Positions 1-64,000 of a stretch of DNA of 64,000 nucleotides are shown here, piece after piece. The notes under the pieces were generated by a model, which saw nothing but the letters and a program-made list of their open reading frames with translations, did not search any database and was not told the origin of the DNA. Every line of letters begins with the position of its first letter. The stretch's first letter is position 1. Location: NCBI RefSeq assembly GCF_000230695.2, contig NC_020541.1, positions 62,001 through 126,000 of the forward strand, read 5' to 3'. The stretch comes from Rhodanobacter denitrificans (GTDB taxonomy: Bacteria > Pseudomonadota > Gammaproteobacteria > Xanthomonadales > Rhodanobacteraceae). A program made the position numbers and the translations under genes.

Positions 1-81
1 GACGAAGCGCGCGCTTACCTCAAAGGGCGCATCGCGGGAAAGGCGGTGAAGCGACCGGTGGCCCGCAAGCTGGACCGATGA
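1..81 (+). CDS. C-terminal end of a small protein, likely antitoxin (partial)
   Basis: The first 26 codons of the window are open in frame 1 and end in TGA at 79-81. They encode a very basic tail rich in Lys and Arg. The stop lies one base before the GTG start of the ParE-like gene, which is the spacing expected of an antitoxin upstream of its toxin in a type II module. Too little is present to assign a family. The antitoxin role is inferred from position only. Confidence 0.5.
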   Translation, partial: DEARAYLKGRIAGKAVKRPVARKLDR

Positions 82-82
82 C

Positions 83-538
83 GTGACGCGTGTGAGGCTG
101 GCGCCCGGGGTGATCGAGGATCTGGACCGCATCGTGGAGCACTTGCATCACCACGAGAGCGCGGCAGCCGAGACAAGGGCGGGGGGAATCATCAGTGCGT
201 TCGACGTGCTTGCGGACAACCCGCTGATCGGCCGCCCGGCTGGCGACGACAAGCGCGAATTGCTGATCGGCCACGGCGCGGCGGGATACGTGGCGTTGTA
301 CTGCTACCTGCCGGTGATCGATACCGCCCTGATCCTGGCGGTGCGGGGACAGCGCGAAGGGGATACGCAAGACCGTGAACGGAACCGAAGCCGACAGGGT
401 TGCAGCAGGTGCCGTTCGGCTCAGCTCCGTGGACGAGGCTTCTTGGGCGGCGGTCCCAGCTCCACAAAGGCCACGCCCACGATGGCAGCTTCCGTGATGA
501 TGGCTTCCAGTGCCGCCTTGCCCGCTTCGTTGACATAG
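83..538 (+). CDS. RelE/ParE family toxin with frameshifted C-terminus
   Basis: Residues 1-93 match the ParE/RelE toxin fold: an N-terminal helix pair, a central GRP motif (LIGRPAGDDKRELLIG), a GYVALY strand and a final strand ending LAVRGQRE. Family members usually stop near residue 98 with a GY tail. Here the frame continues to 151 residues with a low-complexity Arg/Cys/Ser tail that overlaps the opposite-strand gene. In the +1 frame after the GGGG run at 359-362 the sequence reads Gly-Tyr-Ala-Arg-Pro-stop (361-378), the expected family ending. A one-base deletion in the G run is therefore likely. GTG start; ParE toxins usually act on DNA gyrase. Function of the extended product is uncertain. 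Confidence 0.7.
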   Translation: MTRVRLAPGVIEDLDRIVEHLHHHESAAAETRAGGIISAFDVLADNPLIGRPAGDDKRELLIGHGAAGYVALYCYLPVIDTALILAVRGQREGDTQDRERNRSRQGCSRCRSAQLRGRGFLGGGPSSTKATPTMAASVMMASSAALPASLT

Positions 539-1023
539 AGCACCGCCGCGGCTGTCAGCGGGTCTTTAAACACGGCCGCACCGACCGGCACCCAGTCCTC
601 GAAGAATTCCTCCCTCACGATCGAACCGCTCGGACGCTTGGCCGAGCGAGCCTCGTCGATGCAGGGAATGACGCTGGTCACGTTGTAGAACCAGCGCGAC
701 TCGCCTGCGCAGTCCATCTCGAGGAACTGCCCGAAGCGCGACAGGAAGGGCTCGAGCGCAACCTTCGCCTTGTCGTTCATGACCAGGGCGCCCGGAGTCA
801 GTGCACTGACGTCTGCCAGCGGTTTGGGCTTCTTCTTTCCCGGTTCGACGAAGACTTCGACCCTGGGCTTTCTTGACCAGGAGAGGCTGGCGCCGGAGGT
901 GTCGAACATGCCCGACGCGACGTCCTTGTCGCTGCCAAAGACCAAAGGCGCATAGTCATTGACGGAGCCACTTTCGAGTTTCCATACTTTCACTTCCACC
1001 ACCTCTGCCGGGAGGCTCGGCAT
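421..1023 (-). CDS. Imm11/DUF1629-like protein, possible immunity protein
   Basis: The 200-residue soluble protein begins with a VKVWKL strand and ends with a FVELGPPPKK tail, features I associate with the DUF1629/Imm11 group of predicted immunity proteins of polymorphic toxin systems. No signal peptide or membrane segment is seen. The ATG at 1023 lies inside the end of the truncated propeller gene; a GTG about 11 codons further in, preceded by a GAGGTGG stretch, is an alternative start nearer the family's usual N-terminus. No toxin gene is visible beside it, so it would be an orphan immunity gene. Family assignment is from memory of the motif pattern and is only moderate. Confidence 0.55.
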   Translation of the reverse strand: MPSLPAEVVEVKVWKLESGSVNDYAPLVFGSDKDVASGMFDTSGASLSWSRKPRVEVFVEPGKKKPKPLADVSALTPGALVMNDKAKVALEPFLSRFGQFLEMDCAGESRWFYNVTSVIPCIDEARSAKRPSGSIVREEFFEDWVPVGAAVFKDPLTAAAVLYVNEAGKAALEAIITEAAIVGVAFVELGPPPKKPRPRS

Positions 1024-1466
1024 CGTTCGCGTACAACAACACGACGATGTCCTTGCGCATATCGTTTGCCGCCGCGGCGCGGCTGCGGCTTGCCGTCGTA
1101 GTAGCCGTCGAGCGCTGCGCCGCCGGCGGCCACCGGCCGGTTCGAGGCGAACACCAGGTAGGAGCCGTCCGGCGCCATCGCCGGGTCGAGGTCGCGCCAG
1201 CGCCCGGGGAACGGCGCGACGCGCGGCGTCGACCAGCGGCCATCGACGCGATGCGACTCCATCAGCGTGAAGCTGTCGGTGCCGCGCATGAAGTACACCG
1301 CGGCGCCATCCGGGCTGAACGCGGCGGCGCCGTCGTCGTTGGGACCGGCGATGACGCCGGGAGCGAAGATCGCCGGTGCTGACGAGGTGGCAGGCGATGC
1401 TGCATGGGCGCCGCCACCGATCAGGGTCGCGGCGGTCAGGAGCACGAACGGGGACGGCAAGCGCAT
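990..1466 (-). pseudogene. Truncated TolB/WD40-like (PD40) secreted protein
   Basis: The start at 1466 gives a signal peptide (MRLPSPFVLLTAATLIGG, then AHA) followed by two PD40 blades with FSPDGAAVYFM and MAPDGSYLVFASNR. These are typical of secreted TolB-like propellers, which usually run about 300 residues. Here the propeller stops at about residue 133 (DGKPQPRRGG). The last 25 residues are an unrelated Arg-rich tail that runs into the 5' end of the Imm11-like gene. The gene therefore looks cut at about position 1070-1080 by the event that placed the Imm11-like gene beside it. The remaining protein is unlikely to fold as a propeller. Confidence 0.65.
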
Positions 1467-1693
1467 GTCTGGCTCTCCTTCGCCGCGCGCCCGATAAAGC
1501 GGATGGCCGGCCGCGACGGCATGGATGTGGATGCCGCGCAGGCTGGCACGCGCGGCTCGGACCGTCGCCGATCTTGTGACGATCGGTGCTTCGAGCGTGA
1601 CAAGCAGCGCGCGAACCCGCGCGGCCGGCCGGCAGGCGCTGCGGATGGATGCTGGTCCGCGCCGCGACCCCGTCGCGACCGCGCCAGGTCGAG

Positions 1694-2530
1694 CTAACCG
1701 GCTCGGCGCGCCCTTAGCCGCTTCGCGACGAGCGTGCCCAGCGCCTCGGCGACCGGTACCGCGGCCTTCCCGGCGAAGATCCGCACATCGATGGACGGCA
1801 GCGCCGGCAGCCCGCGCGCCCTGGGCAGATCCGGCGCGGCCAGATGGGAAGCCAGAACGCCAACCGCCAAACCGGCGCGCGCGGCAGCTTCCACCGACGC
1901 CACGCTGGAGGTGCTGGTGGTGATCTCCCAGGGCAGCCCGGCGCGATCCAGCGCGGCGAGCGCCTGCCCGCGCATGAGACAGCCTTCGGGGTAGAGCACG
2001 AGGGGAACAGCACCTTTGCCCGGCCAGTGACCCATCCACCGCAACGGCAGCCTGGCCAAGGTGGTGCCGGCGGCGTGGCCCGGCAGCCCGAGGCCGATCA
2101 CCAGATCGCATCGCGTGTCGAGCTGCGCCACCAGGTCCCGCGTGGTGCCGGTCGTTATCTCGAACAGCAGGTCGGTCCGCCGCGCGCGGAGATCGGCGAG
2201 CGCCGGTATCAAGGCGTACGCGGCGATCTCGTCGGTCACGCCGAGCCGTACCACGCTGCGCGTGGTGCCGTCGCGCACCGCCAGGACCGCCTCCTCGCTC
2301 AGGTGGAGCAGCCGGCTGGCGTAGCCGAGCAGGCGTTCGCCGGCAGGACTCAGGCGCACCTCGCGACTGTTGCGCGCAAACAGTGTTTCGCCCAGTTGCG
2401 CCTCCAGCCGCTGGACCTGCTGGCTGATCGCCGCCTGGCTGCGCGAAATGCGAGAAGCCGCCGCGCTGAAGGAGCCGCGCTCGGCAACGGCAACGAACGT
2501 GCGCAGCAGGTCAAGGTCGAGCGATGTCAT
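1694..2530 (-). CDS. LysR family transcriptional regulator
   Basis: The 278-residue protein has the LysR winged helix at residues 1-60 (FVAVAERGSFSAAASRI, SQAAISQQVQRLE, LGETLFAR) and a periplasmic-binding-protein-like effector domain from about residue 90. It is slightly shorter than the usual 300. It is divergent from the cyclase-family gene at 2625, with a perfect 7-bp inverted repeat five bases upstream of its ATG. By the usual LysR logic it autoregulates and controls the divergent gene. The inducer is unknown. Confidence 0.88.
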   Translation of the reverse strand: MTSLDLDLLRTFVAVAERGSFSAAASRISRSQAAISQQVQRLEAQLGETLFARNSREVRLSPAGERLLGYASRLLHLSEEAVLAVRDGTTRSVVRLGVTDEIAAYALIPALADLRARRTDLLFEITTGTTRDLVAQLDTRCDLVIGLGLPGHAAGTTLARLPLRWMGHWPGKGAVPLVLYPEGCLMRGQALAALDRAGLPWEITTSTSSVASVEAAARAGLAVGVLASHLAAPDLPRARGLPALPSIDVRIFAGKAAVPVAEALGTLVAKRLRARRAG

Positions 2531-2534
2531 GAAT

Positions 2535-2555
2535 TTCTTATAGATGAGATAAGAA
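2535..2555. promoter_or_regulatory. LysR-type operator palindrome
   Basis: TTCTTAT (2535-2541) and ATAAGAA (2549-2555) form a perfect 7-bp inverted repeat around a 7-base centre, and the arms contain the T-N11-A pattern of LysR sites. It lies immediately 5' of the lysR ATG (2530) and 70 bases before the GTG of the divergent gene. Being AT-rich in a GC-rich region, it stands out. Binding by the adjacent regulator is inference. Confidence 0.7.
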
Positions 2556-2624
2556 CTATTGGATTGTCTTGATGATGCTGTCCGACTAGTGTCGCGTCAA
2601 CCACGCACCCGGAGAACCAGCATC

Positions 2625-3548
2625 GTGACCAGCGGCAACCAGACCACCGACAAGCGGGTTTGCTTTGACTTCGAAGTCGATTTCTCGAACGGCGGTGGCA
2701 TGCAGGGGCAGGGATTCCGCCTGGATCTCGACGGCGACGACATCGCCGATCAGGCGCTCGCCGAGTACATCATCAAGGACCTGCGCCTGTTGATGGTGGG
2801 AGCGGTCCGCATCCTGAACAAGCAGATCATCAACGAGCGGCACAAGCGGCGCGCCAGTGCCGTGGCGATCGCGCAAGGCGCGGCGCGGGGTGACCTGTTC
2901 GACCTGAGCCATCCGGTCCGGGACGGCGAAGTCGTGTTTCCGGGGCTGCCGGCGCCAAGGATCACCGAATACATGAGCCACGAGGCAAGCCATGGCCGCT
3001 ATGCGCCCGGGGTGACCTTCCAGATCGGCCGGGTGGACATGGTCGCCAACACCGGCACCAGCATCGACGCGCCGTCCCATCGCTACCCGGGAGGAATCGA
3101 CGTGGCGGGGCTTGCCCTGGCATCGGTGGCCGACCTCGACGCCGTCGTGATTCGGTTGGCGGGGATGCAGGGGCGCGCGATTGCGCGCGAGGCGATCGCC
3201 GCCACGGAAGTGCGCGGACGGGCGGTGCTTCTGGATACCGGCCAGGCGCTGCGCTGGGGGACGCCGGCCTACACCGAGGCGTCACCCTATCTGTCGCGCG
3301 ACGGGGCGGAGTATCTGCGCGACAACGGCGCGCTGCTGGTCGGGATCGACGCCATCAACATCGACGACACCCAGGATGCCCAGCGGCCGGCACACTCGAT
3401 CCTGCTCGCGGCAGGCATCCCGATCGTGGAAAACCTTGCACCGATGAACTCGTTGCCCTCCCGGAACCTCCGCTTCTCCGCCGCTCCGATGCGGATCGCC
3501 GGGATCGGCGCGTTCCCGGTGCGCGCGTGGGCCAGGGTACTGCCGTGA
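2625..3548 (+). CDS. Cyclase family (kynurenine formamidase-like) protein with N-terminal extra domain
   Basis: Residues about 90-307 match the cyclase/KynB alpha-beta hydrolase family (DLSHPVRDGEVVFPGLP, later the TGTSIDAPSHRYPGG block and GIDAINIDD). Residues 1-80 form a separate module (CFDFEVDFSNGGGMQGQGF and a helical end NKQIINERHKR) not found in standard KynB. The canonical metal motif His-x-Gly-Thr-His is changed: the first His is Asn and the second is Ser, with only the Asp and last His kept. Metal chemistry may differ or be lost. GTG at 2625 is preferred because GGAG lies about ten bases upstream; the TTG at 2559 would overlap the promoter. The product is cytoplasmic. The LysR gene upstream probably controls it. 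Confidence 0.7.
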   Translation: MTSGNQTTDKRVCFDFEVDFSNGGGMQGQGFRLDLDGDDIADQALAEYIIKDLRLLMVGAVRILNKQIINERHKRRASAVAIAQGAARGDLFDLSHPVRDGEVVFPGLPAPRITEYMSHEASHGRYAPGVTFQIGRVDMVANTGTSIDAPSHRYPGGIDVAGLALASVADLDAVVIRLAGMQGRAIAREAIAATEVRGRAVLLDTGQALRWGTPAYTEASPYLSRDGAEYLRDNGALLVGIDAINIDDTQDAQRPAHSILLAAGIPIVENLAPMNSLPSRNLRFSAAPMRIAGIGAFPVRAWARVLP

Positions 3549-3773
3549 TTCAGCCGCCCAGCCGGCGTACGCAGCAGGTCGCGGCATCGAGCAGCCGCGG
3601 CGTTGCTGGCGGAAACCCCGGTGCTTCGTCGCCGTGATCGTGGACGCCGCTGGACAGCGCTTGCCTGCCGCTTGTCCTCCTCCCGCCGGCGCTGGTCACG
3701 GAAGCGTTGCCGGTCGCCGCCCTGCCGTACAGGCTGGGTCGGCGGTCATCCGGCCGCGCATGAGGGCAGTGCG

Positions 3774-4247
3774 ATGTGCAAGCCATATCTGTTTCGGATC
3801 GGCACCAGGTGTGTGGCCGTGCTGTCGATGACGACCCTGAGCGTGCACGCGGCCACCGCCGTCGCGCGCGCGGGCGCGAACGAGACCGGCAGAAGCGAGG
3901 CGGCAGTGATCGCCGTCGACCAGCACTGGCTGGCGGCCGAGCTCGATGGCGACACGGCCTGGCTCGACGGCATGTTGCTGCCCGAGTACCGCTCGGTCGG
4001 CGCCGACGGGGTGGTGCATGCGAAGGCCGCGATCCTGGCGCATGCGGTGAAGAACCGCGGCAACGACGCCGAGCGGCGCAAGGTGGATACGTGGCTGAAG
4101 GCGCATCCATCGGGCAAGGCGGTCGTGATCCACGGCGACACCGCGATCCTCACCTTCTACGACCCGCAGCTGGGCGCGGCCAACGGCGTGCGTTCGTCCG
4201 ACATCTTCGTCTACGCGGGCGGCCGCTGGCATGCGCTGTACTCGTAG
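3774..4247 (+). CDS. Secreted NTF2-like (DUF4440-type) protein
   Basis: The 157-residue protein has a signal peptide at residues 1-33 (hydrophobic core VAVLSMTTLSVHA, cleavage near VARA). The body looks like a SnoaL/DUF4440 cone fold: a first helix WLAAELDGDTAWLDGMLLPEYRSV, a K-AAILAH helix and C-terminal strands ending DIFVYAGGRWHALYS. The fold serves binding or small-molecule turnover in many contexts, so no reaction is claimed. The 225 bases upstream of the ATG carry no gene I can support. It appears monocistronic. Confidence 0.65.
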   Translation: MCKPYLFRIGTRCVAVLSMTTLSVHAATAVARAGANETGRSEAAVIAVDQHWLAAELDGDTAWLDGMLLPEYRSVGADGVVHAKAAILAHAVKNRGNDAERRKVDTWLKAHPSGKAVVIHGDTAILTFYDPQLGAANGVRSSDIFVYAGGRWHALYS

Positions 4248-4298
4248 CACAGCACAGTCGGCGCCGGCTGAGCCCATTCCTCGATGCGGGAGCGCGGA

Positions 4299-5041
<743 letters not shown>

Positions 5042-5045
<4 letters not shown>

Positions 5046-6484
5046 GGCGCGGCGCCGACCTGGGCCACCGCGCTGCAGCGCTCGTCGCCGCAGGCCTGCC
5101 AGCCGCCGCCGAGCGCCTTGTACAAGGCCACCGCGCGGGTGTTGATCGCCGCCTCGGCCTGCGCCAGCTCGTCCTCGGCGGCGAGCTGGGTGCGTTCGGC
5201 GTCCAGCAGTTCGAGGAAGCCGGTGGCGCCTTCCTGGTAGCGCACGCGGGCCAGGTCGGCAGCGCGTTTGCTCTGCGTGCCCTGCTCGATCAGGCGATCG
5301 ACGCGCACGCGCTGCTGGTTGAAGCCGGTGACCGCGTTGTCGATGTCCTCGATCGCTTCCAGCACGGTGCGCTGGTAGTTCGCCTGCGCCGCATCGGTGC
5401 GCGCCTCGCTGGCGTGCAGGTTCGCGCGCACGCGCTGCACGTTGAGCCCGGCCCAGCTGATGCTCGGCGCCAGCGACCAGGCGCGCGTCGACGGGCTGCC
5501 GAAGTCGTTGCTGCGCCCGGACAGGAAGCCGAGGAACCCGCCCAGCGTGAGGTGCGGGAAGAAGTCCGCCTTGGCCACGCCGATGCGCGCGGTGGCGGCG
5601 GCGTACGCGCGTTCGGCCATGCGGACGTCCGGACGGCGCGCCAGCACGTCGCCGGCGTCGCCGATCGGCAGGCTCGCCGCGATCGGGGTGAAGCTTTTCG
5701 GCGACACGTCGATGTCCAGCTCGCCGGGGCGTTCGCCGAGCAGCACGGCGAGACGGTATGCGCTGGCGCTGGCCTGCGTCTGCAGCAGCGGCAGCTGCGC
5801 CTGCACCGCGGCGAGGCGCGCCTTCGCGCTGGCCACGTCCTGCTCCGCGCCGGAGCCGAGCTGCTGGCGCACCTCGGTGAGGTGCACGGTCTGCTGCTGG
5901 TTGTCGATGTCGCGGCGCGCGATGTCCAGCCGCAACTGGCCGCCGCGCAGTTCGAAATAGTTGCGCGCCACCTCGGCCAGCAGGCTGACCTGGGCGTCGT
6001 GCAGCGCCGCCTCGCTGGCGCCGAGGTCGGCGCCGGCCGCTTCCACCGAACGGCGCACGCCGCCGAACAGGTCCAGTTCCCATGACGCGTCGAAGCCGGC
6101 CTGGTACGTGGTCGTCGTCTGCCGCTGCGTGCCGAAGCCGGGCTGCTGGCCGCGGCTGCGCGTGTAGTTCACGTCCGTGTCGATGCTCGGCAGCTGCCCG
6201 GACTTCGCGCCGCTGAGCAGCGCGCGCGCTTCATGCAGCCGCGCCACGGCGATGCGCAGGTCGAGGTTGTTCGCCGCGGCGCGCTGGATCAGCGCGTCCA
6301 GCGTGGGGTCGTTGAACTGCTTCCACCACGCGGCCTGGAATTGCGCGTTGTTTTCCTGGGCGGCGTCGAGGCCCTGCAGTTGCGGCGCGGCGGGTTTCGC
6401 TTCGTGGTAGTTCGGGCCCACGCTGGCGCAGCCGGCGAGGGCCAGGGCCGCGCTGAGCGCGGCGATCTTGAGCAAGGTTTTCAT
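5042..6484 (-). CDS. RND efflux outer-membrane factor (OprM/NodT family lipoprotein)
   Basis: The 480-residue protein starts with a lipoprotein signal (LALAGC lipobox, Cys at about residue 19) and shows the duplicated outer-membrane-efflux repeats of TolC-type channels (LRIAVARLHEARALL, QVSLLAEVARNYFELR, second repeat around residues 270-460). It forms the outer-membrane duct for the pump encoded just upstream. Its ATG overlaps the pump stop by one base (TGATG) and its stop overlaps the SDR start, indicating tight coupling. Confidence 0.93.
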
Positions 6485-9400
6485 CAGTGGTTCTCCAGCG
6501 CCGGCTGGGCGTGCGCGGCGGCGCGTGCGGCCGCGCGCGCCTCGCGGCGCTCGACCAGGGCGCGAATGACGACATAGAACAGCGGCGTGTAGATCAGCCC
6601 GAAGATGGTCACGCCGAGCATGCCGGCGAACACCGCCACGCCCATCGCGTGGCGCATCTCGGCGCCGGCGCCGTGCGAGGTGACCAGCGGCACCACGCCC
6701 ATGATGAAGGCGAACGAGGTCATCAGGATCGGGCGCAAGCGCAAGTGGGCCGCTTCCAGCACCGCCTCGTGGCGGCTCATGCCTTCATGCTGGCGTTCGC
6801 GGGCGAACTCCACGATCAGGATCGCGTTCTTGCACGCCAGCCCGACCAGCACGATCAAGCCGATCTGGGTGAAGATGTTGTTGTCGCCACCGGACAGCCA
6901 CACGCCGGCGATCGCGGACAGCAGCACCATCGGCACGATCAGGATCACCGCCAGCGGCAGCGACCAGCTCTCGTACAGCGACGACAGCACCAGGAACACC
7001 AGCAGCACGCACAGCGGGAATACCAGGATCGCGGTGTTGCCGGCCAGGATCTGCTGGTAGGTCAGCTCGGTCCACTCGAAGCTGACGCCGTTCGGCAGGC
7101 TGTCCTTGGCCAGCTTTTCCATCGCCGCCTGCGCCTGGCCCGAGCTGAAGCCCGGCGCCGGGCCGCCGTTGATCTCGGCGGTGGGATAGCCGTTGTAGTG
7201 CTGCACGCGATCCGGGCCGGCACCTTGTTTCACGGTGACGAACGAACCCAGCGGCACCATCTGGCCCTGCGCGTTGCGCGTCTTCAGCTGCATGATGTCT
7301 TCGGGCGTGTGGCGGAACGCCGGGTCGGCCGAGACGTTCACCTGGTAGGTGCGGCCGAAGCGGTTGAAGTCGTTGACGTAGAGCGAGCCCATGTAGGCCT
7401 GCATGGTCTGGTACACGTCGCCCAGGTTCACGCCGACGGTCTTGGCCTTCTCGCGGTCCACGTCGGCGTCCACCTGCGGCACGCTGATCTGGAAGCTGGA
7501 GAACAGCCCGGCCAGCGCCGGATCCTTGCGGCTGGCGGCGATCAGGTTCTGCGTCTGCTGGTACAGCTCGTCGAAGCCGCGGTCGCCGCGGTCCTCGATC
7601 TGCATGCGGAAGCCGCCGATCGTGCCCAGGCCCATCACCGGCGGCGGCGGGAACACCGCGATGTAGGCATCCTGGATCGAGGCGAACTTCTGGTTCAGCG
7701 CACCGGCGATCGCGCCGGCCGACAACGATGCGTCACGGCGTTCCTCGAACGGCTTCAGCGTGACGAACACGATGCCGGAGTTGGTCGAGTTGGTGAAGCC
7801 GTTGATCGACAGGCCGGGGAACGCGACCGCGTGCTCCACGCCCGGCTGCTTCAGCGCGATCGCGCCCATGCGCTGGATCACGTCCTCGGAACGGTCGAGC
7901 GAGGCCGCGTCGGGCAGCTGCGCGAACGCCACCAGGTACTGCTTGTCCTGGCCCGGCACGAAGCCGGTCGGCACGTGCGAGAAGCCGAACCAGGTCAGTG
8001 CGATCAGGCCGGCGTACACCACCAGCGCCAGCTTGCCCTTGCCGACGATGCGCCGGACGCCGCCCACGTAGCGTTCGGAACCGCGATGGAACAGGCGGTT
8101 GAACGGGCGGAACAGCCAGCCGAACGCGCGGTCGATGCCGCGGGTGAGGCGGTCCTTCGGCGCATCGTGGCCCTTCAGCAGCACCGCGGCGAGCGCCGGG
8201 CTCAGGGTCAGCGAGTTGAACGCGGAGATCACCGTGGAGATCGCGATGGTCAGCGCGAACTGGCGGTAGAACTGGCCGGTGAGGCCGCTGACGAACGCGG
8301 TCGGGATGAACACCGCGCACAGCACCAGCGCGGTGGCGACGATCGGCCCGGTGACCTCGTGCATCGCCTTGCGCGTGGCTTCGCGCGGCGATTGCCCGAG
8401 CTCGATGTGCCGTTCCACATTCTCCACCACCACGATCGCGTCATCGACCACGATGCCGATCGCCAGCACCAGGCCGAACAGCGACAGCGCGTTGAGCGAG
8501 AAGCCGGCCAGGTACATCACCGCGAAGGTGCCGATCAGCGATACCGGCACCGCCACCAGCGGGATGATCGAGGCGCGCCAGGTCTGCAGGAACAGGATCA
8601 CCACCAGCACCACCAGCAGGATCGCCTCCAGCAGCGTGTGCGCCACCGCCTCGATCGAGCCGCGCACGAACACGGTGGGGTCGTACACGATCTGGTAGTC
8701 GACGCCCTGCGGGAACTCCTTCTTCAGCTGCGCCATGGTGGCGCGCACCTCGTCGGAGATCTGGATCGCGTTGGAGCCGGGCCGTGCGAAGATCGGCAGC
8801 GCCACCGCCGGCTTGTTGTCGAGCAGGCTGCGCAGCGCGTAGTTGTTCGAGCCCAGGTCGACCTTCGCCACGTCGCCCAGATGGGTGACGCCGCCGTTCG
8901 CGGCGGTGCGCACGATGATGTTGCGGAAATCGTCCTCGCTGACCAGCCGGCCGCGCGTGTTGATGTTGAGCTGGAACGCCGAGTTGGTGGGGCCGGGCGG
9001 CGCGTTCAGCGCGCCGGCGGCGACTTGCACGTTCTGCTCGCGGATCGCATTGATCACGTCGCCGGTGGTGAGCGAGCGCTGCGCCAGCTTCTGCGGGTCC
9101 AGCCACACGCGCATCGAGTATTCGCCGGCGCCGAAGATCTGCACGTCGCCGACGCCATCGAGCCGCCCCAGCACGTCCTTCACGTGCAGCCGCGCGTAGT
9201 TCGACAGGTACAGCATGTCGTAGCGCTGATCCGGCGAGGTGAGGTGCACCACCATGGTCAGGTCGGGCGAACTCTTCTGCGTGGTCACGCCGAGCCGCTG
9301 CACTTCCTCGGGCAGCTTCGGCAGCGCCTGCGCCACGCGGTTCTGCACGTCGACCTGGGCGGTGTTCAGATCGGTGCCGAGCGCGAACGTCACGGTCAGG

Positions 9401-9675
9401 GTGAGTGCGCCGTCGCTGGTCGCCTGCGAGGAGGTGTACAGCATGCCTTCCACGCCGTTGATCTGTTCCTCCAGCGGCGTGGCGACGGTTTCGGCGATCA
9501 CCTTCGGGTTGGCGCCGGGGTAGGCGGCACGCACCACCACGGTGGGCGGCACCACTTCGGGGTATTCACTGATCGGCAGCTTGAACACCGCGATGGAGCC
9601 GGTGATCACGAACAGCAGCGACAGCACGGCGGCCATGATCGGCCGGTCGACGAAGAATTGGGCGATGTTTTTCAT
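6484..9675 (-). CDS. RND multidrug efflux inner-membrane pump (HAE1/MexF type)
   Basis: The 1063-residue protein matches the hydrophobic/amphiphilic efflux RND family end to end. It has the N-terminal anchor (FFVDRPIMAAVLSLL), two large periplasmic loops and the second set of transmembrane helices. The proton-relay aspartates lie in GIVVDDAIVVVENV near residue 405. It exchanges protons for drugs or solvents across the inner membrane, working with the adaptor at 9868 and the channel at 5042. The sequence resembles MexF-type pumps more than MexB, but the substrate cannot be read from it. A 193-base gap with two strong hairpins separates it from the adaptor gene. Confidence 0.95.
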   Translation of the reverse strand: MKNIAQFFVDRPIMAAVLSLLFVITGSIAVFKLPISEYPEVVPPTVVVRAAYPGANPKVIAETVATPLEEQINGVEGMLYTSSQATSDGALTLTVTFALGTDLNTAQVDVQNRVAQALPKLPEEVQRLGVTTQKSSPDLTMVVHLTSPDQRYDMLYLSNYARLHVKDVLGRLDGVGDVQIFGAGEYSMRVWLDPQKLAQRSLTTGDVINAIREQNVQVAAGALNAPPGPTNSAFQLNINTRGRLVSEDDFRNIIVRTAANGGVTHLGDVAKVDLGSNNYALRSLLDNKPAVALPIFARPGSNAIQISDEVRATMAQLKKEFPQGVDYQIVYDPTVFVRGSIEAVAHTLLEAILLVVLVVILFLQTWRASIIPLVAVPVSLIGTFAVMYLAGFSLNALSLFGLVLAIGIVVDDAIVVVENVERHIELGQSPREATRKAMHEVTGPIVATALVLCAVFIPTAFVSGLTGQFYRQFALTIAISTVISAFNSLTLSPALAAVLLKGHDAPKDRLTRGIDRAFGWLFRPFNRLFHRGSERYVGGVRRIVGKGKLALVVYAGLIALTWFGFSHVPTGFVPGQDKQYLVAFAQLPDAASLDRSEDVIQRMGAIALKQPGVEHAVAFPGLSINGFTNSTNSGIVFVTLKPFEERRDASLSAGAIAGALNQKFASIQDAYIAVFPPPPVMGLGTIGGFRMQIEDRGDRGFDELYQQTQNLIAASRKDPALAGLFSSFQISVPQVDADVDREKAKTVGVNLGDVYQTMQAYMGSLYVNDFNRFGRTYQVNVSADPAFRHTPEDIMQLKTRNAQGQMVPLGSFVTVKQGAGPDRVQHYNGYPTAEINGGPAPGFSSGQAQAAMEKLAKDSLPNGVSFEWTELTYQQILAGNTAILVFPLCVLLVFLVLSSLYESWSLPLAVILIVPMVLLSAIAGVWLSGGDNNIFTQIGLIVLVGLACKNAILIVEFARERQHEGMSRHEAVLEAAHLRLRPILMTSFAFIMGVVPLVTSHGAGAEMRHAMGVAVFAGMLGVTIFGLIYTPLFYVVIRALVERREARAAARAAAHAQPALENH

Positions 9676-9723
9676 GCAAAAGATCCTCGACGAAGCCGTT
9701 TCGCGGCCTCGGTCTGCTTTGCT

Positions 9724-9861
9724 CCTCCCCCTGCATCGCAGGGGGAGGTGGGGAGGGGGTGACGCTCTTGCTCTTGGCTTCGCCGGAGGGCTTCACCCCT
9801 CCCCAGCCCTCCCCTGCTGCACGTCCCGCAAGGGGACTTTCTTCGGCCGCAGGGGAGGGAG
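9724..9861. repeat. Paired GC-rich inverted repeats between adaptor and pump genes
   Basis: An 11-bp perfect stem (CCTCCCCCTGC at 9724-9734 with GCAGGGGGAGG at 9738-9748, 3-base loop) is followed by a second perfect 11-bp stem (CCCTCCCCTGC at 9807-9817 with GCAGGGGAGGG at 9849-9859). The second stem encloses a smaller GTCCC/GGGAC hairpin. The two elements share the core CTCCCC-CTGC, so they look like a REP-type doublet. In the operon mRNA these would form stable stems that could change relative levels of adaptor and pump. That effect is inferred. Confidence 0.6.
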
Positions 9862-9867
9862 CGGTGT

Positions 9868-11115
9868 TCAGCCTTGCGGGCGACTCTGCGGAGCTGTCGT
9901 GCCGGCTTGCGCGGTGCGCGCATCGGCATCCGGCGCATCGCCCCGCTCCACCAGCGCCTTGTCCGCGCTGTCCAGCCGGTAGCTCATCGCCACCTTCTGC
10001 GGATTCACCTCCACGCCGGGGCGCACGCGCTGCAGGCCGTTCACCACCACCACGTCGTTGGCGCCCAAGCCGCTGTCGATCACGCGCAGGCCGTGGAACA
10101 GCGCGCCGGTGTCGACCTTGCGGTACTGCACCTTGTGCTCCTTGTCGACCACGTAGACGAACTGGTTGCCGAGGTCGGTGCCGATCGCGCGGTCGTCCAC
10201 CAGCACGCGCGGGCGCGCCTGGCCGCTCTGCAGCTGCACGCGGGCGTACAGGCCGGGCGTGTACAGCCCGTCGGCGTTGTCGAACACCGCGCGCAGGCGC
10301 ATCGTGCCGGAGCCGCTGTGCAACTGGTTGTCGACGAAGTCGAGGCGGCCGTCATGCGGGTAACCGGTCTCGTCGGCCAGGCCCATCGCGGCCTCGATCC
10401 GCGCGTTGCGGCCGGCCTGCTTCGCGCTGGCGCGCAGGTGGTCGAGCTTGAGCCAGGTCTGCTCGTCCACGTCGAAGTAGACGTAGACCGGGTTGACCGA
10501 GACCACGCTGGTCAGCACGTCGCTGCTGGTGACCAGGTTGCCGGGGGTGACGCGGGCGTTGCTGACGCGACCGTCGATCGGCGAGCGCACCTGGGTGAAG
10601 TCCAGGTTCAGCCGCGCCGCGGCGAGCGCGGCGGTGGCGGCGCCCAGCTGGGCGCGTGCGCTCTGCGCGGTGGTGGCCTGGCGGTCGGCTTCCTGCTGCG
10701 CGATCGCGTGCTGGGCCAGCAGCATCTCGGCGCGGCGCTGGTTGGTCTCGGCCAGGCTCAGCTCGGCCTTGGCCTGCGCCTGGTTGGCGACCAGCCGGTC
10801 GACTTCGGCCTGGTACGGGCGGGCGTCGAGCTGGAACAGCACGTCGCCCTTGTGCACCAGCGCGCCTTCCTGGAAATGCACCGACTCCACGAAGCCGCCG
10901 ACCCGCGGCTGCACCTGCACCGTGTTCACCGCTTCCAGCCGGCCGGTGAACTCGGCGCTGTCGCTGACCTGACGGGTCAACGCCTGCGCCACCGTCACTT
11001 CCGGCGGCGGCCCGCCGGCGGGGCTTTGCGCGCGGCTGTCGTTGCCGTGCAGCAGCAGCCAGCTGCCGAAGGCTCCGGCCGCGACCAGGGGAACCAGCAT
11101 CCATTGTTTTTTCAT
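9868..11115 (-). CDS. RND efflux periplasmic adaptor subunit (MexE type)
   Basis: The 415-residue membrane-fusion protein begins with a membrane anchor (MLVPLVAAGAFGSWLLL). It then has the lipoyl half-motif ALVHKGDVLFQLDARPY, a helical hairpin (about residues 95-170), the second lipoyl half, a beta-barrel (SPIDGRVSNARVTPGNLV) and a membrane-proximal domain (ARPRVLVDDRAIGTDLGNQFVYVVD). It links the pump to the outer-membrane factor. It is the first gene of the operon and is divergent from a LysR gene, the standard mexT/mexEF-like layout. The C-terminal 30 residues are low-complexity and acidic. Confidence 0.93.
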   Translation of the reverse strand: MKKQWMLVPLVAAGAFGSWLLLHGNDSRAQSPAGGPPPEVTVAQALTRQVSDSAEFTGRLEAVNTVQVQPRVGGFVESVHFQEGALVHKGDVLFQLDARPYQAEVDRLVANQAQAKAELSLAETNQRRAEMLLAQHAIAQQEADRQATTAQSARAQLGAATAALAAARLNLDFTQVRSPIDGRVSNARVTPGNLVTSSDVLTSVVSVNPVYVYFDVDEQTWLKLDHLRASAKQAGRNARIEAAMGLADETGYPHDGRLDFVDNQLHSGSGTMRLRAVFDNADGLYTPGLYARVQLQSGQARPRVLVDDRAIGTDLGNQFVYVVDKEHKVQYRKVDTGALFHGLRVIDSGLGANDVVVVNGLQRVRPGVEVNPQKVAMSYRLDSADKALVERGDAPDADARTAQAGTTAPQSRPQG

Positions 11116-11183
11116 CTTGCGCTCCCAACACCTTGTTGGCCGGGGAGGGGGAACCCGGCGAAGGGTCGAGAGAATAGGTGTAC

Positions 11184-11198
11184 TTTCCGGTATAGAAA
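11184..11198. promoter_or_regulatory. Possible LysR site between efflux operon and its regulator
   Basis: TTTC (11184-11187) and GAAA (11195-11198) form a short dyad with 7-base centre inside the 144-bp divergent intergenic region, giving a T-N11-A frame. It is the only AT-rich dyad I see there. The assignment is weak and rests on position. Confidence 0.35.
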
Positions 11199-11259
11199 AT
11201 CCGTTCCTTGCGCACTACACTCGTGCGCCGCAGTCACGAATCGACGAGGAATTGAAACC

Positions 11260-12231
11260 ATGGAAGACTTTTCCGCCATTTCGACCTTCGTCCGCGTGGT
11301 CGAGGCCAAGAGTTTCGCCGCCGCCGCCAGCCAGCTCGGCATGACCCCCTCCGGGGTCAGCCGGGCCGTTTCCCGGCTGGAATCCCAGCTCGGCGCCAGG
11401 CTGCTGTTCCGCTCCACCCGCTCCCTGCGGCTGACCGACGACGGGGCTTCGTTCCATGCACGTTGCAAGGAAATCCTTGCCGACCTGGCCGAGGCGACCG
11501 AGGCGCTGAACTTTGCCAACAGCAAGCCGACCGGCAAGCTGCGCGTGGGCATCTCGCTGTCGGTGGGCCGCGCCGCGGTGATCCCGCGGCTGACCGAGTT
11601 CGAGCAGCGCTACCCGGACATCCGGCTGGAGCTGTCGATGAGCGACTCGCCGGCGGACCTCAATGGCGAGGGCCTGGATTGCGCGATCCGCGTCGGCGAG
11701 CTGGAGGATTCCAGCCTGATCGCGCGCAAGATCGGCTACCTCAGCAACGTGGTGTGCGCCTCGCCCGAGTACCTGCGCAAGTACGGCGCGCCGCGCAGCA
11801 TCGAGGATCTGAAGAGCCACCGCTGCATCAACTACGTCTACCCGAACGGCCGGCCGCGCCAGTGGCAGTTCGACACGCCGGGCGGGCAGATGAGCGTGGA
11901 CATCGACGCGCACATGCTGATCAACGACGGCGAATCGGTGCTGCAGGCGGTGGCTGCCGGGCTGGGCATCACCCAGGTGCCGCGCATGCTGGCCGCGTGC
12001 CTGCTGGAGAAGGGCATGCTGGAACGGGTGATGACCGACACCCACTCCACCGGCAAGCCGGTGTGGATCGTCTACCCGCAGAAGAAGCACCTGTCGGCGC
12101 GCGTGCAGGCCTTCATCGAATGGGTGCGCGAACTGTTCGACCGCACCAACCAGCCGGGCCAGTGTGCGGTCGACGCACCGAAGACCCCGCCGAAACCGGC
12201 GCCGCGGAAGGCGCTGGTCGAAGCCGCGTAG
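11260..12231 (+). CDS. LysR family regulator, likely of the efflux operon
   Basis: The 323-residue protein has a classic LysR N-terminus (FVRVVEAKSFAAAASQLGMTPSGVSRAVSRLE, LGARLLFRSTRS) and an effector domain with DGLDCAIRVG-like features (LDCAIRVGELEDSSL). It belongs to the CrgA/DmlR-like branch. The ATG at 11260 is preceded by GAGGAA about ten bases upstream. It is divergent from the RND adaptor gene, so it most likely senses a pump substrate or metabolite and activates the operon. The 25-residue Pro/Lys-rich C-terminal tail is beyond the usual domain end. Confidence 0.88.
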   Translation: MEDFSAISTFVRVVEAKSFAAAASQLGMTPSGVSRAVSRLESQLGARLLFRSTRSLRLTDDGASFHARCKEILADLAEATEALNFANSKPTGKLRVGISLSVGRAAVIPRLTEFEQRYPDIRLELSMSDSPADLNGEGLDCAIRVGELEDSSLIARKIGYLSNVVCASPEYLRKYGAPRSIEDLKSHRCINYVYPNGRPRQWQFDTPGGQMSVDIDAHMLINDGESVLQAVAAGLGITQVPRMLAACLLEKGMLERVMTDTHSTGKPVWIVYPQKKHLSARVQAFIEWVRELFDRTNQPGQCAVDAPKTPPKPAPRKALVEAA

Positions 12232-12275
12232 GCGCCACCGCCGGCGCTGGTTCGCAGGGTCCGGTCGCGGCGGGC

Positions 12276-13073
12276 TCAGCCGCCGGCCGGCACCAGCCAC
12301 AGCAGCGCCACGCCGAACGCGATGCGATAGAGCGCGAACGGCGTGAACGCATGCGCGCGGATGTAGCCGAGCAACCACTTCACCGCCACGAACGCCATGA
12401 TCGCCGAGATCACGAAGCCGACGACCAGGGCGGTCCAGTCCTCGTGCGCCGCGCCGCCGCCCCTGACCACCTTCAGCAGCTCGTAGCCGGTGGCCGCGTA
12501 CATGGTGGGAATGCCGACCAGGAAGGCGAACTCGGTGGCCGCCGCGCGGTTGCTGGTGCCGAACAGCATCGCCGCGAAGATCGTCGCGGCCGAGCGCGAA
12601 GTGCCGGGAAAGATGCCGGCGATCATCTGCGCGATGCCGACCAGGATCGCCACTTTCCAGGTCACTTCACGGCGATCCGGCTGCCGCGCGGCCAGCCGTT
12701 CGGCGGCGATCATCCACAGGCCGCCGATCACCAGCGCCCACGCCACCGGCGTCACCGTCTCCGGCAGCTTGAAGCCGAGCTTCACCGCGACCAGGCCGAG
12801 CGCGGCGGTGATCAGGAAGGCCACGGTCAGCTTCAACAGGTAATCGCGGTTGCCCGGCTCGCGCCACTGCGTCAGCAGCAGCCAGATCCGCCTGCGGTAG
12901 ATCAGCGTCACCGCCAGGATCGCGCCGGCCTGGATGCCGATGTTGAACAGGTCCGAGCGCGCACCCAGCCCGAACTTCTCCGCGATCAGCAGGTGCCCGG
13001 TCGAGGAGATCGGCAGGAATTCGGTGATGCCCTCGATGATGCCGAGCAGGATGACATGGAGCAGGTCGGTCAC
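12276..13073 (-). CDS. uppP: Undecaprenyl-diphosphatase UppP/BacA
   Basis: The 265-residue membrane protein carries both family signatures, the acidic motif EGITEFLPISSTGHL near residue 14 and PGTSRSAAT near residue 170, with about eight hydrophobic segments. It dephosphorylates undecaprenyl diphosphate so the lipid carrier can be reused in peptidoglycan synthesis, and it confers bacitracin resistance. The GTG at 13073 gives the usual N-terminus. The gene is convergent with the LysR gene and divergent from the nitrogen operon, with no sign of co-regulation. Confidence 0.93.
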   Translation of the reverse strand: MTDLLHVILLGIIEGITEFLPISSTGHLLIAEKFGLGARSDLFNIGIQAGAILAVTLIYRRRIWLLLTQWREPGNRDYLLKLTVAFLITAALGLVAVKLGFKLPETVTPVAWALVIGGLWMIAAERLAARQPDRREVTWKVAILVGIAQMIAGIFPGTSRSAATIFAAMLFGTSNRAAATEFAFLVGIPTMYAATGYELLKVVRGGGAAHEDWTALVVGFVISAIMAFVAVKWLLGYIRAHAFTPFALYRIAFGVALLWLVPAGG

Positions 13074-13197
13074 GGGCGGGTCCGTTGGCAGGGTGGAGGT
13101 GTGCCGTCGAACGGATCGCCGGCATGAAGCGGCATAGCTTACGGGTTTTGCCTTGATGCCGGATGGCCGGCAGCCGAGCAGGCGGCCGGGCCGGATG

Positions 13198-13214
13198 CGC
13201 ACTGCAACAGTGCA
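13198..13214. promoter_or_regulatory. NtrC-type enhancer site
   Basis: The 17-mer CGCACTGCAACAGTGCA contains a perfect GCACTG-CAA-CAGTGC dyad and matches the enterobacterial NtrC consensus (TGCACYA-N3-TRGTGCA) at nearly every conserved base. It lies about 96 bp upstream of a sigma54 promoter at 13310, the normal enhancer distance. Together they predict NtrC-dependent control of torF-glnK-amtB under nitrogen limitation. Confidence 0.8.
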
Positions 13215-13309
13215 AAGCGGTCGCCTCGACGGGTGCGGATGGTGCGAACTCGGGCGCGGCCGCTTCGTTGCGATGCCGCCGATGCCGTCTCGACCACGGT
13301 TTCCGCGCG

Positions 13310-13325
13310 TGGCACGTGGCTTGCT
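13310..13325 (+). promoter_or_regulatory. Sigma54 (-24/-12) promoter of torF-glnK-amtB
   Basis: TGGCAC (13310-13315), five bases, then TTGCT (13321-13325) matches the sigma54 consensus TGGCAC-N5-TTGCW exactly, with GG and GC ten bases apart. Transcription would start near 13337, giving a leader of roughly 100 bases before the torF ATG. Confidence 0.88.
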
Positions 13326-13435
13326 GAGGGACAGGGGGAGCCATCCAGGTGCATGGCCGCGACGCAACGGCGCATGGACGTCTGGACGTCCGGACGGCCA
13401 TCACCCAGGCACCATCAGCGGAGGGAGTGCGGCCC

Positions 13436-14197
13436 ATGAGACGAAGCTGGATGTCCGCGGCGGTGGTTGCGTCGGGATGGGCCGCCATCGCGCCGATGCC
13501 GGCGCGGGCCGGCGACGCCCCGGTCAGCCGGTGGCTCGGCAGCGCCGGCGTGGTCAGCGACTACCTGTTCCGTGGCCTGTCGCAGACCGATCGCCGACCT
13601 GCCGTGCAGGCCGGCGTGGAATTCGACCATGCCGGCGGCGGGTACGTCGGCGGCTGGGGCAGCAACGTGAGCTGGCTGGCCGATGCCTCGACCTCCACCG
13701 CGCCGATTTCCAGCAGCGTGGAGCTGGATCTCTACGCCGGCTGGCGCGGCGATGCCGGCGGCGGCTGGAGCTGGGATGCGGGCCTGTATCGCTACCAGTA
13801 CCCGGGCAGCTATCCACGGGGGTCCACCCGGCCGCACACCACCGAGGGCTATGCCGCGCTGGCCTGGAAAAGCGTGTCGCTGAAGTACTCGTACGCGTTC
13901 ACCGATCTGTTCGGCTATGCCGGCAGCAGGCACAGCGGCTACCTGGACCTGTCGTGGAGCCGGGAGTTCGCGCCGGGCTGGCTGCTCAACGCGCACGTGG
14001 GGCACCAGCACGTGGCGAACGTGCCGGGCACCTCGTACAGCGACTGGAAGCTGGGCGTGACGCGCAACTTCGGCAGCGGCTGGTCGCTGGCGCTGGGCTA
14101 CTGCGACACCGACGCGCGCCGGGCTGCGTACACCAATGCGCGCGGCCACTACCTGGGTGGCGCCACGGCGGTGCTGAGCGTGGCCAGGTCGTTCTGA
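13436..14197 (+). CDS. TorF family putative porin
   Basis: The 253-residue protein has a signal peptide ending ARAGD and an N-terminal strand VSDYLFRGLSQT, the hallmark of the TorF/TIGR02001 outer-membrane family. It continues with alternating aromatic beta strands (WSWDAGLYRYQYPG, SVSLKYSYAFTDLF) to a terminal Phe, as expected of an outer-membrane barrel. It is the first gene of a nitrogen-regulated operon with glnK 24 bases downstream, so it may help ammonium or small nitrogen compounds cross the outer membrane. That role is inference from context. A GGAGGGAG ribosome site precedes the ATG. Confidence 0.85.
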   Translation: MRRSWMSAAVVASGWAAIAPMPARAGDAPVSRWLGSAGVVSDYLFRGLSQTDRRPAVQAGVEFDHAGGGYVGGWGSNVSWLADASTSTAPISSSVELDLYAGWRGDAGGGWSWDAGLYRYQYPGSYPRGSTRPHTTEGYAALAWKSVSLKYSYAFTDLFGYAGSRHSGYLDLSWSREFAPGWLLNAHVGHQHVANVPGTSYSDWKLGVTRNFGSGWSLALGYCDTDARRAAYTNARGHYLGGATAVLSVARSF

Positions 14198-14560
<363 letters not shown>

Positions 14561-14582
14561 CCCGCACCCCGTGAGGTTCCCC

Positions 14583-15905
14583 ATGAAAGCGTTCAAGTTC
14601 CGTCGCGGCATCGGCGCGGGCCTGCTGCTGCTCCTGGCTGCGCCGCTGCTGCACGCCACCGCGCCCGCGCCGATGGTCGACAAGGGCGACGTGGCGTGGA
14701 TGCTCACTTCCACCTTGCTGGTGCTGCTGATGACGGTGCCGGGGCTGGCGCTGTTCTACGGCGGCCTGGTGCGCGCGAAGAACGTGCTGTCGGTGCTGAT
14801 GCAGGTGCTGACGGTGTTCTCGCTGCTGCTGCTGCTGTGGGTGGCGTACGGCTACAGCCTCGCCTTCAGCGGCGGCGGCGCGGTGATCGGCAACTTCGCC
14901 AAGCTGTTCCTGCATGGGGTGACGAAAGACACGCTGGCGGCCACGTTCACCCCGGGCGTGTCGTTGCCCGAGTACGTGTTCGTGGCGTTCCAGGCCACCT
15001 TCGCCGGCATCACCGGCGCGCTGATCGTGGGCGCGCTGGCCGAGCGCATGCGCTTCCGCGCGGTGCTGCTGTTCGCCGCGATCTGGTTCACCTTCGCCTA
15101 CCTGCCGATCGCGCACATGGTGTGGGCCGGGCCGGACGGTTTCCTGTACGCGAAGGGCGCGCTGGATTTCGCCGGCGGCACCGTGGTGCACATCAACGCC
15201 GGGGTGGCCGGCCTGGTCGGCGCCTGGTTCGTCGGGCCGCGGCTGGGCTTCGGCCGCGAACCGATGAAGCCGCACAACGTGACCTTCACCATGATCGGCG
15301 CGGCGCTGCTGTGGGTGGGCTGGTTCGGCTTCAACGCCGGCTCCAACCTGGAGGCGAACGCCGGCGCGGCGCTGGCCTTCCTCAACACCTTGCTGGCCAC
15401 CGCGGCGGCGGTGCTGGCGTGGCTGGCGATCGAGGCGGTGCGGCGCGGCCACGCCTCGATGGTGGGCGGTGCTTCCGGCGCGGTGGCCGGCCTGGTCGGC
15501 ATCACCCCGGCCTGCGGCACGGTGGGGCCGCTGGGCGCGATCGTGATCGGTGCGCTGGCCAGCGTGTGCTGCGTGTGGGGCGTGACCGGGCTGAAGAAGC
15601 TGCTGCACGCGGATGACGCGCTGGACGTGTTCGGCGTGCACGGCGTCGGCGGCATCGTCGGCGCGCTGCTGACCGGCGTGTTCAGCGCGCCGGCGCTGGG
15701 CGGCACCGGCGCGGCGGACTATTCGGTCATCCACCAGCTCGGCGTGCAGGCGCTGGGCGTGGCCATCACCGTGCTGTGGAGCGGGGTGGTGTCGGTGCTG
15801 GGCTATCTGGTGGTGAAGGTGGTGTTTGGCCTGCGCGTGCCGTACGACGCCGAGCGGGAGGGGCTGGACATTACCTCGCACGGCGAAAGCGCCTACGATG
15901 GCTGA
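14583..15905 (+). CDS. amtB: Ammonium transporter AmtB
   Basis: The 440-residue protein has a cleavable signal sequence (residues 1-26), then about 11 transmembrane helices. The twin pore histidines are visible in GTVVHINAGVAG and VFGVHGVGGIVGAL, and the DxxxHxxGG signature is intact. It conducts ammonium across the inner membrane and is gated by GlnK encoded 22 bases upstream. The C-terminal cytoplasmic tail (YDAEREGLDITSHGESAYDG) carries the usual GlnK-binding end. Confidence 0.95.
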   Translation: MKAFKFRRGIGAGLLLLLAAPLLHATAPAPMVDKGDVAWMLTSTLLVLLMTVPGLALFYGGLVRAKNVLSVLMQVLTVFSLLLLLWVAYGYSLAFSGGGAVIGNFAKLFLHGVTKDTLAATFTPGVSLPEYVFVAFQATFAGITGALIVGALAERMRFRAVLLFAAIWFTFAYLPIAHMVWAGPDGFLYAKGALDFAGGTVVHINAGVAGLVGAWFVGPRLGFGREPMKPHNVTFTMIGAALLWVGWFGFNAGSNLEANAGAALAFLNTLLATAAAVLAWLAIEAVRRGHASMVGGASGAVAGLVGITPACGTVGPLGAIVIGALASVCCVWGVTGLKKLLHADDALDVFGVHGVGGIVGALLTGVFSAPALGGTGAADYSVIHQLGVQALGVAITVLWSGVVSVLGYLVVKVVFGLRVPYDAEREGLDITSHGESAYDG

Positions 15906-15930
15906 GCCGGGTGGCCGGGCCACGGCCGGA

Positions 15931-15947
15931 TGTTCCATGATGGTGCA
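15931..15947. promoter_or_regulatory. NtrC-type site upstream of glnA
   Basis: The 17-mer TGTTCCATGATGGTGCA has a perfect right half (TGGTGCA) and a 5-of-7 left half of the NtrC dyad. The 16 bases CCATGATGGTGCAATG recur exactly at the start of ntrB (41509-41524). A further half site TGCACCA lies at 15963-15969. The site sits about 95 bp upstream of the sigma54 promoter of glnA. Confidence 0.7.
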
Positions 15948-16042
15948 ATGCGTTTTATCGACTGCACCAGCATGAAACCTTCCGACTGCCCCGAAGCACC
16001 CCGGAAGCCCGCCACCCCTTGCGGCGCAACGGGTTCGCTCGC

Positions 16043-16058
16043 TGGCACGCGCCTTGCT
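16043..16058 (+). promoter_or_regulatory. Sigma54 promoter of glnA
   Basis: TGGCAC (16043-16048), GCGCC, TTGCT (16054-16058) is a perfect -24/-12 element. It uses the same TGGCACG...TTGCT wording as the torF promoter. The start site would be near 16070, about 33 bases before the glnA ATG. Confidence 0.88.
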
Positions 16059-16102
16059 CCATCCGCCTCATCCCGCTCATCCATCCACGTCGAGGTTGTT
16101 CC

Positions 16103-17515
16103 ATGTCCACCGCCCACCACGTGCTCGACCTGATCCAGGAACACGAGGTCGAATTCGTCGACTTCCGTTTTGCCGACATGCTCGGCGTGCACCACCACGT
16201 CACCTTCCCGGCCCACGCGATCGACGAGTCGACGTTCGAGGACGGCAAGATGTTCGACGGCTCCTCGATCACCGGCTGGAAGGGCATCAACGAGTCGGAC
16301 ATGATCCTGCTGCCCGACCCGGACACCGCCCACCTCGATCCGTTCAGCTCGCACACCCAGCTGATCCTGCATTGCGACGTGCTGGAGCCGAGCACCATGC
16401 AGGCCTACGGCCGCGACCCGCGCTCGATCGCCAAGCGCGGCGAGGCGTACCTGAAATCCACCGGCATCGCCGACACCGCGTTCTTCGGTCCGGAGCCGGA
16501 GTTCTTCATCTTCGACTCGGTGCGCTGGCAGAACGACCCGGGCCGGGTGTTCTACGAGATCGGCTCGGAAGAAGCGGCATGGTCCTCGCGCTACAAGTAC
16601 GACGGCAACAACAGCGGCCATCGCCCGGGCGTGAAGGGCGGCTACTTCCCGGTCAGCCCGGTCGACTCGCTGGGCGACCTGCGCGCCGACATGTGCAAGG
16701 TGCTGGAGTCGCTGGGCCAGAAGGTCGAAGTGCACCACCACGAAGTGGCCAATGCCGGCCAGTGCGAGATCGGCGTGAAGTTCAATACGCTGGTGAAGAA
16801 GGCCGACGAGCTGCTGACGATGAAGTACGTCATCAAGAACGTGGCGCACCAGAACGGCAAGACCGTCACCTTCATGCCGAAGCCGCTGGTCGGCGACAAC
16901 GGCTCGGGCATGCACGTGCACCAGTCGCTGGCCAAGAACGGCGAGAACCTGTTCGCCGGCGACCTCTACGGCGGCCTCAGCCAGACCGCGCTGTGGTACA
17001 TCGGCGGCATCTTCAAGCACGCCCGCGCGATCAACGCGTTCGCCAATTCCACCACCAACAGCTACAAGCGCCTGGTGCCGGGCTTCGAGGCGCCGGTGAT
17101 GCTGGCCTACTCGGCCCGCAACCGCTCGGCGAGCTGCCGCATCCCGTACGTGGCCAGCCCCAAGGGCCGCCGCATCGAGGTGCGCTTCCCCGACCCGATG
17201 AACTCCGGCTACCTGGTGTTCACCGCGCTGATGATGGCCGGCCTCGACGGCATCATCAACAAGATCGACCCGGGCGCGCCGGCCGACAAGGACCTCTACG
17301 ACCTGCCGCCGGAAGAGGAGAAGAACATCCCGCAGGTGTGCTCCAGTCTCGACGCCGCGCTGGAAGCGCTGGACAAGGATCGCGACTTCCTGAAAGCCGG
17401 CGGTGTGTTCACCGACGACTTCATCGACGCCTACATCGAGGTGAAGATGAAGGAAGTGACCAGGTACCGTGCCAGCACGCACCCGCTGGAGTTCCAGATG
17501 TACTACTCGCTCTGA
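16103..17515 (+). CDS. glnA: Glutamine synthetase type I
   Basis: The 470-residue protein is a full-length GS-I beta enzyme. It shows the N-terminal latch loop [10 protein letters not shown], the catalytic motifs [11 protein letters not shown] and [11 protein letters not shown], and the glutamate flap region NRSASCRIP. The adenylylation loop [11 protein letters not shown] has its target Tyr at about residue 399. It makes glutamine from glutamate, ammonium and ATP in the cytoplasm. The upstream NtrC-like site and sigma54 promoter predict induction under nitrogen limitation, with post-translational adenylylation at the Tyr. It is followed by a strong hairpin terminator. Confidence 0.97.
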
Positions 17516-17536
17516 GCCGGCCCATCATGTGATGCG

Positions 17537-17564
17537 GACAACGGGCGCTTTGGCGCCCGTTGTC
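17537..17564 (+). terminator. glnA intrinsic terminator
   Basis: GACAACGGGCGC (17537-17548) pairs perfectly with GCGCCCGTTGTC (17553-17564) around a TTTG loop, followed by a short GTTTCG run. It lies 22 bases after the glnA stop. The T tract is short, so the stem may act partly as an mRNA end stabiliser. Confidence 0.8.
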
Positions 17565-17699
17565 GTTTCGGCGGTGCCGCCAAGCTCGATGCGCTTGCTA
17601 TTGAAACCCACCGCCTCGAATCCATCTACCAACCGAATTTGCGATCGTTCGGTTGTGGCTGCGTGTGGGACCCGCGGTCAGCGGTCGCTGCGGTGAAGA

Positions 17700-18116
17700 T
17701 CATTCATCGACGGCATCGACCCAGCCGTGGGCGACGATCAGATCCTTGATTTCTTTCGGTGTGTGCCTGGAAGACAGGCATGCACGAATGATCCGAGCCA
17801 CGATGGCGCCGTCCATCATGTCGTGCTGTCTGAAAACACCGGACTCCACGGCTCTCACCAGCTTGGCGGCTTCTTCCAGCCGGCAGGTGCTGTACTTGAC
17901 GTAGCTGGTCTGTTTCACGAACGGATGGTCGCCTGCGTACAGCAGACAGGCGGGGTCGTAATAGGCGTTCTGACGAACCGTGCTGAGGCTGACGAGCAAA
18001 CACTTGGGTGGCTCGCCAAAGGGGTCGCAAAGCAGCACGAACAAATGACGCAGATCGGGTCGATCAATCGACCCGGACGGTATAAGCACCGTCGCGCGCT
18101 TGGTCGCGAAAAACAT
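17700..18116 (-). CDS. Uncharacterised protein, candidate toxin partner of a Panacea antitoxin
   Basis: The 138-residue soluble protein has a beta-rich N-terminal half (residues 8-80: RATVLIPSG, HLFVLLCDPFGE, CLLVSLSTVRQ, TSYVKYSTCRL) reminiscent of small SH3-barrel toxins, and a helical C-terminal third ending KEIKDLIVAHGWVDAVDE. I do not recognise a named family. Its ATG overlaps the stop of the upstream DUF4065 gene by one base (TGATG), so the two are translationally coupled. Panacea (PanA) antitoxins are known to pair with diverse small toxins (PanT) in such operons, so this gene is the natural toxin candidate. That role is inference. Confidence 0.6.
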   Translation of the reverse strand: MFFATKRATVLIPSGSIDRPDLRHLFVLLCDPFGEPPKCLLVSLSTVRQNAYYDPACLLYAGDHPFVKQTSYVKYSTCRLEEAAKLVRAVESGVFRQHDMMDGAIVARIIRACLSSRHTPKEIKDLIVAHGWVDAVDE

Positions 18117-18673
18117 CAGATCGTGGCGAACAGACGATCCACGATCGCCGCCTCGGCCAGACGCTCCTGGGCTTCATTCGCCTGCTGCATGTTCCGGCCC
18201 AACGCGAGAAAGACATCGCGCGGCGGGATTGGGTTCATGGAACCCTTGGGGTCGGTCCATTCTCCACACATCGTGTGGGTGAGATCGCGAATCTCGTACT
18301 TGCCAAGCTGGCCGAAACGATCCCAGGTGTCGGTCAAAACCTCGATGTCGGCATCGCTGAGTGCACCCAATGAGTCACGATTCAGCGGCCCGTGTTTGGC
18401 CGAGCCGACCTCGTAACCGGCCCTGCCGGTGACCCAATGAGACCAATCGTTGGTATCCGAGCATTCGCCGTTGATAAGCTCCAACGTCCGCGACAACACT
18501 GGGCCGTGCGGCATCGAAACCATGCGGTCGCCGGAAATCGGCTCGTCGTAGCGATCCATGGATTCGCGGTCAGCTAGGTACAGAAGCTTCATGAGCTTCA
18601 GTACCGGCATGCTGCCGTGGCCCTTCTCGAGGAAGAACGCGGCCATCTGGGAAACTTTCTTTTCGTTGAACAT
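18116..18673 (-). CDS. Panacea/DUF4065 (SocA-like) domain protein, candidate PanA antitoxin
   Basis: The 185-residue protein matches the Panacea/DUF4065 domain: VSQMAAFFLEKGHGSMPVLKLMKLLYLADRE at residues 6-37, GDRMVSMPHGPVLS at about 45-58 and LSDADIEVLTDTWDRFG at about 100. The domain occurs in SocA of Caulobacter and in the PanA antitoxins that neutralise many unrelated toxins. The start MFNEKK at 18673 has GAAGG nine bases upstream; an ATG at 18688 is an alternative. The coupled downstream gene at 17700 would be the toxin. No phage or transposon genes flank the pair. Confidence 0.82.
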   Translation of the reverse strand: MFNEKKVSQMAAFFLEKGHGSMPVLKLMKLLYLADRESMDRYDEPISGDRMVSMPHGPVLSRTLELINGECSDTNDWSHWVTGRAGYEVGSAKHGPLNRDSLGALSDADIEVLTDTWDRFGQLGKYEIRDLTHTMCGEWTDPKGSMNPIPPRDVFLALGRNMQQANEAQERLAEAAIVDRLFATI

Positions 18674-19006
18674 GGCTTTGGCCTTCATCTGCCCCGGGAA
18701 TCGGCGTTGCGATGTTCGCCAGACTTTTGCTTGTCGGGAATGGCTGGGTAACGGCGCCATCCAACTGATACGGATCAAAGGTAGTGGCTGAAGAGTCGGT
18801 GGCCGCGTGAGCCGCGGAAATGTCTGACTGATCAAGACAAAAGGTACCACAAGCGAGCGGCCGAGAAGTCAAGATGGGCAGGGATGGTTGGGGCGCGTTC
18901 ACGGCCCGGCACTTGGGCGCCGGCCACGTGCGGTGGTCGATCGGCGGTGCGCTCCGGTGCTCCTTCTCCGCGAAGGCGGGGATGATGCCGAGCCCCGGCG
19001 TTCAAT
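18674..19006. other. Intergenic region upstream of the PanA-like gene
   Basis: These 333 bases lie between the start of the DUF4065 gene and the end of the porin gene, both on the minus strand. I see no supported coding sequence and no convincing terminator. The promoter of the toxin-antitoxin pair should lie at about 18690-18850. No clear -35/-10 pair could be singled out. Confidence 0.4.
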
Positions 19007-20320
19007 TCAGAACGTCACCTGCGTGTACAGGCCGATGACGAAAGCATCGGGGATGCTGCCGGTGCCGCCGGGGTGCATCACGTACTGCAGATTGGGGCGC
19101 AGGATGAGCCAGGGAGTGAGCTTGGCGCCGTAGTCGATCTCGGCGACGCTTTCGTAGCGCTGGATGCCGATGCTGCCGGGCGCCACCAGATCGCGGTCGC
19201 GCTGGTAGCGGGTCAGCCGCGGGTTGGTGCGGCCGCTGGCGACCATGAGCGAGACCACGTCGTCGTCGCGGCCGGGGAAGGTGCCCTGGTAGTGGCCACC
19301 GACGATCCAGAAGTAGCGGTACTTCGCGGTCGACGCATCGCCCACGCCGCCCATCGCGCCCAAGGTGAGCCCGCGTTTCGTGTCGGGCCCTTCGCGGTAG
19401 ACCATCTTGTCGACGATGAAGTAGCCGCCCGAGCGGCCATTGTGCTGCATGAAACCGGCGCCGGTGAGGCCGGCCGACTGGCCATTGACGTCGGTGTAGA
19501 CGTCCGGCGTGCCGACGGTGTTGTAGTACGCGCCGAGCTTGAGATCGGCGGGCAGCTGCCCGCTGCCGTAGCCGTTGGACCAGCCCACCTCGACCGGCAG
19601 GAACACGCCGTGATGCTTGAGGCTGAGGTTCCAGCCCTGGTCCTTGTTGCCGGCGTTGGGATTGTTGAGATAGGCGCCGACGGTGGCGTAGAAGTCCGGC
19701 GTGGCATGCCACTTCACGTGGCCGCCCCATTGCGCGGTGGGGTAGTTGTGCGCGCCGCTGTTGGTGGTCATCGCGTTGGCGTGGCCGCAGATGATGCCGT
19801 TCTGGAAATTGCAGAACGCAGGCAGTCGCGCGAAGTCGTCGCCCGCCGGCGACCAGCCCAACTCCATGAAGACCCGATGGTCGAGGAAATCCTGTTGCCA
19901 GTTCAATGCGGCCAGGCGGAAGTTCTGTCCCGCGCCGTAGAGCTCCTGCACCGAGAACTGGTTGCCGATCGCGTCGGTCGACAGGCTGCGGCCGTCGCGC
20001 TCGGTGACGGTGAACTGGATCTTCGCGTCGGGCACGCCCCACAGCTTGTCGAGGTCGAAGTCCGCGCCGAGGTCGAGCTGCTGGGTGTAGCGCGCGGTCT
20101 GGCGATGGCCGCCGGAGAGGTTGCCCGCGCTTTCGGTGGTCCAGTGCGCGCGCAGGGCGATGCCGTCGCCATGCAGCTGCGTGCGCGTGCCGCCCCAGTC
20201 GCCGGTCAGCGTGGGTTGCCCAAGCCAGCCGCCGGCCTGCTGTGCCAGGGCCGGCAACGTGCACAGCCACAACGTGCTGCCGAGCGCCAGGCCGGGGATC
20301 GTGCAGGGTGGATGGCGCAT
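19007..20320 (-). CDS. Carbohydrate-selective porin OprB family
   Basis: The 437-residue protein has a signal peptide (LALGSTLWLCTLPALAQ) and the OprB family opening LTGDWGGTRTQLHGDGI. About 16 amphipathic strands follow, with a C-terminal Phe (GLYTQVTF). OprB porins admit glucose and other sugars through the outer membrane. The gene starts six bases after the cytochrome gene stop, as the last gene of the dehydrogenase operon, which fits supply of sugar to a periplasmic oxidase. Confidence 0.9.
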   Translation of the reverse strand: MRHPPCTIPGLALGSTLWLCTLPALAQQAGGWLGQPTLTGDWGGTRTQLHGDGIALRAHWTTESAGNLSGGHRQTARYTQQLDLGADFDLDKLWGVPDAKIQFTVTERDGRSLSTDAIGNQFSVQELYGAGQNFRLAALNWQQDFLDHRVFMELGWSPAGDDFARLPAFCNFQNGIICGHANAMTTNSGAHNYPTAQWGGHVKWHATPDFYATVGAYLNNPNAGNKDQGWNLSLKHHGVFLPVEVGWSNGYGSGQLPADLKLGAYYNTVGTPDVYTDVNGQSAGLTGAGFMQHNGRSGGYFIVDKMVYREGPDTKRGLTLGAMGGVGDASTAKYRYFWIVGGHYQGTFPGRDDDVVSLMVASGRTNPRLTRYQRDRDLVAPGSIGIQRYESVAEIDYGAKLTPWLILRPNLQYVMHPGGTGSIPDAFVIGLYTQVTF

Positions 20321-20325
20321 GAGGG

Positions 20326-21717
20326 TCAGGCCTGGCCGGAGGAAGTCCGGCGCCGCTTGCGCCGGCGCCACAGAACAATGATGGCGAGGATCAGCACCAC
20401 CACCACGACCATCGCCAGCCGGACCAGCGCGGCCAGGTGCGATGGCGCGCCGCCGGCGCGCAGGTTGGCGACCCGCGTCGCCGTGATCCGTGCGGCGGGG
20501 TTGCCGTAGCGCAGCGTCAGGTAATTGCCCAGGGTGGCGATCTGCTGGTCGCTCAGATCGCCCGCGAAGCCCGGCATGTGCACGCCGGAGTCGCCGGTCT
20601 GCCAGCGGATGCCTTCGAGGATCACCAGCACCAAGTTGCCGCTGGCGACGCGGCCGGTGGCGGTGTTGTGGAACAGCGGCGGCAGGCCGCCGTCGAAGCT
20701 GCCTTCGCCGCCGGCCTGGTGGCAGCTGGCGCAGTGGGCGTCGTACAGCTGCTCGCCGCTCCACTGCTCCGCGTCGGCGGGCGGGGCGATGCCGCGCTGG
20801 TCGGCCATCCCGTCGAACGCGGCGCCCCAGCCGCCGACGGCGCGGGTGTCGGCCGGGTCGTGGCGTGCGGGTACCGTCTTCAGGTAGCTGGCGATCGCCT
20901 GCAGGTCGGCGGGTTCGAAGTGTTGCAGGCTGTGCTCGACCGCCTCGGCCATCGGTCCGGCGGCCTGCGCCTTGCCGCGGGCGTGGCCGAGCTGCAGGTA
21001 GTCGACCAGGTCCTGTTCGCTCCAGCCGCCGATGCCGCTGTTCGCGTCCGCGGTGATGTTCGGCGCCAACCAGCTGCCGACCATGCCGCCGGCCAGCTCG
21101 CGCGACGACCGCTCGGCCATCAGCAGGTTGCGCGGCGTGTGGCAGGTGCTGCAGTGGGCCAGCCCGCGCACCAGGTAGGCGCCGCGGTTCCATTTGGCGT
21201 CTTTGGCCGGATCGGGCGTGAACGGCTTGCGGTCGAGGAACAGCAGGTTCCACCCTGCCATCGACAGGCGGAGGTTGAACGGGAACGGCAGCCGGGTCAG
21301 TGCCGGCCTGTTGTCCACCGACGCCACGCCGTGCATGAAGTACGCGTACAGCGCACGCACGTCGTCGTCGGTGACCTGCGCATACGACGTGTACGGCATC
21401 GCCGGATACAGGTGGGCGCCGTCGGCGCGAATACCCTTGCGCAGGGCGTCGCGGAACTGCGGCTCGGTGTAGCGGCCGATGCCGGCGGTGGTCGACGGCG
21501 TGATGTTGGTGCTGATGATGTTGCCGACCGGCGTGGGCACCGTCAGCCCGCCAGCGTACGGCTTGCCGCCGGGTGCGGTATGGCAGGCCACGCAGTCGCC
21601 GGCGGTGGCCAGGTACTGGCCGCGTTGCAGCAGGGTGGTGTCCGTCGTGTCGGCGGCATGGGCCGACGCAGTGACGAGCAGGGCGAGCAGCAGCCGGCCG
21701 CAGGTCGAAACGTTCAT
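20326..21717 (-). CDS. Triheme cytochrome c subunit of a membrane-bound dehydrogenase
   Basis: The 463-residue protein has a signal peptide and three c-heme motifs, CVACH (about residue 42), CSTCH (about 190) and CASCH (about 330). It ends in a hydrophobic anchor (LVRLAMVVVVVLILAIIVLW) and a basic tail. This is the architecture of subunit II/III of gluconate, sorbitol and alcohol dehydrogenases, which pass electrons from the flavoprotein to ubiquinone or the oxidase in the periplasm. Its ATG overlaps the flavoprotein stop by four bases. Confidence 0.92.
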   Translation of the reverse strand: MNVSTCGRLLLALLVTASAHAADTTDTTLLQRGQYLATAGDCVACHTAPGGKPYAGGLTVPTPVGNIISTNITPSTTAGIGRYTEPQFRDALRKGIRADGAHLYPAMPYTSYAQVTDDDVRALYAYFMHGVASVDNRPALTRLPFPFNLRLSMAGWNLLFLDRKPFTPDPAKDAKWNRGAYLVRGLAHCSTCHTPRNLLMAERSSRELAGGMVGSWLAPNITADANSGIGGWSEQDLVDYLQLGHARGKAQAAGPMAEAVEHSLQHFEPADLQAIASYLKTVPARHDPADTRAVGGWGAAFDGMADQRGIAPPADAEQWSGEQLYDAHCASCHQAGGEGSFDGGLPPLFHNTATGRVASGNLVLVILEGIRWQTGDSGVHMPGFAGDLSDQQIATLGNYLTLRYGNPAARITATRVANLRAGGAPSHLAALVRLAMVVVVVLILAIIVLWRRRKRRRTSSGQA

Positions 21718-23357
21718 GCGAGGCTCGCCTCGCGCCCGCTGTCCGCCGTGGTGGTGCGCGATGCCTTCGCCGGCAGGATGTGCTCGGCGGTGCGCAGCGC
21801 CAGCGCCACGCCGGTGAGCGTGGAATTCATCGTGGCCGCGGTGGGCATCACGCCGGTGCTGCAGATGAACAGGTTCTCGTGGTCATGCGTGCGGCCGAAC
21901 GCGTCGACCACCGAGCTCGCCGGATCGTTGCCCATGCTCATCGTGCCGGTGATGTGCTGGTTGTTGGCGAACTGGCCTTCCGCGCTGTAGCGCAGGCCGG
22001 TGCCGCCCATCAGTTCGGCGATGCGCGCGAAGTCGGCCTTGGACACGTCCGCGCCGCGGCGCGTGTAGTCGTCGATCGCGTAGTGCGCCTCGGGCTTGGG
22101 GATGCCCATGACGTCCTTCTCCGCGCTGAGCGTGATGCGGTTGTCGGGATGGGGCAGCACCTCCAGCACGTTCTTCACGTTGACCTGGCGCGCGGCGCGC
22201 CAGCGCAGCTGCTTCTCGAACTCCACGCCGTAGACGCCTTCCTTGATCAGGTCGCCGGTGACGTTGAGCACCTGCGAGATGTTGGTGAAGTCCAGCCGGT
22301 ACGGCGCATGCTGCGAGCGGAACGCGCCGTCGCGCAGGGTGTTGATCGAACTGGGGCTCTGCGGGCCGCGGCCCAGCCACAGTTCCTCGTCGACGTAGAA
22401 GGTGAGCGAGGTGCTGGGGTGGTCCATCAAGTGGCGGCCGACCATGCCGGAGCTGTTGGCCAGCCCGTTCGGATATTTGTCGCTGGCCGACAGTAGCAGC
22501 AGCTTCGGGCTCTCGATGCCGTTCGCGGCGAGGATGAAAGTGGCGCCGGTGACGCGGTGTTCGCTCTTGTCCGGCGCGTAGTAGCGCACCGCCGCGATGC
22601 GCCCCTTCGCGTCGTGCTCGATGCGGAAGACCACCGCGTTGGGAACGACCTTGGCGCCGGCGGCCTCGGCCGCCTCCACCGCATTGATGCCGAGGTATTG
22701 CGCGTTGACCGGGCAGATCGGCTGGCAGCTGTTGTTGCCCACGCAGGCGGGGCGGCCGTCGTAGCCGCGGCTGTTGCGCGCCACGGTGTTGGCGACCACC
22801 GGGTAGGCCGGCGCCAGCCGCTCGCGGAAGCGGCGCATCGACCACGGCTCGGCCACCGGTTCCATCGGGAACGGATGCTGGCGCGGCGAACCGGTGTCGT
22901 CGGCGCCGGCCACGCCGAGGATCTCCTCCGCCTCCTGGTACCACGGATCGAGCTCCTCGTAAGTGAGCGGCCAGTCCACGCCGACGCCGTACAGGCTCTT
23001 GATGCGCACGTCGTTCGGCACCAGCCGCCACGCCTGCGCGGCCCAGTGCCAGGTGGTGCCGCCCACGGCGCGGATGTACTCGGCCTGGTAGGGATACGGC
23101 CCGGCCTGCTTCAGGTAGCCGTTGTCCTGCGGCACGTAGATCGGATGCGGCGCCCACGGCGAGGGCGGGTACGGCGCCATCCAGTTGCCCTTGATCGGCG
23201 AGTTGCGGAACGCAGCGACGACGCGGGCGCGCTCCAGCCGCGGCCCCGCCTCCAGAATCAGCACCGAGGCGCCTTGCTGCGCCAGCCGGTGCGCCGCCAG
23301 CGCGCCGATGATGCCCGAGCCGATCACCACGATGTCAGCCGATAGCTGTGCGGACAT
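21714..23357 (-). CDS. GMC-family flavoprotein dehydrogenase subunit (gluconate/glucose/sorbitol type)
   Basis: The 547-residue protein carries the FAD motif VIGSGIIGALAAHRL near the N-terminus and the GMC C-terminal signature with a catalytic His region (NQHITGTMSMGND). A cysteine cluster CVGNNSCQPICP near residue 215 matches the iron-sulfur ligands of bacterial FAD-dependent glucose dehydrogenase. It oxidises a sugar or sugar acid in the periplasm and passes electrons to the cytochrome. It has no signal of its own; export with the Tat-bearing small subunit encoded 14 bases upstream is the usual mechanism. The exact substrate is not determinable from sequence. Confidence 0.92.
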   Translation of the reverse strand: MSAQLSADIVVIGSGIIGALAAHRLAQQGASVLILEAGPRLERARVVAAFRNSPIKGNWMAPYPPSPWAPHPIYVPQDNGYLKQAGPYPYQAEYIRAVGGTTWHWAAQAWRLVPNDVRIKSLYGVGVDWPLTYEELDPWYQEAEEILGVAGADDTGSPRQHPFPMEPVAEPWSMRRFRERLAPAYPVVANTVARNSRGYDGRPACVGNNSCQPICPVNAQYLGINAVEAAEAAGAKVVPNAVVFRIEHDAKGRIAAVRYYAPDKSEHRVTGATFILAANGIESPKLLLLSASDKYPNGLANSSGMVGRHLMDHPSTSLTFYVDEELWLGRGPQSPSSINTLRDGAFRSQHAPYRLDFTNISQVLNVTGDLIKEGVYGVEFEKQLRWRAARQVNVKNVLEVLPHPDNRITLSAEKDVMGIPKPEAHYAIDDYTRRGADVSKADFARIAELMGGTGLRYSAEGQFANNQHITGTMSMGNDPASSVVDAFGRTHDHENLFICSTGVMPTAATMNSTLTGVALALRTAEHILPAKASRTTTADSGREASLA

Positions 23358-23371
23358 TCGGTTTCCACTCC

Positions 23372-23902
23372 TCAGATATTGGGCTTGCTGGTCCAGCTGC
23401 CGTACGCGCCGTAGGCGAAGGTGGGCGGCTTCAGCACGTCGGCCACGATCACCGCGTTGAGCGCGGTCTCGTAGGCGACGCAGCGCGCGCCTTCGCCGCT
23501 GCCCACCACGCCGAGCGCCCAGGCGCCGAGGACCTGCCGCGGCAACGGCGCCAGCGGCGAATGCTCGCCATCCAGCACGCCTTGCAACTGTTGCGGATCG
23601 ATGTGGCGTTCGTTGAGCAGGGCCAGCAGCGCCTGCACGTCGGCCGGAAAGTTCGGATGCGCGGCGGCGAGGGCGTCGTAGAGGCGGGTGGCCTGCGCGG
23701 CATCCAGCGCCTGCCGGCCGACCAGGATCGCGGAGAGCGCGGTGAACGCGCCGAGGTCGGCGCGCGGCGCGGGCTGCGCCAGCGCCCAGGGAATCAGCGA
23801 GGCGGTGTACGCGGTGAGCAGGCCCGCCAGCAGGCGGCGACGCGAGGGGTCGACGGGGCCGTTGCGGCGCGCGGCGACGCTGTCGGGTTCTTCCGGCGCC
23901 AT
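23372..23902 (-). CDS. Small (hitchhiker Tat) subunit of the membrane-bound dehydrogenase
   Basis: The 176-residue protein matches the gluconate 2-dehydrogenase subunit 3/sorbitol dehydrogenase small subunit family. It has a twin-arginine signal (SRRRLLAG, then a hydrophobic stretch to ALA) and a conserved C-terminus (PPTFAYGAYGSWTSKPNI). It chaperones and exports the flavoprotein. GGGAGGG four bases upstream supports the ATG at 23902. It is the first gene of the four-gene operon ending with the porin. A decayed copy of its C-terminal end lies at 31133. Confidence 0.85.
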   Translation of the reverse strand: MAPEEPDSVAARRNGPVDPSRRRLLAGLLTAYTASLIPWALAQPAPRADLGAFTALSAILVGRQALDAAQATRLYDALAAAHPNFPADVQALLALLNERHIDPQQLQGVLDGEHSPLAPLPRQVLGAWALGVVGSGEGARCVAYETALNAVIVADVLKPPTFAYGAYGSWTSKPNI

Positions 23903-24124
23903 TGACCCTCCCCCCTTGCGGATTGCCGTGCAGCTGGCGACTGGGACCGCTGCCAAGGCGGGCCCGACCTTACTCTGGTTACGGTGCAAGGCGACGTGAA
24001 GATTCGAGATGGTTGGGGGAATGTGGCGGAACGCATTGCTGCAAGAAATAACGGGATGCCGTCGACAGGCGTGGAGAGTGCCGAACCCTCGACGGGTGTC
24101 GACCGCATTCGATGGCTATTCAGT

Positions 24125-24356
24125 GGGCGCAGCGGCCGATGAAGAAGAAAAGACCATCCCGCAGGCGTGCTCCAGCCTCGACGCCGCGCCGGAAGCGCCG
24201 GACAAGGATCGTGACTTCCTCAAGACCGGCGGCGTGTTCACGGACGCCTGCATCGAGGTGACGATGAAGGCGGCCACCAGGTGCCGCGCCAGCACGCATC
24301 TACCGGAGTTCCGGATGTATTGCCCGCCCCCGATCGCGGAGACATCGGGGGATTGA
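24125..24356 (+). pseudogene. Fragment of a glutamine synthetase 3' end
   Basis: Translation in the frame ending at 24356 reads [40 protein letters not shown] and RASTH, matching the last 65 codons of glnA (17305-17515). It lacks the adenylylation-Tyr segment and four codons between GAC repeats. Many substitutions break conserved positions, so this is not functional. A degenerate copy of the glnA terminator follows at 24359. It is either a partial duplication of glnA or the last trace of a second GS gene. Confidence 0.85.
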
Positions 24357-24358
24357 AA

Positions 24359-24384
24359 ACGATGGGCGCTGCGGCGCCCGTCGT
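24359..24384 (+). terminator. Terminator-like hairpin after the glnA fragment
   Basis: ACGATGGGCGC (24359-24369) pairs with GCGCCCGTCGT (24374-24384) around TGCG with one G-T pair, followed by CTTT. It is the degenerate counterpart of the glnA terminator at 17537 and lies at the matching place after the fragment. Confidence 0.6.
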
Positions 24385-24476
24385 CTTTGGCGGTCGCGCG
24401 ATAGGCGCCCCGTGGACCGGGACGGCGGCCGGTCGCGTGTCTGCGTGCTGAATCGGCGCGAGGCCTTGCGCGGCGC

Positions 24477-25850
24477 CTAGACGGGTCGTTGAAAGTCGAT
24501 TTGCACGGCGAGGCCGGGTTCGCCATCGCCCAGGCTTACCGTGATCTCGTGCAGCTGGGCGACTGCGGTCACGAGCGCGAGTCCTAGGCCGCTCCCGGGC
24601 GTGCTTCGAGAGGAATCCAGGCGGACGAAGCGTTGCAGTACGCGTTCGCGCTCGTGCTTCGGGATGCCTGGTCCCGTGTCGCGAACAATCGCCCGGGCAC
24701 ATCCGGGCATCGGCAGCAACGACAGAAATACGGGTGTGTGGGGCGGGGTGTGATGCAGCGCGTTTTCGACCAGGTTGGCGAACATCTGCGTCAACAGCAT
24801 CGCATCGCCGCGCACAATCGCGCCCGGATGGATTCGGGCATGAAGACTGCGGCCCTGATCCTCGAAGACGGGTGCGAAGTCGCCGACCAGCACGCCAAGC
24901 AAGCCCGAGAGATCAACATCAGTGAAGTTTTCCTGCTGCTTCTGGTTCTCGATTTGCGCGATCCTGAGCAAAGCCGCAAAGGTAGCCAGCACATGGTCGA
25001 CGTCGGCCAGGGCCGTCGTGCAGGATTCCCGGTAGCCTTCGACGCTGGTGACCTGAAGCGTCGTGGCTTCAAGCTTGTGGCGCAAGTGCGTCAAAGGTGT
25101 ACGCAGATCGTGGGCGATATCGTTGGAGACCTGGCGCATGCCCTCCATCAGTGACTGAAGTCGGGCCAGCATTCGGTTCAGCGAGCGGGCGAGGCGGTCG
25201 AATTCGTCGTCGCGATCCGTTACCACGATTCGCGTGCCCAGATCGCCCTTGACGATGTTCGATGCGGCCTGAGTGATCGTCTCGACCTTGCTCAGGTAAC
25301 TTCTGGCCGTAAGCACGCCACCGGCCAGTGCCAGCACCACGGCCGCGAGCCCGGCCCAGATGAAGGACTGCAACAGGAGTTCATTCAGTTGGTCCGCCTG
25401 CAAGGTCCCGTGGGCCACCGCCAGGATGTTGCCGTCCTCGAGACGGGACGAATTGATCAGAAGGTGGCCGGGCACGGAGTGCTTGCTATCGATATGGCGA
25501 AGTTCGTGCAACCTGGTCCAACCGAGTGACGGCGGCATCTTTGCCAGACTGCCCGCGATGCGATCGCCACGGGGGGAAAACAGTCCGTAGAAGAACGTTC
25601 CCTTTTGCGCATGAGCAACGGCTTTGTTGATCGAGGCCACGCGAATGCTGCCGGGCACGGCGGTCATTTCGCTCGATTCGTCGCTGATTTCCTGACGGAG
25701 TTGTGCGGTGACATAGCCGCTTACGGAAACCCAGGTAATCGCAAACAGCACGAGTGCCGCGAAGGCGAACGATGCGGCTTGCAGAACGCCGAGTCGAAAT
25801 GCGGCGCTGTGCAACAGCCGGGAGATCTGCTCCTTGGTGCGGATGTTCAC
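24477..25850 (-). CDS. Sensor histidine kinase (HAMP, HisKA, HATPase)
   Basis: The 457-residue kinase has two membrane segments (about residues 22-45 and 165-187) around a periplasmic sensor region, and a HAMP domain (SKVETITQAASNIVKGDLGTRI). The H-box is SNDIAHDLRTPLTHLRHKLE near residue 248, the N-box NLVENALHH, and the G-boxes DTGPGIP and GSGLGLAL. It phosphorylates the OmpR-type regulator encoded three bases upstream. The TonB-dependent receptor gene follows the same orientation further upstream, so the pair may regulate that receptor. Confidence 0.93.
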   Translation of the reverse strand: MNIRTKEQISRLLHSAAFRLGVLQAASFAFAALVLFAITWVSVSGYVTAQLRQEISDESSEMTAVPGSIRVASINKAVAHAQKGTFFYGLFSPRGDRIAGSLAKMPPSLGWTRLHELRHIDSKHSVPGHLLINSSRLEDGNILAVAHGTLQADQLNELLLQSFIWAGLAAVVLALAGGVLTARSYLSKVETITQAASNIVKGDLGTRIVVTDRDDEFDRLARSLNRMLARLQSLMEGMRQVSNDIAHDLRTPLTHLRHKLEATTLQVTSVEGYRESCTTALADVDHVLATFAALLRIAQIENQKQQENFTDVDLSGLLGVLVGDFAPVFEDQGRSLHARIHPGAIVRGDAMLLTQMFANLVENALHHTPPHTPVFLSLLPMPGCARAIVRDTGPGIPKHERERVLQRFVRLDSSRSTPGSGLGLALVTAVAQLHEITVSLGDGEPGLAVQIDFQRPV

Positions 25851-25853
25851 GAT

Positions 25854-26543
25854 TCAGTGTCTGTCCGGCAAGCGCAGTATGTAACCTGCGCCCCGCACCG
25901 TATCAATGAGTTCGCCGCCGGGGAAGCCGCGGTCGATCTTGGCGCGAAGCCGGCTCATGTGCGTCTCCACGACGCTGGTCCGTGGATCGAATTGATATTC
26001 CCACACGTTTTCGAGCAGCATTGCGCGGGTGACGATGTGGCCGGCATGACGCATGAGGTATTCGAGCAGGCGGATTTCACGCGCCTGCAGGTCGATGACA
26101 TGACCGCCCCGGCAGGCCTCGCGCTTGAGCAGATCCAGTTCGAGATCGGCCACGCGCAGCAGCGTCTCCGAAGGCGCCGCCATTTGCATCCGCCTTGCCA
26201 GCGAACCGACGCGAGCCGCCAGTTCGCTGAATGCGAAGGGTTTCGAAAGATAGTCGTCGGCGCCGGCGTCGATGCCTTCGACGCGCTGATCCACGTCGCC
26301 CAACGCCGTCAGCATCAAGACCGGCGTAACCACGCGTGCCGACCGCAACGCTCTCACCAGGCTCATGCCGTCAAGTCCCGGCAACATGCGATCGATGACG
26401 AGTACGTCGTGTTCCTGCGATGAGGCGCGCTGCAATCCTTCCCGGCCGTCCATCGTCTGTTCGACCACATGGCCAAGTTTCGTCAGCTCCCTGGTGATAT
26501 AGGCCTGGGTCTCGGCGTCGTCTTCGATCAGCAGGATGTTCAT
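25854..26543 (-). CDS. OmpR family response regulator
   Basis: The 229-residue protein has a receiver domain (EDDAETQAYI, phospho-acceptor Asp in VIDRMLPGLDG, Lys in YLSKPFAF) and a C-terminal winged helix (REIRLLEYLMRHAGHIVTRAMLLENVW, RLRAKIDRGFPG, VRGAGYIL). It is transcribed with the histidine kinase three bases downstream. Its DNA sites are unknown; the CTTAC/GTAAG dyad at 29528 upstream of the receptor is one candidate. Confidence 0.94.
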   Translation of the reverse strand: MNILLIEDDAETQAYITRELTKLGHVVEQTMDGREGLQRASSQEHDVLVIDRMLPGLDGMSLVRALRSARVVTPVLMLTALGDVDQRVEGIDAGADDYLSKPFAFSELAARVGSLARRMQMAAPSETLLRVADLELDLLKREACRGGHVIDLQAREIRLLEYLMRHAGHIVTRAMLLENVWEYQFDPRTSVVETHMSRLRAKIDRGFPGGELIDTVRGAGYILRLPDRH

Positions 26544-26737
26544 GAGGCGATTGCTTCGCTGCGTCGGGCAGGGCTATCCAAAGTGCGCTCAAGGGCCAGC
26601 CGGTGCGGAAGCCGACTCCGATCAAACCGGCACGGCATGTGGAAGGACCGCCACACGCCCGTGGACCGGCCCGTTGAAGTTGGCGCGGTCCACAGTGGCT
26701 GGCGCGGTCGGATACCGGCATGTCGTCCCGGATCCGA

Positions 26738-29410
26738 TCAGAACTCGAAGCGCACACCTGCCATGTAGGTTATCCCATAGAACTCGCGCTGGATCGGATG
26801 GTCCGGGGTGCCTTGATAGAATGCATGGGGCGTATCGAGCAGGTTCTTGGCGTAGAAATAGATCGACCAGTCTGCCGGAAACTCGTAGCTGGCGCTGAAG
26901 TCCATCGATGTGCGGCGTGCGTTGTAGATGTCGCTGGTGCGATCGGTGCCGATGCCGAACAGGTCGGACGATACCGAATACGCCGCCAGGTTCAGCGAGA
27001 GACCAGCGCGCTTGTAGAAGATCGAGGCGTTCCAGGTGTTCTTCGATGTCGACGGGAGCAGCGAATACTCGCCGGGACGGATCTGGATCCGCGAATTGAC
27101 CCAAGTGTAGTTGGCGCTGGCACCCAGGCCATCGAGCCAGCCCGGCAGGTTGCGGAACTGTTGAACCCAGTTCAGCTCCAGGCCGCGCGCGTATGCGGAG
27201 CCGATGTTTTCGAACGTGAAGATATGGAACGGCTGCGGACTGCCCGGGTACAGGTTGTTGTTCGGCAGTGTCTGGGTCGTCTCGATCGGGATGATGTAGT
27301 TGGAGATTTCCTTGTCGAACACCCCGGCGGACATGATGCCGCCGCCGTCCAGGTAGTGCTCGATGCTGAAATCGAAGCTGTTGGCCGTCGCTGGTTTTAG
27401 CGACGGGTTGCCGGTGGTGACGATGCCCGAGCCCACGTCGATCGCCAGCGCCGGGTTGGCCTGGTTGAAGCCCGGGCGGCCAATGGTCGACGAATAAGCC
27501 GCGCGCAGGATCGTGTCGGGCGCCAGTTCATAGCGAAACTGGAGGCTTGGGAAGAAATTGTCGTAGTTGTGCTTGATGTTGATCGGATACGCGAATGGAT
27601 TGCCGGAGGCGTCCATGCCGGCGGAGAATGCGCCGCTTCGATCATGCGTCTGTTCGAAACGAACGCCGGCGAGTATGCCGAGGTTGCCGTAGCTGCCCGT
27701 GTATTCACCGTAGGCCGCGGAAATGTCCTCATGCGCGTCGAGGTACTGCTGCTGGGCGCTCAATACATCGCCGGCCTCGATCGTGCCTTGGCCAAAGATG
27801 CCCCGCAAGACGCCGGGGGCGATATCCACGCCGTTCTGATAGAGCCCGTCGTAGTAGGTTTCGTTGGAACCGCTTGAGACGGCGGTCAATGGCAGGGCAG
27901 TGGGATTGAGCGTGTACGGTTGTGCCGTCGTCCGTTTATGCCGCTGGCGCACGCTCAGGCCGAACCGCAGGTTTTGATCCGTCAGGCTCCCCCAATTCAC
28001 CGGCGTATCGGAATTGATGGCGTACGACATTTCACGGTCGAAGTTGTACGCCGTGCTGTTGCTGAGGCTGGTCAGTGCGTAGTTGGCCGGATCGAGGTAG
28101 CCCGGCGCGTTCGAGAGCGTGTAGACGGGAACGTGGCCGGGACCCGTCGGGCCGTACGTGATTTGCCCCGCTGGCGTGGAAGGGGAGTTGTACGTGAACG
28201 TGGAGTTGTAGTCGAAGGGCTTCTTGTACGTGCCCTCGACGTAGGCGACGTGATAGTCCACGGTCGTGTCGCCCAGGATGTTCTTGCCGCCCAGCATGTA
28301 GAGTCGCTCGGTGGACGTTTCCTGCTCGTCGCGCAGCGATTTGGTGATCGCGCCCGGGAAAGAGAGGGTATCCTGCAGCGTTCCGTTCGACAGCACCGTG
28401 GTGTTGCCGTCAGGCAGGATGTCCATGAACTGGCGCTTGTATCTTTCGGTGTAGCCCGCATCGAAGGCACGGAAATACCAGTCGTTGTCGTCATCGGGCT
28501 GATAGTCGATATCCATCGCGTAGCCGTGGCGCCGGCGGTGCAGCTCGTAATCGCGCTGCTCGATATCGTTCACCGCCTGGTACGGATGCGCCGAATCGTT
28601 GAAATAGGCGGGCTCGACGTCATCGATGCCGCGTGAATCGTTGTGGCCCGATGCCGTCAGGACGATCGAGAAGGGACCGAATCGGCCACCTCCCACCAGC
28701 GAGAATTCGCTGATCGGCGTGCCGCGCAGCGGCTCGTAACCGCCGCCCGCGCTGCCCTCGAAAAACGCGCCCTGCTCATCGGGGGCCCGTTTCGGCAGCA
28801 CTTCGATCGTGCCGCCGAGGGCCTCCGCATCCTGGCTCGGCAGGTTCGACTTCGTCACCTTGACGGCGCCGATGAAGCCCACCGGGATGGAATCCAGGGC
28901 CACGCCGCGATAACCGCCGAACGGCGAGGCATTGTTGGTGGGAAGAAGCCGGACACCAGCGTAGGTGGTGCTGTTCAGATCGGCGTCGAATCCGCGGATG
29001 TTGACATAGCGACCTTCGCCCTCGTCGGTTTCCAGCGAGATGCCGGGAATGCGGCGAACGGCTTCGGCGGCACTCACATCCGGCAGCGCCCGGATTTGTT
29101 CCTCGGTACGAATATTGATCAGGTTGGGCGCGTTTTCCTGCGTCTTGCGGGCAATGTCATCGGACGTGCGCGGGGCTACAACACTGACTCCCTGCAGGTC
29201 TTTTACTTCCTGCTTGGACTTCTGCCTGTGCTGGCGATCGGCGCCACTTGCGTTGGCAGTGTCGCTCGCTGTCGATCCGTCATGCGCCGGGGCCGGCGTA
29301 TCCGACGCCGTAGCCGCAAAAGCAAACACATCCGTCGGCGCGCTCAGTGCCCCGAGACACGAGAGGATGGTGCAACTAAGCAGGGCAACGCGTAATTTTG
29401 AACGGTGCAT
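26738..29410 (-). CDS. TonB-dependent outer-membrane receptor
   Basis: The 890-residue protein has a signal peptide (LSCTILSCLGALSAPTDVFAFA) and a linker rich in Ala, Thr and Asp. A TonB plug follows (IRALPDVSAAEAVRRIPGISLETDEGEGRYVNIRGFD, about residues 100-230), then a beta-barrel ending in MAGVRFEF with terminal Phe. It belongs to the Xanthomonas/Caulobacter-type receptors used for carbohydrates, peptides or metals. MHRSKL is chosen as start because it gives the signal peptide. It lies upstream of a two-component system on the same strand and is divergent from a YncE-like propeller gene. The ligand is unknown. Confidence 0.92.
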   Translation of the reverse strand: MHRSKLRVALLSCTILSCLGALSAPTDVFAFAATASDTPAPAHDGSTASDTANASGADRQHRQKSKQEVKDLQGVSVVAPRTSDDIARKTQENAPNLINIRTEEQIRALPDVSAAEAVRRIPGISLETDEGEGRYVNIRGFDADLNSTTYAGVRLLPTNNASPFGGYRGVALDSIPVGFIGAVKVTKSNLPSQDAEALGGTIEVLPKRAPDEQGAFFEGSAGGGYEPLRGTPISEFSLVGGGRFGPFSIVLTASGHNDSRGIDDVEPAYFNDSAHPYQAVNDIEQRDYELHRRRHGYAMDIDYQPDDDNDWYFRAFDAGYTERYKRQFMDILPDGNTTVLSNGTLQDTLSFPGAITKSLRDEQETSTERLYMLGGKNILGDTTVDYHVAYVEGTYKKPFDYNSTFTYNSPSTPAGQITYGPTGPGHVPVYTLSNAPGYLDPANYALTSLSNSTAYNFDREMSYAINSDTPVNWGSLTDQNLRFGLSVRQRHKRTTAQPYTLNPTALPLTAVSSGSNETYYDGLYQNGVDIAPGVLRGIFGQGTIEAGDVLSAQQQYLDAHEDISAAYGEYTGSYGNLGILAGVRFEQTHDRSGAFSAGMDASGNPFAYPINIKHNYDNFFPSLQFRYELAPDTILRAAYSSTIGRPGFNQANPALAIDVGSGIVTTGNPSLKPATANSFDFSIEHYLDGGGIMSAGVFDKEISNYIIPIETTQTLPNNNLYPGSPQPFHIFTFENIGSAYARGLELNWVQQFRNLPGWLDGLGASANYTWVNSRIQIRPGEYSLLPSTSKNTWNASIFYKRAGLSLNLAAYSVSSDLFGIGTDRTSDIYNARRTSMDFSASYEFPADWSIYFYAKNLLDTPHAFYQGTPDHPIQREFYGITYMAGVRFEF

Positions 29411-29527
29411 CGAGCTGGCCTCAATCGGGGACAAACCATCCGTTCCACCGCGCGGAGCGTGGTGGGGCTGGGGAGTGGGAAGTCCCTCGAAGCTAGGCGG
29501 GGGCTGTGACAGACAAGTTGCTGCGCA

Positions 29528-29543
29528 CTTACCGATCCGTAAG
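29528..29543. promoter_or_regulatory. Inverted repeat in the receptor/propeller divergent promoter
   Basis: CTTAC (29528-29532) and GTAAG (29539-29543) with a 6-base spacer lie in the 207-bp divergent intergenic region between the receptor and propeller genes. It could bind the adjacent response regulator or another factor. Only the dyad itself is seen. Confidence 0.35.
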
Positions 29544-29617
29544 CTGCCGATGCGTGGTCCTTCTGGCTAGACTCGCCACCTGCGTGTCAGTCAACTTGCG
29601 TAGCTGAGGATGATCAA

Positions 29618-30616
29618 TTGAAGACAATGGCATGGGTTCTGACCCTCGCGTGCATGGTCGTGGCTCCGTCATGGGGTGCTGCGCCACCGTCGGGTAACTA
29701 CCGGGTTACGCATCAGTACGCGCTGGGAGGATCGGGTGGCTGGGACTATTTGACGCTCGACCCTTCCACCAATCGTCTCTTCGTCGCTCGCGACAATCGC
29801 GTCATGGTTGTCGACACGAAAAGCGGCAAGGTGGTCAAGGAGATCCCGGGGATGAAACACGCACATGGCGTTGCGCTGGTGCCGGATCTGCAGCGCGCCT
29901 ACGTCACCAACGGGGACGCGAACGATGTCAGCGTCGTGGATCTCAAGACACTCGCCGTGGCAGGCAGCATTCCCGTTGGCGGAAAAGATCCCGACGCCAT
30001 CATTTACGACAGCGCGACGTCGCACGTCCTGGCGATGAACGGGGACAGCAACAGCATAAGCGTGATCGATCCCAGGCTCGGCAAAGAGCTGCAGACCATC
30101 GCCCTTGCGGGCAACCCCGAATTCGCCACAAGCGATGGGCATGGAAACGTGTACGTCAATCTCGAGGACAAGGGCGAGCTGGCGCATATCGATACAAGGG
30201 CCAATGCCGTAAAGCAGACCTGGTCCCTGTCGCCATGCGAAGGCCCGACCGGCCTCGCACTGGACGCGGTGAACCAGCGGCTGTTTTCCGTGTGCGCGAA
30301 CGGATGGCTGATCGTCACGGATGCCGGCTCCGGACATCAGGTCGCCAGGCTGCCGATCGGCAAGGCCCCCGATGCGGTCGCCTACGATGCTCGGACCCAC
30401 ACGGTTTTCAGTTCGAGCCGGGAAGGCGTGCTGGACGTGATCCACCAGGTGGACAAAGACCACTACTCCTCCGCAAAGGCCGTCCCGACGCTGAAAAGCG
30501 CGCGTACCTTGGCGCTTGACCCCGCATCGCACGAGATTTTCCTGGTGGGCGCGAAGAGTGCGGTAAAGGGCAAGCCGGTAAGCGGATTCACGATGCTTGT
30601 TGTGGATCCGCATTGA
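29618..30616 (+). CDS. YncE-like secreted beta-propeller protein
   Basis: The 332-residue protein has a signal peptide (VLTLACMVVAPSWGA) and repeated propeller blades with the motifs RLFVARDNRVMVVDTKSGKVV, RAYVTNGDANDVSVVDLKTL and HVLAMNGDSNSISVIDPRLG. These are typical of the YVTN/YncE family of periplasmic propellers. A TTG start at 29618 is favoured because TGAGGA lies eight bases upstream, while the next ATG (29627) is too far from it. It is divergent from a TonB-dependent receptor, an arrangement recalling yncE-yncD, so it may handle the receptor's ligand in the periplasm. That link is inference. Confidence 0.82.
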   Translation: MKTMAWVLTLACMVVAPSWGAAPPSGNYRVTHQYALGGSGGWDYLTLDPSTNRLFVARDNRVMVVDTKSGKVVKEIPGMKHAHGVALVPDLQRAYVTNGDANDVSVVDLKTLAVAGSIPVGGKDPDAIIYDSATSHVLAMNGDSNSISVIDPRLGKELQTIALAGNPEFATSDGHGNVYVNLEDKGELAHIDTRANAVKQTWSLSPCEGPTGLALDAVNQRLFSVCANGWLIVTDAGSGHQVARLPIGKAPDAVAYDARTHTVFSSSREGVLDVIHQVDKDHYSSAKAVPTLKSARTLALDPASHEIFLVGAKSAVKGKPVSGFTMLVVDPH

Positions 30617-30777
30617 TCGACAAGTTTGCCGCATGACCGTTCTGCCCACCTGCCGGCCGTCACACGGTCGCTTCACGGATGGGAGCTGGCGTCCGGTGCG
30701 GGTCCGGGCAAGGAATGCCGGGTGACCTGGCGCGCGAACCAGGGCATCCCTGGCGTCGTGTCCCAAGAAAAAGTTTG

Positions 30778-30964
30778 AACGAGGCTGGCCGTTGCCCGCG
30801 CGAGCTTGGCGAGAATCGTACCGGCGCTCTTGTACCGGACGAAAGGTCTGGGATCGGCGTTGCGCCGGTCGACGTACTCGCGAACGGATTGCTCCAGACC
30901 AGCCACGCGGGTGCGTGTGCTGCGCCTGATCCTTTGCTCGCCGATCTTGCCGGGAGAACGTTCG
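30778..30964 (-). mobile_element. IS630-type transposase C-terminal remnant
   Basis: On the minus strand the frame reads GKIGEQRIRR, then AGLEQSVREYVDRRNADPRPF and KSAGTILAKLARA. This matches the C-terminal end of IS630/Tc1-type transposases, where an (L)E-x-x-I-x-x-Y-I-x-x-x-N-x-x-P-K-P-F motif is conserved. Only about 55 codons remain, and no inverted repeats or catalytic DDE residues could be found. It marks old insertion activity in this gene-poor stretch. Confidence 0.65.
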
Positions 30965-31129
30965 ACCCGATTGAGTCAAGGGGCACAGGCGGAGATGAAG
31001 TGCGCATGGAATCGCAGGCGCCTTGCGGATCGCCAGCCGTGCCATCAGCTCCGCGTGCCCCGCGTCGGTCACCACCAGTTCCGTTCAATTCCCAATCTGG
31101 TGCGACTTGTTCTTGAGACACCCCGCCAA

Positions 31130-31200
31130 GGAGCTTGCTGGTCCAAGTGCCGTACGCGCCGCAGGCGAAAGTAGGCGGCCTCGGTAGATCGGCCACGCGA
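31130..31200 (-). pseudogene. Fragment of dehydrogenase small-subunit 3' end
   Basis: The minus-strand frame reads VADLPRPPTFACGAYGTWTSK, matching the C-terminus VADVLKPPTFAYGAYGSWTSK of the small subunit encoded at 23372. The nucleotide match covers about 65 bases. Nothing recognisable of the rest of the gene is present. The remaining DNA from 30617 to 31550 holds only this fragment and the IS630 remnant; I see no intact gene in it. Confidence 0.7.
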
Positions 31201-31550
31201 GGGGTCGGGCTGTTCGGAAAAACCATGCCGCCGGCGGTACAAGAAAGGTGAAGGCCCGAGGCGGCCAGAGGCAAGGCGCGGACAGCGTGCCTTGCCGCAA
31301 GAAATGGCAGAAGGCTTTCCCTCATCGGAACCCGCGGGGCACCCGCAACCATGGGCGCCCGCGTCTCCCGTCCGGGCCTGTGGACGGATTGCGTGCCGTC
31401 GTCTCCAGGGCGATGATCGCAGCCGGACGACGTGTGTGACTGCTGGTCATCCCGCCATGTTGATGTTGCGAGGTTCAAGCCCAATCCGGGCATGCCGCCC
31501 GTCCTGGACGAGCCGGCATATTCAATCTGACGAGATCCGAGGAGAACGTC

Positions 31551-31938
31551 GTGGACAAGTTGATCAGCGCAGTGGCACGCCATCCTGATGGCGCAGCTTT
31601 TCATCATCTCCGGCTGGCAGAAGCTGATCGGGTTCAGCGGCACGGAAGGCTATTTGGCCTCGATGGGCATCCCCATGGTCGGCCTGGTGACGCCCCTGGT
31701 GATCCTGATTGAACTGGGCGGCGGGCTGGCCCTGCTGTTCGGTTTCAAGACCCGTTGGGTGGCGGCCGTGATCGCGTTGTTCAGCGTGGGCTCGGCGCTG
31801 GTCGCGCACACGCATTTTGCCGACCAGGCGCAGGCGATCAATTTCATGAAAAACCTCTCGATCGCCGGCGGCCTGCTGTGGTTCGTCAGGAATGGCGGCG
31901 GTACGGCCAGCGTCGACGCACAGATCGGAAGCAAGTAG
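31551..31938 (+). pseudogene. DoxX family membrane protein, frameshifted near the start
   Basis: From ATG 31588 the frame gives a 116-residue DoxX-like protein (QLFIISGWQKLIGFSGTEGYLASMG, four hydrophobic segments, ending ASVDAQIGSK). The natural start is probably GTG at 31551, which has GAGGAGA before it and reads MDKLISAVAR. Codons then fall out of frame because of one extra C at 31580-31581. Removing that C restores ISAVARILMAQLF. Translation from 31588 could still yield a nearly complete protein lacking about 13 residues, so it may be a leaky defect or a sequencing error. DoxX proteins are linked to redox and thiol stress. Confidence 0.75.
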
Positions 31939-31991
31939 GGCGCAAGCCGGAAGAGCACGATGATCGTCGCCTGGCCTTCGCCGGGCGGCGG

Positions 31992-32458
31992 TCATCCGGT
32001 TTCCGGAGGCTCGCCCGCCCGTCGGTGAACGCTTTCCCGGAAAGCCCGGTGGGTCTGCGGTTTCACGAACAGTGCCACGACCTCCGGGTGGAGCCGGCGA
32101 ATCCGCAGGCTGATCGGCCGCGGCTGGCGGGCATGCCGGATGCCCCGGTAGAGCGACACGCCCGCACCGAGCGCGAACACCAGCAGCGCCACGATGAAGC
32201 TCCAGAAATACAGCTCGCGACCGTAGCCCACAGCGGATGCTCCGGGTCGGCCCGGCGTTGCGAGCGGCGCATGCCTTACAGCAGCAGGACCTCGTTGCCG
32301 GTGTCGACGAAGGAATGCACTGCCTCGCTGAGCATGGCCGAACTGCCGGTCCGTGCCGCCGCCACGGTCTTGGTGGTGGCGACCAGCAGGTTGCCGACCA
32401 GGGCGGCATGCACGGTCAGGCGCGTGGACGGAGTCCCCGCCGTGGCGGATCCGGCCAT
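31992..32458 (-). pseudogene. Broken cation diffusion facilitator (CDF) transporter gene
   Basis: The 5' part (32458-32276) encodes [12 protein letters not shown] and [22 protein letters not shown], the first CDF membrane segments, then hits TAA where Tyr is expected. The same frame continues GMRRSQRRADPEHPL, then a two-base insertion shifts to GYGRELYFWSFIVALL in another frame. After VSLYRGIRHA the sequence joins directly to a C-terminal-like end (HPEVVALFVKPQT). About 200 central residues are therefore missing. Three independent lesions show the gene is dead. Confidence 0.75.
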
Positions 32459-32477
32459 GCGCCCGCCGCGGTTTCGC

Positions 32478-33050
32478 TCAGCCCTCGCGAGGCAGCACGA
32501 TCAGCACGCGCTCGATGAACAGGTGCAGTTCCTTCATGTAGTTGCCGAGGAATTCGGTGGTCGATTCGTCGCTGACCGTGCCATCCTCGGCGATCAGCCC
32601 CGGCCTGAACTGGATGTATGCCTCCATGGTGTTCATCAGCGGCGAGTTGCAGAAGCACAGCACGCCGCGCAACTGCTGCTGGGCGACCGCGGTGCCGATC
32701 GCGCCGGGCGAGGTGCCGATCACGCCGGACGGCTTGCGCGCGAACGAGTTCTTGCCCCACGGCCGGCTGGCCCAGTCGATCGCGTTCTTCAGCGCGCCGG
32801 GAATCGAGCGGTTGTACTCCGGGGTGACGAACAGCACCGCATCGACCTCGGCGATGGCCTGCTTGAACGCGCGTGCCACCGGCGGGTAGTCGGCGTCGTA
32901 GTCGTAGCTGTACAGCGGCAGCTCGCGGATCGGGATCTCCACCAACTGCAGCCCCGGTGGTGCGAGCCGCACGAGCGCCTTGGCCAGCAGGCGGTTGATC
33001 GAGCCCTTGGCGAGGCTGCCGACGAGATAGCCGACTTTGTAGGTCTTCAT
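32478..33050 (-). CDS. NADPH-dependent FMN reductase family protein
   Basis: The 190-residue flavodoxin-like protein has the FMN phosphate loop [16 protein letters not shown] near residue 11 and the conserved [21 protein letters not shown] block at about residue 77. It reduces FMN, quinones or azo and chromate-type substrates with NADPH in the cytoplasm. It lies 51 bases downstream of the dps gene on the same strand, suggesting a shared stress role. Confidence 0.9.
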
Positions 33051-33101
33051 GGGGGTTCCTCGGAAGTGGGTGGTGTTGCCGCGGAAGTGCGGATGGGCCT
33101 T

Positions 33102-33650
33102 TCAGTGGCCGGTCGAATCGCTGCGGCGGGCGGTCTCGAACAGGAACCAGGTGCGCCGTTCGGTCTCGTCGATCCAGTTCTCGATCAGGCTGGCGGTGGC
33201 GATGTCGCGGCGCTTGTCGCAGACTTCATGGGCTTCGCGCAGGCGCGCGGCCAGCGCCAGGTTGTCCTCGCGCAGTTCGGCCAGCATGTCCGCCGGCTCG
33301 ACGTATTCGGCGTCGTTGTCGTCGACCCGCTGCAGCCGTGCGATGTGGCCGATCGAGCGCAGCGTGGTGCCGCCGAGCTTGCGCACGCGCTCGGCGATCG
33401 GGTCGGTCATCGCGAACAGCTGGTCGCCCTGCTCGTCGAGCATCAGGTGGTAGTCGCGGAAATGCGGCCCACTCATGTGCCAGTGGAAGTTCTTGGTCTT
33501 GAGGTACAGCGCGAACACGTCGGCCAGGATCGCGTTCATCGCGCCGGCCACATCGCGGGTGGCCCTGGCATCGAGGTCGGTGGGTGTGACCAGCGGCGCA
33601 CGCTGCTTGCGCAGCAGGGATGCCTGGTCGGTGACGGGTTTCTTCTTCAT
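33102..33650 (-). CDS. dps: Dps family DNA-binding ferritin-like protein
   Basis: The 182-residue protein shows the Dps ferroxidase pattern KNFHWHMSGPHFRDYHLMLDEQ near residue 52 and a four-helix layout with a basic N-terminal extension (MKKKPVTDQASLLRKQR) suited to DNA binding. It oxidises and stores iron using peroxide and protects DNA in stress. It lies between an FMN reductase gene and an NAD(P)-binding protein gene, all on the minus strand. Confidence 0.93.
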   Translation of the reverse strand: MKKKPVTDQASLLRKQRAPLVTPTDLDARATRDVAGAMNAILADVFALYLKTKNFHWHMSGPHFRDYHLMLDEQGDQLFAMTDPIAERVRKLGGTTLRSIGHIARLQRVDDNDAEYVEPADMLAELREDNLALAARLREAHEVCDKRRDIATASLIENWIDETERRTWFLFETARRSDSTGH

Positions 33651-33703
33651 GGCGGGATCCTTGGGTGAAACGGCCGAGGAACGGGGTTCGATGCGGATGG
33701 GTG

Positions 33704-34315
33704 TCAGTAACCGACGGTGAAGCGTTGCCGCGAATGCCTGGGTGTCTCCAGTTCGTCGGCCATGGCGATCGCGAAGTCTTCCATCGAGATCCAGCTGCGG
33801 CCATTCGCGTCGGTGAGCAGGCGGTCGCCGCCGAGGCGGAATGTCCCGGTGCGGTCGCCGGGAGCGAACTCGGCGGAGGGCGACAGGAAGGTCCAGTCCA
33901 GCTGCGGTTCCTTGCGCAGCATGTCGAGGAAGCGGCGCCCGGCTTCCGCCTCCGGTTTGTACGCCGCCGGGAAGTCCGGCGCGTCGATCAGTGCCTGGCC
34001 GGGCGCGACTTCCAGGCTGCCGGCCCCGCCCACCACTGCCAGCCGCTGCGCACCGGCCTGCTTCACCGCGGCGATCAGTGCCGCCGCATCGGTGCTGGCG
34101 AATTTCATCGCGCTGACCACGGCGTCGTGGCCTTCCAGCAGCGGCGCCAGTTGTGCCGGCTGGTTCGCGTCGGCGTTCTTCAGCACCAGCCGTGGTTGGG
34201 CGGCCACCATCGCGGCATTGCGGGCGATACCGGTGACGTGGTGGCCGCGCCGGAGCAACTCTGCCAGCAGACGCGAGCCGACGCGCCCACTGACCCCGAT
34301 CAAGGCGATGTGCAT
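33704..34315 (-). CDS. NAD(P)-binding oxidoreductase (atypical SDR, NmrA/YwnB-like)
   Basis: The 203-residue Rossmann protein starts MHIALIGVSGRVGSRLLAELL with a GxxGxxG motif and continues with HDAVVSAMKFAST and VVGGAGSLEV, features of the NAD(P)H-binding family of DUF2867/YwnB type. No catalytic YxxxK is evident, so it may be a regulator or a dehydrogenase of small substrates. It is transcribed with the dps group. Confidence 0.85.
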   Translation of the reverse strand: MHIALIGVSGRVGSRLLAELLRRGHHVTGIARNAAMVAAQPRLVLKNADANQPAQLAPLLEGHDAVVSAMKFASTDAAALIAAVKQAGAQRLAVVGGAGSLEVAPGQALIDAPDFPAAYKPEAEAGRRFLDMLRKEPQLDWTFLSPSAEFAPGDRTGTFRLGGDRLLTDANGRSWISMEDFAIAMADELETPRHSRQRFTVGY

Positions 34316-34365
34316 GACATGGCTCCCGCTTGCATGGTTGTCGATATGTGCTCCGGAGCCGCGAT

Positions 34366-34503
34366 CATCCGGAGCGGAGTTCGTTGCCCAGCGCAGTGCG
34401 CCAGACGCCGGTGAAGATCAGCGAGGGCCGGCAGTACGCCGCGGATGACCAGCCCGCCGCTGCCCGGGCCGGGCTTGCTCTGGATGCTGTTTGCGGTTGC
34501 CAT
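34366..34503 (-). pseudogene. Possible small open reading frame with a 4-base insertion
   Basis: From ATG 34503 the frame reads KPGPGSGGLVIRGVLP. If the bases GGCC are removed after that, it continues SLIFTGVWRTALGNELRSG and a stop at 34366. As read, the frame instead runs on into the NAD(P)-binding gene. The two halves look like one small protein of about 44 residues split by an indel. I do not recognise a family, and the evidence is only the coherent second frame. Confidence 0.3.
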
Positions 34504-34540
34504 GCGGATGGTCCTGCTCGTGATGGTTCGTGCCGGCGGT

Positions 34541-36031
34541 CTAGAACGGGTAGCTACGTGGGACGTGCTGCACCGAGATCCAGTGGGCCGCGGTGAACTC
34601 GTCGATGATCCACTCGCCGCCGAAACGCCCGATGCCGGAATTCTTCTCGCCGCCGAACGGCACATGCGGTTCGTCGTTCACCGACATGTCGTTGACGTGA
34701 GTCATGCCCGCCTCGATGCGCTGGGCGAAGCGCACGCCGCGATCGATGTCGCCGCAGAACACCGCGCTGGACAGGCCGTAACCGGTCGCGTTGGCCAGCC
34801 GCAGCGCGTCGGCCTCGTCCTTCGCGCGCACGATCGGCACGATGGGGCCGAACGATTCGTCGCGGAACAGCGAGCTGTCCGCCGGGACGTCGGTGAATAC
34901 GTGCGGCGGCAGCAGCTGCCCATCGGCCTCGCCGCCCAGCAACTCGGTGGCGCCCTGCTGTTTGGCCAGCGCGATCTTCTCGACGATGCCGCGCAGCTGG
35001 GCGGCGTCGATGATCGGGCCGATCGCGGTGGCGATGTCGTTCGGGTCGCCCACCTGCAGCGTCCGCGTGCGCGCCACGAAGCGCTTGACGAACGCATCAT
35101 GCAGCTGCGCGTCGACGATGATGCGGTTGACGCTCATGCAGATCTGGCCTTGATGCAGGAAGCGGCCGAACACCGCGGCGCGCGCGGCCTGTTCCACATC
35201 GGCGTCGCCCAGCACCACGAACGGGCTGTTGCCGCCCAGTTCCAGCGCCACCCGCTTCAGGTGCGTGCCGCTGCTGGCGAGGCGGCCGATGCCCTGGCCC
35301 ACGGCGGTTGAGCCGGTGAAGGAGATCAGCCGGGGCTGCGGGTGTGCCACGAAGTAATCGCCGATCTCGCTGCCCGCGCCCACGATGACGTTGAGCACGC
35401 CGGGCGGCAGGCCGGCCTCCTCGAAGATCTTCGCCAGCAGCAGGCCGCCGCTGACCGGAGTGTCGCTGGCCGGCTTGACCACCACCGCGTTGCCCAGCGC
35501 CAGCGCCAGCGCCGGTGCCAGCGAGCGCTGGGTCAGATGCAGCGGGAAATTCCACGGACTGATGATGCCGATCACGCCCAGTGCGCGACGGTAGACCCGG
35601 TTCTCCTTGCCGGGAATGTCCGAGGCCAGGATGCGGCCGGCCACGCGGTATGGGAACGAGGCGGCCTCCAGCGTGACCGCCCGCGCGCTGTCGCATTCGA
35701 TGTTTGCCTTCAGCCGGGTCGAGCCGGCTTCGCGGATCAGCCACGACAGGATCTCCTCGCGGCGCTCGTCGAAGACGCGCACGGCGTTGTGCATTACGAG
35801 CGCACGCTCGGCCGGCGCGGTGGCGGCCCAGGCGGCCTGCGCCGCGCCGGCCGCCAAGTAGGCATCGTCCACGTCCTGCGTGGCGGCCAGCGGAATCGTG
35901 ACCAAGGTGTCGCCGGTGTAGGGATCGATGTCGGTGTTGTGGCGGGTGGATCGGCCGCTGCGCCAGGTTCCGGCGATCGGCAGGGCTTCGAACCCCTCGA
36001 AAGTTTTTGGTGATGCCGGCATGGCGGCCAC
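34541..36031 (-). CDS. Aldehyde dehydrogenase (benzaldehyde/vanillin dehydrogenase-like)
   Basis: The 496-residue protein is a full-length [19 protein letters not shown], the NAD motif [12 protein letters not shown], general base Glu in [11 protein letters not shown] and catalytic Cys in QGQICMSVN. It oxidises an aldehyde to the acid with NAD(P) in the cytoplasm. The GTG at 36031 has GAGGAG seven bases upstream; ATG at 36022 is the alternative. It resembles the aromatic-aldehyde group. A short gap separates it from the divergent dioxygenase gene at 36298. Confidence 0.92.
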
Positions 36032-36297
36032 GGCTTTCTCCTCAACCCGAGGTTGTGGGGCATTGGCAACCTGCCCGCTGAGAGGCCGGCAGATGGCCTT
36101 CCATATGGTTGGATGTTGCACTGACGATCACGGCAGACTAACGCGGAGCATGTAACCAATACGTGCATGAAACTGGGGCCCGCGGGCACGCTCGAAGGCC
36201 GGCCTCCGCGGCGTGCGTGCCGCCGATCGAGAAACCCGCGGCCATGGCGGGCCTTGCCGTCGGCGCGGCTCGTTCACCACCACTCACGGGACATGCC

Positions 36298-37077
36298 ATG
36301 AATACGCGTATGCCGACGGTCTTCCTCGGGCACGGCAATCCGATGAACGCCCTGCACGACAACGACTGGAGCCGAAGTTGGGCGGCGCTCGGCCAGCGCC
36401 TGCCGCGGCCGCGTGCGGTGCTGTCGGTGTCGGCGCACTGGTACCTGCCGGGCACCGCGGTCACCGCGATGGCGGCGCCGCGCACCATCCACGATTTCGG
36501 CGGCTTCCCGCGCGAGCTGTTCGAGGTGCAATACCCGGCGCCCGGCGATCATGGCCTGGTGCGCCGCGTGCGCGAACTGCTGCAGCCGCTGGAGGTGCGC
36601 GGGGATCTTGCGTGGGGACTGGACCACGGCACCTGGTCGGTGCTGCGTCATGTGTTTCCCGCCGCCGACGTGCCGGTGGTGCAGCTTTCGATCGACGAGT
36701 CGCAGCCGCCGGCGTTCCATTACGGGCTGGGCCGGCTGCTGCGGCCGCTGCGCGACGAGGGCATCCTGCTGGTCGGCAGCGGCGACATCGTGCACAACCT
36801 GCACGCCTATGCCTGGGGCCGGCATCCGCAGCAGCCGTTCGACTGGGCGCTGCGTTTCGAGTCGCGGGTGCGCGAACTGATGCTGCGGGGCGACCACGAG
36901 TCGCTGGTGAACTACGAGTCGCTGGGTGCGGACGCGGAGCTGTCGGTGCCCACGCCGGAGCACTACCTGCCGCTGCTGTACGTGCTCGGCGCCAGCGGCG
37001 AAGGCGACGCGGCGACGTTCCCGGTCGAGGGCATGGACGGCGGCTCGATCTCGATGCTGTCGGTGCAGTTCGGCTGA
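36298..37077 (+). CDS. 4,5-DOPA-extradiol-dioxygenase-like protein (YgiD type)
   Basis: The 259-residue protein matches the LigB-type class III ring-cleaving dioxygenase family: TVFLGHGNPMNALHDN with a metal His, VSAHWYLPGTAVT, WGLDHGTWSVLRHVFP and GSGDIVHNLHAY. These are the conserved positions of the DODA/YgiD subgroup, which uses zinc or iron. The substrate is probably a catechol but cannot be told. It is divergent from the aldehyde dehydrogenase gene. Confidence 0.9.
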   Translation: MNTRMPTVFLGHGNPMNALHDNDWSRSWAALGQRLPRPRAVLSVSAHWYLPGTAVTAMAAPRTIHDFGGFPRELFEVQYPAPGDHGLVRRVRELLQPLEVRGDLAWGLDHGTWSVLRHVFPAADVPVVQLSIDESQPPAFHYGLGRLLRPLRDEGILLVGSGDIVHNLHAYAWGRHPQQPFDWALRFESRVRELMLRGDHESLVNYESLGADAELSVPTPEHYLPLLYVLGASGEGDAATFPVEGMDGGSISMLSVQFG

Positions 37078-37129
37078 GCGCCGGCGGAGCCCGCGGCCCC
37101 CGTTGACGGGTCACGTCGCGTTCCAGTCT

Positions 37130-38359
37130 TCAGTGGCTCGTCGCAGTCGCCGGTCCGCGATAGACGCGCCCGCTCTTCATCACAAAATCCACCCTGGCGG
37201 TGACGCCAATGTCGGCCAGCGGGTCGCCCGGCATGGCCACGATGTCGGCGTGCCTGCCGGCCGCGAGCACGCCGATGTCGTCCTGGCCGAGCAGCTCCGC
37301 CGCGACGCTGGTGGCGGCTTTCAGCGCGCGCAGTGGCGTGAGGCCCGCCGCCACCATCGCCTGGAATTCGAGGATGCCGTGGCTGAAGGGGAACATGCCG
37401 CAATCGGTGCCGTAGGCGATTTTCACCGCGCTCTGCGCGATCAGCCGCTGCGACTCGACGATCGTGCCGCTGTCGCGGCTGAACTTCCAGATCGCCTGGC
37501 ACGGCAAGGTGTGCTCGTGCAGGGCGTGCAGGTCTTCCTGGGTCATCTGCATCGTCGGCACCAGCCAGGCGCCGGCCTGCTGCGCCATCGCCAGCGCCTC
37601 GGCGTCGATCAGGTAGGCGTGTTCCAGGCTGCGCGCGCCGGCGCGGATGGCCTGCCGGCAGCCGTCGGCGGCGCCGGTGTGCACCGCCACCGGCATGCCG
37701 AGCTGCCGCGCGGTGGCGGCGAGCAGGTTCATCTCGTCGTCGAACCAGGTCACCCGGGCCGGGTCGTCGCCGGGGCTGAAGTAGCCGCCGGTGTTGGTGG
37801 TCTTGATCCAGTCGCTGCCGAAGGCGTGCTCGCGGCGCACCAGCGCCTTGATCGTGCCCGCGTCGTCGGCGATGGCGGAAACCGGAATGTCCCAGCGCGG
37901 GCCGTAGAACCCGCGCAGGTCGCCGTGCCCGGCCGAGGAGCTGATGATGTGCGCGGCGACGATCAGCCGCGGCCCCTCGACGAGGCCGGCGGCGAGCGCG
38001 TTGCGCAGATCCACGGTGGGGAAGTCCGGATCGACGCAACCCATGTCGCGCAGCGTGGTGAAGCCGTAGCGCATGTACTCGCGGGCGATGCTCAGCCCCT
38101 TCAGCGCCTTGGTTGCGGACGAGGTCAGCGTCTGCTGCGCCAGGTCGGCGGCGTCCATGGTCAGGTGGACGTGGCAGTCGATGAAGCCGGGGCTGACGGT
38201 GCGCTCCGACAGGTCGATCGTCTGCGCATCGGGCGGCCGGCGTACCGTGGGTCCGATCGCCGCGATGCGGTCCTCTTCCACGAGGATCTCGAGCGGACCG
38301 CTCAGGCGTGCGGAGACGCCATCGAACATCCGGCCGCACTGCAAGACGCAGGTTCCCAT
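37130..38359 (-). CDS. Amidohydrolase family protein (Xaa-Pro dipeptidase/imidazolonepropionase-like)
   Basis: The 409-residue metal-dependent hydrolase has the TIM-barrel motif FIDCHVHLTM near residue 60, a Lys region in GSDWIKTTNTGGY, later metal His in VAVHTGAADG and LEHAYLIDAE, and the catalytic Asp in AYGTDCGMF. It ends with the small beta domain HADIVAMPGDPLADI. AAGGAAC before the ATG supports the start. It follows the M20 peptidase gene by 38 bases, so the two may process peptides or amides together. Confidence 0.9.
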   Translation of the reverse strand: MGTCVLQCGRMFDGVSARLSGPLEILVEEDRIAAIGPTVRRPPDAQTIDLSERTVSPGFIDCHVHLTMDAADLAQQTLTSSATKALKGLSIAREYMRYGFTTLRDMGCVDPDFPTVDLRNALAAGLVEGPRLIVAAHIISSSAGHGDLRGFYGPRWDIPVSAIADDAGTIKALVRREHAFGSDWIKTTNTGGYFSPGDDPARVTWFDDEMNLLAATARQLGMPVAVHTGAADGCRQAIRAGARSLEHAYLIDAEALAMAQQAGAWLVPTMQMTQEDLHALHEHTLPCQAIWKFSRDSGTIVESQRLIAQSAVKIAYGTDCGMFPFSHGILEFQAMVAAGLTPLRALKAATSVAAELLGQDDIGVLAAGRHADIVAMPGDPLADIGVTARVDFVMKSGRVYRGPATATSH

Positions 38360-38397
38360 GTCAGTTCCTTGCGCCGTGGTGCCGGCGCTGCCAAGGC

Positions 38398-39654
38398 TCA
38401 GGGCGCCGCCAGCCACGCCCGCGCGGCCACCATCAGCGTTTCCACGCCGGTCTGCAGGGTCGGGTGCAGCACCGGCAGGAAGCGCGGGTTGTGGTTGGTC
38501 GGGATCTCGTTGAGCCGGTTCGCCGCCTTCGCTTTCGCATAGGTGTCGGGGTCGGTGCCGCCGACGAACCAGAACACCGACGGCACCTGCCACTCGGCGC
38601 CGAACGAGCCAAAGTCCTCGCTGGCCGAGGTCGGGCCGGTTTCGCGGATGCGCTCGGCGGGAAAGTGACGGTGGAAGGCCTCGACCACGCGCGTGGTCGC
38701 CACGTCGTCGTTGGTGACCAGCGAATAGTTGTCCAGTGGCGTGATCTCCGGCGGCTTCGGCGCGCCGGAGGCCGCCGCCTCGGCGTTGACGATGCGGGTG
38801 ATCGCGGCGAGTACGCGTGCGCGCACGCCCTCGTCGAAGGTGCGCACGTTGAGCTTGATGACGGCCTCGTCGGGAATCACGTTTTCCTTGGTGCCGGCCT
38901 GCAGCGAGCCGATCGTGAGCACCGCCGCCTCGGTCGGCGCCAGCTCGCGGGCGACGATGGTCTGCAGCCGCAGCACCGTCGCCGCCGCCATCACCACCGG
39001 ATCGATGCTGGCTTGCGGCATCGAGCCGTGCGCGCCGCGCCCGAACAGACGGATCTGCAGGCTGTCGGCGGCCGAGGTGATCACCCCCTTGCGCCCGCCG
39101 ACGGCGCCGGCCGGGCCCACCATGACATGCTGCCCCAGCACCACGTCAGGCTTGGGGAAGCGCTTGAACAGCCCGTCGTCGATCATCGCCTGAGCGCCTT
39201 CGGCCGTCTCTTCCGCCGGCTGGAACACCGCCATCAGCGTGCCCCGCCAGCTGTCGCGGGTCTGCGCCAGCAGCGTCGCGGCGCCGACCAGCCAGGCGAC
39301 GTGCATGTCGTGGCCGCAGGCGTGCATCACCGGCACCGTGTTGCCCTCGTGGTCGGTCGCGGTGACCTTGCTGGCGTACGGCGCGCCGGTCGCTTCCTCG
39401 ACCGGCAGCGCGTCCATGTCGGCGCGCAGCATCACGGTGGGGCCGTCGCCGTTGCGCAGCAGGCCGACCACGCCGGTCTTGCCGACGCCGGTGGTCACGT
39501 CGTAGCCGGCCGCGCGCAGGTGGTCGGCGGCCAGGCCGGCGGTGCGGGTCTCCTGCATCGAGAGTTCGGGATGCGCGTGGATGTCGGTGTACAGCGCTTC
39601 GAGTCGCGGCAGCAGCGCCTGGAGATTTCCCGGCAATGGTTCGGTGGAGGGCAT
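38398..39654 (-). CDS. M20 family amidohydrolase/peptidase
   Basis: The 418-residue protein matches M20D amidohydrolases (hippurate hydrolase/IAA-amino-acid hydrolase): HAHPELSMQET, MLRADMDALPVEE, VMHACGHDMHVAW and FQPAEETAEGAQ for metal binding, and a dimerisation domain with GAHGSMPQASIDPV. It removes acyl groups from amino acids. The start MPSTEP at 39654 avoids an Arg/Pro/Thr-rich extension. Neighbours on both sides share its strand. Confidence 0.92.
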   Translation of the reverse strand: MPSTEPLPGNLQALLPRLEALYTDIHAHPELSMQETRTAGLAADHLRAAGYDVTTGVGKTGVVGLLRNGDGPTVMLRADMDALPVEEATGAPYASKVTATDHEGNTVPVMHACGHDMHVAWLVGAATLLAQTRDSWRGTLMAVFQPAEETAEGAQAMIDDGLFKRFPKPDVVLGQHVMVGPAGAVGGRKGVITSAADSLQIRLFGRGAHGSMPQASIDPVVMAAATVLRLQTIVARELAPTEAAVLTIGSLQAGTKENVIPDEAVIKLNVRTFDEGVRARVLAAITRIVNAEAAASGAPKPPEITPLDNYSLVTNDDVATTRVVEAFHRHFPAERIRETGPTSASEDFGSFGAEWQVPSVFWFVGGTDPDTYAKAKAANRLNEIPTNHNPRFLPVLHPTLQTGVETLMVAARAWLAAP

Positions 39655-39703
39655 GGTCTTCTCGTTCGTGGTGGTGGGCGTTTCGGGTGCCGGCCGCACG
39701 CTG

Positions 39704-40252
39704 TCACTGCTGCCGCGCGATCACCCGGCCGATGCGGTGCGCCAGCGTGTCGAAGTCGCCCTGGTACAGGTAGCCGTTGACGAAGAAGCTGGGCGTGCCG
39801 TTGGCGCCGCTGCGCACGCCGCCCATGAAGTCGCGCCGAATGGACGCATCGATGTCGGGGTTGCGCAGCGTGGCGGCGATCGTCGCCTCGTCCAGGCCCA
39901 GCGCGCGCACGCCGGCCTCCAGCCCGGCGCCGCCGGACGAAGCCCAGTCCGGCTGGTGCTCGTAGAGCCAGTCGTGGATCGCCCAGAAGCGGCCCTCGAC
40001 CGCCGCCGCCTCGGCCAGCTCGGCGGCGAGCATCGCGTAGGGGTGCGCCTGGGCTAGCGGGAAGTGGCGGAACACGAAGCGCAGGTTGCCGGCGTAGCGG
40101 TGCTGCAGCTGCTTCACCAGCGGGTAGGCGCTGCCGCAGGCCGGACACTGGAAATCGCCGTATTCCAGCAGCGTCACCACGGCGTGGCCGTTGCCCTGGA
40201 CATGGTCGTGCGCGGTGACCGGCGCGGCCAGGATCGAGTCCTCGTGCAGCAT
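39704..40252 (-). CDS. DsbA family thiol-disulfide protein
   Basis: The 182-residue protein has a thioredoxin fold with CPAC active site (YGDFQCPACGSAYP), the FRHFPL element and the cis-Pro region NGTPSFFVNG. No signal peptide is present, so it acts in the cytoplasm like other DsbA-like proteins encoded beside peroxiredoxins. Its ATG overlaps the stop of the peroxiredoxin gene by one base (TGATG), indicating coupling and probably shared peroxide chemistry. Confidence 0.9.
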   Translation of the reverse strand: MLHEDSILAAPVTAHDHVQGNGHAVVTLLEYGDFQCPACGSAYPLVKQLQHRYAGNLRFVFRHFPLAQAHPYAMLAAELAEAAAVEGRFWAIHDWLYEHQPDWASSGGAGLEAGVRALGLDEATIAATLRNPDIDASIRRDFMGGVRSGANGTPSFFVNGYLYQGDFDTLAHRIGRVIARQQ

Positions 40253-40764
40253 CAGGAGGCCTCCCGCGCGAGGTTCACGGGCAGCGCCTTCTGCACGTTG
40301 TTCGAGGGCAGCGCCTCCAGCGCGTTGACGATGCCGGCCGCCCCCGGGTTCACGCCGATCGGCGACAGGTGACTCCAGCGGATCATGCCGTCGCCGTCGA
40401 TCACGAACAGCGCGCGCTGCGCCAGGCCGAGCTGCGCGTCGTACACGCCATAGGCGCGCGCCACCTTGCCCTTCGGCTCGAAGTCGGACAGCAGCGGGAA
40501 GCGATACCTGCGCTCGCGCGCCAGCGCGGCGTGGCTCCACACGCCGTCCACCGAGATCGCCAGCAGCTGTGCGTTGAACCGGGCGAACTCGTCCAGCAGC
40601 TCGTTGTACAGCGCCAGCTGGTCGCTGCACACCGGGCTCCAGTCGGCGGGGTAGAACGCCAGCACCACGTTGCGGCCGCGGAACTCCTTCAGCGCCACGC
40701 TCTGGTCGGGGCTGGCATGCAGGGTGAAGGCCGGTGCGCGGGTGCCGGCGGCGAGGATGGTCAT
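40252..40764 (-). CDS. Peroxiredoxin (AhpC/TSA, alkyl hydroperoxide reductase-like)
   Basis: The 170-residue protein has the peroxidatic site YPADWSPVCSDQL, with the P-x3-S-x2-C pattern near residue 46, and the AhpC/TSA fold with RALFVIDGDGMIRW. No clear resolving Cys follows, so it may be a 1-Cys type using the DsbA-like partner encoded downstream. It reduces peroxides in the cytoplasm. Confidence 0.92.
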   Translation of the reverse strand: MTILAAGTRAPAFTLHASPDQSVALKEFRGRNVVLAFYPADWSPVCSDQLALYNELLDEFARFNAQLLAISVDGVWSHAALARERRYRFPLLSDFEPKGKVARAYGVYDAQLGLAQRALFVIDGDGMIRWSHLSPIGVNPGAAGIVNALEALPSNNVQKALPVNLAREAS

Positions 40765-40791
40765 GGCGGACTCGATGATCGGGTCGATGGG

Positions 40792-41175
40792 TTATCCGCG
40801 CGCCTCGCGGGCGCGTTCTTCCTGCACGGTGAGCACCGCCTCGGGCGTGCTCTGCAGCCGCACCAGCGGGATCGGCTCGCCGCTGAGGTCGGAGCAGCCG
40901 TAGCTGCCCTCGGCGATCTTCTGCAGCGCGCGCTTGATGTTCGCCAGGCGGCGGTCGTCCACGTCGTGCAGCGCCTGCTCGATTTCGTGCCGCGACGAAG
41001 CCTGTGCGGCGTCCTCGTCTTCGGCGGCCTCGTCGCCGTGCTCGAGCTGGAAGTCGCGTTCGCCGGCCAGCCCATCCTGCTCGCTGCCCAGCAGCCGCCT
41101 GCGCAACGCGACCAGGCGCTGGCGCTGCTGCTTGATGAAGGCCCGGCTCAGGCCGGCCTGCGGTTCGGACGACAT
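40792..41175 (-). CDS. TraR/DksA-like protein lacking most zinc-finger cysteines
   Basis: The 127-residue protein has a coiled-coil N-terminus (IKQQRQRLVALRRRLLG), the acidic DksA tip region, and the C-terminal finger with GCSDLSGEPIPLVRLQSTPEA. Of the four zinc Cys of DksA only the first is kept, so it belongs to the zinc-free group of DksA/TraR proteins. These modulate RNA polymerase with ppGpp under stress. It is the first gene of the run on the minus strand that includes the peroxiredoxin. Confidence 0.85.
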   Translation of the reverse strand: MSSEPQAGLSRAFIKQQRQRLVALRRRLLGSEQDGLAGERDFQLEHGDEAAEDEDAAQASSRHEIEQALHDVDDRRLANIKRALQKIAEGSYGCSDLSGEPIPLVRLQSTPEAVLTVQEERAREARG

Positions 41176-41284
41176 GGGATGCTCCTGCCCGCGGTGTCTG
41201 CTCGCGCGTCTGCGCACAGTGGAATCAGCCGGGTGAATGCGCTGTAAAAATCGTCCGGCGGATCGCCGCCAGTTCCGGCGCAGC

Positions 41285-41411
41285 CGCTTCAGCGGGCGGC
41301 TTTCCGGCGGCGAACGGCAGTGCCTGCGGCTGGCCCGGGTGATCCTGTGCCGGCCGTTCCCGGCCGTGCTGGATGAGGCCATCGGTGCGCTCGACGCTGC
41401 GGTGACCGTGC
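41285..41411 (+). pseudogene. ABC transporter ATPase fragment
   Basis: The plus frame reads LSGGERQCLRLARVILCRP, then LDEAIGALDA, matching the ABC signature, the Walker B region and D-loop of SbmA/YddA-type ABC proteins in order and spacing. Only about 40 codons are left and no Walker A is present. It is a remnant in the 346-base region between the DksA-like gene and ntrB. Confidence 0.55.
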
Positions 41412-41504
41412 CTCCGCGCGTGCGGTCGCGATGGCCGGATCGGCTGGGCATCGCGACTAAGCGCCGGAACGCAGCCCAGGGCCGATTTGCACCAAGACGA
41501 GACA

Positions 41505-41521
41505 TTGCCCATGATGGTGCA
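41505..41521. promoter_or_regulatory. NtrC-like box overlapping the ntrB start
   Basis: TTGCCCATGATGGTGCA ends on the first base before the ntrB ATG (41522). Sixteen bases, CCATGATGGTGCAATG, are identical to the site upstream of glnA. A further TGCACCA lies at 41488-41494. A site covering the translation start suggests repression of ntrBC by its own product. Confidence 0.6.
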
Positions 41522-42524
41522 ATGAGCGAGCAGGCGTGGCGGACATGGGCAGAGCAGATGGCGACCGGGCTGGCCCTGGTCGACGCGCAGCTGCGCCTGC
41601 GCTGGCTCAACCCCGCCCTGGTCGAGTGCCTGGGGCTGGCTTTCCGCCACGCGGTGGGGCAACCGCTCGGGCTGCTGCTGGACGATGCGGACGAAGGCAT
41701 GGCGCGGGCGGCGAAGGTGCGGGCGGAGCAGCGGCCGGCGCAGTGGCGCGCCGTGGCGCTGGCCGCGGCCGACGACCGCGAGCTCAGCGCGGACATCGCG
41801 CTGCAGCCGTTCGGCGACGGCCTGCTGCTGGAAGTGCACGTGCTGGCCGAGCCGCCGTCGGCCGCTTCGCCGCTGTCGGCCACCCTGCGGGGCTTCGCGC
41901 ACGAGGTGAAGAACCCGCTGGCCGGCCTGCGCGGCGCCGCGCAGCTGCTGCAGCGGCGGGTCGAGGGCGAGGACCTGCAGGCGCTGGCCGGCATGATCAT
42001 CGCCGAGGCCGACCGGCTCGGCGCACTGGCCAACCGCCTGCTGCGTCACGACGGCGCGGCGCAACTCGGCCCGGTCAACATCCATCGCCTGCTGGAACGG
42101 CTCGCCGACCTGCTGCTGGCCGAGCCTGCGCCGCCGCAACTGCATCACGACTACGACCCCAGCGCGCCGGACCTGCACGGCGACGCCGACCGCCTGCACC
42201 AGCTGCTGCTGAACCTGGCGCGCAACGCGCTGGAAGCCGGCGCACGCACGCTCACCCTGCGCACGCGGGTCGAGCACGGCGTGCGCGTGGGCGAACGGAT
42301 GCTGCGCATGGCGCTGCGGGTGGACCTGATCGACGACGGCGCCGGCGTGCCCCCCACGCTGCGCGACACGCTGTTCCAGCCGCTGGTCTCCGGCCGCGCC
42401 GACGGCAGCGGCCTCGGCCTGGCGTTGGCGCGCGAGATCGCCCACGAGCACGGCGGCGAGTTGCGCCACGCCAGCCGCCCCGGCCACACCGTGTTCTCGC
42501 TGTACCTGCCGCTGGAGCGCACGC

Positions 42525-42532
<8 letters not shown>
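41522..42532 (+). CDS. ntrB: Nitrogen regulation sensor kinase NtrB (GlnL)
   Basis: The 336-residue soluble kinase has an N-terminal PAS-like domain (residues 5-110) without membrane segments, the H-box GFAHEVKNPLAGLRGAAQLL, N-box LLLNLARNALEAG and G-boxes DDGAGVP and GSGLGLALA. It is controlled by PII and phosphorylates NtrC. It overlaps ntrC by eight bases, and an NtrC-like box covers its start. Confidence 0.92.
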
Positions 42533-43946
<1,414 letters not shown>

Positions 43947-44016
43947 CGTCCCCGATCTGCCGGTCCATCGTCGGGGAGCGGTTTCGGGGAGCCGGCGGGC
44001 GGTACCCGCCGTGGCG

Positions 44017-47000
44017 TTACGGGTCTGGATGCGTGCGGGTAGGCACGCAGCCCAGCGTGATGAGTAGCTGGTGCGTTTCGCCATCATCAGGCAGTGCAAG
44101 TGCAGCATCGGCATCCAGCATCTGGCCGTCCATGTCGATGTGCGCCACGCCGCGGCAGACCCGCGTCGGATTCTCGACGCGGATCACGTAGCGGCTGACG
44201 CGAGTCCGACGATGGAGGTAAGTCAGTTCGAACCCCGGCCAGTCTCGGGGCATGCAGGGATCGATGCGCAGCCGGTCGCCTTTCAGATGGAAGCCGAGCA
44301 ACGCCTCCAGCCCGGCGCGGTACAGCCAGCCGGCCGAACCGGTGTACCAGGTCCAGCCGCCGCGGCCGGTGTGCGGGGCGACCGAATAGACGTCGGCGCA
44401 GGCAACATAGGGTTCGACCTGGTAGCGCGCCTCCGCGGCGGGGCGGTCGCCATGGCGGATCGGGTTGAGCAGGTCGAACAGGGCGCCGGCGCGGTCGCCG
44501 TCGCCGAGGCCAGCCCAGGCGAAGATCGACCACACCGCGCCGTGCGTGTACTGGCCGCCGTTCTCGCGCACGCCGGGCGGGTAGCCCTTGATGTAGCCGG
44601 CGTTCTCGCGGCCGTGGTCGAACGGCGGGGTGAACAGGCGGGCGATGCGATGATCGTGGTCGACCAGCAGGCGATCGACCGAGTCCATCGCCTGCGCCGC
44701 ATGCGCGCGATCGCCGATGCCGGCCAGCACGCTCCACGATTGCGCGATGGTATCGATGCGGCATTCGTCGCTTTCGCGCGAGCCGAGCGGTGCGCCGTCG
44801 TCGTAGTAGCCGCGGCGATACCACTGGCCGTCCCAGGCGTGTTCCAGCGCGGCACGCAGCTCGTCGGCATGGTCGCGCCAGCGCTGCGCGCGCGCCTTCT
44901 CGCCGCGTCGCTCGGCGTACGGCGCCAGCGCGGCGATCGTGGCGAGCAGGAACCAGCCGAGCCAGCTGCTCTCACCGCGCCCCGCGGCGCCGACCGCGTT
45001 CATGCCGTCGTTCCAGTCGCCGGTACCGATCAGCGGCAGGCCGTGCGCGCCGCGGGTGAGGCTGCTGTCGATCGCGAGTGCGCAGTGCCCGTACACGGTG
45101 GCTTGCTGGTCGGAGTGCCCGGGCAGGAAGAACGCGTCGGTGGCGCCGTCGGGAATCGGCTGGCCGGCGAGGAACGGCAGCATCTCGTCCAGCACTTCAG
45201 CGTCGCCGCTCACCTCGACGTAGTGCGCGGCGACATACGCCAGCCACAGGCGGTCGTCGCTGACCCTGGTGCGGATGCCCTGGCCGCCCGGCGGCAGCCA
45301 CCAGTGCTGCACGTCGCCCTCGACGAACTGGCGGCCGGCCGCACGCAGCAGGTGTTCGCGGGAGAGATCGGGGCGGCTCACGCACAGCGCCATCACGTCC
45401 TGCAGCTGGTCGCGGAAACCGTAGGCGCCGCTGGCCTGGTAGTAGGCGGTGCGCGCCCACAGCCGGCAACTGGTGACCTGGTACAGCAGCCAGTCGTTGA
45501 GCAGGAGGTCCAGCGCACGATCGGGCGTGCGCACCTGCACGGCATCGAGCAGGCCGTTCCATTGCGCGGCGACCTCGGCGAGCACGCCATCGATATCCGC
45601 CGTGCGATATTTGCCGATTAACGCTTGCGCGGCGGCTTCGTCGGCGGCGTCGCCGAGCAGGAAGCGCAGGTCGAGTTGCGTGCCCGGCGGCAGTTCGATG
45701 CGTACCTGCAGCGCGCCGCAAGGCTCCAGCCCGGCACCGAGGCGGCCGGACAGCGGCGTGCCGTCGCGCAGTGCCAGCGGCTGCGCGACCGTGCCGAGCG
45801 GCCCCAGGAATTCGTGGCGGTCGCCGCTCATCGAATGCGCGGGCCCGGCCAGGTCGATGAACGCCACGCGGTCGCCGAAGTCGGGCCGCCAGCGGTTGCG
45901 CGCGAACAATGCGCCGGTGCGTTCGTCGCGCGAGGTGGCCACGAACGGCGCGGGCGTGCTGCCGTTCGCGCCCAGCGCCCACTCCACATAGCCAGTCACC
46001 GACAGCCGTCGCGTGCGCGGCGAGCGATTGCACAGGCGCAGGCGCGACAGCTTGAGCGGGTCGTCCGTCGGCACGCACTGCAGCAGCTCCAGCTCGATGC
46101 CGTGCGCGTCGTTCTCGAAGCGCGTCCAGCCCTTGCCGTGGGTGGCCGCGTAGTGCGCGCCGGCCACGCGGATCGGCAGCGCGCACGCGCTCCACAGCAC
46201 GCCGCTGTCCTCGTCGCGCAGGTACAGCACGTCGTGCGGGCGGTCGCTGACCGGGTCGTTCGGCCACGGCGTCAGCGGATTCTGCTGGCTGTTGAGCGAC
46301 CACGCGTACCCGCCGCCTTCGGCCGACAGCATGCAGCCGAACGCGGGGTTGGCGATCACGTTGACCCACGGCGCGGGCGTGGGATGCGCCTCGTCGAGGT
46401 CGATCCGGTAGGCGTGGCCGCCGTCGACGAAGCGGCCGTGGCCGTTGGCGAATTCCGGCGCATCGGCGTTGGCGGTGACGGCCGCTGCCATGGCGGTCGC
46501 GCGGATCGGCGCGGGCACGGCGCGGGCGGCTGGCGATCCGGCCGCGGCCTGCGCGGGCGGCGCCTCGTCCAGCACCACGCGTGCCACCGTCAGCAGGCCG
46601 CTGCGCAAATCCGCGCCGATCGCGTCGTCGCGCAACGCGAACAGCTCGGCCTTGGGCAGCGGGTCGTCGGTTTTCAGGCGCGCCTGCTGCGCACCCACCA
46701 GCGAATCGAGCGCGGCCTGCCGCGCCTCGCCGGCGGCCTGCAGCAGCACCACGTCGACGGCGAATTGCTGACGGCGCCAATGCTGCTGCGCCTGCAGCAC
46801 CTCGCTCACGCGCGTCAGGTCGTCGCTCTCGCCGAGGCGCAGCAGGAGGATCGGCCGGTCGCCGGAGATGCCGGTGGACCACAGCACCGGCGCGCCGCCG
46901 TGGCCGCGTACGAGCACGTCGGGCGCCGCGCGCTGGCATGGATCGTTGCACAGCAGCGCGCTCATCCAGCGCGCGAAGCGTGCCGCCTGCGCCGCGCCGA

Positions 47001-47904
47001 TGCCGAGCTGCGCGTATTCGGCTTCGGCCTGGCGTGCCGCGCCGTCGAACAGCCGCGCGGCGGCGGCCGGATCGCCGAGTTGCGCGGTCAGGGCGATGGC
47101 GCCGTCGCGCGAATCGGCCAGTCGGGTCCACAGCAGCAGCGTCACGCTGCTGTCCGGCGCCAGCGTGAAGCGCCGGCGCAGGCTGAACACCGGGTCGAGC
47201 ACGCAACCGGCGGTGTGCGACAACGCGGCGCCCGGCTGCATCGCCTGTGCGTCGCGCAGCGTGTGCAGGCGGCCGAGGAAGCGTGCGCGGTCGGTTTCGA
47301 ATTCGCCGGCATCGCCGCCATCCTCGCCGACGACCTGCAGCGCCTGCGCGGCCCACACTTCGGCTTCGCTGCCGTCGCGCCGCCGCCGCGTGGCCAGCAG
47401 CATGCGGTGCGCCTCGTCCCATGCGGTCTGCACGAACATCTTGGAGAACGCCGGGTGCGTGTTGTCGGCGCCGATCGGGCCGAGCACCAGTTCGGCGTAC
47501 GAAGTCAGCGACAGCGTACGCGTGCGGTCGCCGTGGTTGCTCAGGGTGAGCCGGCGCAGCTCGACGTCGGCCTCGGCCGCCACCGCAACTTCCAGCACGC
47601 TGTGCACGCTGTGGTGGCGCCGGCTGAAACGGGCGCAGCTCGGCTCGAATGCGACCGCGTCGTCCGGCCTGTGCGTGCCGTACGGCTGCCGGCTGGCCGA
47701 CCAGGTTTCACCGCCGTCCTCGTCGCGCAACAGCAGGTAGCTGCCCCAGCCGTCGCCGACCGGGTCCTCGCGCCAGCGCGTCACCGCCAGGCCGCGCCAG
47801 CGGCTGAAGCCGGCGCCGTTCGCATCCAGCATCACGCTGTAGCGACCGTTGGACAGCAGGCAGCGCTGCTCCGCATCGATGCTGCGGGGGGAAGGCGATG
47901 ACAT
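44017..47904 (-). CDS. GH94 glycoside phosphorylase, probable 1,2-beta-oligoglucan phosphorylase
   Basis: The 1295-residue protein has two N-terminal beta-sandwich (GT36-type) modules (about residues 20-280 and 480-690) and an (alpha/alpha)6 catalytic domain with the catalytic acid in GTGDWNDGMNAVG and phosphate-site features GYPPGVRENGGQYTHGAVW. This is the layout of the C-terminal half of cyclic beta-1,2-glucan synthase NdvB, here as a free protein without the glycosyltransferase. It would cleave beta-1,2-glucooligosaccharides with phosphate to give glucose-1-phosphate. AGGAG precedes the ATG at 47904. No signal peptide is present. It is divergent from a GH144-type gene. Substrate is inferred from architecture and neighbours. 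Confidence 0.85.
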   Translation of the reverse strand: MSSPSPRSIDAEQRCLLSNGRYSVMLDANGAGFSRWRGLAVTRWREDPVGDGWGSYLLLRDEDGGETWSASRQPYGTHRPDDAVAFEPSCARFSRRHHSVHSVLEVAVAAEADVELRRLTLSNHGDRTRTLSLTSYAELVLGPIGADNTHPAFSKMFVQTAWDEAHRMLLATRRRRDGSEAEVWAAQALQVVGEDGGDAGEFETDRARFLGRLHTLRDAQAMQPGAALSHTAGCVLDPVFSLRRRFTLAPDSSVTLLLWTRLADSRDGAIALTAQLGDPAAAARLFDGAARQAEAEYAQLGIGAAQAARFARWMSALLCNDPCQRAAPDVLVRGHGGAPVLWSTGISGDRPILLLRLGESDDLTRVSEVLQAQQHWRRQQFAVDVVLLQAAGEARQAALDSLVGAQQARLKTDDPLPKAELFALRDDAIGADLRSGLLTVARVVLDEAPPAQAAAGSPAARAVPAPIRATAMAAAVTANADAPEFANGHGRFVDGGHAYRIDLDEAHPTPAPWVNVIANPAFGCMLSAEGGGYAWSLNSQQNPLTPWPNDPVSDRPHDVLYLRDEDSGVLWSACALPIRVAGAHYAATHGKGWTRFENDAHGIELELLQCVPTDDPLKLSRLRLCNRSPRTRRLSVTGYVEWALGANGSTPAPFVATSRDERTGALFARNRWRPDFGDRVAFIDLAGPAHSMSGDRHEFLGPLGTVAQPLALRDGTPLSGRLGAGLEPCGALQVRIELPPGTQLDLRFLLGDAADEAAAQALIGKYRTADIDGVLAEVAAQWNGLLDAVQVRTPDRALDLLLNDWLLYQVTSCRLWARTAYYQASGAYGFRDQLQDVMALCVSRPDLSREHLLRAAGRQFVEGDVQHWWLPPGGQGIRTRVSDDRLWLAYVAAHYVEVSGDAEVLDEMLPFLAGQPIPDGATDAFFLPGHSDQQATVYGHCALAIDSSLTRGAHGLPLIGTGDWNDGMNAVGAAGRGESSWLGWFLLATIAALAPYAERRGEKARAQRWRDHADELRAALEHAWDGQWYRRGYYDDGAPLGSRESDECRIDTIAQSWSVLAGIGDRAHAAQAMDSVDRLLVDHDHRIARLFTPPFDHGRENAGYIKGYPPGVRENGGQYTHGAVWSIFAWAGLGDGDRAGALFDLLNPIRHGDRPAAEARYQVEPYVACADVYSVAPHTGRGGWTWYTGSAGWLYRAGLEALLGFHLKGDRLRIDPCMPRDWPGFELTYLHRRTRVSRYVIRVENPTRVCRGVAHIDMDGQMLDADAALALPDDGETHQLLITLGCVPTRTHPDP

Positions 47905-48082
47905 GGCGACTCCTGTCGACGGCGGCAAAAAAACCAGCATGCGCCGGCCACGGCATGCGCGGCGTCAACCTGCGCTTCACCACGTCGCGGAGTACGATGC
48001 CCGCGATATCGGCCGGCGATTGGCCGTCGCAGCATCTTTCGTTTGCATGCTGCGGTCACCGCGAAAGACCACGACGAGATCC

Positions 48083-49417
48083 ATGCCCGCCCAACCCCCC
48101 AGCCATCCGTCCGCAGCGGACCCGCTGCTGCAACACCTGCAGGACAAGGCGTTCGCCTACTTCCGGTGCGAGACGAACCTGGCGAATGGTCTGGTGGCGG
48201 ACAAGACCGCAACCGATTGGCCGGCCAGCATCGCCGCCACCGGGCTGGCGCTGAGCTGCTACCCGGTGGCGGTCGAACGCGGCCTGCTGAGCCGCGATGC
48301 CGCAATCAAGCGCACCCTGGCCACGCTGCGCTTCTTCCGCGACAGCCCGCAGGGCACCGAACCCGACGCCAGCGGCTACCGCGGCTTCTACTACCACTTC
48401 CTCGACATGCAGACCGGCCGGCGCGCGTGGCAGTGCGAACTGTCCACGGTGGACAGCGCCTTCCTGTTCGCCGGCATGCTGACCGCCGCGGCGTACTTCG
48501 ACGGCGACAGCGCCGGGCAGAAGGAGATCCGCGACACCGCGAACTTCCTCTACCAGCGCGCGGAGTGGCCGTGGGCGCAGGCCGCGGACGGCACCCTCGG
48601 CCACGGCTGGCACCCGGAGAGCGGCTTCATCCCGCATCGCTGGCAGGGCTACGACGAGGGGCTGCTGCTGTACGTGCTGGCACTCGGTTCGCCCACCCAT
48701 CCGTTGCCGCCGGCGGCGTACGCGGCGTGGTCGTCCACCTACGAGTGGAAGCATTGCTACGACATCGACTACCTGTACTGCGGCCCGCTGTTCACCCATC
48801 AGCTGTCGCAGGCATGGATCGATTTCCGCGGCATCCAGGACGCGTTCATGCGCGACAAGGGCATCGACTACTTCGAGAACAGCCGCCGCGCCACCCAGGT
48901 GCAGCAGCGCTACGCCAGCGACAACCCGCTCGGCTTCAGCGGCTACAGCGAGCATTGCTGGGGCATCACCGCCTGCGACGGCCCCGGCCCGGCCACGCGC
49001 AGGATCGACGGCATCGAACGCCGCTTCGAGGACTACGTCGGCCGCGGCGTGCCGTACGGCTTCGACGACGGCACGCTGGCGCCGTGGGTGGTGGCGGCCT
49101 CGCTGCCGTTCGCGCCGGAGATCGTTCTGCCCACCGTGCACCACTTCATCCACACGCTGCAGCTGCACGACGCGCATCCCTACGGCTTCAAGGCCAGCTT
49201 CAACCAGACCTGGGTCGACCCGTCCGGCCGGGCGCCGGGCGGCTGGGTCTCGCCGTATTTCTTCGGCCTCAACCTCGGCCCGATCGTGCTGATGGTGGAG
49301 AACCATCGCAGCGGCCTGCCGTGGCAACTGATGCGCGGCTGCCGCGCCATCGTCGACGGCCTGCGCCGCGCCGGCTTCGACGGCGGTTGGCTGGATGCCG
49401 GCCAGCAGCACGCATGA
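48083..49417 (+). CDS. Glucoamylase-like (GH144-type) beta-1,2-glucanase candidate
   Basis: The 444-residue protein matches the glycoamylase-like/GH144 family: an (alpha/alpha)6 barrel with FYYHFLDMQTG, LSTVDSAFLFAGML, WHPESGFIPHRWQGYDEG and FGLNLGPIVLMVENHR. The family includes endo-beta-1,2-glucanases and is related to the middle domain of NdvB. No clear signal peptide is seen from the chosen ATG. It is divergent from the GH94 gene and followed by gnd, which suggests intracellular breakdown of beta-1,2-glucan feeding the pentose phosphate route. Specificity is inference. Confidence 0.82.
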   Translation: MPAQPPSHPSAADPLLQHLQDKAFAYFRCETNLANGLVADKTATDWPASIAATGLALSCYPVAVERGLLSRDAAIKRTLATLRFFRDSPQGTEPDASGYRGFYYHFLDMQTGRRAWQCELSTVDSAFLFAGMLTAAAYFDGDSAGQKEIRDTANFLYQRAEWPWAQAADGTLGHGWHPESGFIPHRWQGYDEGLLLYVLALGSPTHPLPPAAYAAWSSTYEWKHCYDIDYLYCGPLFTHQLSQAWIDFRGIQDAFMRDKGIDYFENSRRATQVQQRYASDNPLGFSGYSEHCWGITACDGPGPATRRIDGIERRFEDYVGRGVPYGFDDGTLAPWVVAASLPFAPEIVLPTVHHFIHTLQLHDAHPYGFKASFNQTWVDPSGRAPGGWVSPYFFGLNLGPIVLMVENHRSGLPWQLMRGCRAIVDGLRRAGFDGGWLDAGQQHA

Positions 49418-49451
49418 ACACGACAACCTTTCCCGTTACGGAGTGAACACG

Positions 49452-50357
49452 ATGGAACTTGGCATGGTGGGTCTCGGGCGCATGGGCGCGAACATGGCCG
49501 AACGCCTGGTGAAGGGCGGCCACAAGGTCGCGGGTTTCGACCCGAACGCGGACGCGCGCAAGGCAGCCGAAGCGAACGGCATCGCGCCGGTGGCCTCGCT
49601 GGAAGCGCTGGTCAAGGCGCTGCCGGCACCGCGCGTGCTGTGGCTGATGGTGCCGGCCGGCAAGATCACCGACGACACCGTCGACGCGCTGCTGCCGCTG
49701 CTGGCCAAGGGCGACACCGTGATCGACGGCGGCAATTCCAACTACAAGGACACGCTGCGCCGAGCGCAACGGTATGCCGAGCACGGCCTGGGCTACGTCG
49801 ACTGCGGCACCAGCGGCGGCGTGTGGGGCCTCAAGGAGGGCTACAGCATGATGATCGGCGGCGACGAAAAAGCGGTCGAGGCGTTGCGGCCGATCTTCGA
49901 GGCGCTGGCGCCGGCGAAGGACCAGGGCTGGGGCCGGGTCGGCCCGGCCGGTTCCGGCCACTACACCAAGATGGTCCACAACGGCATCGAGTACGGCATG
50001 ATGCAGGCCTACGCCGAAGGCTTCTCGATCCTCAAGCACAAGCAGGAGTTCGGCCTCGACCTGCACCAGGTCGGCGAGATCTGGCGCACCGGCAGCGTGG
50101 TGCGCTCGTGGCTGCTCGACCTGGCCACCGACGCGCTCGGCAAGAACCCGAACCTGGACGGCATCGCGCCCTACGTGGTCGATTCCGGCGAAGGCCGCTG
50201 GACCGTGAACGCCGCGCTGGAACTCAACGTCTCCGCCCCGGTGATCACGCTGTCGCTGATGGAGCGCTTCCGCTCGCGCGACAGCGACTCGTTCGCCGAC
50301 AAGCTGCTGGCGTCGCTGCGCAACGAGTTCGGCGGGCACGCGGTCAAGAAGGAGTAG
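49452..50357 (+). CDS. gnd: 6-phosphogluconate dehydrogenase, decarboxylating (short form)
   Basis: The 301-residue protein has the NAD motif GLGRMGANMAERLV, the signature VDGGNSNYKDT, SGGVWGLKEGYSMMIGG and the active-site GSGHYTKMVHNGIEYGMM. It is the short, NAD-type 6PGDH (about 300 residues rather than 470) found in many bacteria. It converts 6-phosphogluconate to ribulose-5-phosphate. GGAG before the ATG supports the start. It lies 34 bases after the GH144 gene. Confidence 0.95.
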   Translation: MELGMVGLGRMGANMAERLVKGGHKVAGFDPNADARKAAEANGIAPVASLEALVKALPAPRVLWLMVPAGKITDDTVDALLPLLAKGDTVIDGGNSNYKDTLRRAQRYAEHGLGYVDCGTSGGVWGLKEGYSMMIGGDEKAVEALRPIFEALAPAKDQGWGRVGPAGSGHYTKMVHNGIEYGMMQAYAEGFSILKHKQEFGLDLHQVGEIWRTGSVVRSWLLDLATDALGKNPNLDGIAPYVVDSGEGRWTVNAALELNVSAPVITLSLMERFRSRDSDSFADKLLASLRNEFGGHAVKKE

Positions 50358-50386
50358 CGCGTTCCGCATCACTCCCCGCTGCCCCC

Positions 50387-50416
50387 GTAGGAGCCCGCTC
50401 GCGGGCGATGCCCTTG
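50387..50416. repeat. REP element, copy 1
   Basis: GTAGGAGCCCGCTCGCGGGC followed by GATGCCCTTG forms a CCCGC/GCGGG hairpin. It shares the GTAGGAGC...GCGATGC wording with copies at 50653 and 55876, a pattern like the REP elements of gammaproteobacteria. Confidence 0.75.
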
Positions 50417-50536
50417 CGCCCCCCACGTCTGTGCCCGAACGGCTGACTTCCCCCACCGTTCGCACCGGCAGGCACGTCGTATCCTCACCTCGTCATGCCG
50501 CCGAAGGCAGGCCGTTCGCGCCGCATCTCCGCTCCT

Positions 50537-50616
50537 CGTCATGCCTGCGAAGGCAGGCATCGCACTTCATCCATCATGTCTGCGGCAGAGCCTGCAGGCA
50601 GAGCAAGAGCTGTCGC
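50537..50616. repeat. 79-bp intergenic direct repeat, copy 1
   Basis: The unit begins CGTCATGCCTGCGAAGGCAG and ends GCAGGCAGAGCAAGAGCT. It contains a GCCTGC-GAA-GGCAGGC hairpin. A copy with few changes lies at 50752-50831 in the same orientation, 215 bases on, with a REP element between them. Confidence 0.8.
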
Positions 50617-50652
50617 GCGCCTACGAGTCGTCTTCCTCTTGCGCTTCCCCGT

Positions 50653-50683
50653 GTAGGAGCGCGCTCGCGCGCGATGCTCTTGC
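50653..50683. repeat. REP element, copy 2
   Basis: GTAGGAGCGCGCTCGCGCGC followed by GATGCTCTTG is nearly identical to copy 1, with a compensated GCGCGC stem instead of CCCGC. It lies between the two 79-bp repeats. Confidence 0.75.
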
Positions 50684-50751
50684 CACTTCCACTCACATTC
50701 CCCGAACGGTCCGCCCCCGCCGATGACATCGACAAGCCTCACACTCCACTT

Positions 50752-50831
50752 CGTCATGCCTGCGCAGGCAGGCATCGCACTTCATCCATCATGTCTGCGA
50801 CGGAGCCTGCAGGCAGAGCAAGAGCTATCGT
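50752..50831. repeat. 79-bp intergenic direct repeat, copy 2
   Basis: The second copy of the unit differs from copy 1 at a handful of bases, for example GCGCAGG for GCGAAGG. Two copies do not make a CRISPR array; the unit matches a dispersed repeat style seen across Lysobacterales genomes. Confidence 0.8.
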
Positions 50832-50850
50832 GCGCCGTTGGTGCCCGAGT

Positions 50851-51130
50851 CACTTTCTCTTTGCGTGGCCACGCGCACGCAGGAAGCGTGCGCGAACAGC
50901 GAAGCTGGCCCGAAGGGCGTAGGGCAGGATGCCCGGAGTAAAGAGAAAGTAACCAAAGAGAAAGGCCACCCGCTTGGCGCTTGCCGCCCATCGGGCAACC
51001 GCTCCTGCGTTGCCTCAACTCGGGCATCCATGCCCTCGCCATGGTGCGTACTCGGTGTGCAACCGCTGCGCGGTTGCGAGAGCAAAGAGCCAAAGAGCTC
51101 TTGTTCCGGCTTTGCCGCTCTCGCCTTTCG
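50851..51130. repeat. Long intergenic repeat with CTTTCTCTTT inverted arms
   Basis: ACTTTCTCTTT (50852-50862) has its reverse complement AAAGAGAAAGT at 50940-50950, and a third arm AAAGAGAAAGGCCAC at 50955-50969 complements CTTTCTCTTTGCGTGGCC. The flanks are rich in short inverted pieces such as CAACCGCTGCGCGGTTG. The whole 50358-51132 stretch carries no supported gene and consists mainly of such repeats. Confidence 0.7.
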
Positions 51131-51132
51131 AT

Positions 51133-51678
51133 CTAAAGCAAACCGCCCTGCGCCGGCGCGTAGCTCAATTGGCCGTCCACGATGTGTGCTGGCGAGGTGT
51201 ACGGGTGCACCGTGGCATGCGCGGCATCGATGATGTGGATCACCTCGATCCCGCGCAGCTTCAGCACGTCGGAAATGATCGAGCGGTGGCAGCGCCACCA
51301 CACCGCCTCGGCGCACATCATGGCAGTACGTTTTTCGCGGGCGAGTGCCAGCAGTTCGGCGAGACCCTCGGCGAACTCTGCCGTGGCGGTGTAGTCGGCG
51401 TAGCCCTGGAACGAGGCGTTGCGCCACGCGGTGTTCGGCGAGCCGGGCTGCACCTTGCGGCGGCCGCCCAACTTGGGCATCCAGCGGTAGGCGATGCCGT
51501 GCGCGGGCAGCGTGGCGGCCAGCGCATCGCTGGCGAAATGCGGATGGCGACGCGAACCGGGAAAGCGCCGCACGTCGGCGACGGCCTCGATCCGGTAGGC
51601 GTCGAGCAGGCCGAAGAACTCCTGCAGCGTGCGGGTGGAATGGCCGATGGTCCAGAGCGTGGCAGGGTCGTCGGGCAT
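51133..51678 (-). CDS. DUF488 family protein
   Basis: The 181-residue protein shows the DUF488 pattern: TIGHSTRTLQEFFGLLDAYRIEAVADVRRFPGSRRHPHF at the N-terminus, then YRWMPKLGGRR and the cysteine motif MMCAEAVWWRCHRSIISD. The family is widespread and of unknown function, possibly nucleic-acid or redox related given the conserved C-x8-C-H. It lies two bases from the HVA1-type gene, with which it probably forms an operon. Confidence 0.9.
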   Translation of the reverse strand: MPDDPATLWTIGHSTRTLQEFFGLLDAYRIEAVADVRRFPGSRRHPHFASDALAATLPAHGIAYRWMPKLGGRRKVQPGSPNTAWRNASFQGYADYTATAEFAEGLAELLALAREKRTAMMCAEAVWWRCHRSIISDVLKLRGIEVIHIIDAAHATVHPYTSPAHIVDGQLSYAPAQGGLL

Positions 51679-51679
51679 C

Positions 51680-51892
51680 TCAGTCGATTTTGTGCAGCGC
51701 CGCGCCCTTGTGCATGGCGACGTGGTCGGTCTTGTCGCTCTGGATCTCGTACTGCGGATCGGCCTCGCTGCAGCGGCGCGTGTGGCCTTTGTAATCGGCG
51801 TCGCGCGTGTGCACCGCGATGATCCGGCCGGTCACGTAGCCGGCTTCCGAATTCCAGCGCACGTGGTCGCCGATCTTGTAGGGGTGGGCCAT
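51680..51892 (-). CDS. HVA1/DUF2945 family small protein
   Basis: The 70-residue protein matches the hypervirulence-associated TUDOR-like DUF2945 family: KIGDHVRWNSEAGYVTGRII, YEIQSDKTDHVAMHKGAAL. It is a small SH3-like fold of unknown role. It precedes the DUF488 gene by one base on the same strand. Confidence 0.88.
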   Translation of the reverse strand: MAHPYKIGDHVRWNSEAGYVTGRIIAVHTRDADYKGHTRRCSEADPQYEIQSDKTDHVAMHKGAALHKID

Positions 51893-52088
51893 GCCGGCTC
51901 TCCTGGCGGTAGGTCAGCGGCCATTGAAGCACGCCGTTCGTTCAGCCCAGGTGGAGCGGGGCTGGCCGCATGGATTCCCAAACAAGCTAAACAAGGGTCC
52001 GGTTGCACTTTCGTGTGTGTGGCAATGGAAAGTTGACTGTGACCCTCCACTTTCAGCACGCAGCGCACTGACAGCGCGAGCAGAAATC

Positions 52089-52562
52089 CTAAAGGCCGCC
52101 GACTTCTGGAATCTCATTGGGAAGCAGGAGCGTGATACGTGCTTTTATTTCTCGTACTAAAAGGTGATAGTCCGCGATAATATTGAATACTTCGCGATGC
52201 GCCTCATTGGACATGCTGCCACAATTCTGTGTGTAGTTAGAAACTGAAACGAAATCGTTGTAACGAGCTACGGCGATGCGAAAGAACAGTAGCTCCTGGA
52301 TGAGTTTACCCTCACGCTTGTAGCTAAGACAATTGCCTTCGATAAGTTTTTCAATGCTAGCAAATCGTAGTGTGTCTCGATGAAAAACCAGGCTTTCATC
52401 ATATGTAGGAAACTCGTTCTTGACGCGACGTAGCTCGTACTTGAACATCCCAATTAGCAAATTACGCCGGGACCGGCTTTCCTGCCAACTTGAGAGTTTC
52501 GTTGCGACAAAACCCAATATCGCGCCGAGCACAACAAGTGATACGCTACCGACGACTTCCAT
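52089..52562 (-). CDS. Unknown membrane-anchored protein in low-GC islet
   Basis: The 157-residue protein has one N-terminal membrane segment (VGSVSLVVLGAILGFVATKL) and a long helical cytoplasmic part (RRNLLIGMFKYELRRVKNEF, later FNIIADYHLLVREIKARI). No family is recognised. Its codons are much richer in A and T than neighbours, suggesting transfer. It follows an attC-like site on the same strand, so it may be an integron cassette gene. Confidence 0.6.
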   Translation of the reverse strand: MEVVGSVSLVVLGAILGFVATKLSSWQESRSRRNLLIGMFKYELRRVKNEFPTYDESLVFHRDTLRFASIEKLIEGNCLSYKREGKLIQELLFFRIAVARYNDFVSVSNYTQNCGSMSNEAHREVFNIIADYHLLVREIKARITLLLPNEIPEVGGL

Positions 52563-52617
52563 GGTGCTCCTCGGTTACCCCGCTGTGATTGAACTTTCGA
52601 ACGCACTCCAAGTCGGG

Positions 52618-52674
52618 TGCTTACACTAGAGTTAAGCGGCGGCGCAGCCGTCCGCCTCGAACGATTGGTCAACG
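52618..52674 (-). other. Integron attC-like recombination site
   Basis: On the minus strand the site reads CAATCGTTCGAGG, then the stem GCGG-A-CGGC with loop TGC and return arm GCCG-CCGC, then TTAACTC followed by a degenerate right core GTAAGCA. This matches integron attC sites in order: the left CGTTC-AAGC box, a hairpin with one extrahelical base (A) and the GCTTAACTC right box, in a total of 57 bp. The stop codon of the upstream gene (52669) lies in the left core, as is usual for gene cassettes. The outer core bases are imperfect. No integrase is in the window. Confidence 0.55.
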
Positions 52675-53118
52675 CTCATTTGCGATCTCCCGTAGCGCCG
52701 GGCTGACGCCAGTTTTTGTACGACCGCACTGTGTACGAGCAAAGGCACACTTAATCTTGCGGCCTGTACTGGAGCGTGGAAGCTCGCTGTAAATTGACAC
52801 AGAGCTGCGAGGCTCTAGACGCCGAGGCCAAGGGCCATGGTCTGCGAACACGGGATTGACGATGCTGCCTCGCTTGTTTGTACCCTGAAAGAACACGCCA
52901 GCGTCGTCAAGCGTTACGGCGAACTGGCTTAGGTTTGTGACTTGCACACAGAAGCGAATGTTTTGAGGTGCGCCACCATACGGAATGGCGTGAGCCGGAA
53001 TAACCCTTAGCTTGACGCAATTCTGGTCGATTGCGCGCCATGTGTTGATGATACCGAGCACCGCACCAACAGCCGCGATAGCCAGTGTCACTGCTTGGAA
53101 TACTGTGATGTCGGGCAT
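52669..53118 (-). CDS. Unknown membrane-anchored protein, cassette-like
   Basis: The 149-residue protein has an N-terminal membrane segment (AVTLAIAAVGAVLGIINTW) and a predicted beta-rich domain (IRFCVQVTNLSQFAVTLDDAGVFF, RSSVSIYSEL) that looks like an Ig-like or adhesion-type fold. I do not recognise the family. Its stop overlaps the attC-like site, and its base composition is lower in GC than the surroundings. A single gene ending in an attC is the cassette layout. Confidence 0.62.
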   Translation of the reverse strand: MPDITVFQAVTLAIAAVGAVLGIINTWRAIDQNCVKLRVIPAHAIPYGGAPQNIRFCVQVTNLSQFAVTLDDAGVFFQGTNKRGSIVNPVFADHGPWPRRLEPRSSVSIYSELPRSSTGRKIKCAFARTQCGRTKTGVSPALREIANER

Positions 53119-53365
53119 GAGTGTTAACTCTTAGTAAGCCCCGGATCGGAACATATACGTCGGATATTCAGCTTTCGACCCTCGGTCGTCAAGCAAGCAA
53201 AACTGCATGGTTTCAATGCGTTGGTCGTAGGCGCCGGTCATGTCCGCCATGATCCTGCCAAGTTGGATATCCCACAAAGCGCAGCGCTATGTCTTATCTC
53301 CCACAAATCACGGTGATAACAATCATCGTTCCGGCTTGTTCGCGGGGTTTGGCAGCCGCGTGCAT

Positions 53366-54070
53366 TCACCCCAGCCGCAGCAGCTTGCGCACTGCCGGCA
53401 GGTTGCGCCGGCTGATTTCGGGAGCGTGGTCGGTGCCGTCCAGCCGCGCCAGCACGCGGCCGTCGGCGAGGGTCTTGAGGCCGAGCAGGCGCGGCGGCGG
53501 GACGAGGCAGTTGCGGTGCAGGCGGATCAGCTGGTCGGGGTAGGCTTCTTCCAACTGGCGCAGTGAATCCTCGATCAGCAGCTCGCCGCGGCGGTGCTGC
53601 ACGACTACGTATTTCTCGTCGGCGAGCAGGCAGATCACTTCGTCCAGTGCGATGCGTACCTGCTCGCCGCGCAGGCGGCCGTACAGGTAGGCGGCCGGTT
53701 CGCGCGGGGCGTCGGCGAAGCGGCGTTGCGCGCGCTGCAGCGCCTCGCGCAGGCGGTCGAGCCGCACCGGTTTCAGCAGGTAGTCGGCCGCGCCCAGCTC
53801 GAACGCCTTCAGCGCATGCGCCTCGTAGGCGGTGCAGAAGATCACCTGCGGCCGCGCGCGGCCGGCCAGGCGCTGCGCCAGCGCCACGCCGTCGATCCCG
53901 GGCATGTTGATGTCCAGCAGCAGCGCGTCCGGCTGCAGTTCGCCGAGCGCGGCCAGCGCGGCTTCGCCGTCGCCGACGTTGCCGACGACTTCCACGCCGG
54001 CGCAGTCACCGAGCAGCGCGGCCAGGCGCGCGCGTGCCAGCGGCTCGTCGTCGACCACCAGCACGCGCAT
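53366..54070 (-). CDS. LytTR family response regulator (AlgR-like)
   Basis: The 234-residue protein has a receiver domain (VVDDEPLARARLAALL, Asp in LLLDINMPGIDG, Lys in DYLLKPVRLD) and a LytTR DNA-binding domain (DEVICLLADEKYVVVQH, LIRLHRNCLVPPPRL). It is the AlgR/LytR type that binds direct repeats. Its start overlaps the stop of the sensor gene (TGATG), giving a coupled pair. The targets are unknown. Confidence 0.93.
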   Translation of the reverse strand: MRVLVVDDEPLARARLAALLGDCAGVEVVGNVGDGEAALAALGELQPDALLLDINMPGIDGVALAQRLAGRARPQVIFCTAYEAHALKAFELGAADYLLKPVRLDRLREALQRAQRRFADAPREPAAYLYGRLRGEQVRIALDEVICLLADEKYVVVQHRRGELLIEDSLRQLEEAYPDQLIRLHRNCLVPPPRLLGLKTLADGRVLARLDGTDHAPEISRRNLPAVRKLLRLG

Positions 54071-55122
54071 CAGCTTTTTCCTCCGGGCAGCTGCAGCAGC
54101 ACCACGAAGTGCTCGCCCTGCGCGCCGGCCTGCACCTTCGCCTGCGGCCCGTAGCGGTAGGCGACGCGCCGGCGCACGCTGTCCAGGCCATGGCCGTTGC
54201 CGGCAGCGGGCGGGGTGGCCGGCAGCGGGTTGATGATCTCGATGCGCACGCCGCGGCCTTCGCGCCGGCCGCGCAGGATCACCTCGCCGCCTGCGCGCAG
54301 CGGCTGGATGCCGTGGCGCACCGCGTTCTCCACCAGCGGCTGCAGCAGCAGGCGCGGCAGCGGGAAATCGGCGGGCAGCTCATCCAGCTCGCGGCGCACG
54401 CGCAGGCGTTCGCCCAGGCGCAGCTGCTCGATCGCCAGGTAGCGCTCGACCAGCGCCAGCTCCTCGCCCAGCGTGCCGTCGGCGTTGTCGTGCTGGCCCA
54501 GCGCGGCGCGGAACAGTTCGGAGAGGTCCTCCACCGTGCGCTCGGCGGCATCGGGGTCGACCCGGATCAGCGCCGCCACGGTGTTCATGCTGTTGAACAG
54601 GAAGTGCGGGCGGATGCGCGCCTGCAGTGCCTCGACCTGGGCGCGGGTGACCGCCGCCAGCCGCGCCTGCCACTGCGCCAGCACGTAGAAATAGCGCAGC
54701 ATCGCGGCGCCGAGCAGGGCGGCGATCAGCACGTTGTCGCGCACGAACACGGGCAGGCTGCCGCGCACCAGATGCATCTGCAGTGCGCCGTCGAACCAGT
54801 GCGCCACGATGCTGGCGAGCAGCACCAGCAGCAGGATCAGCAGCCACACGCCGACATACGGCAGGTGTCCTGGCAGGCGCTGCAGCCACGGCCGCAGCCC
54901 GCACAGCGCCACCGCCGCCACCATCCCCAGCAGGGTCACGAACAGCATGCCGACGCTGTAGGCCGACCAGTCGCGCGGATCGTCGCGCGCCAGCCACATC
55001 ACGGTCACCGTCAGCGCGCCCACCACCAGCAGCGCGAACAGCGCCGGCAGCTGGCAGAAATCCGGCAGCGGACTGTGTTCGGTGCGGCCGCGCGCGGCGC
55101 GGCGGGAGGTTGGTTCACGCAT
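54070..55122 (-). CDS. LytS/YehU-type (His_kinase family) sensor kinase
   Basis: The 350-residue kinase has four membrane segments at the N-terminus (about residues 22-140), then the His_kinase dimerisation motif ALQARIRPHFLFNSMNTVAALI and an ATPase end with LVENAVRHGIQPL and GNGHGLDSVRRRV. This is the FimS/YehU class, which partners LytTR regulators such as the one encoded immediately downstream. The start at 55122 is the first ATG that gives a sensible membrane domain. Confidence 0.92.
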   Translation of the reverse strand: MREPTSRRAARGRTEHSPLPDFCQLPALFALLVVGALTVTVMWLARDDPRDWSAYSVGMLFVTLLGMVAAVALCGLRPWLQRLPGHLPYVGVWLLILLLVLLASIVAHWFDGALQMHLVRGSLPVFVRDNVLIAALLGAAMLRYFYVLAQWQARLAAVTRAQVEALQARIRPHFLFNSMNTVAALIRVDPDAAERTVEDLSELFRAALGQHDNADGTLGEELALVERYLAIEQLRLGERLRVRRELDELPADFPLPRLLLQPLVENAVRHGIQPLRAGGEVILRGRREGRGVRIEIINPLPATPPAAGNGHGLDSVRRRVAYRYGPQAKVQAGAQGEHFVVLLQLPGGKS

Positions 55123-55151
55123 GCGGCAAGTATGCCGCAGCGCGGTCGCGC

Positions 55152-55814
55152 TTACGCCAGCCGCTGGCCCAGCCAGCGGCGCAGGTCGTCGATCTCCTCG
55201 GCGCAGACCGCGTGGGCCATCGGGTAAGTGTGCCAGTCCACCGGATAGCCCAGCGCCTGCAGCGCATCGCGCGAGGCGGCGCCGCGCGGCAGCGCGACCA
55301 CCGGGTCGGCGCTGCCGTGGCCCTGGAAGATCGGCGTGGCCGCGTTTGCGGCGCTGCGCTCGGCGGCGAGCGTGGCGGAGATGGGCAGGTAGGTCGACAG
55401 CGCGATGATGCCGGCCAGCTCTTCCGCATGGCGCAGCCCCGCGGACAGCGCGATCGCGCCGCCCTGCGAGAAGCCGGCGAGGACGATCCGCTCGCTCGGC
55501 ACGCCGCGCGCGTGCTCGCGTTCGATCAGCGTCCCGACGGCGGCGATCGAGGCGCGGATGCCGGCCTCGTCCTGTGGCGCGCGCGCGTCGAAGCCGATGA
55601 TGTCGTACCACGCACGCATCGACATGCCGTTGTTGATCGTCACCGGTCGCACCGGCGCATGCGGAAACACGAAACGCAGCGCCGGCCATGCCGGGTCCAC
55701 CAGCTCCGGCACGATCGGCGCGAAGTCGTGGCCGTCGGCACCGAGGCCGTGCAGCCAGATGATGCTGTAGCGGGGCGAGGAGCCGGTTTCGTGTTCGACG
55801 GTGGGCAGGGTCAT
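55152..55814 (-). CDS. Carboxylesterase/phospholipase family alpha-beta hydrolase
   Basis: The 220-residue protein matches the small carboxylesterase family (EstB-like): SIIWLHGLGADGHDF, nucleophile in LAGFSQGGAIALS, Asp in GHGSADPVV and His in YPMAHAVCAEE. It hydrolyses short acyl esters in the cytoplasm. The ATG at 55814 gives the usual N-terminus. Confidence 0.92.
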   Translation of the reverse strand: MTLPTVEHETGSSPRYSIIWLHGLGADGHDFAPIVPELVDPAWPALRFVFPHAPVRPVTINNGMSMRAWYDIIGFDARAPQDEAGIRASIAAVGTLIEREHARGVPSERIVLAGFSQGGAIALSAGLRHAEELAGIIALSTYLPISATLAAERSAANAATPIFQGHGSADPVVALPRGAASRDALQALGYPVDWHTYPMAHAVCAEEIDDLRRWLGQRLA

Positions 55815-55875
55815 GGCATGGATCAACAGCGAGGCGGGTTGCCATCGTAGCAGTCGCAATCATCCGGCTGGATTC

Positions 55876-55907
55876 GTAGAAGCCCGCCTGCGAGCGATGC
55901 TCTTCAC
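55876..55907. repeat. REP element, copy 3 (degenerate)
   Basis: GTAGAAGCCCGCCTGCGAGC followed by GATGCTCTTC matches the REP copies at 50387 and 50653 with a few changes. It lies downstream of the tandem TonB-C-like genes. Confidence 0.65.
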
Positions 55908-55946
55908 GGAGTTCGGGATTCGGGATGCGGCGGTCTTCGCGTAAAT

Positions 55947-56711
55947 CTAAAGATGCATCACTATCGGATTGATGGTGCGTGCCAGTAAGACACTTGAAAT
56001 CTGCGGTGACGGGAGCTTTGTCTCGATGTCGATGTCCTTGAATCCGGCTTGAAGCAGGAGTTCCTTTTCTTTTGCGCTGTATGGCGCTTTACCCGTTCGC
56101 ATTGCCTGAGCGCCGGCCATGTCGCCGAGCCGAAACGTGATGTATGTGGATATCCGAGCAGCTACGGGTCGGCCCTCCATGGTTTCCGGCACGACGTTGT
56201 GATGCAGGAACCAATCCTTGGCGGCTTTCTTCAAGAGAAGTCCGCCACCGCCCTCAAGCACGCCGCGAATGTCGGTGATGACGATCTTGCCGTCTTGGTG
56301 AAGATCGCCCGTCACCACGATGACGCCAGATTCATGATTGCGTACGGCATCTGTGGGATATGCCGGTGGCAAATGACGATCCCACGTCGGCCCATGCCGT
56401 ATATAGCTGATTCGCAGGGAGTACCTGCCGTTGCCGTCAGGTATCGCTTCCAACTCCGTTTCGATGAATGTATGCGCGGGCACCGCTATTCCGTCTTTCT
56501 GTGCAGGTACAAATTGCCAATGCTTGAGCGCCAGATCGAGCGCAGCAGCGATCGGCTTGCTGACGCCTGCTTCGGGTTGCGTTTGCGTCACCTCTCCTTG
56601 GGCGTTCACGTCCGCGCCGACAACGAAGGTTTGTTCACGCCTCTCGGCGGCGTGCGCCGACAAGGCACAGATCAGCAGAAGCATGGCCGTACGGAGCATG
56701 ACCTTTTTCAT
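55947..56711 (-). CDS. Secreted protein with two TonB-C-like repeats, paralog 1
   Basis: The 254-residue protein has a signal peptide (MLLLICALSAHA) and two copies of a TonB C-terminal-like unit. Copy one (residues 24-110) contains VVGADVNAQGEVTQTQPEAG and LKHWQFVPAQKDG. Copy two contains AYPTDAVRNHESGVIVVTGDLHQDGK and FLHHNVVPETMEGRPVAARI. There is no membrane anchor, no Pro-rich spacer and no ExbB/D gene nearby, so it is not a standard TonB. GGGAGGAGGAA precedes the ATG. It is one of three tandem paralogs. Its C-terminus (INPIVMHL) matches the end of paralog 3. Confidence 0.75.
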   Translation of the reverse strand: MKKVMLRTAMLLLICALSAHAAERREQTFVVGADVNAQGEVTQTQPEAGVSKPIAAALDLALKHWQFVPAQKDGIAVPAHTFIETELEAIPDGNGRYSLRISYIRHGPTWDRHLPPAYPTDAVRNHESGVIVVTGDLHQDGKIVITDIRGVLEGGGGLLLKKAAKDWFLHHNVVPETMEGRPVAARISTYITFRLGDMAGAQAMRTGKAPYSAKEKELLLQAGFKDIDIETKLPSPQISSVLLARTINPIVMHL

Positions 56712-56796
56712 CGTGATTCCTCCTCCCAGTCAGCGTCGGCGCCCCGCGTCGCGCAAGCGGCCATCGTGCCGCACACGCGAGATGGGTAACAGGATG

Positions 56797-57555
56797 TCAG
56801 GGCGCATGGATGACCGTGGTCGCGGCGTCCGGCTTCAGCGGGCTGTCCACAGCCAGCTCCTGTTCGGAGGGCAGCGGGATGCCGGGTCGCGCATCGGCAG
56901 CGGTTTCCTTGCGTGCGGCCTCGTTGAGGATGCGGGCCTGCTTCGCAGTGAAAATCGGTTCGCTGATGGTGAAGGACACCGGGATGTGCATGCGGGTTGC
57001 CACCGGCTGGCCATCGACCTGTTCCGGTATCGCGCGCCATTGTCCGGCGGCGGCCAGTACGGCCTTGATGAATGAGGGGCGCAGCTGCCAGCCCGCGAAC
57101 TGGCTGTGCGCCGTCATGTCGCCGAGGCTGCCATCCGGTTGTACCGTGGCGTCCAGCATGACGAACGCGCATTCCCGCGCACGGATGCCATCCATGGGGT
57201 AGCGCGGCTGGACGTTCTGTTTCAGCAGTCGGGGACCATTGCCCTCGAAGCTGATCCGCAGGCTGTAGCCGCCATGGGTATCCGGAACGACCTTCAATTT
57301 GGTGAAGACGAAGGTGTGCGCCGACGCCGGCTTGTCGTCGTGCCGGGCCGGTACGAAGTGCCACTGCCTCACCGTCGTCGCGAGCACCGTGGCGATCGAG
57401 GCGGGCACGTCGGCGTCGAATTGGGTGGCGGTGACGTGGCCGGCGGCGTCCACGTCGGTGCCGATCCTGTAGGTCCGCTCGCGGGTTTCCGCGGCGTGCG
57501 CCGGCAAGGCACAGACCAGCGCCAGCAGCGTGGCGCAGCACATGGTGGTTTTCAT
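56797..57555 (-). CDS. Secreted protein with two TonB-C-like repeats, paralog 2
   Basis: The 252-residue protein has a signal peptide (MCCATLLALVCALPAHA) and the same double unit (IGTDVDAAGHVTATQFDAD, VRQWHFVPARHDD; then PRYPMDGIRARECAFVMLDATVQPDGS, PEQVDGQPVATRM). It is the most divergent of the three, with a distinct C-terminus rich in Ala and Pro (ending TTVIHAP). The three genes lie in the same direction, separated by 85 and 343 bases, and a peptidase fragment interrupts the array between paralogs 2 and 3. Confidence 0.75.
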   Translation of the reverse strand: MKTTMCCATLLALVCALPAHAAETRERTYRIGTDVDAAGHVTATQFDADVPASIATVLATTVRQWHFVPARHDDKPASAHTFVFTKLKVVPDTHGGYSLRISFEGNGPRLLKQNVQPRYPMDGIRARECAFVMLDATVQPDGSLGDMTAHSQFAGWQLRPSFIKAVLAAAGQWRAIPEQVDGQPVATRMHIPVSFTISEPIFTAKQARILNEAARKETAADARPGIPLPSEQELAVDSPLKPDAATTVIHAP

Positions 57556-57635
57556 GGTGCCCCCATTGAAATACCGGCGCCCCGCGCCGCGCGTGCAGGC
57601 AACGTACCGCACGCGCGAGGCGGGAAACAGTGCCG

Positions 57636-57850
57636 TCAGTGGGCCACGGCCAAGCCCAGTTCGTGCGCGAAGAAGGCCAGTCCGATCGCGGTGTCGCCGA
57701 TGCGCTGGCTGAACGGGGTGCCGACGTCGTGGCCGGCGTTGGCGAAGTCGGTCTCGTGGCGCAGCATGTCGTAGATGCCCACGCGTACCACCACGGCGCG
57801 GTAGTCGCCGGGGTGCTGCACGATCTGCGTGCCCATCAAAGGAGCGTCGG
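57636..57850 (-). pseudogene. Prolyl oligopeptidase 3'-end fragment
   Basis: The minus frame reads [33 protein letters not shown], then jumps to [29 protein letters not shown]. It matches the intact S9 peptidase at 58818 with about 100 residues deleted between FAN and AGH. The deletion removes the Asp of the triad. No upstream part of the gene is present. It lies in the 343-base gap between paralogs 2 and 3. Confidence 0.85.
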
Positions 57851-57898
57851 TGCCATGGCCCGAGTCCATGCCGGCGCTCGATCAGGCCGACACGCTGA

Positions 57899-58717
57899 TC
57901 AGAGATGCATAGTTATCGGATTGACCACGCTCGGCTGCAACACGCTAGAAATTCCTGGACGCCAGGTCCGGTTGGCTTCGATACCTACAACAAAACCCGT
58001 TTGCTCCAGAAAAGCGAGATCTGCGTTCGTCGGTGGAGCCTCATCACGGGCCTTGGCGACGCTGCACCAAATCGGTATCGAATCGGGAGGGCCTCCTTTG
58101 CAATCGGTCGTGGTGACCTTGCTGCTCTCGTTGACGCGGAACGTCATGCGGGTGCGCAGGTACGCGGGAACCGGCTTGCCGTCCAGCGTCTCCGGTGTAT
58201 ACCGATCTCGCAGCAGTGCATCGTCGACGGCTTTGGTCAGCAGCCGGCCGCCACGACCTGGGTTGGAAGTGCGTGATTCCTTGATGATCAACTTGCCGTC
58301 TGCCTGAAGTTTGGCGGTAGCCTCGACGCTGCCTTGTGCGTGGATCTGCAAAGCCTCCGGAGAATAAACCGGCATGCTGGAAAGTTCCCACTTTGGACCC
58401 TGGCTGACGTAGCTGATGGTCAGTGTGTACTTGCCACCTGCATCGGGTACCACCTCTAGCGTCGTTGTGATGAACGTGTGCACGGGAACAGCTCTCCCAT
58501 CCTTCTGCGCGGGCACAAATCGCCAGTGCCTGAGCGCTAGGTCCAGCACGGCGGCGATGGGTTTGGTAACCCCGGACTCAGGCTCGGTCTTTGTCACTTC
58601 ACCTAGCGCGCTAACGTCGGCACCGATGACATAGGTCTGTTTCTGACGGTCAGCTGCCCGTGCCGGCAACGCGCAGGCCAGCAGCATGACGCCGGCACAA
58701 TACATGACGCCTTTCAT
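57899..58717 (-). CDS. Secreted protein with two TonB-C-like repeats, paralog 3
   Basis: The 272-residue protein has a signal peptide (AGVMLLACALPARA) and a first unit very close to paralog 1 (VIGADVSALGEVTKTEPESG, LRHWRFVPAQKDGRAVPVHTFI). The second unit is VYSPEALQIHAQGSVEATAKLQADGK and TPETLDGKPVPAYLRTRM, followed by a Cys-containing tail (TTDCKGGPPDSIPIWCSV). The ATG at 58717 is favoured by the GGAGAAG upstream; an ATG two codons earlier lies too close to it. It is 100 bases downstream of the prolyl oligopeptidase gene on the same strand. Confidence 0.75.
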   Translation of the reverse strand: MKGVMYCAGVMLLACALPARAADRQKQTYVIGADVSALGEVTKTEPESGVTKPIAAVLDLALRHWRFVPAQKDGRAVPVHTFITTTLEVVPDAGGKYTLTISYVSQGPKWELSSMPVYSPEALQIHAQGSVEATAKLQADGKLIIKESRTSNPGRGGRLLTKAVDDALLRDRYTPETLDGKPVPAYLRTRMTFRVNESSKVTTTDCKGGPPDSIPIWCSVAKARDEAPPTNADLAFLEQTGFVVGIEANRTWRPGISSVLQPSVVNPITMHL

Positions 58718-58817
58718 CGCCATCTTCTCCCCGTGAACGCGGGTGCCACCGCACCACGTGAGCGGTCATCATGCCGCAGCGGTGGCAGGTGAGATAGCCC
58801 CTGCGCAGTCGCTGCGC

Positions 58818-60986
58818 TCAAGGTTTGCCATCCAGCCCCAGCTCGTGCGCGAAGAAGGTCAGCCCGATCGCGGTGTCGCCGACGCGCTGGCTGAACGGGG
58901 CGCCGATGCCGTGGCCGGCGTTCATGCGGGTCAGCAGCAGGATCGGCCGCGTCGACGAGCTGGCGTTCTGCAGCGCGGCGGCGAACTTGCGCGATTGCCA
59001 CGGCGCCACCCGCGGGTCGTTTTCGCCGGTGGTGAGCAGCACCGCCGGGTAGGCGGTGTTGGTCTCGACGTGCTGCAGCGGCGAGTAGGCCAGGGTGGCC
59101 TTGAACTGCGCCGGGTCGGCGATACTGCCGTACTCGGGGATGTTGTACGGGCCGTTGGCGAAGTGGGTTTCGTGGCGCAGCATGTCGTAGATGCCCACGC
59201 GCGCCACCACGGCGCGGTAGTCGGCCGGGTGCTGCACGATCTGCGCGCCCATCAGCAGGCCGCCGTTGCTGCCGCCGAGGATGCCGAGGTGCGCGCGGTC
59301 GGTCCAGCGCGCATGGATCAGCGCCAGCGCGGCGGCGTGGAAGTCGTCGAACACGTTCTGCTTGTCGAGCTGCTGCCCCTGCGCGTGCCAGCGCTGTCCG
59401 TTCTCGTTGCCGCCGCGGATGTTGGCGTAGGCGAGCACGCCGCCGCGCTCCAGCCAGGCCAGGTTCGGGCCGATGAAGCCGGGCTTGATCGGGATGTCGA
59501 AGCCGCCGTAGCTGTAGAGGATGGTGGGCCGCTTGCCGTTCGCCGTGGTGCCGCGCAGCGACAGCACGGTCACCGGGATCTTCGTGCCGTCCTTCGAGGT
59601 GCCTTCGATGCGTCGTGCGACCACCTTCGAATAGTCGGCGGCAGGCTTGACCTCGAACACGGTCTTCAGCGCGCCACTGCGGCCGTCGTACTCGGCCCAG
59701 CGCGTGGGCGTGCTCCAGCCGCCGTAGCTCACCAGTGCCTTGTTGCTGCCGGATTCGGAGGCGATCTCGCCGATGCCGATGCCATGTTCCGGCAGCGGTA
59801 GCCGGCGCACGAAGATCGCGCCGGCGTCGTACTGCTCGACCCACCAGTCGGGACCCCGGCTGCGCACCACCAGGAAGCCGTCGCCAAGCGGGGCGATCTG
59901 CTGGATCGCGCCTTCGCGCTCGGCCAGCACCGGCGCTGCCTTGCCGTCGTCGCCGATGGCCACGACCTTGCCGCGCGGCGCATCGCGGAACGCGGCGAGG
60001 TACAGACGTCCATTCACCCAGGCCGCGGTGCGCACGTTGGCGCTGCGATCGAGCACGCGGATGAAGCGATCGCCGTGCTGCAGGAACACTTCGGCCGGGC
60101 CGCCGTCGCCGTCGTAGGCGAGCACCGCGGCCTGCGCCGTGGCCGGCGCATTCACCAGCACGTACTCGGCGGTTTTCGAGTAGCCCTTGCCGAACACCAC
60201 GCGATCCGTCGCGGCGGCCCGGCCCAGCGTGTGATACACTAGGGTGGCGTGGAACTGCTCCACTTCCTGCCCCGCCGCCGGCGGCGTGAAGCGCACGTAG
60301 CTGAAGCCGCGCTCGTCGGCATCCCAGGCCAGGCCTTGCGGCGTGGTGCCTCCGCCGGCCCAGGGCAGGGTGTCGGGCAGGGTCTTGCCGCTGGCCACCT
60401 CGAGCACGCGGATGGTGGTCAGCTCGCTGCCGCCCTCGGCGCTGCCGTAGGCGAGGTAGCGCCCGCGCGGCGAGGGCCAGTAGGCGGTGATCGCGGTGCC
60501 GGCGCCGCCGTGGTCGGCGTTCGGATCCGCCAGCACCTTCGCCGTGCCGTCCGGCCACGCCTGCGCGATCAGCACCGGCTGCGGCTGCGGCGGGGTCTGC
60601 TGCAGATAGAACAAGGTGCCGCCGGCCAGCGTGGGGCCGGAGCGCATGGTCGAGGTGATCGCCAGCTGCTGCACCCGCACGGTGAGCGCCTTGCCCTGCG
60701 GCATCGCCGCCAGGGTCGCCTCGGTGTACGCGTTCTGCGCGGCTATCCACCGCCGCACCGCCGGGTCGTCCGGGTTTTCCAGCCAGCGGTACGGGTCGGC
60801 CACGCTGACGCCGTGGAAGGTGCCGGACGCGGCCTGCTGCGACGTGGGCGGCGGCAGCGGCTGCGGCTCGCCAATCAGCGCCAGCTCGCGCGGCGGCTTC
60901 GTCGTCGGATTCACGGGCGGCAGCTGGGCGGCGGCAGCGGCGCCGGCGGCGAGCAGCAGGGTGGCGGCGAAGGACGCAAGGCGCAT
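58818..60986 (-). CDS. Prolyl oligopeptidase (S9A) family peptidase, secreted
   Basis: The 722-residue protein has a signal peptide ([15 protein letters not shown]), the N-terminal prolyl-oligopeptidase seam ([22 protein letters not shown]), a seven-blade propeller and the hydrolase domain. The nucleophile Ser is in [13 protein letters not shown], Asp in TTGENDPRV and His in [11 protein letters not shown]. It cleaves short proline-containing peptides in the periplasm. It is divergent from another S9 peptidase at 61134, with 147 bases between. A fragment of its 3' end lies downstream at 57636. Confidence 0.93.
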
Positions 60987-61133
60987 GGCGAGGGTTCCAT
61001 GGGAAGACGTGGCAGCAAGCAGGGTAGCAACGCGCCGCCGCCGCTGCAGCCGCCGGCCGCTGACTTTCGGCAGGGGTGGCCGCGGATCGCCGTTGCGCTC
61101 GGTTATGCTGGCCTTTTTGCCCGGGAAGAATCC

Positions 61134-63560
61134 ATGCGCCGATTGCTGCTGGCCGCCCTTGTCGCCTTCACCGTCGCGCCGCTGGCCGCGCTCGCCACGC
61201 CGGCATCGACGCCGCTGGACCTGGACACCGTGATGGCCAACCCGGACTGGATCGGCCAGGCGGTGGAGTCGCCGTACTGGAGCGTGGACGGGCGCAACCT
61301 GTACTACTCGCTGAAGCGCGATGGCAGCCCGCTGCGCGACCTGTACCGGGTCGACCCGGCTACCGGGCAAGGCGCGAAGCTGGACCCGGCCGCGCTGGCG
61401 CAGGCCGACGGCCCGGCGGTGTTCGACCGCACGCACCGGCATGCCGCCTTCATCCTGCACGGCGACGTGTTCGTGGTGGATCTGCAAAGCGGCCGGCGCC
61501 GCCAACTCACCCGCACGCCGCAGGACGAATCCGCGCCGCGTTTTTCCGCCGACGGCCGCGCGCTGCAGTTTCGCGACGGCAACGACTGGTACAGCCACGA
61601 CCTGGCCAGCGGCGTCACCGCGCCCGCGGCGGTGCTGAAGTTCGCCGACGACCCGCAGGCGAAGCAGCCTGACGCGCTGGGCGAACGGCAGCTGGAATTG
61701 TTCAAGACGCTGCGCCGGCTCAAGGCCGACAAGCAGGCGAAGCGCGACGAGGAGCAGGCGCTGGCCGCCGCCGACCCGGGCCGCGCGCCGCTGCCGTTCT
61801 TCCTCGGCGACAAGATCACCCCGGTCGACAGCGAACTGTCGCCGGACGGCCGCTGGCTGCTGCTGGTCACCGCGCCGAAAGGCTACGAAGCCGGCAAGGC
61901 GCCGACGCTCGCCCACTACGTCACCGACTCCGGCTACCTCGAACCGCAGGAGGCGCGCGTGTATGTGGGCCGCAACGACCCGGCCCCGCAGTCGCTGCTG
62001 CTGCTCGACCTGGCCAATCACCAGTCATACCCGCTGGCCACCGACCCGCTGCCCGGCATCCACGACGATCCGCTGAAGGACCTGCGCACGCGCGCCGTCG
62101 CCGCGCTGCAGAAGGCCGGCAAGGCCGAGCAGGCCAAGGCGCTGAAGGCGCCGGAACGGCGCGCCGTGCGCATCGTCGGCAGTGCCGACGACGGCGGTGG
62201 CGGCGGCATCGCATGGAGCGACGACGGCCGCCAGCTCGCCATCCAGCTGCGCGCGATCGACAACAAGGACCGCTGGATCGCCAGCGTGGATTTCGCCAGG
62301 CACGCGCTGGTGCCGCAGCAGCGGTTGACCGACCCGGCGTGGATCAACTGGAACTTCAACGATTTCGGCTGGCTGAAGGACGGCCGCACGCTGTGGTACC
62401 TGAGCGAGCAGACCGGCTGGTCGCAGCTCTACGTCAAGCCGCTCGACGGCAAGGCGAAAGCACTCACCACCGGCCGATTCGAGGTGAGCCACCCGCAGCT
62501 CAGCGCGGACGGCCAGTGGTTCTACCTGCGCACGAACCGGGTGGCGCCCTACAGCTACGACGTCTACCGCGTGCCGTCCGCCGGCGGCGAGCTGGCGCGC
62601 GTGACGCACTACCAGGGCATGGACGACTTCGCGCTGTCACCCGACGGCACGCAGCTCGCCGTGCTGCATTCCGCGCCCTACGTGCTGCCGCAATTGGCCG
62701 TCCAGCCGTCCGCCGGCGGCACGCCGCGCGAGCTGACCAGCACCATGAAGGCGGCGTTCAGCGCGCACGACTGGATCGCGCCGAAGATCGTCGAGGTGCC
62801 GTCCTCGCACGGCGCGGGCGGCATCTGGGCGAAGTACTACGGCCCGGCCGACGAGGGTGCGTCGCCGAAGCCGGCGGTGATCTTCGTGCACGGTGCCGGC
62901 TACCTGCAGAACGTCACGTTGTCGTGGTCGCACTATTTCCGCGAGCAGATGTTCCACAACCTGCTGGTGAGCCAAGGTTACGTGGTGCTGGACATGGACT
63001 ACCGCGCCTCCGAAGGCTACGGCCGCGCCTGGCGCACCGCGATCTACCGCCAGATGGGCCACCCGGAACTGGAAGACCTGCTCGACGGCAAGGCGTGGCT
63101 GGTCAAGAACCATCACGTCGATCCGCGCCGCGTGGGCATCTACGGCGGCAGCTACGGCGGCTTCATGACCGAGATGGCGCTGCTGCGCGCGCCGGGCGAG
63201 TTCGCCGCCGGCGCCGCGCTGCGCCCGGTCAGCGACTGGACGCTGTACAACCACGAGTACACCGCCAACATCCTCAACGATCCGCAGCTCGATCCCGACG
63301 CGTTCAAGGCCAGCTCGCCGATCGAATACGCCGACCAGTTGCAGGATCCGCTGCTGATCGAACACGGCCTGATCGACGACAACGTGCTGGCCGAGGACTC
63401 GATCCGCCTGTACCAGCGCTTCATCGAGCTGCACAAGAAGAACTTCTGGATGTCGCTGTACCCGCTGGAACGCCACGGCTTCGTGCACGCCGATGCCTGG
63501 TACGACGAGTACCGGCGCATCGACGAGCTGTTCGATACGTACGTGAAGCCGGTGAAGTAG
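61134..63560 (+). CDS. S9 family peptidase, DPP-IV/acylaminoacyl-peptidase-like, secreted
   Basis: The 808-residue protein has a signal peptide (LLLAALVAFTVAPLAALA), a long propeller with PD40-type blades (ESAPRFSADGRALQFRDGN, VDSELSPDGRWLLLV) and a C-terminal hydrolase domain. The nucleophile Ser is in VGIYGGSYGGFMTEM, Asp in HGLIDDNVL and His in LERHGFVHADAW. The insert rich in Ala, Lys and Glu at about residues 180-230 is longer than usual. It degrades peptides in the periplasm and probably complements the divergent S9A enzyme. Confidence 0.92.
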   Translation: MRRLLLAALVAFTVAPLAALATPASTPLDLDTVMANPDWIGQAVESPYWSVDGRNLYYSLKRDGSPLRDLYRVDPATGQGAKLDPAALAQADGPAVFDRTHRHAAFILHGDVFVVDLQSGRRRQLTRTPQDESAPRFSADGRALQFRDGNDWYSHDLASGVTAPAAVLKFADDPQAKQPDALGERQLELFKTLRRLKADKQAKRDEEQALAAADPGRAPLPFFLGDKITPVDSELSPDGRWLLLVTAPKGYEAGKAPTLAHYVTDSGYLEPQEARVYVGRNDPAPQSLLLLDLANHQSYPLATDPLPGIHDDPLKDLRTRAVAALQKAGKAEQAKALKAPERRAVRIVGSADDGGGGGIAWSDDGRQLAIQLRAIDNKDRWIASVDFARHALVPQQRLTDPAWINWNFNDFGWLKDGRTLWYLSEQTGWSQLYVKPLDGKAKALTTGRFEVSHPQLSADGQWFYLRTNRVAPYSYDVYRVPSAGGELARVTHYQGMDDFALSPDGTQLAVLHSAPYVLPQLAVQPSAGGTPRELTSTMKAAFSAHDWIAPKIVEVPSSHGAGGIWAKYYGPADEGASPKPAVIFVHGAGYLQNVTLSWSHYFREQMFHNLLVSQGYVVLDMDYRASEGYGRAWRTAIYRQMGHPELEDLLDGKAWLVKNHHVDPRRVGIYGGSYGGFMTEMALLRAPGEFAAGAALRPVSDWTLYNHEYTANILNDPQLDPDAFKASSPIEYADQLQDPLLIEHGLIDDNVLAEDSIRLYQRFIELHKKNFWMSLYPLERHGFVHADAWYDEYRRIDELFDTYVKPVK

Positions 63561-63716
63561 GCGGCAGCGCGTGGCGGGGCGCCACTCGGCATGGGGGTGC
63601 GCCCGCGGGGGCTCTTGACCGGTTGAACCCTGCCAGCCGAAAGTACTTCGGCTGGCAGCACGTGGCCCGAGCGTTCGGCGGCATGCCGGGACGAGGTCTC
63701 TGCCGAGGGGGAAAAC

Positions 63717-64000
63717 ATGCGCAAGTTGCTGTGGATACTCGTGGCGTGCGGCCTGTTGCTGGCCGCTTGCGCCAAGCCGTTGCCGCCGGAGAAGCTGGCG
63801 TATGCCGGGCAGTGGCGGTCGACGACGATGTCGCTGCTGATCACCACCGGCGGCAACGTGAACTACCGGCGGGTGGGCGGCGGCATGAGCAAGTCCGTCA
63901 ACGGTCCGCTGCAGGCGTTCGAGGGTGACAACTTCGTGGTGGGCATTGGCCCGGTCAAGACCACCTTTGTGGTCTCGATGCCGCCGCACGAGGATGGCGG
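63717..64000 (+). CDS. Putative lipoprotein (partial, runs off the window)
   Basis: The frame begins MRKLLWILVACGLLLAACAK with an LLAAC lipobox (Cys at residue 18), followed by a start of a small beta-rich protein (AYAGQWRSTTMSLLITTGGNVNYRRV). GAGGGGGAAA precedes the ATG. The 3' end is beyond position 64000. The sequence resembles small lipoproteins of unknown function. It follows the S9 peptidase gene by 156 bases on the same strand. Confidence 0.8.
   Translation, partial: MRKLLWILVACGLLLAACAKPLPPEKLAYAGQWRSTTMSLLITTGGNVNYRRVGGGMSKSVNGPLQAFEGDNFVVGIGPVKTTFVVSMPPHEDG

Follow-up and report, generated by a model that had tools for sequence, protein, structure and literature searches.

A Panacea-linked gene pair of Rhodanobacter denitrificans as a probable acquired toxin-antitoxin operon with a predicted MazF-fold toxin

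Introduction

Panacea antitoxins were surveyed experimentally by Kurata et al. (2022, PMC8832971), who report that nine of the 25 pairs tested were validated; eight of the toxins lacked toxicity in E. coli, and another five showed a toxicity that was not rescued. In view of such failures among tested pairs, conserved pairing alone is no proof of a working pair. The described system that most resembles the locus studied here is the PanAT pair of P. moraviensis LMG 24280 (WP_083354365.1 / WP_083201923.1). According to the same account, its toxin has no CDD hit, is MazF/PemK-like by HHpred, specifically blocks protein synthesis and is neutralised by its PanA, with which it was pulled down; a weak membrane depolarisation was taken as indirect (PMC8832971).

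The MazF/PemK fold is among the commonest in the toxin-antitoxin network described by Ernits et al. (2023, PMC10440598). One toxin of that study, AarT of Acinetobacter guerrae (NetFlax node D3), is described as having an mRNA-interferase fold without HHpred hits and as inhibiting protein synthesis (PMC10440598).

In this work, we describe a Panacea gene and its neighbour in a stretch of 64,000 nucleotides of Rhodanobacter denitrificans (NC_020541.1, positions 62,001 to 126,000), hereafter the window, to which all coordinates refer unless a locus is named. The two products are called PanA and PanT, and the homologues of PanT the partner family.

The gene pair and its Panacea antitoxin

Both open reading frames lie on the minus strand, at the coordinates of the original prediction of a Panacea gene followed, with an overlap of one base, by a gene of 138 residues. 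The PanA antitoxin gene (185 aa) runs from its ATG at 18673 to 18116, and the gene of the putative MazF-fold toxin PanT (138 aa counted from the ATG) continues from 18116 to 17700. Base 18116 is common to the TGA stop of PanA and the ATG of PanT, which together read TGATG (18114..18118, minus strand). A candidate ribosome-binding site, GAAGG (18682..18686, minus strand), can be read 8 nt before the PanA ATG, and no GAAGG-like site was seen in the sequence ahead of the PanT start. This combination of an overlap with a site before PanA only suggests that translation of PanT may be coupled to that of PanA. A promoter scan at the locus found none, against 0.5 expected in shuffles, and the one terminator-like site in the scan was within chance level.

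PanA matched the Panacea domain (PF13274) over residues 27-139, with an E-value of 1.7e-21 and 77.7 bits (cut-off 25.7), and the 4.2 Mb genome yielded no second Panacea match. The same domain was matched by all 29 of 29 aligned PanA relatives. The GPV motif, which matters for neutralisation by Panacea antitoxins according to Kurata et al. (2022, PMC8832971), corresponds to G57, P58 and V59 (residues 57-59), the respective alignment columns being conserved in 29/29, 29/29 and 26/29 proteins. Mean column conservation was 0.47 in the C-terminal extension of PanA (residues 140-185), compared with 0.61 in the core.

Conservation and predicted fold of the partner

PanT gave nothing over the cut-off in Pfam, NCBIfam or PADLOC. 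It did match phrog_19071, a PHROGs family of unknown function (E 1.1e-19), as did 81/81 aligned partner proteins (best E 4.9e-59), and a protein search with PanT returned 23 homologues with 40-94% identity. The alignment of 81 partner proteins (A3) leaves out L025, L031 (in-frame stop), L035 (fragment) and L046 (contig edge), as well as L065, L068, L070, L073, L079, L080 (two frames), P0010 (78 aa) and duplicates. Two residues, H24 and D54, are invariant in it (81/81), C57 and S71 are kept in 80/81 proteins, and H64, F66 and Y75 in 79/81. On this conservation, H24, D54, H64, S71 and Y75 are candidate active- or binding-site residues.

The AlphaFold2 model of PanT (pLDDT 93.2) has five strands and three helices, in agreement with the beta-rich protein originally predicted. 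Structure comparison assigned the model to the MazF/Kid/CcdB fold, MazF/Kid-type entries making up 48 of the 50 rows, with matches to MazF/PemK/Kid of about 97-109 residues at 7-15% identity in the aligned rows; CcdB stood in the same list, within about 1 Z unit. PanT is thus predicted with high confidence to have a MazF/Kid fold.

At the level of sequence, no direct homology to PemK was found. A profile comparison between PemK (PF02452) and the partner family gave 0.3%; PF02452 was absent from the window PanT and from all 81 members up to an E-value of 1, and no member had any Pfam match over the cut-off. The catalytic residues of MazF are an Arg and a Thr. The PemK profile alignment, itself insignificant, sets R23 (K/R in 45/81) and S45 (S/T in 74/81) at these positions, with the invariant H24 beside R23; the MazF catalytic Arg and Thr are not plainly conserved in the partner family.

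Other identities were considered and rejected. Pfam NTP_transf_3 was matched by 7/81 members (best E 0.0099) and accounts for the one Pfam hit of the window PanT (E 0.065; 13.9 bits, where the cut-off is 27), a signal both weak and at odds with the fold. A search of PDB by sequence gave no match to PanT as a single query, and the match of the 81-row profile to ExsA (E 1.4) was at chance level. Assignment to a known, named family was likewise abandoned, the PHROGs family being unnamed and Pfam, NCBIfam and PADLOC being without a match over the cut-off. Two Phaeobacter plasmids, in which the partner match is labelled 'Panacea domain-containing protein', seemed to point to a fusion of partner and Panacea. 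In the plasmid examined, it is the gene upstream that bears this label and reaches a few bases into the match, while the partner has no listed gene; the fusion was rejected for this plasmid.

In two records the partner gene escapes annotation. It has no listed gene at L009:2507-2887 (+) in a Phaeobacter plasmid, and at L006:1486-1884 (+) in Pseudomonas phage Sirocco it is unannotated, a 135-bp ORF on the minus strand having been called instead. Damaged copies were also seen: at L187:1974-2408 the partner diverges after about 25 residues beside an intact PanA, L031 has an in-frame stop, L080 is in two pieces in different frames and L035 is a fragment of 40 residues.

Pairing of one PanA clade with one partner

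We examined the linkage of the two genes from both sides. Starting from the partner, 77 loci were collected (6 from phages, 4 from plasmids, 21 from genomes and 46 from viral contigs); three further hits (H5 and H6 from phages, H11 from a plasmid), apparently near-duplicates of H4 and H10, were left out. In 74 of the 77 loci, the gene immediately before the partner, in the same orientation, matched a PanA profile; some of the loci are near-identical copies (e.g., L052-L056). As the profile was built from the window PanA and nine of these same loci, the match at those nine is not independent, Panacea being shown by records or Pfam for several of them. Of the 64 different partner proteins for which the ORF was called in full, 62 have PanA beside them. 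The three loci without PanA are the 40-residue fragment L035, L046 at a contig edge, and L062, a shortened orphan copy with no PanA within the 380 bp upstream stretch. The gap between the two genes ranged from -59 to 14 nt across 72 loci (L025 and L065, both with PanA, and L035 had no complete ORF call), and was -4 in 37 and -1 in 10 of them (47/72). Gene order, strand and close spacing are kept across phages, plasmids and genomes.

Starting from the antitoxin, the genus of L013 (P. reinekei) was searched in 398 genomes with the PanA of phage Sirocco, which matched in 19 of them. The ten best matches (E 2.3e-17 or lower) were all beside the partner, and none of the nine weak matches (E 1.9e-6 to 5.5e-4) had it; one of these nine, L167, has a different partner scoring 15.6 bits against the partner profile. 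In a second set, 190 genomes of the phylum yielded 38 Panacea matches in 31 genomes, of which 30 matches were given as loci and examined. Ten of these 30 belong to the PanA clade (199 bits or more) and the partner was present in 10/10, albeit broken in L187; it was missing from the remaining 20, which scored at most 69 bits and of which two did not match the PanA profile at all. The two sets share one gene, so that 19/19 distinct genes of the PanA clade have the partner, ten being known from our earlier searches and nine new.

Hence, across the loci sampled, this PanA clade keeps one partner, and the pairing is nearly obligate. A partner found widely without a Panacea gene would have spoken against the original prediction, and instead 74/77 copies have an adjacent PanA; the claim of a Panacea-type toxin-antitoxin pair gains strong support from this near-exclusive linkage together with the toxin fold. 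PanA and PanT distances were also correlated over 64 pairs (r 0.72, while 2000 permutations gave no value above 0.16), as either co-evolution or shared ancestry could bring about.

Acquisition and distribution

The pair lies in an acquired island of about 1.4 kb (17573..19006, borders approximate), between the terminator of glnA and a porin gene. Its left border is marked by a perfect 12-bp inverted repeat after glnA (17537..17564), a candidate terminator also found in congener sequence. Homology to congeners ends at 17516-17594 and restarts at 19005-19007 where the porin is reached. The GC content of the pair's genes is 58% and 59%, and that of 17516-19006 is 60%, compared with 67.8% for the window.

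The partner was found in 0 of 44 congeners. A glnA probe matched 45/45 genomes of the genus, and loci were given for 20 of them, 19 being congeners; in 13 of these 19 the stretch ends before the porin. In L144 and L156, the porin comes next after glnA, with <90 bp and <20 bp, respectively, left unaligned; in L140, L143, L145 and L146 the two genes are separated by other sequence of about 0.3 to 1.2 kb. From the lower GC content, the absence of the partner from the congeners and the short or other sequence between glnA and porin in these six, we conclude that the pair is a horizontally acquired island.

The distribution of the partner is patchy. It was present in 2/100 genomes of relatives, 9/398 of the order, 3/369 of the class and 12/398 of the phylum, the window's own genome being included in each count, and its records include eight in phages and five in plasmids. 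Relatives occur in tailed phages (one filed under Peduoviridae), in a Vibrio phage filed under Tectiliviricetes, in a Helicobacter prophage and in plasmids. Among 5426 complete E. coli genomes, 205 have a close version of the pair, always on the chromosome; in the six rows shown, the genes are annotated as 'Panacea domain-containing protein' and 'hypothetical protein'.

Several other features of the neighbourhood were recorded. In L145 (2382-3356), a gene with a Bro-N domain (PF02498, E 3.9e-7) occupies the spot between glnA and the porin that the pair has in the window. In L146 (175-481; congener G035), a second glnA 3' end with downstream sequence, 83% identical to 17255-17574, lies between the same two genes, a hint that the 3' end of glnA may be a recurrent insertion spot. 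The window itself contains a decayed second glnA 3' end at 24141-24327 (about 80% over 191 alignment columns to 17312-17502), which with the true glnA end brackets porin, cytochrome c and oxidoreductase genes, and congener G013 has a decayed copy at a similar distance too. Farther away, a ParE-type toxin domain was found at 92-358 (+) (PF05016, E 8e-8; ORF 83-538), and the strongest GC dip of the window lies at 51501-53500, with 1-kb windows of 52-58% vs 67.8% overall.

Relationship to the P. moraviensis pair

Kurata et al. (2022, PMC8832971) added ten residues, MIFSEQKVAQ, to the N-terminus of the P. moraviensis PanA before its annotated start. The PanA of phage Sirocco (L006) has a GTG start followed by IFSEQKVAQ and then a Met, which is the next possible start, and the same layout was found in L159, L160 (GTG start) and P. 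reinekei L013 (TTG start). All four of these PanAs are paired with the partner family, as is that of L161, which has the same nine residues without the Met. Because the printed N-terminus of the P. moraviensis PanA recurs in four partner-paired PanAs, the P. moraviensis PanT very probably belongs to the partner family, as judged from the antitoxin N-terminus and not from the toxin sequence. A scan of genome contigs with the Sirocco PanA returned P. subflava and P. reinekei only, and no P. moraviensis. In the literature searched, outside of which most subscription papers fall, no further study was recognised as being on the partner family.

The pair thus very probably has a relative that was already tested experimentally, which makes it a further case of a known kind and not a new class of toxin. 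The partner was originally described as unrecognised and as a possible new toxin family. The first part stands, in that no Pfam, NCBIfam or PADLOC model covers it, while the second is weakened by the MazF/Kid/CcdB fold and by the kinship with the P. moraviensis PanT.

Proposed mechanism and alternative readings

We consider the pair to be a type II toxin-antitoxin operon, acquired horizontally and of the sort that temperate phages often carry, with a MazF-fold toxin that probably cuts RNA, and give this reading a probability of roughly 80%. It draws on gene order, family, near-exclusive pairing, fold, correlated divergence and acquisition, all computed here. PanA is encoded first, and the overlapping stop and start probably couple translation of PanT to that of PanA. 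By analogy with validated PanAT pairs, PanA would bind PanT and hold it inactive, and loss of PanA, or a trigger sensed by its Panacea domain as suggested by validated relatives, would set PanT free. With its predicted MazF/Kid fold, freed PanT would probably cleave RNA, bringing translation to a stop.

It is plausible, and compatible with this operon, that the pair serves mainly in phage defence or superinfection exclusion, the Panacea domain sensing a phage product and releasing PanT, although we rate this as less likely than not. Relatives are found in phages and prophages, two of them beside an integrase gene, the spread is sporadic (2/100 relatives, own genome included), and Panacea has been proposed as a sensor (Ernits et al. 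2023, PMC10440598). On the other hand, PADLOC has 0 families for both proteins, no paper testing the partner family was found in the literature searched, and a pair of related fold, AarT with its AAA ATPase, is reported to have given no protection in a coliphage screen (PMC10440598).

In a bolder extension, which we find rather doubtful, the partner would form a branch of its own within the MazF fold, in which the active site has been re-tooled and another RNA is the target. Tied to a single PanA clade, it would be spread by temperate phages and serve them in superinfection exclusion; the 'hyperpromiscuity' of Panacea would then hide stable, clade-specific partnerships. The features that could reflect such a re-tooled site are the invariant H24 and D54, the near-invariant H64, and an H-x-F ... 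S-x-V signature present also in a second Panacea-linked family.

CcdB has the same barrel fold as MazF and kills by trapping DNA gyrase, which is contacted by its C-terminal region. As the fold scores are nearly tied, with CcdB within about 1 Z unit in the PanT list, the main rival regarding the target is that the toxin of this same pair is a CcdB-like gyrase poison. This is improbable, since 48/50 fold rows are of MazF/Kid type and the toxin of P. moraviensis, a probable relative, specifically inhibits protein synthesis (Kurata et al. 2022, PMC8832971). The C-terminal region is variable across the partner family, which may also speak against a gyrase poison.

Just as small a chance is given to PanA being a proteolytic adaptor of type VI, delivering PanT to a protease instead of inhibiting it directly. 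SocA, a Panacea protein, acts in this way on SocB, but the validated Panacea pairs are described as independent of ClpXP and Lon, and in P. moraviensis PanA and toxin were recovered together in a pull-down (PMC8832971). Finally, that the genes are chance neighbours, or that the partner has a housekeeping role unrelated to Panacea, finds little comfort in the one orphan copy (L062) and is hardly credible against a linkage of 74/77 and a patchy presence with 0/44 congeners.

Comparison with known systems

As a single find, one more acquired PanAT pair is otherwise ordinary. A MazF-fold toxin with a Panacea antitoxin, which we favour, nevertheless offers a testable identity for a 'hypothetical protein' family of phages, plasmids and many genomes. 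It also provides a clean setting for the question of why a clade of Panacea proteins holds a single toxin partner while the domain overall swaps partners.

To phrog_19071, for which PHROGs gives no function, our analysis adds a toxin-antitoxin reading. AarT differs from the present toxin in its antitoxin, an AAA ATPase where the window pair has a Panacea protein. The second Panacea-linked family, represented by L167:932-1396 (-) and aligned as A6, also has an adjacent Panacea gene, has H-x-F ... S-x-V/I positions in common with the partner family and reached 92% in the profile comparison. It is nevertheless separate, having a distantly related PanA and a PF02452 match below the cut-off (E 0.0054). 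At L206:1483-1977 (+), in Serratia phage vB_SspS_OS31, a relative of the L167 protein with 26% identity follows a Panacea gene (PF13274, E 1.4e-22). With 92% to the partner family and 52% to PemK, both single-template statistics, the L167 family is only suggestive of a bridge from the partner family to PemK.

The MazF/PemK/Kid mRNA interferases (PF02452) have the same predicted fold as PanT, which points to a similar role as a type II toxin, while the window PanT differs by its lack of a PF02452 match, its Panacea antitoxin and its other conserved residues (H24, D54, H64). Compared with the P. moraviensis PanAT, whose own toxin is the one to which the activity data belong and would be of the same family as PanT, the window pair has another host and another sequence. 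The two are alike in their Panacea antitoxin and in a MazF-like toxin, that of P. moraviensis being without a CDD hit, and the N-terminus of the P. moraviensis PanA recurs in PanAs paired with the partner family.
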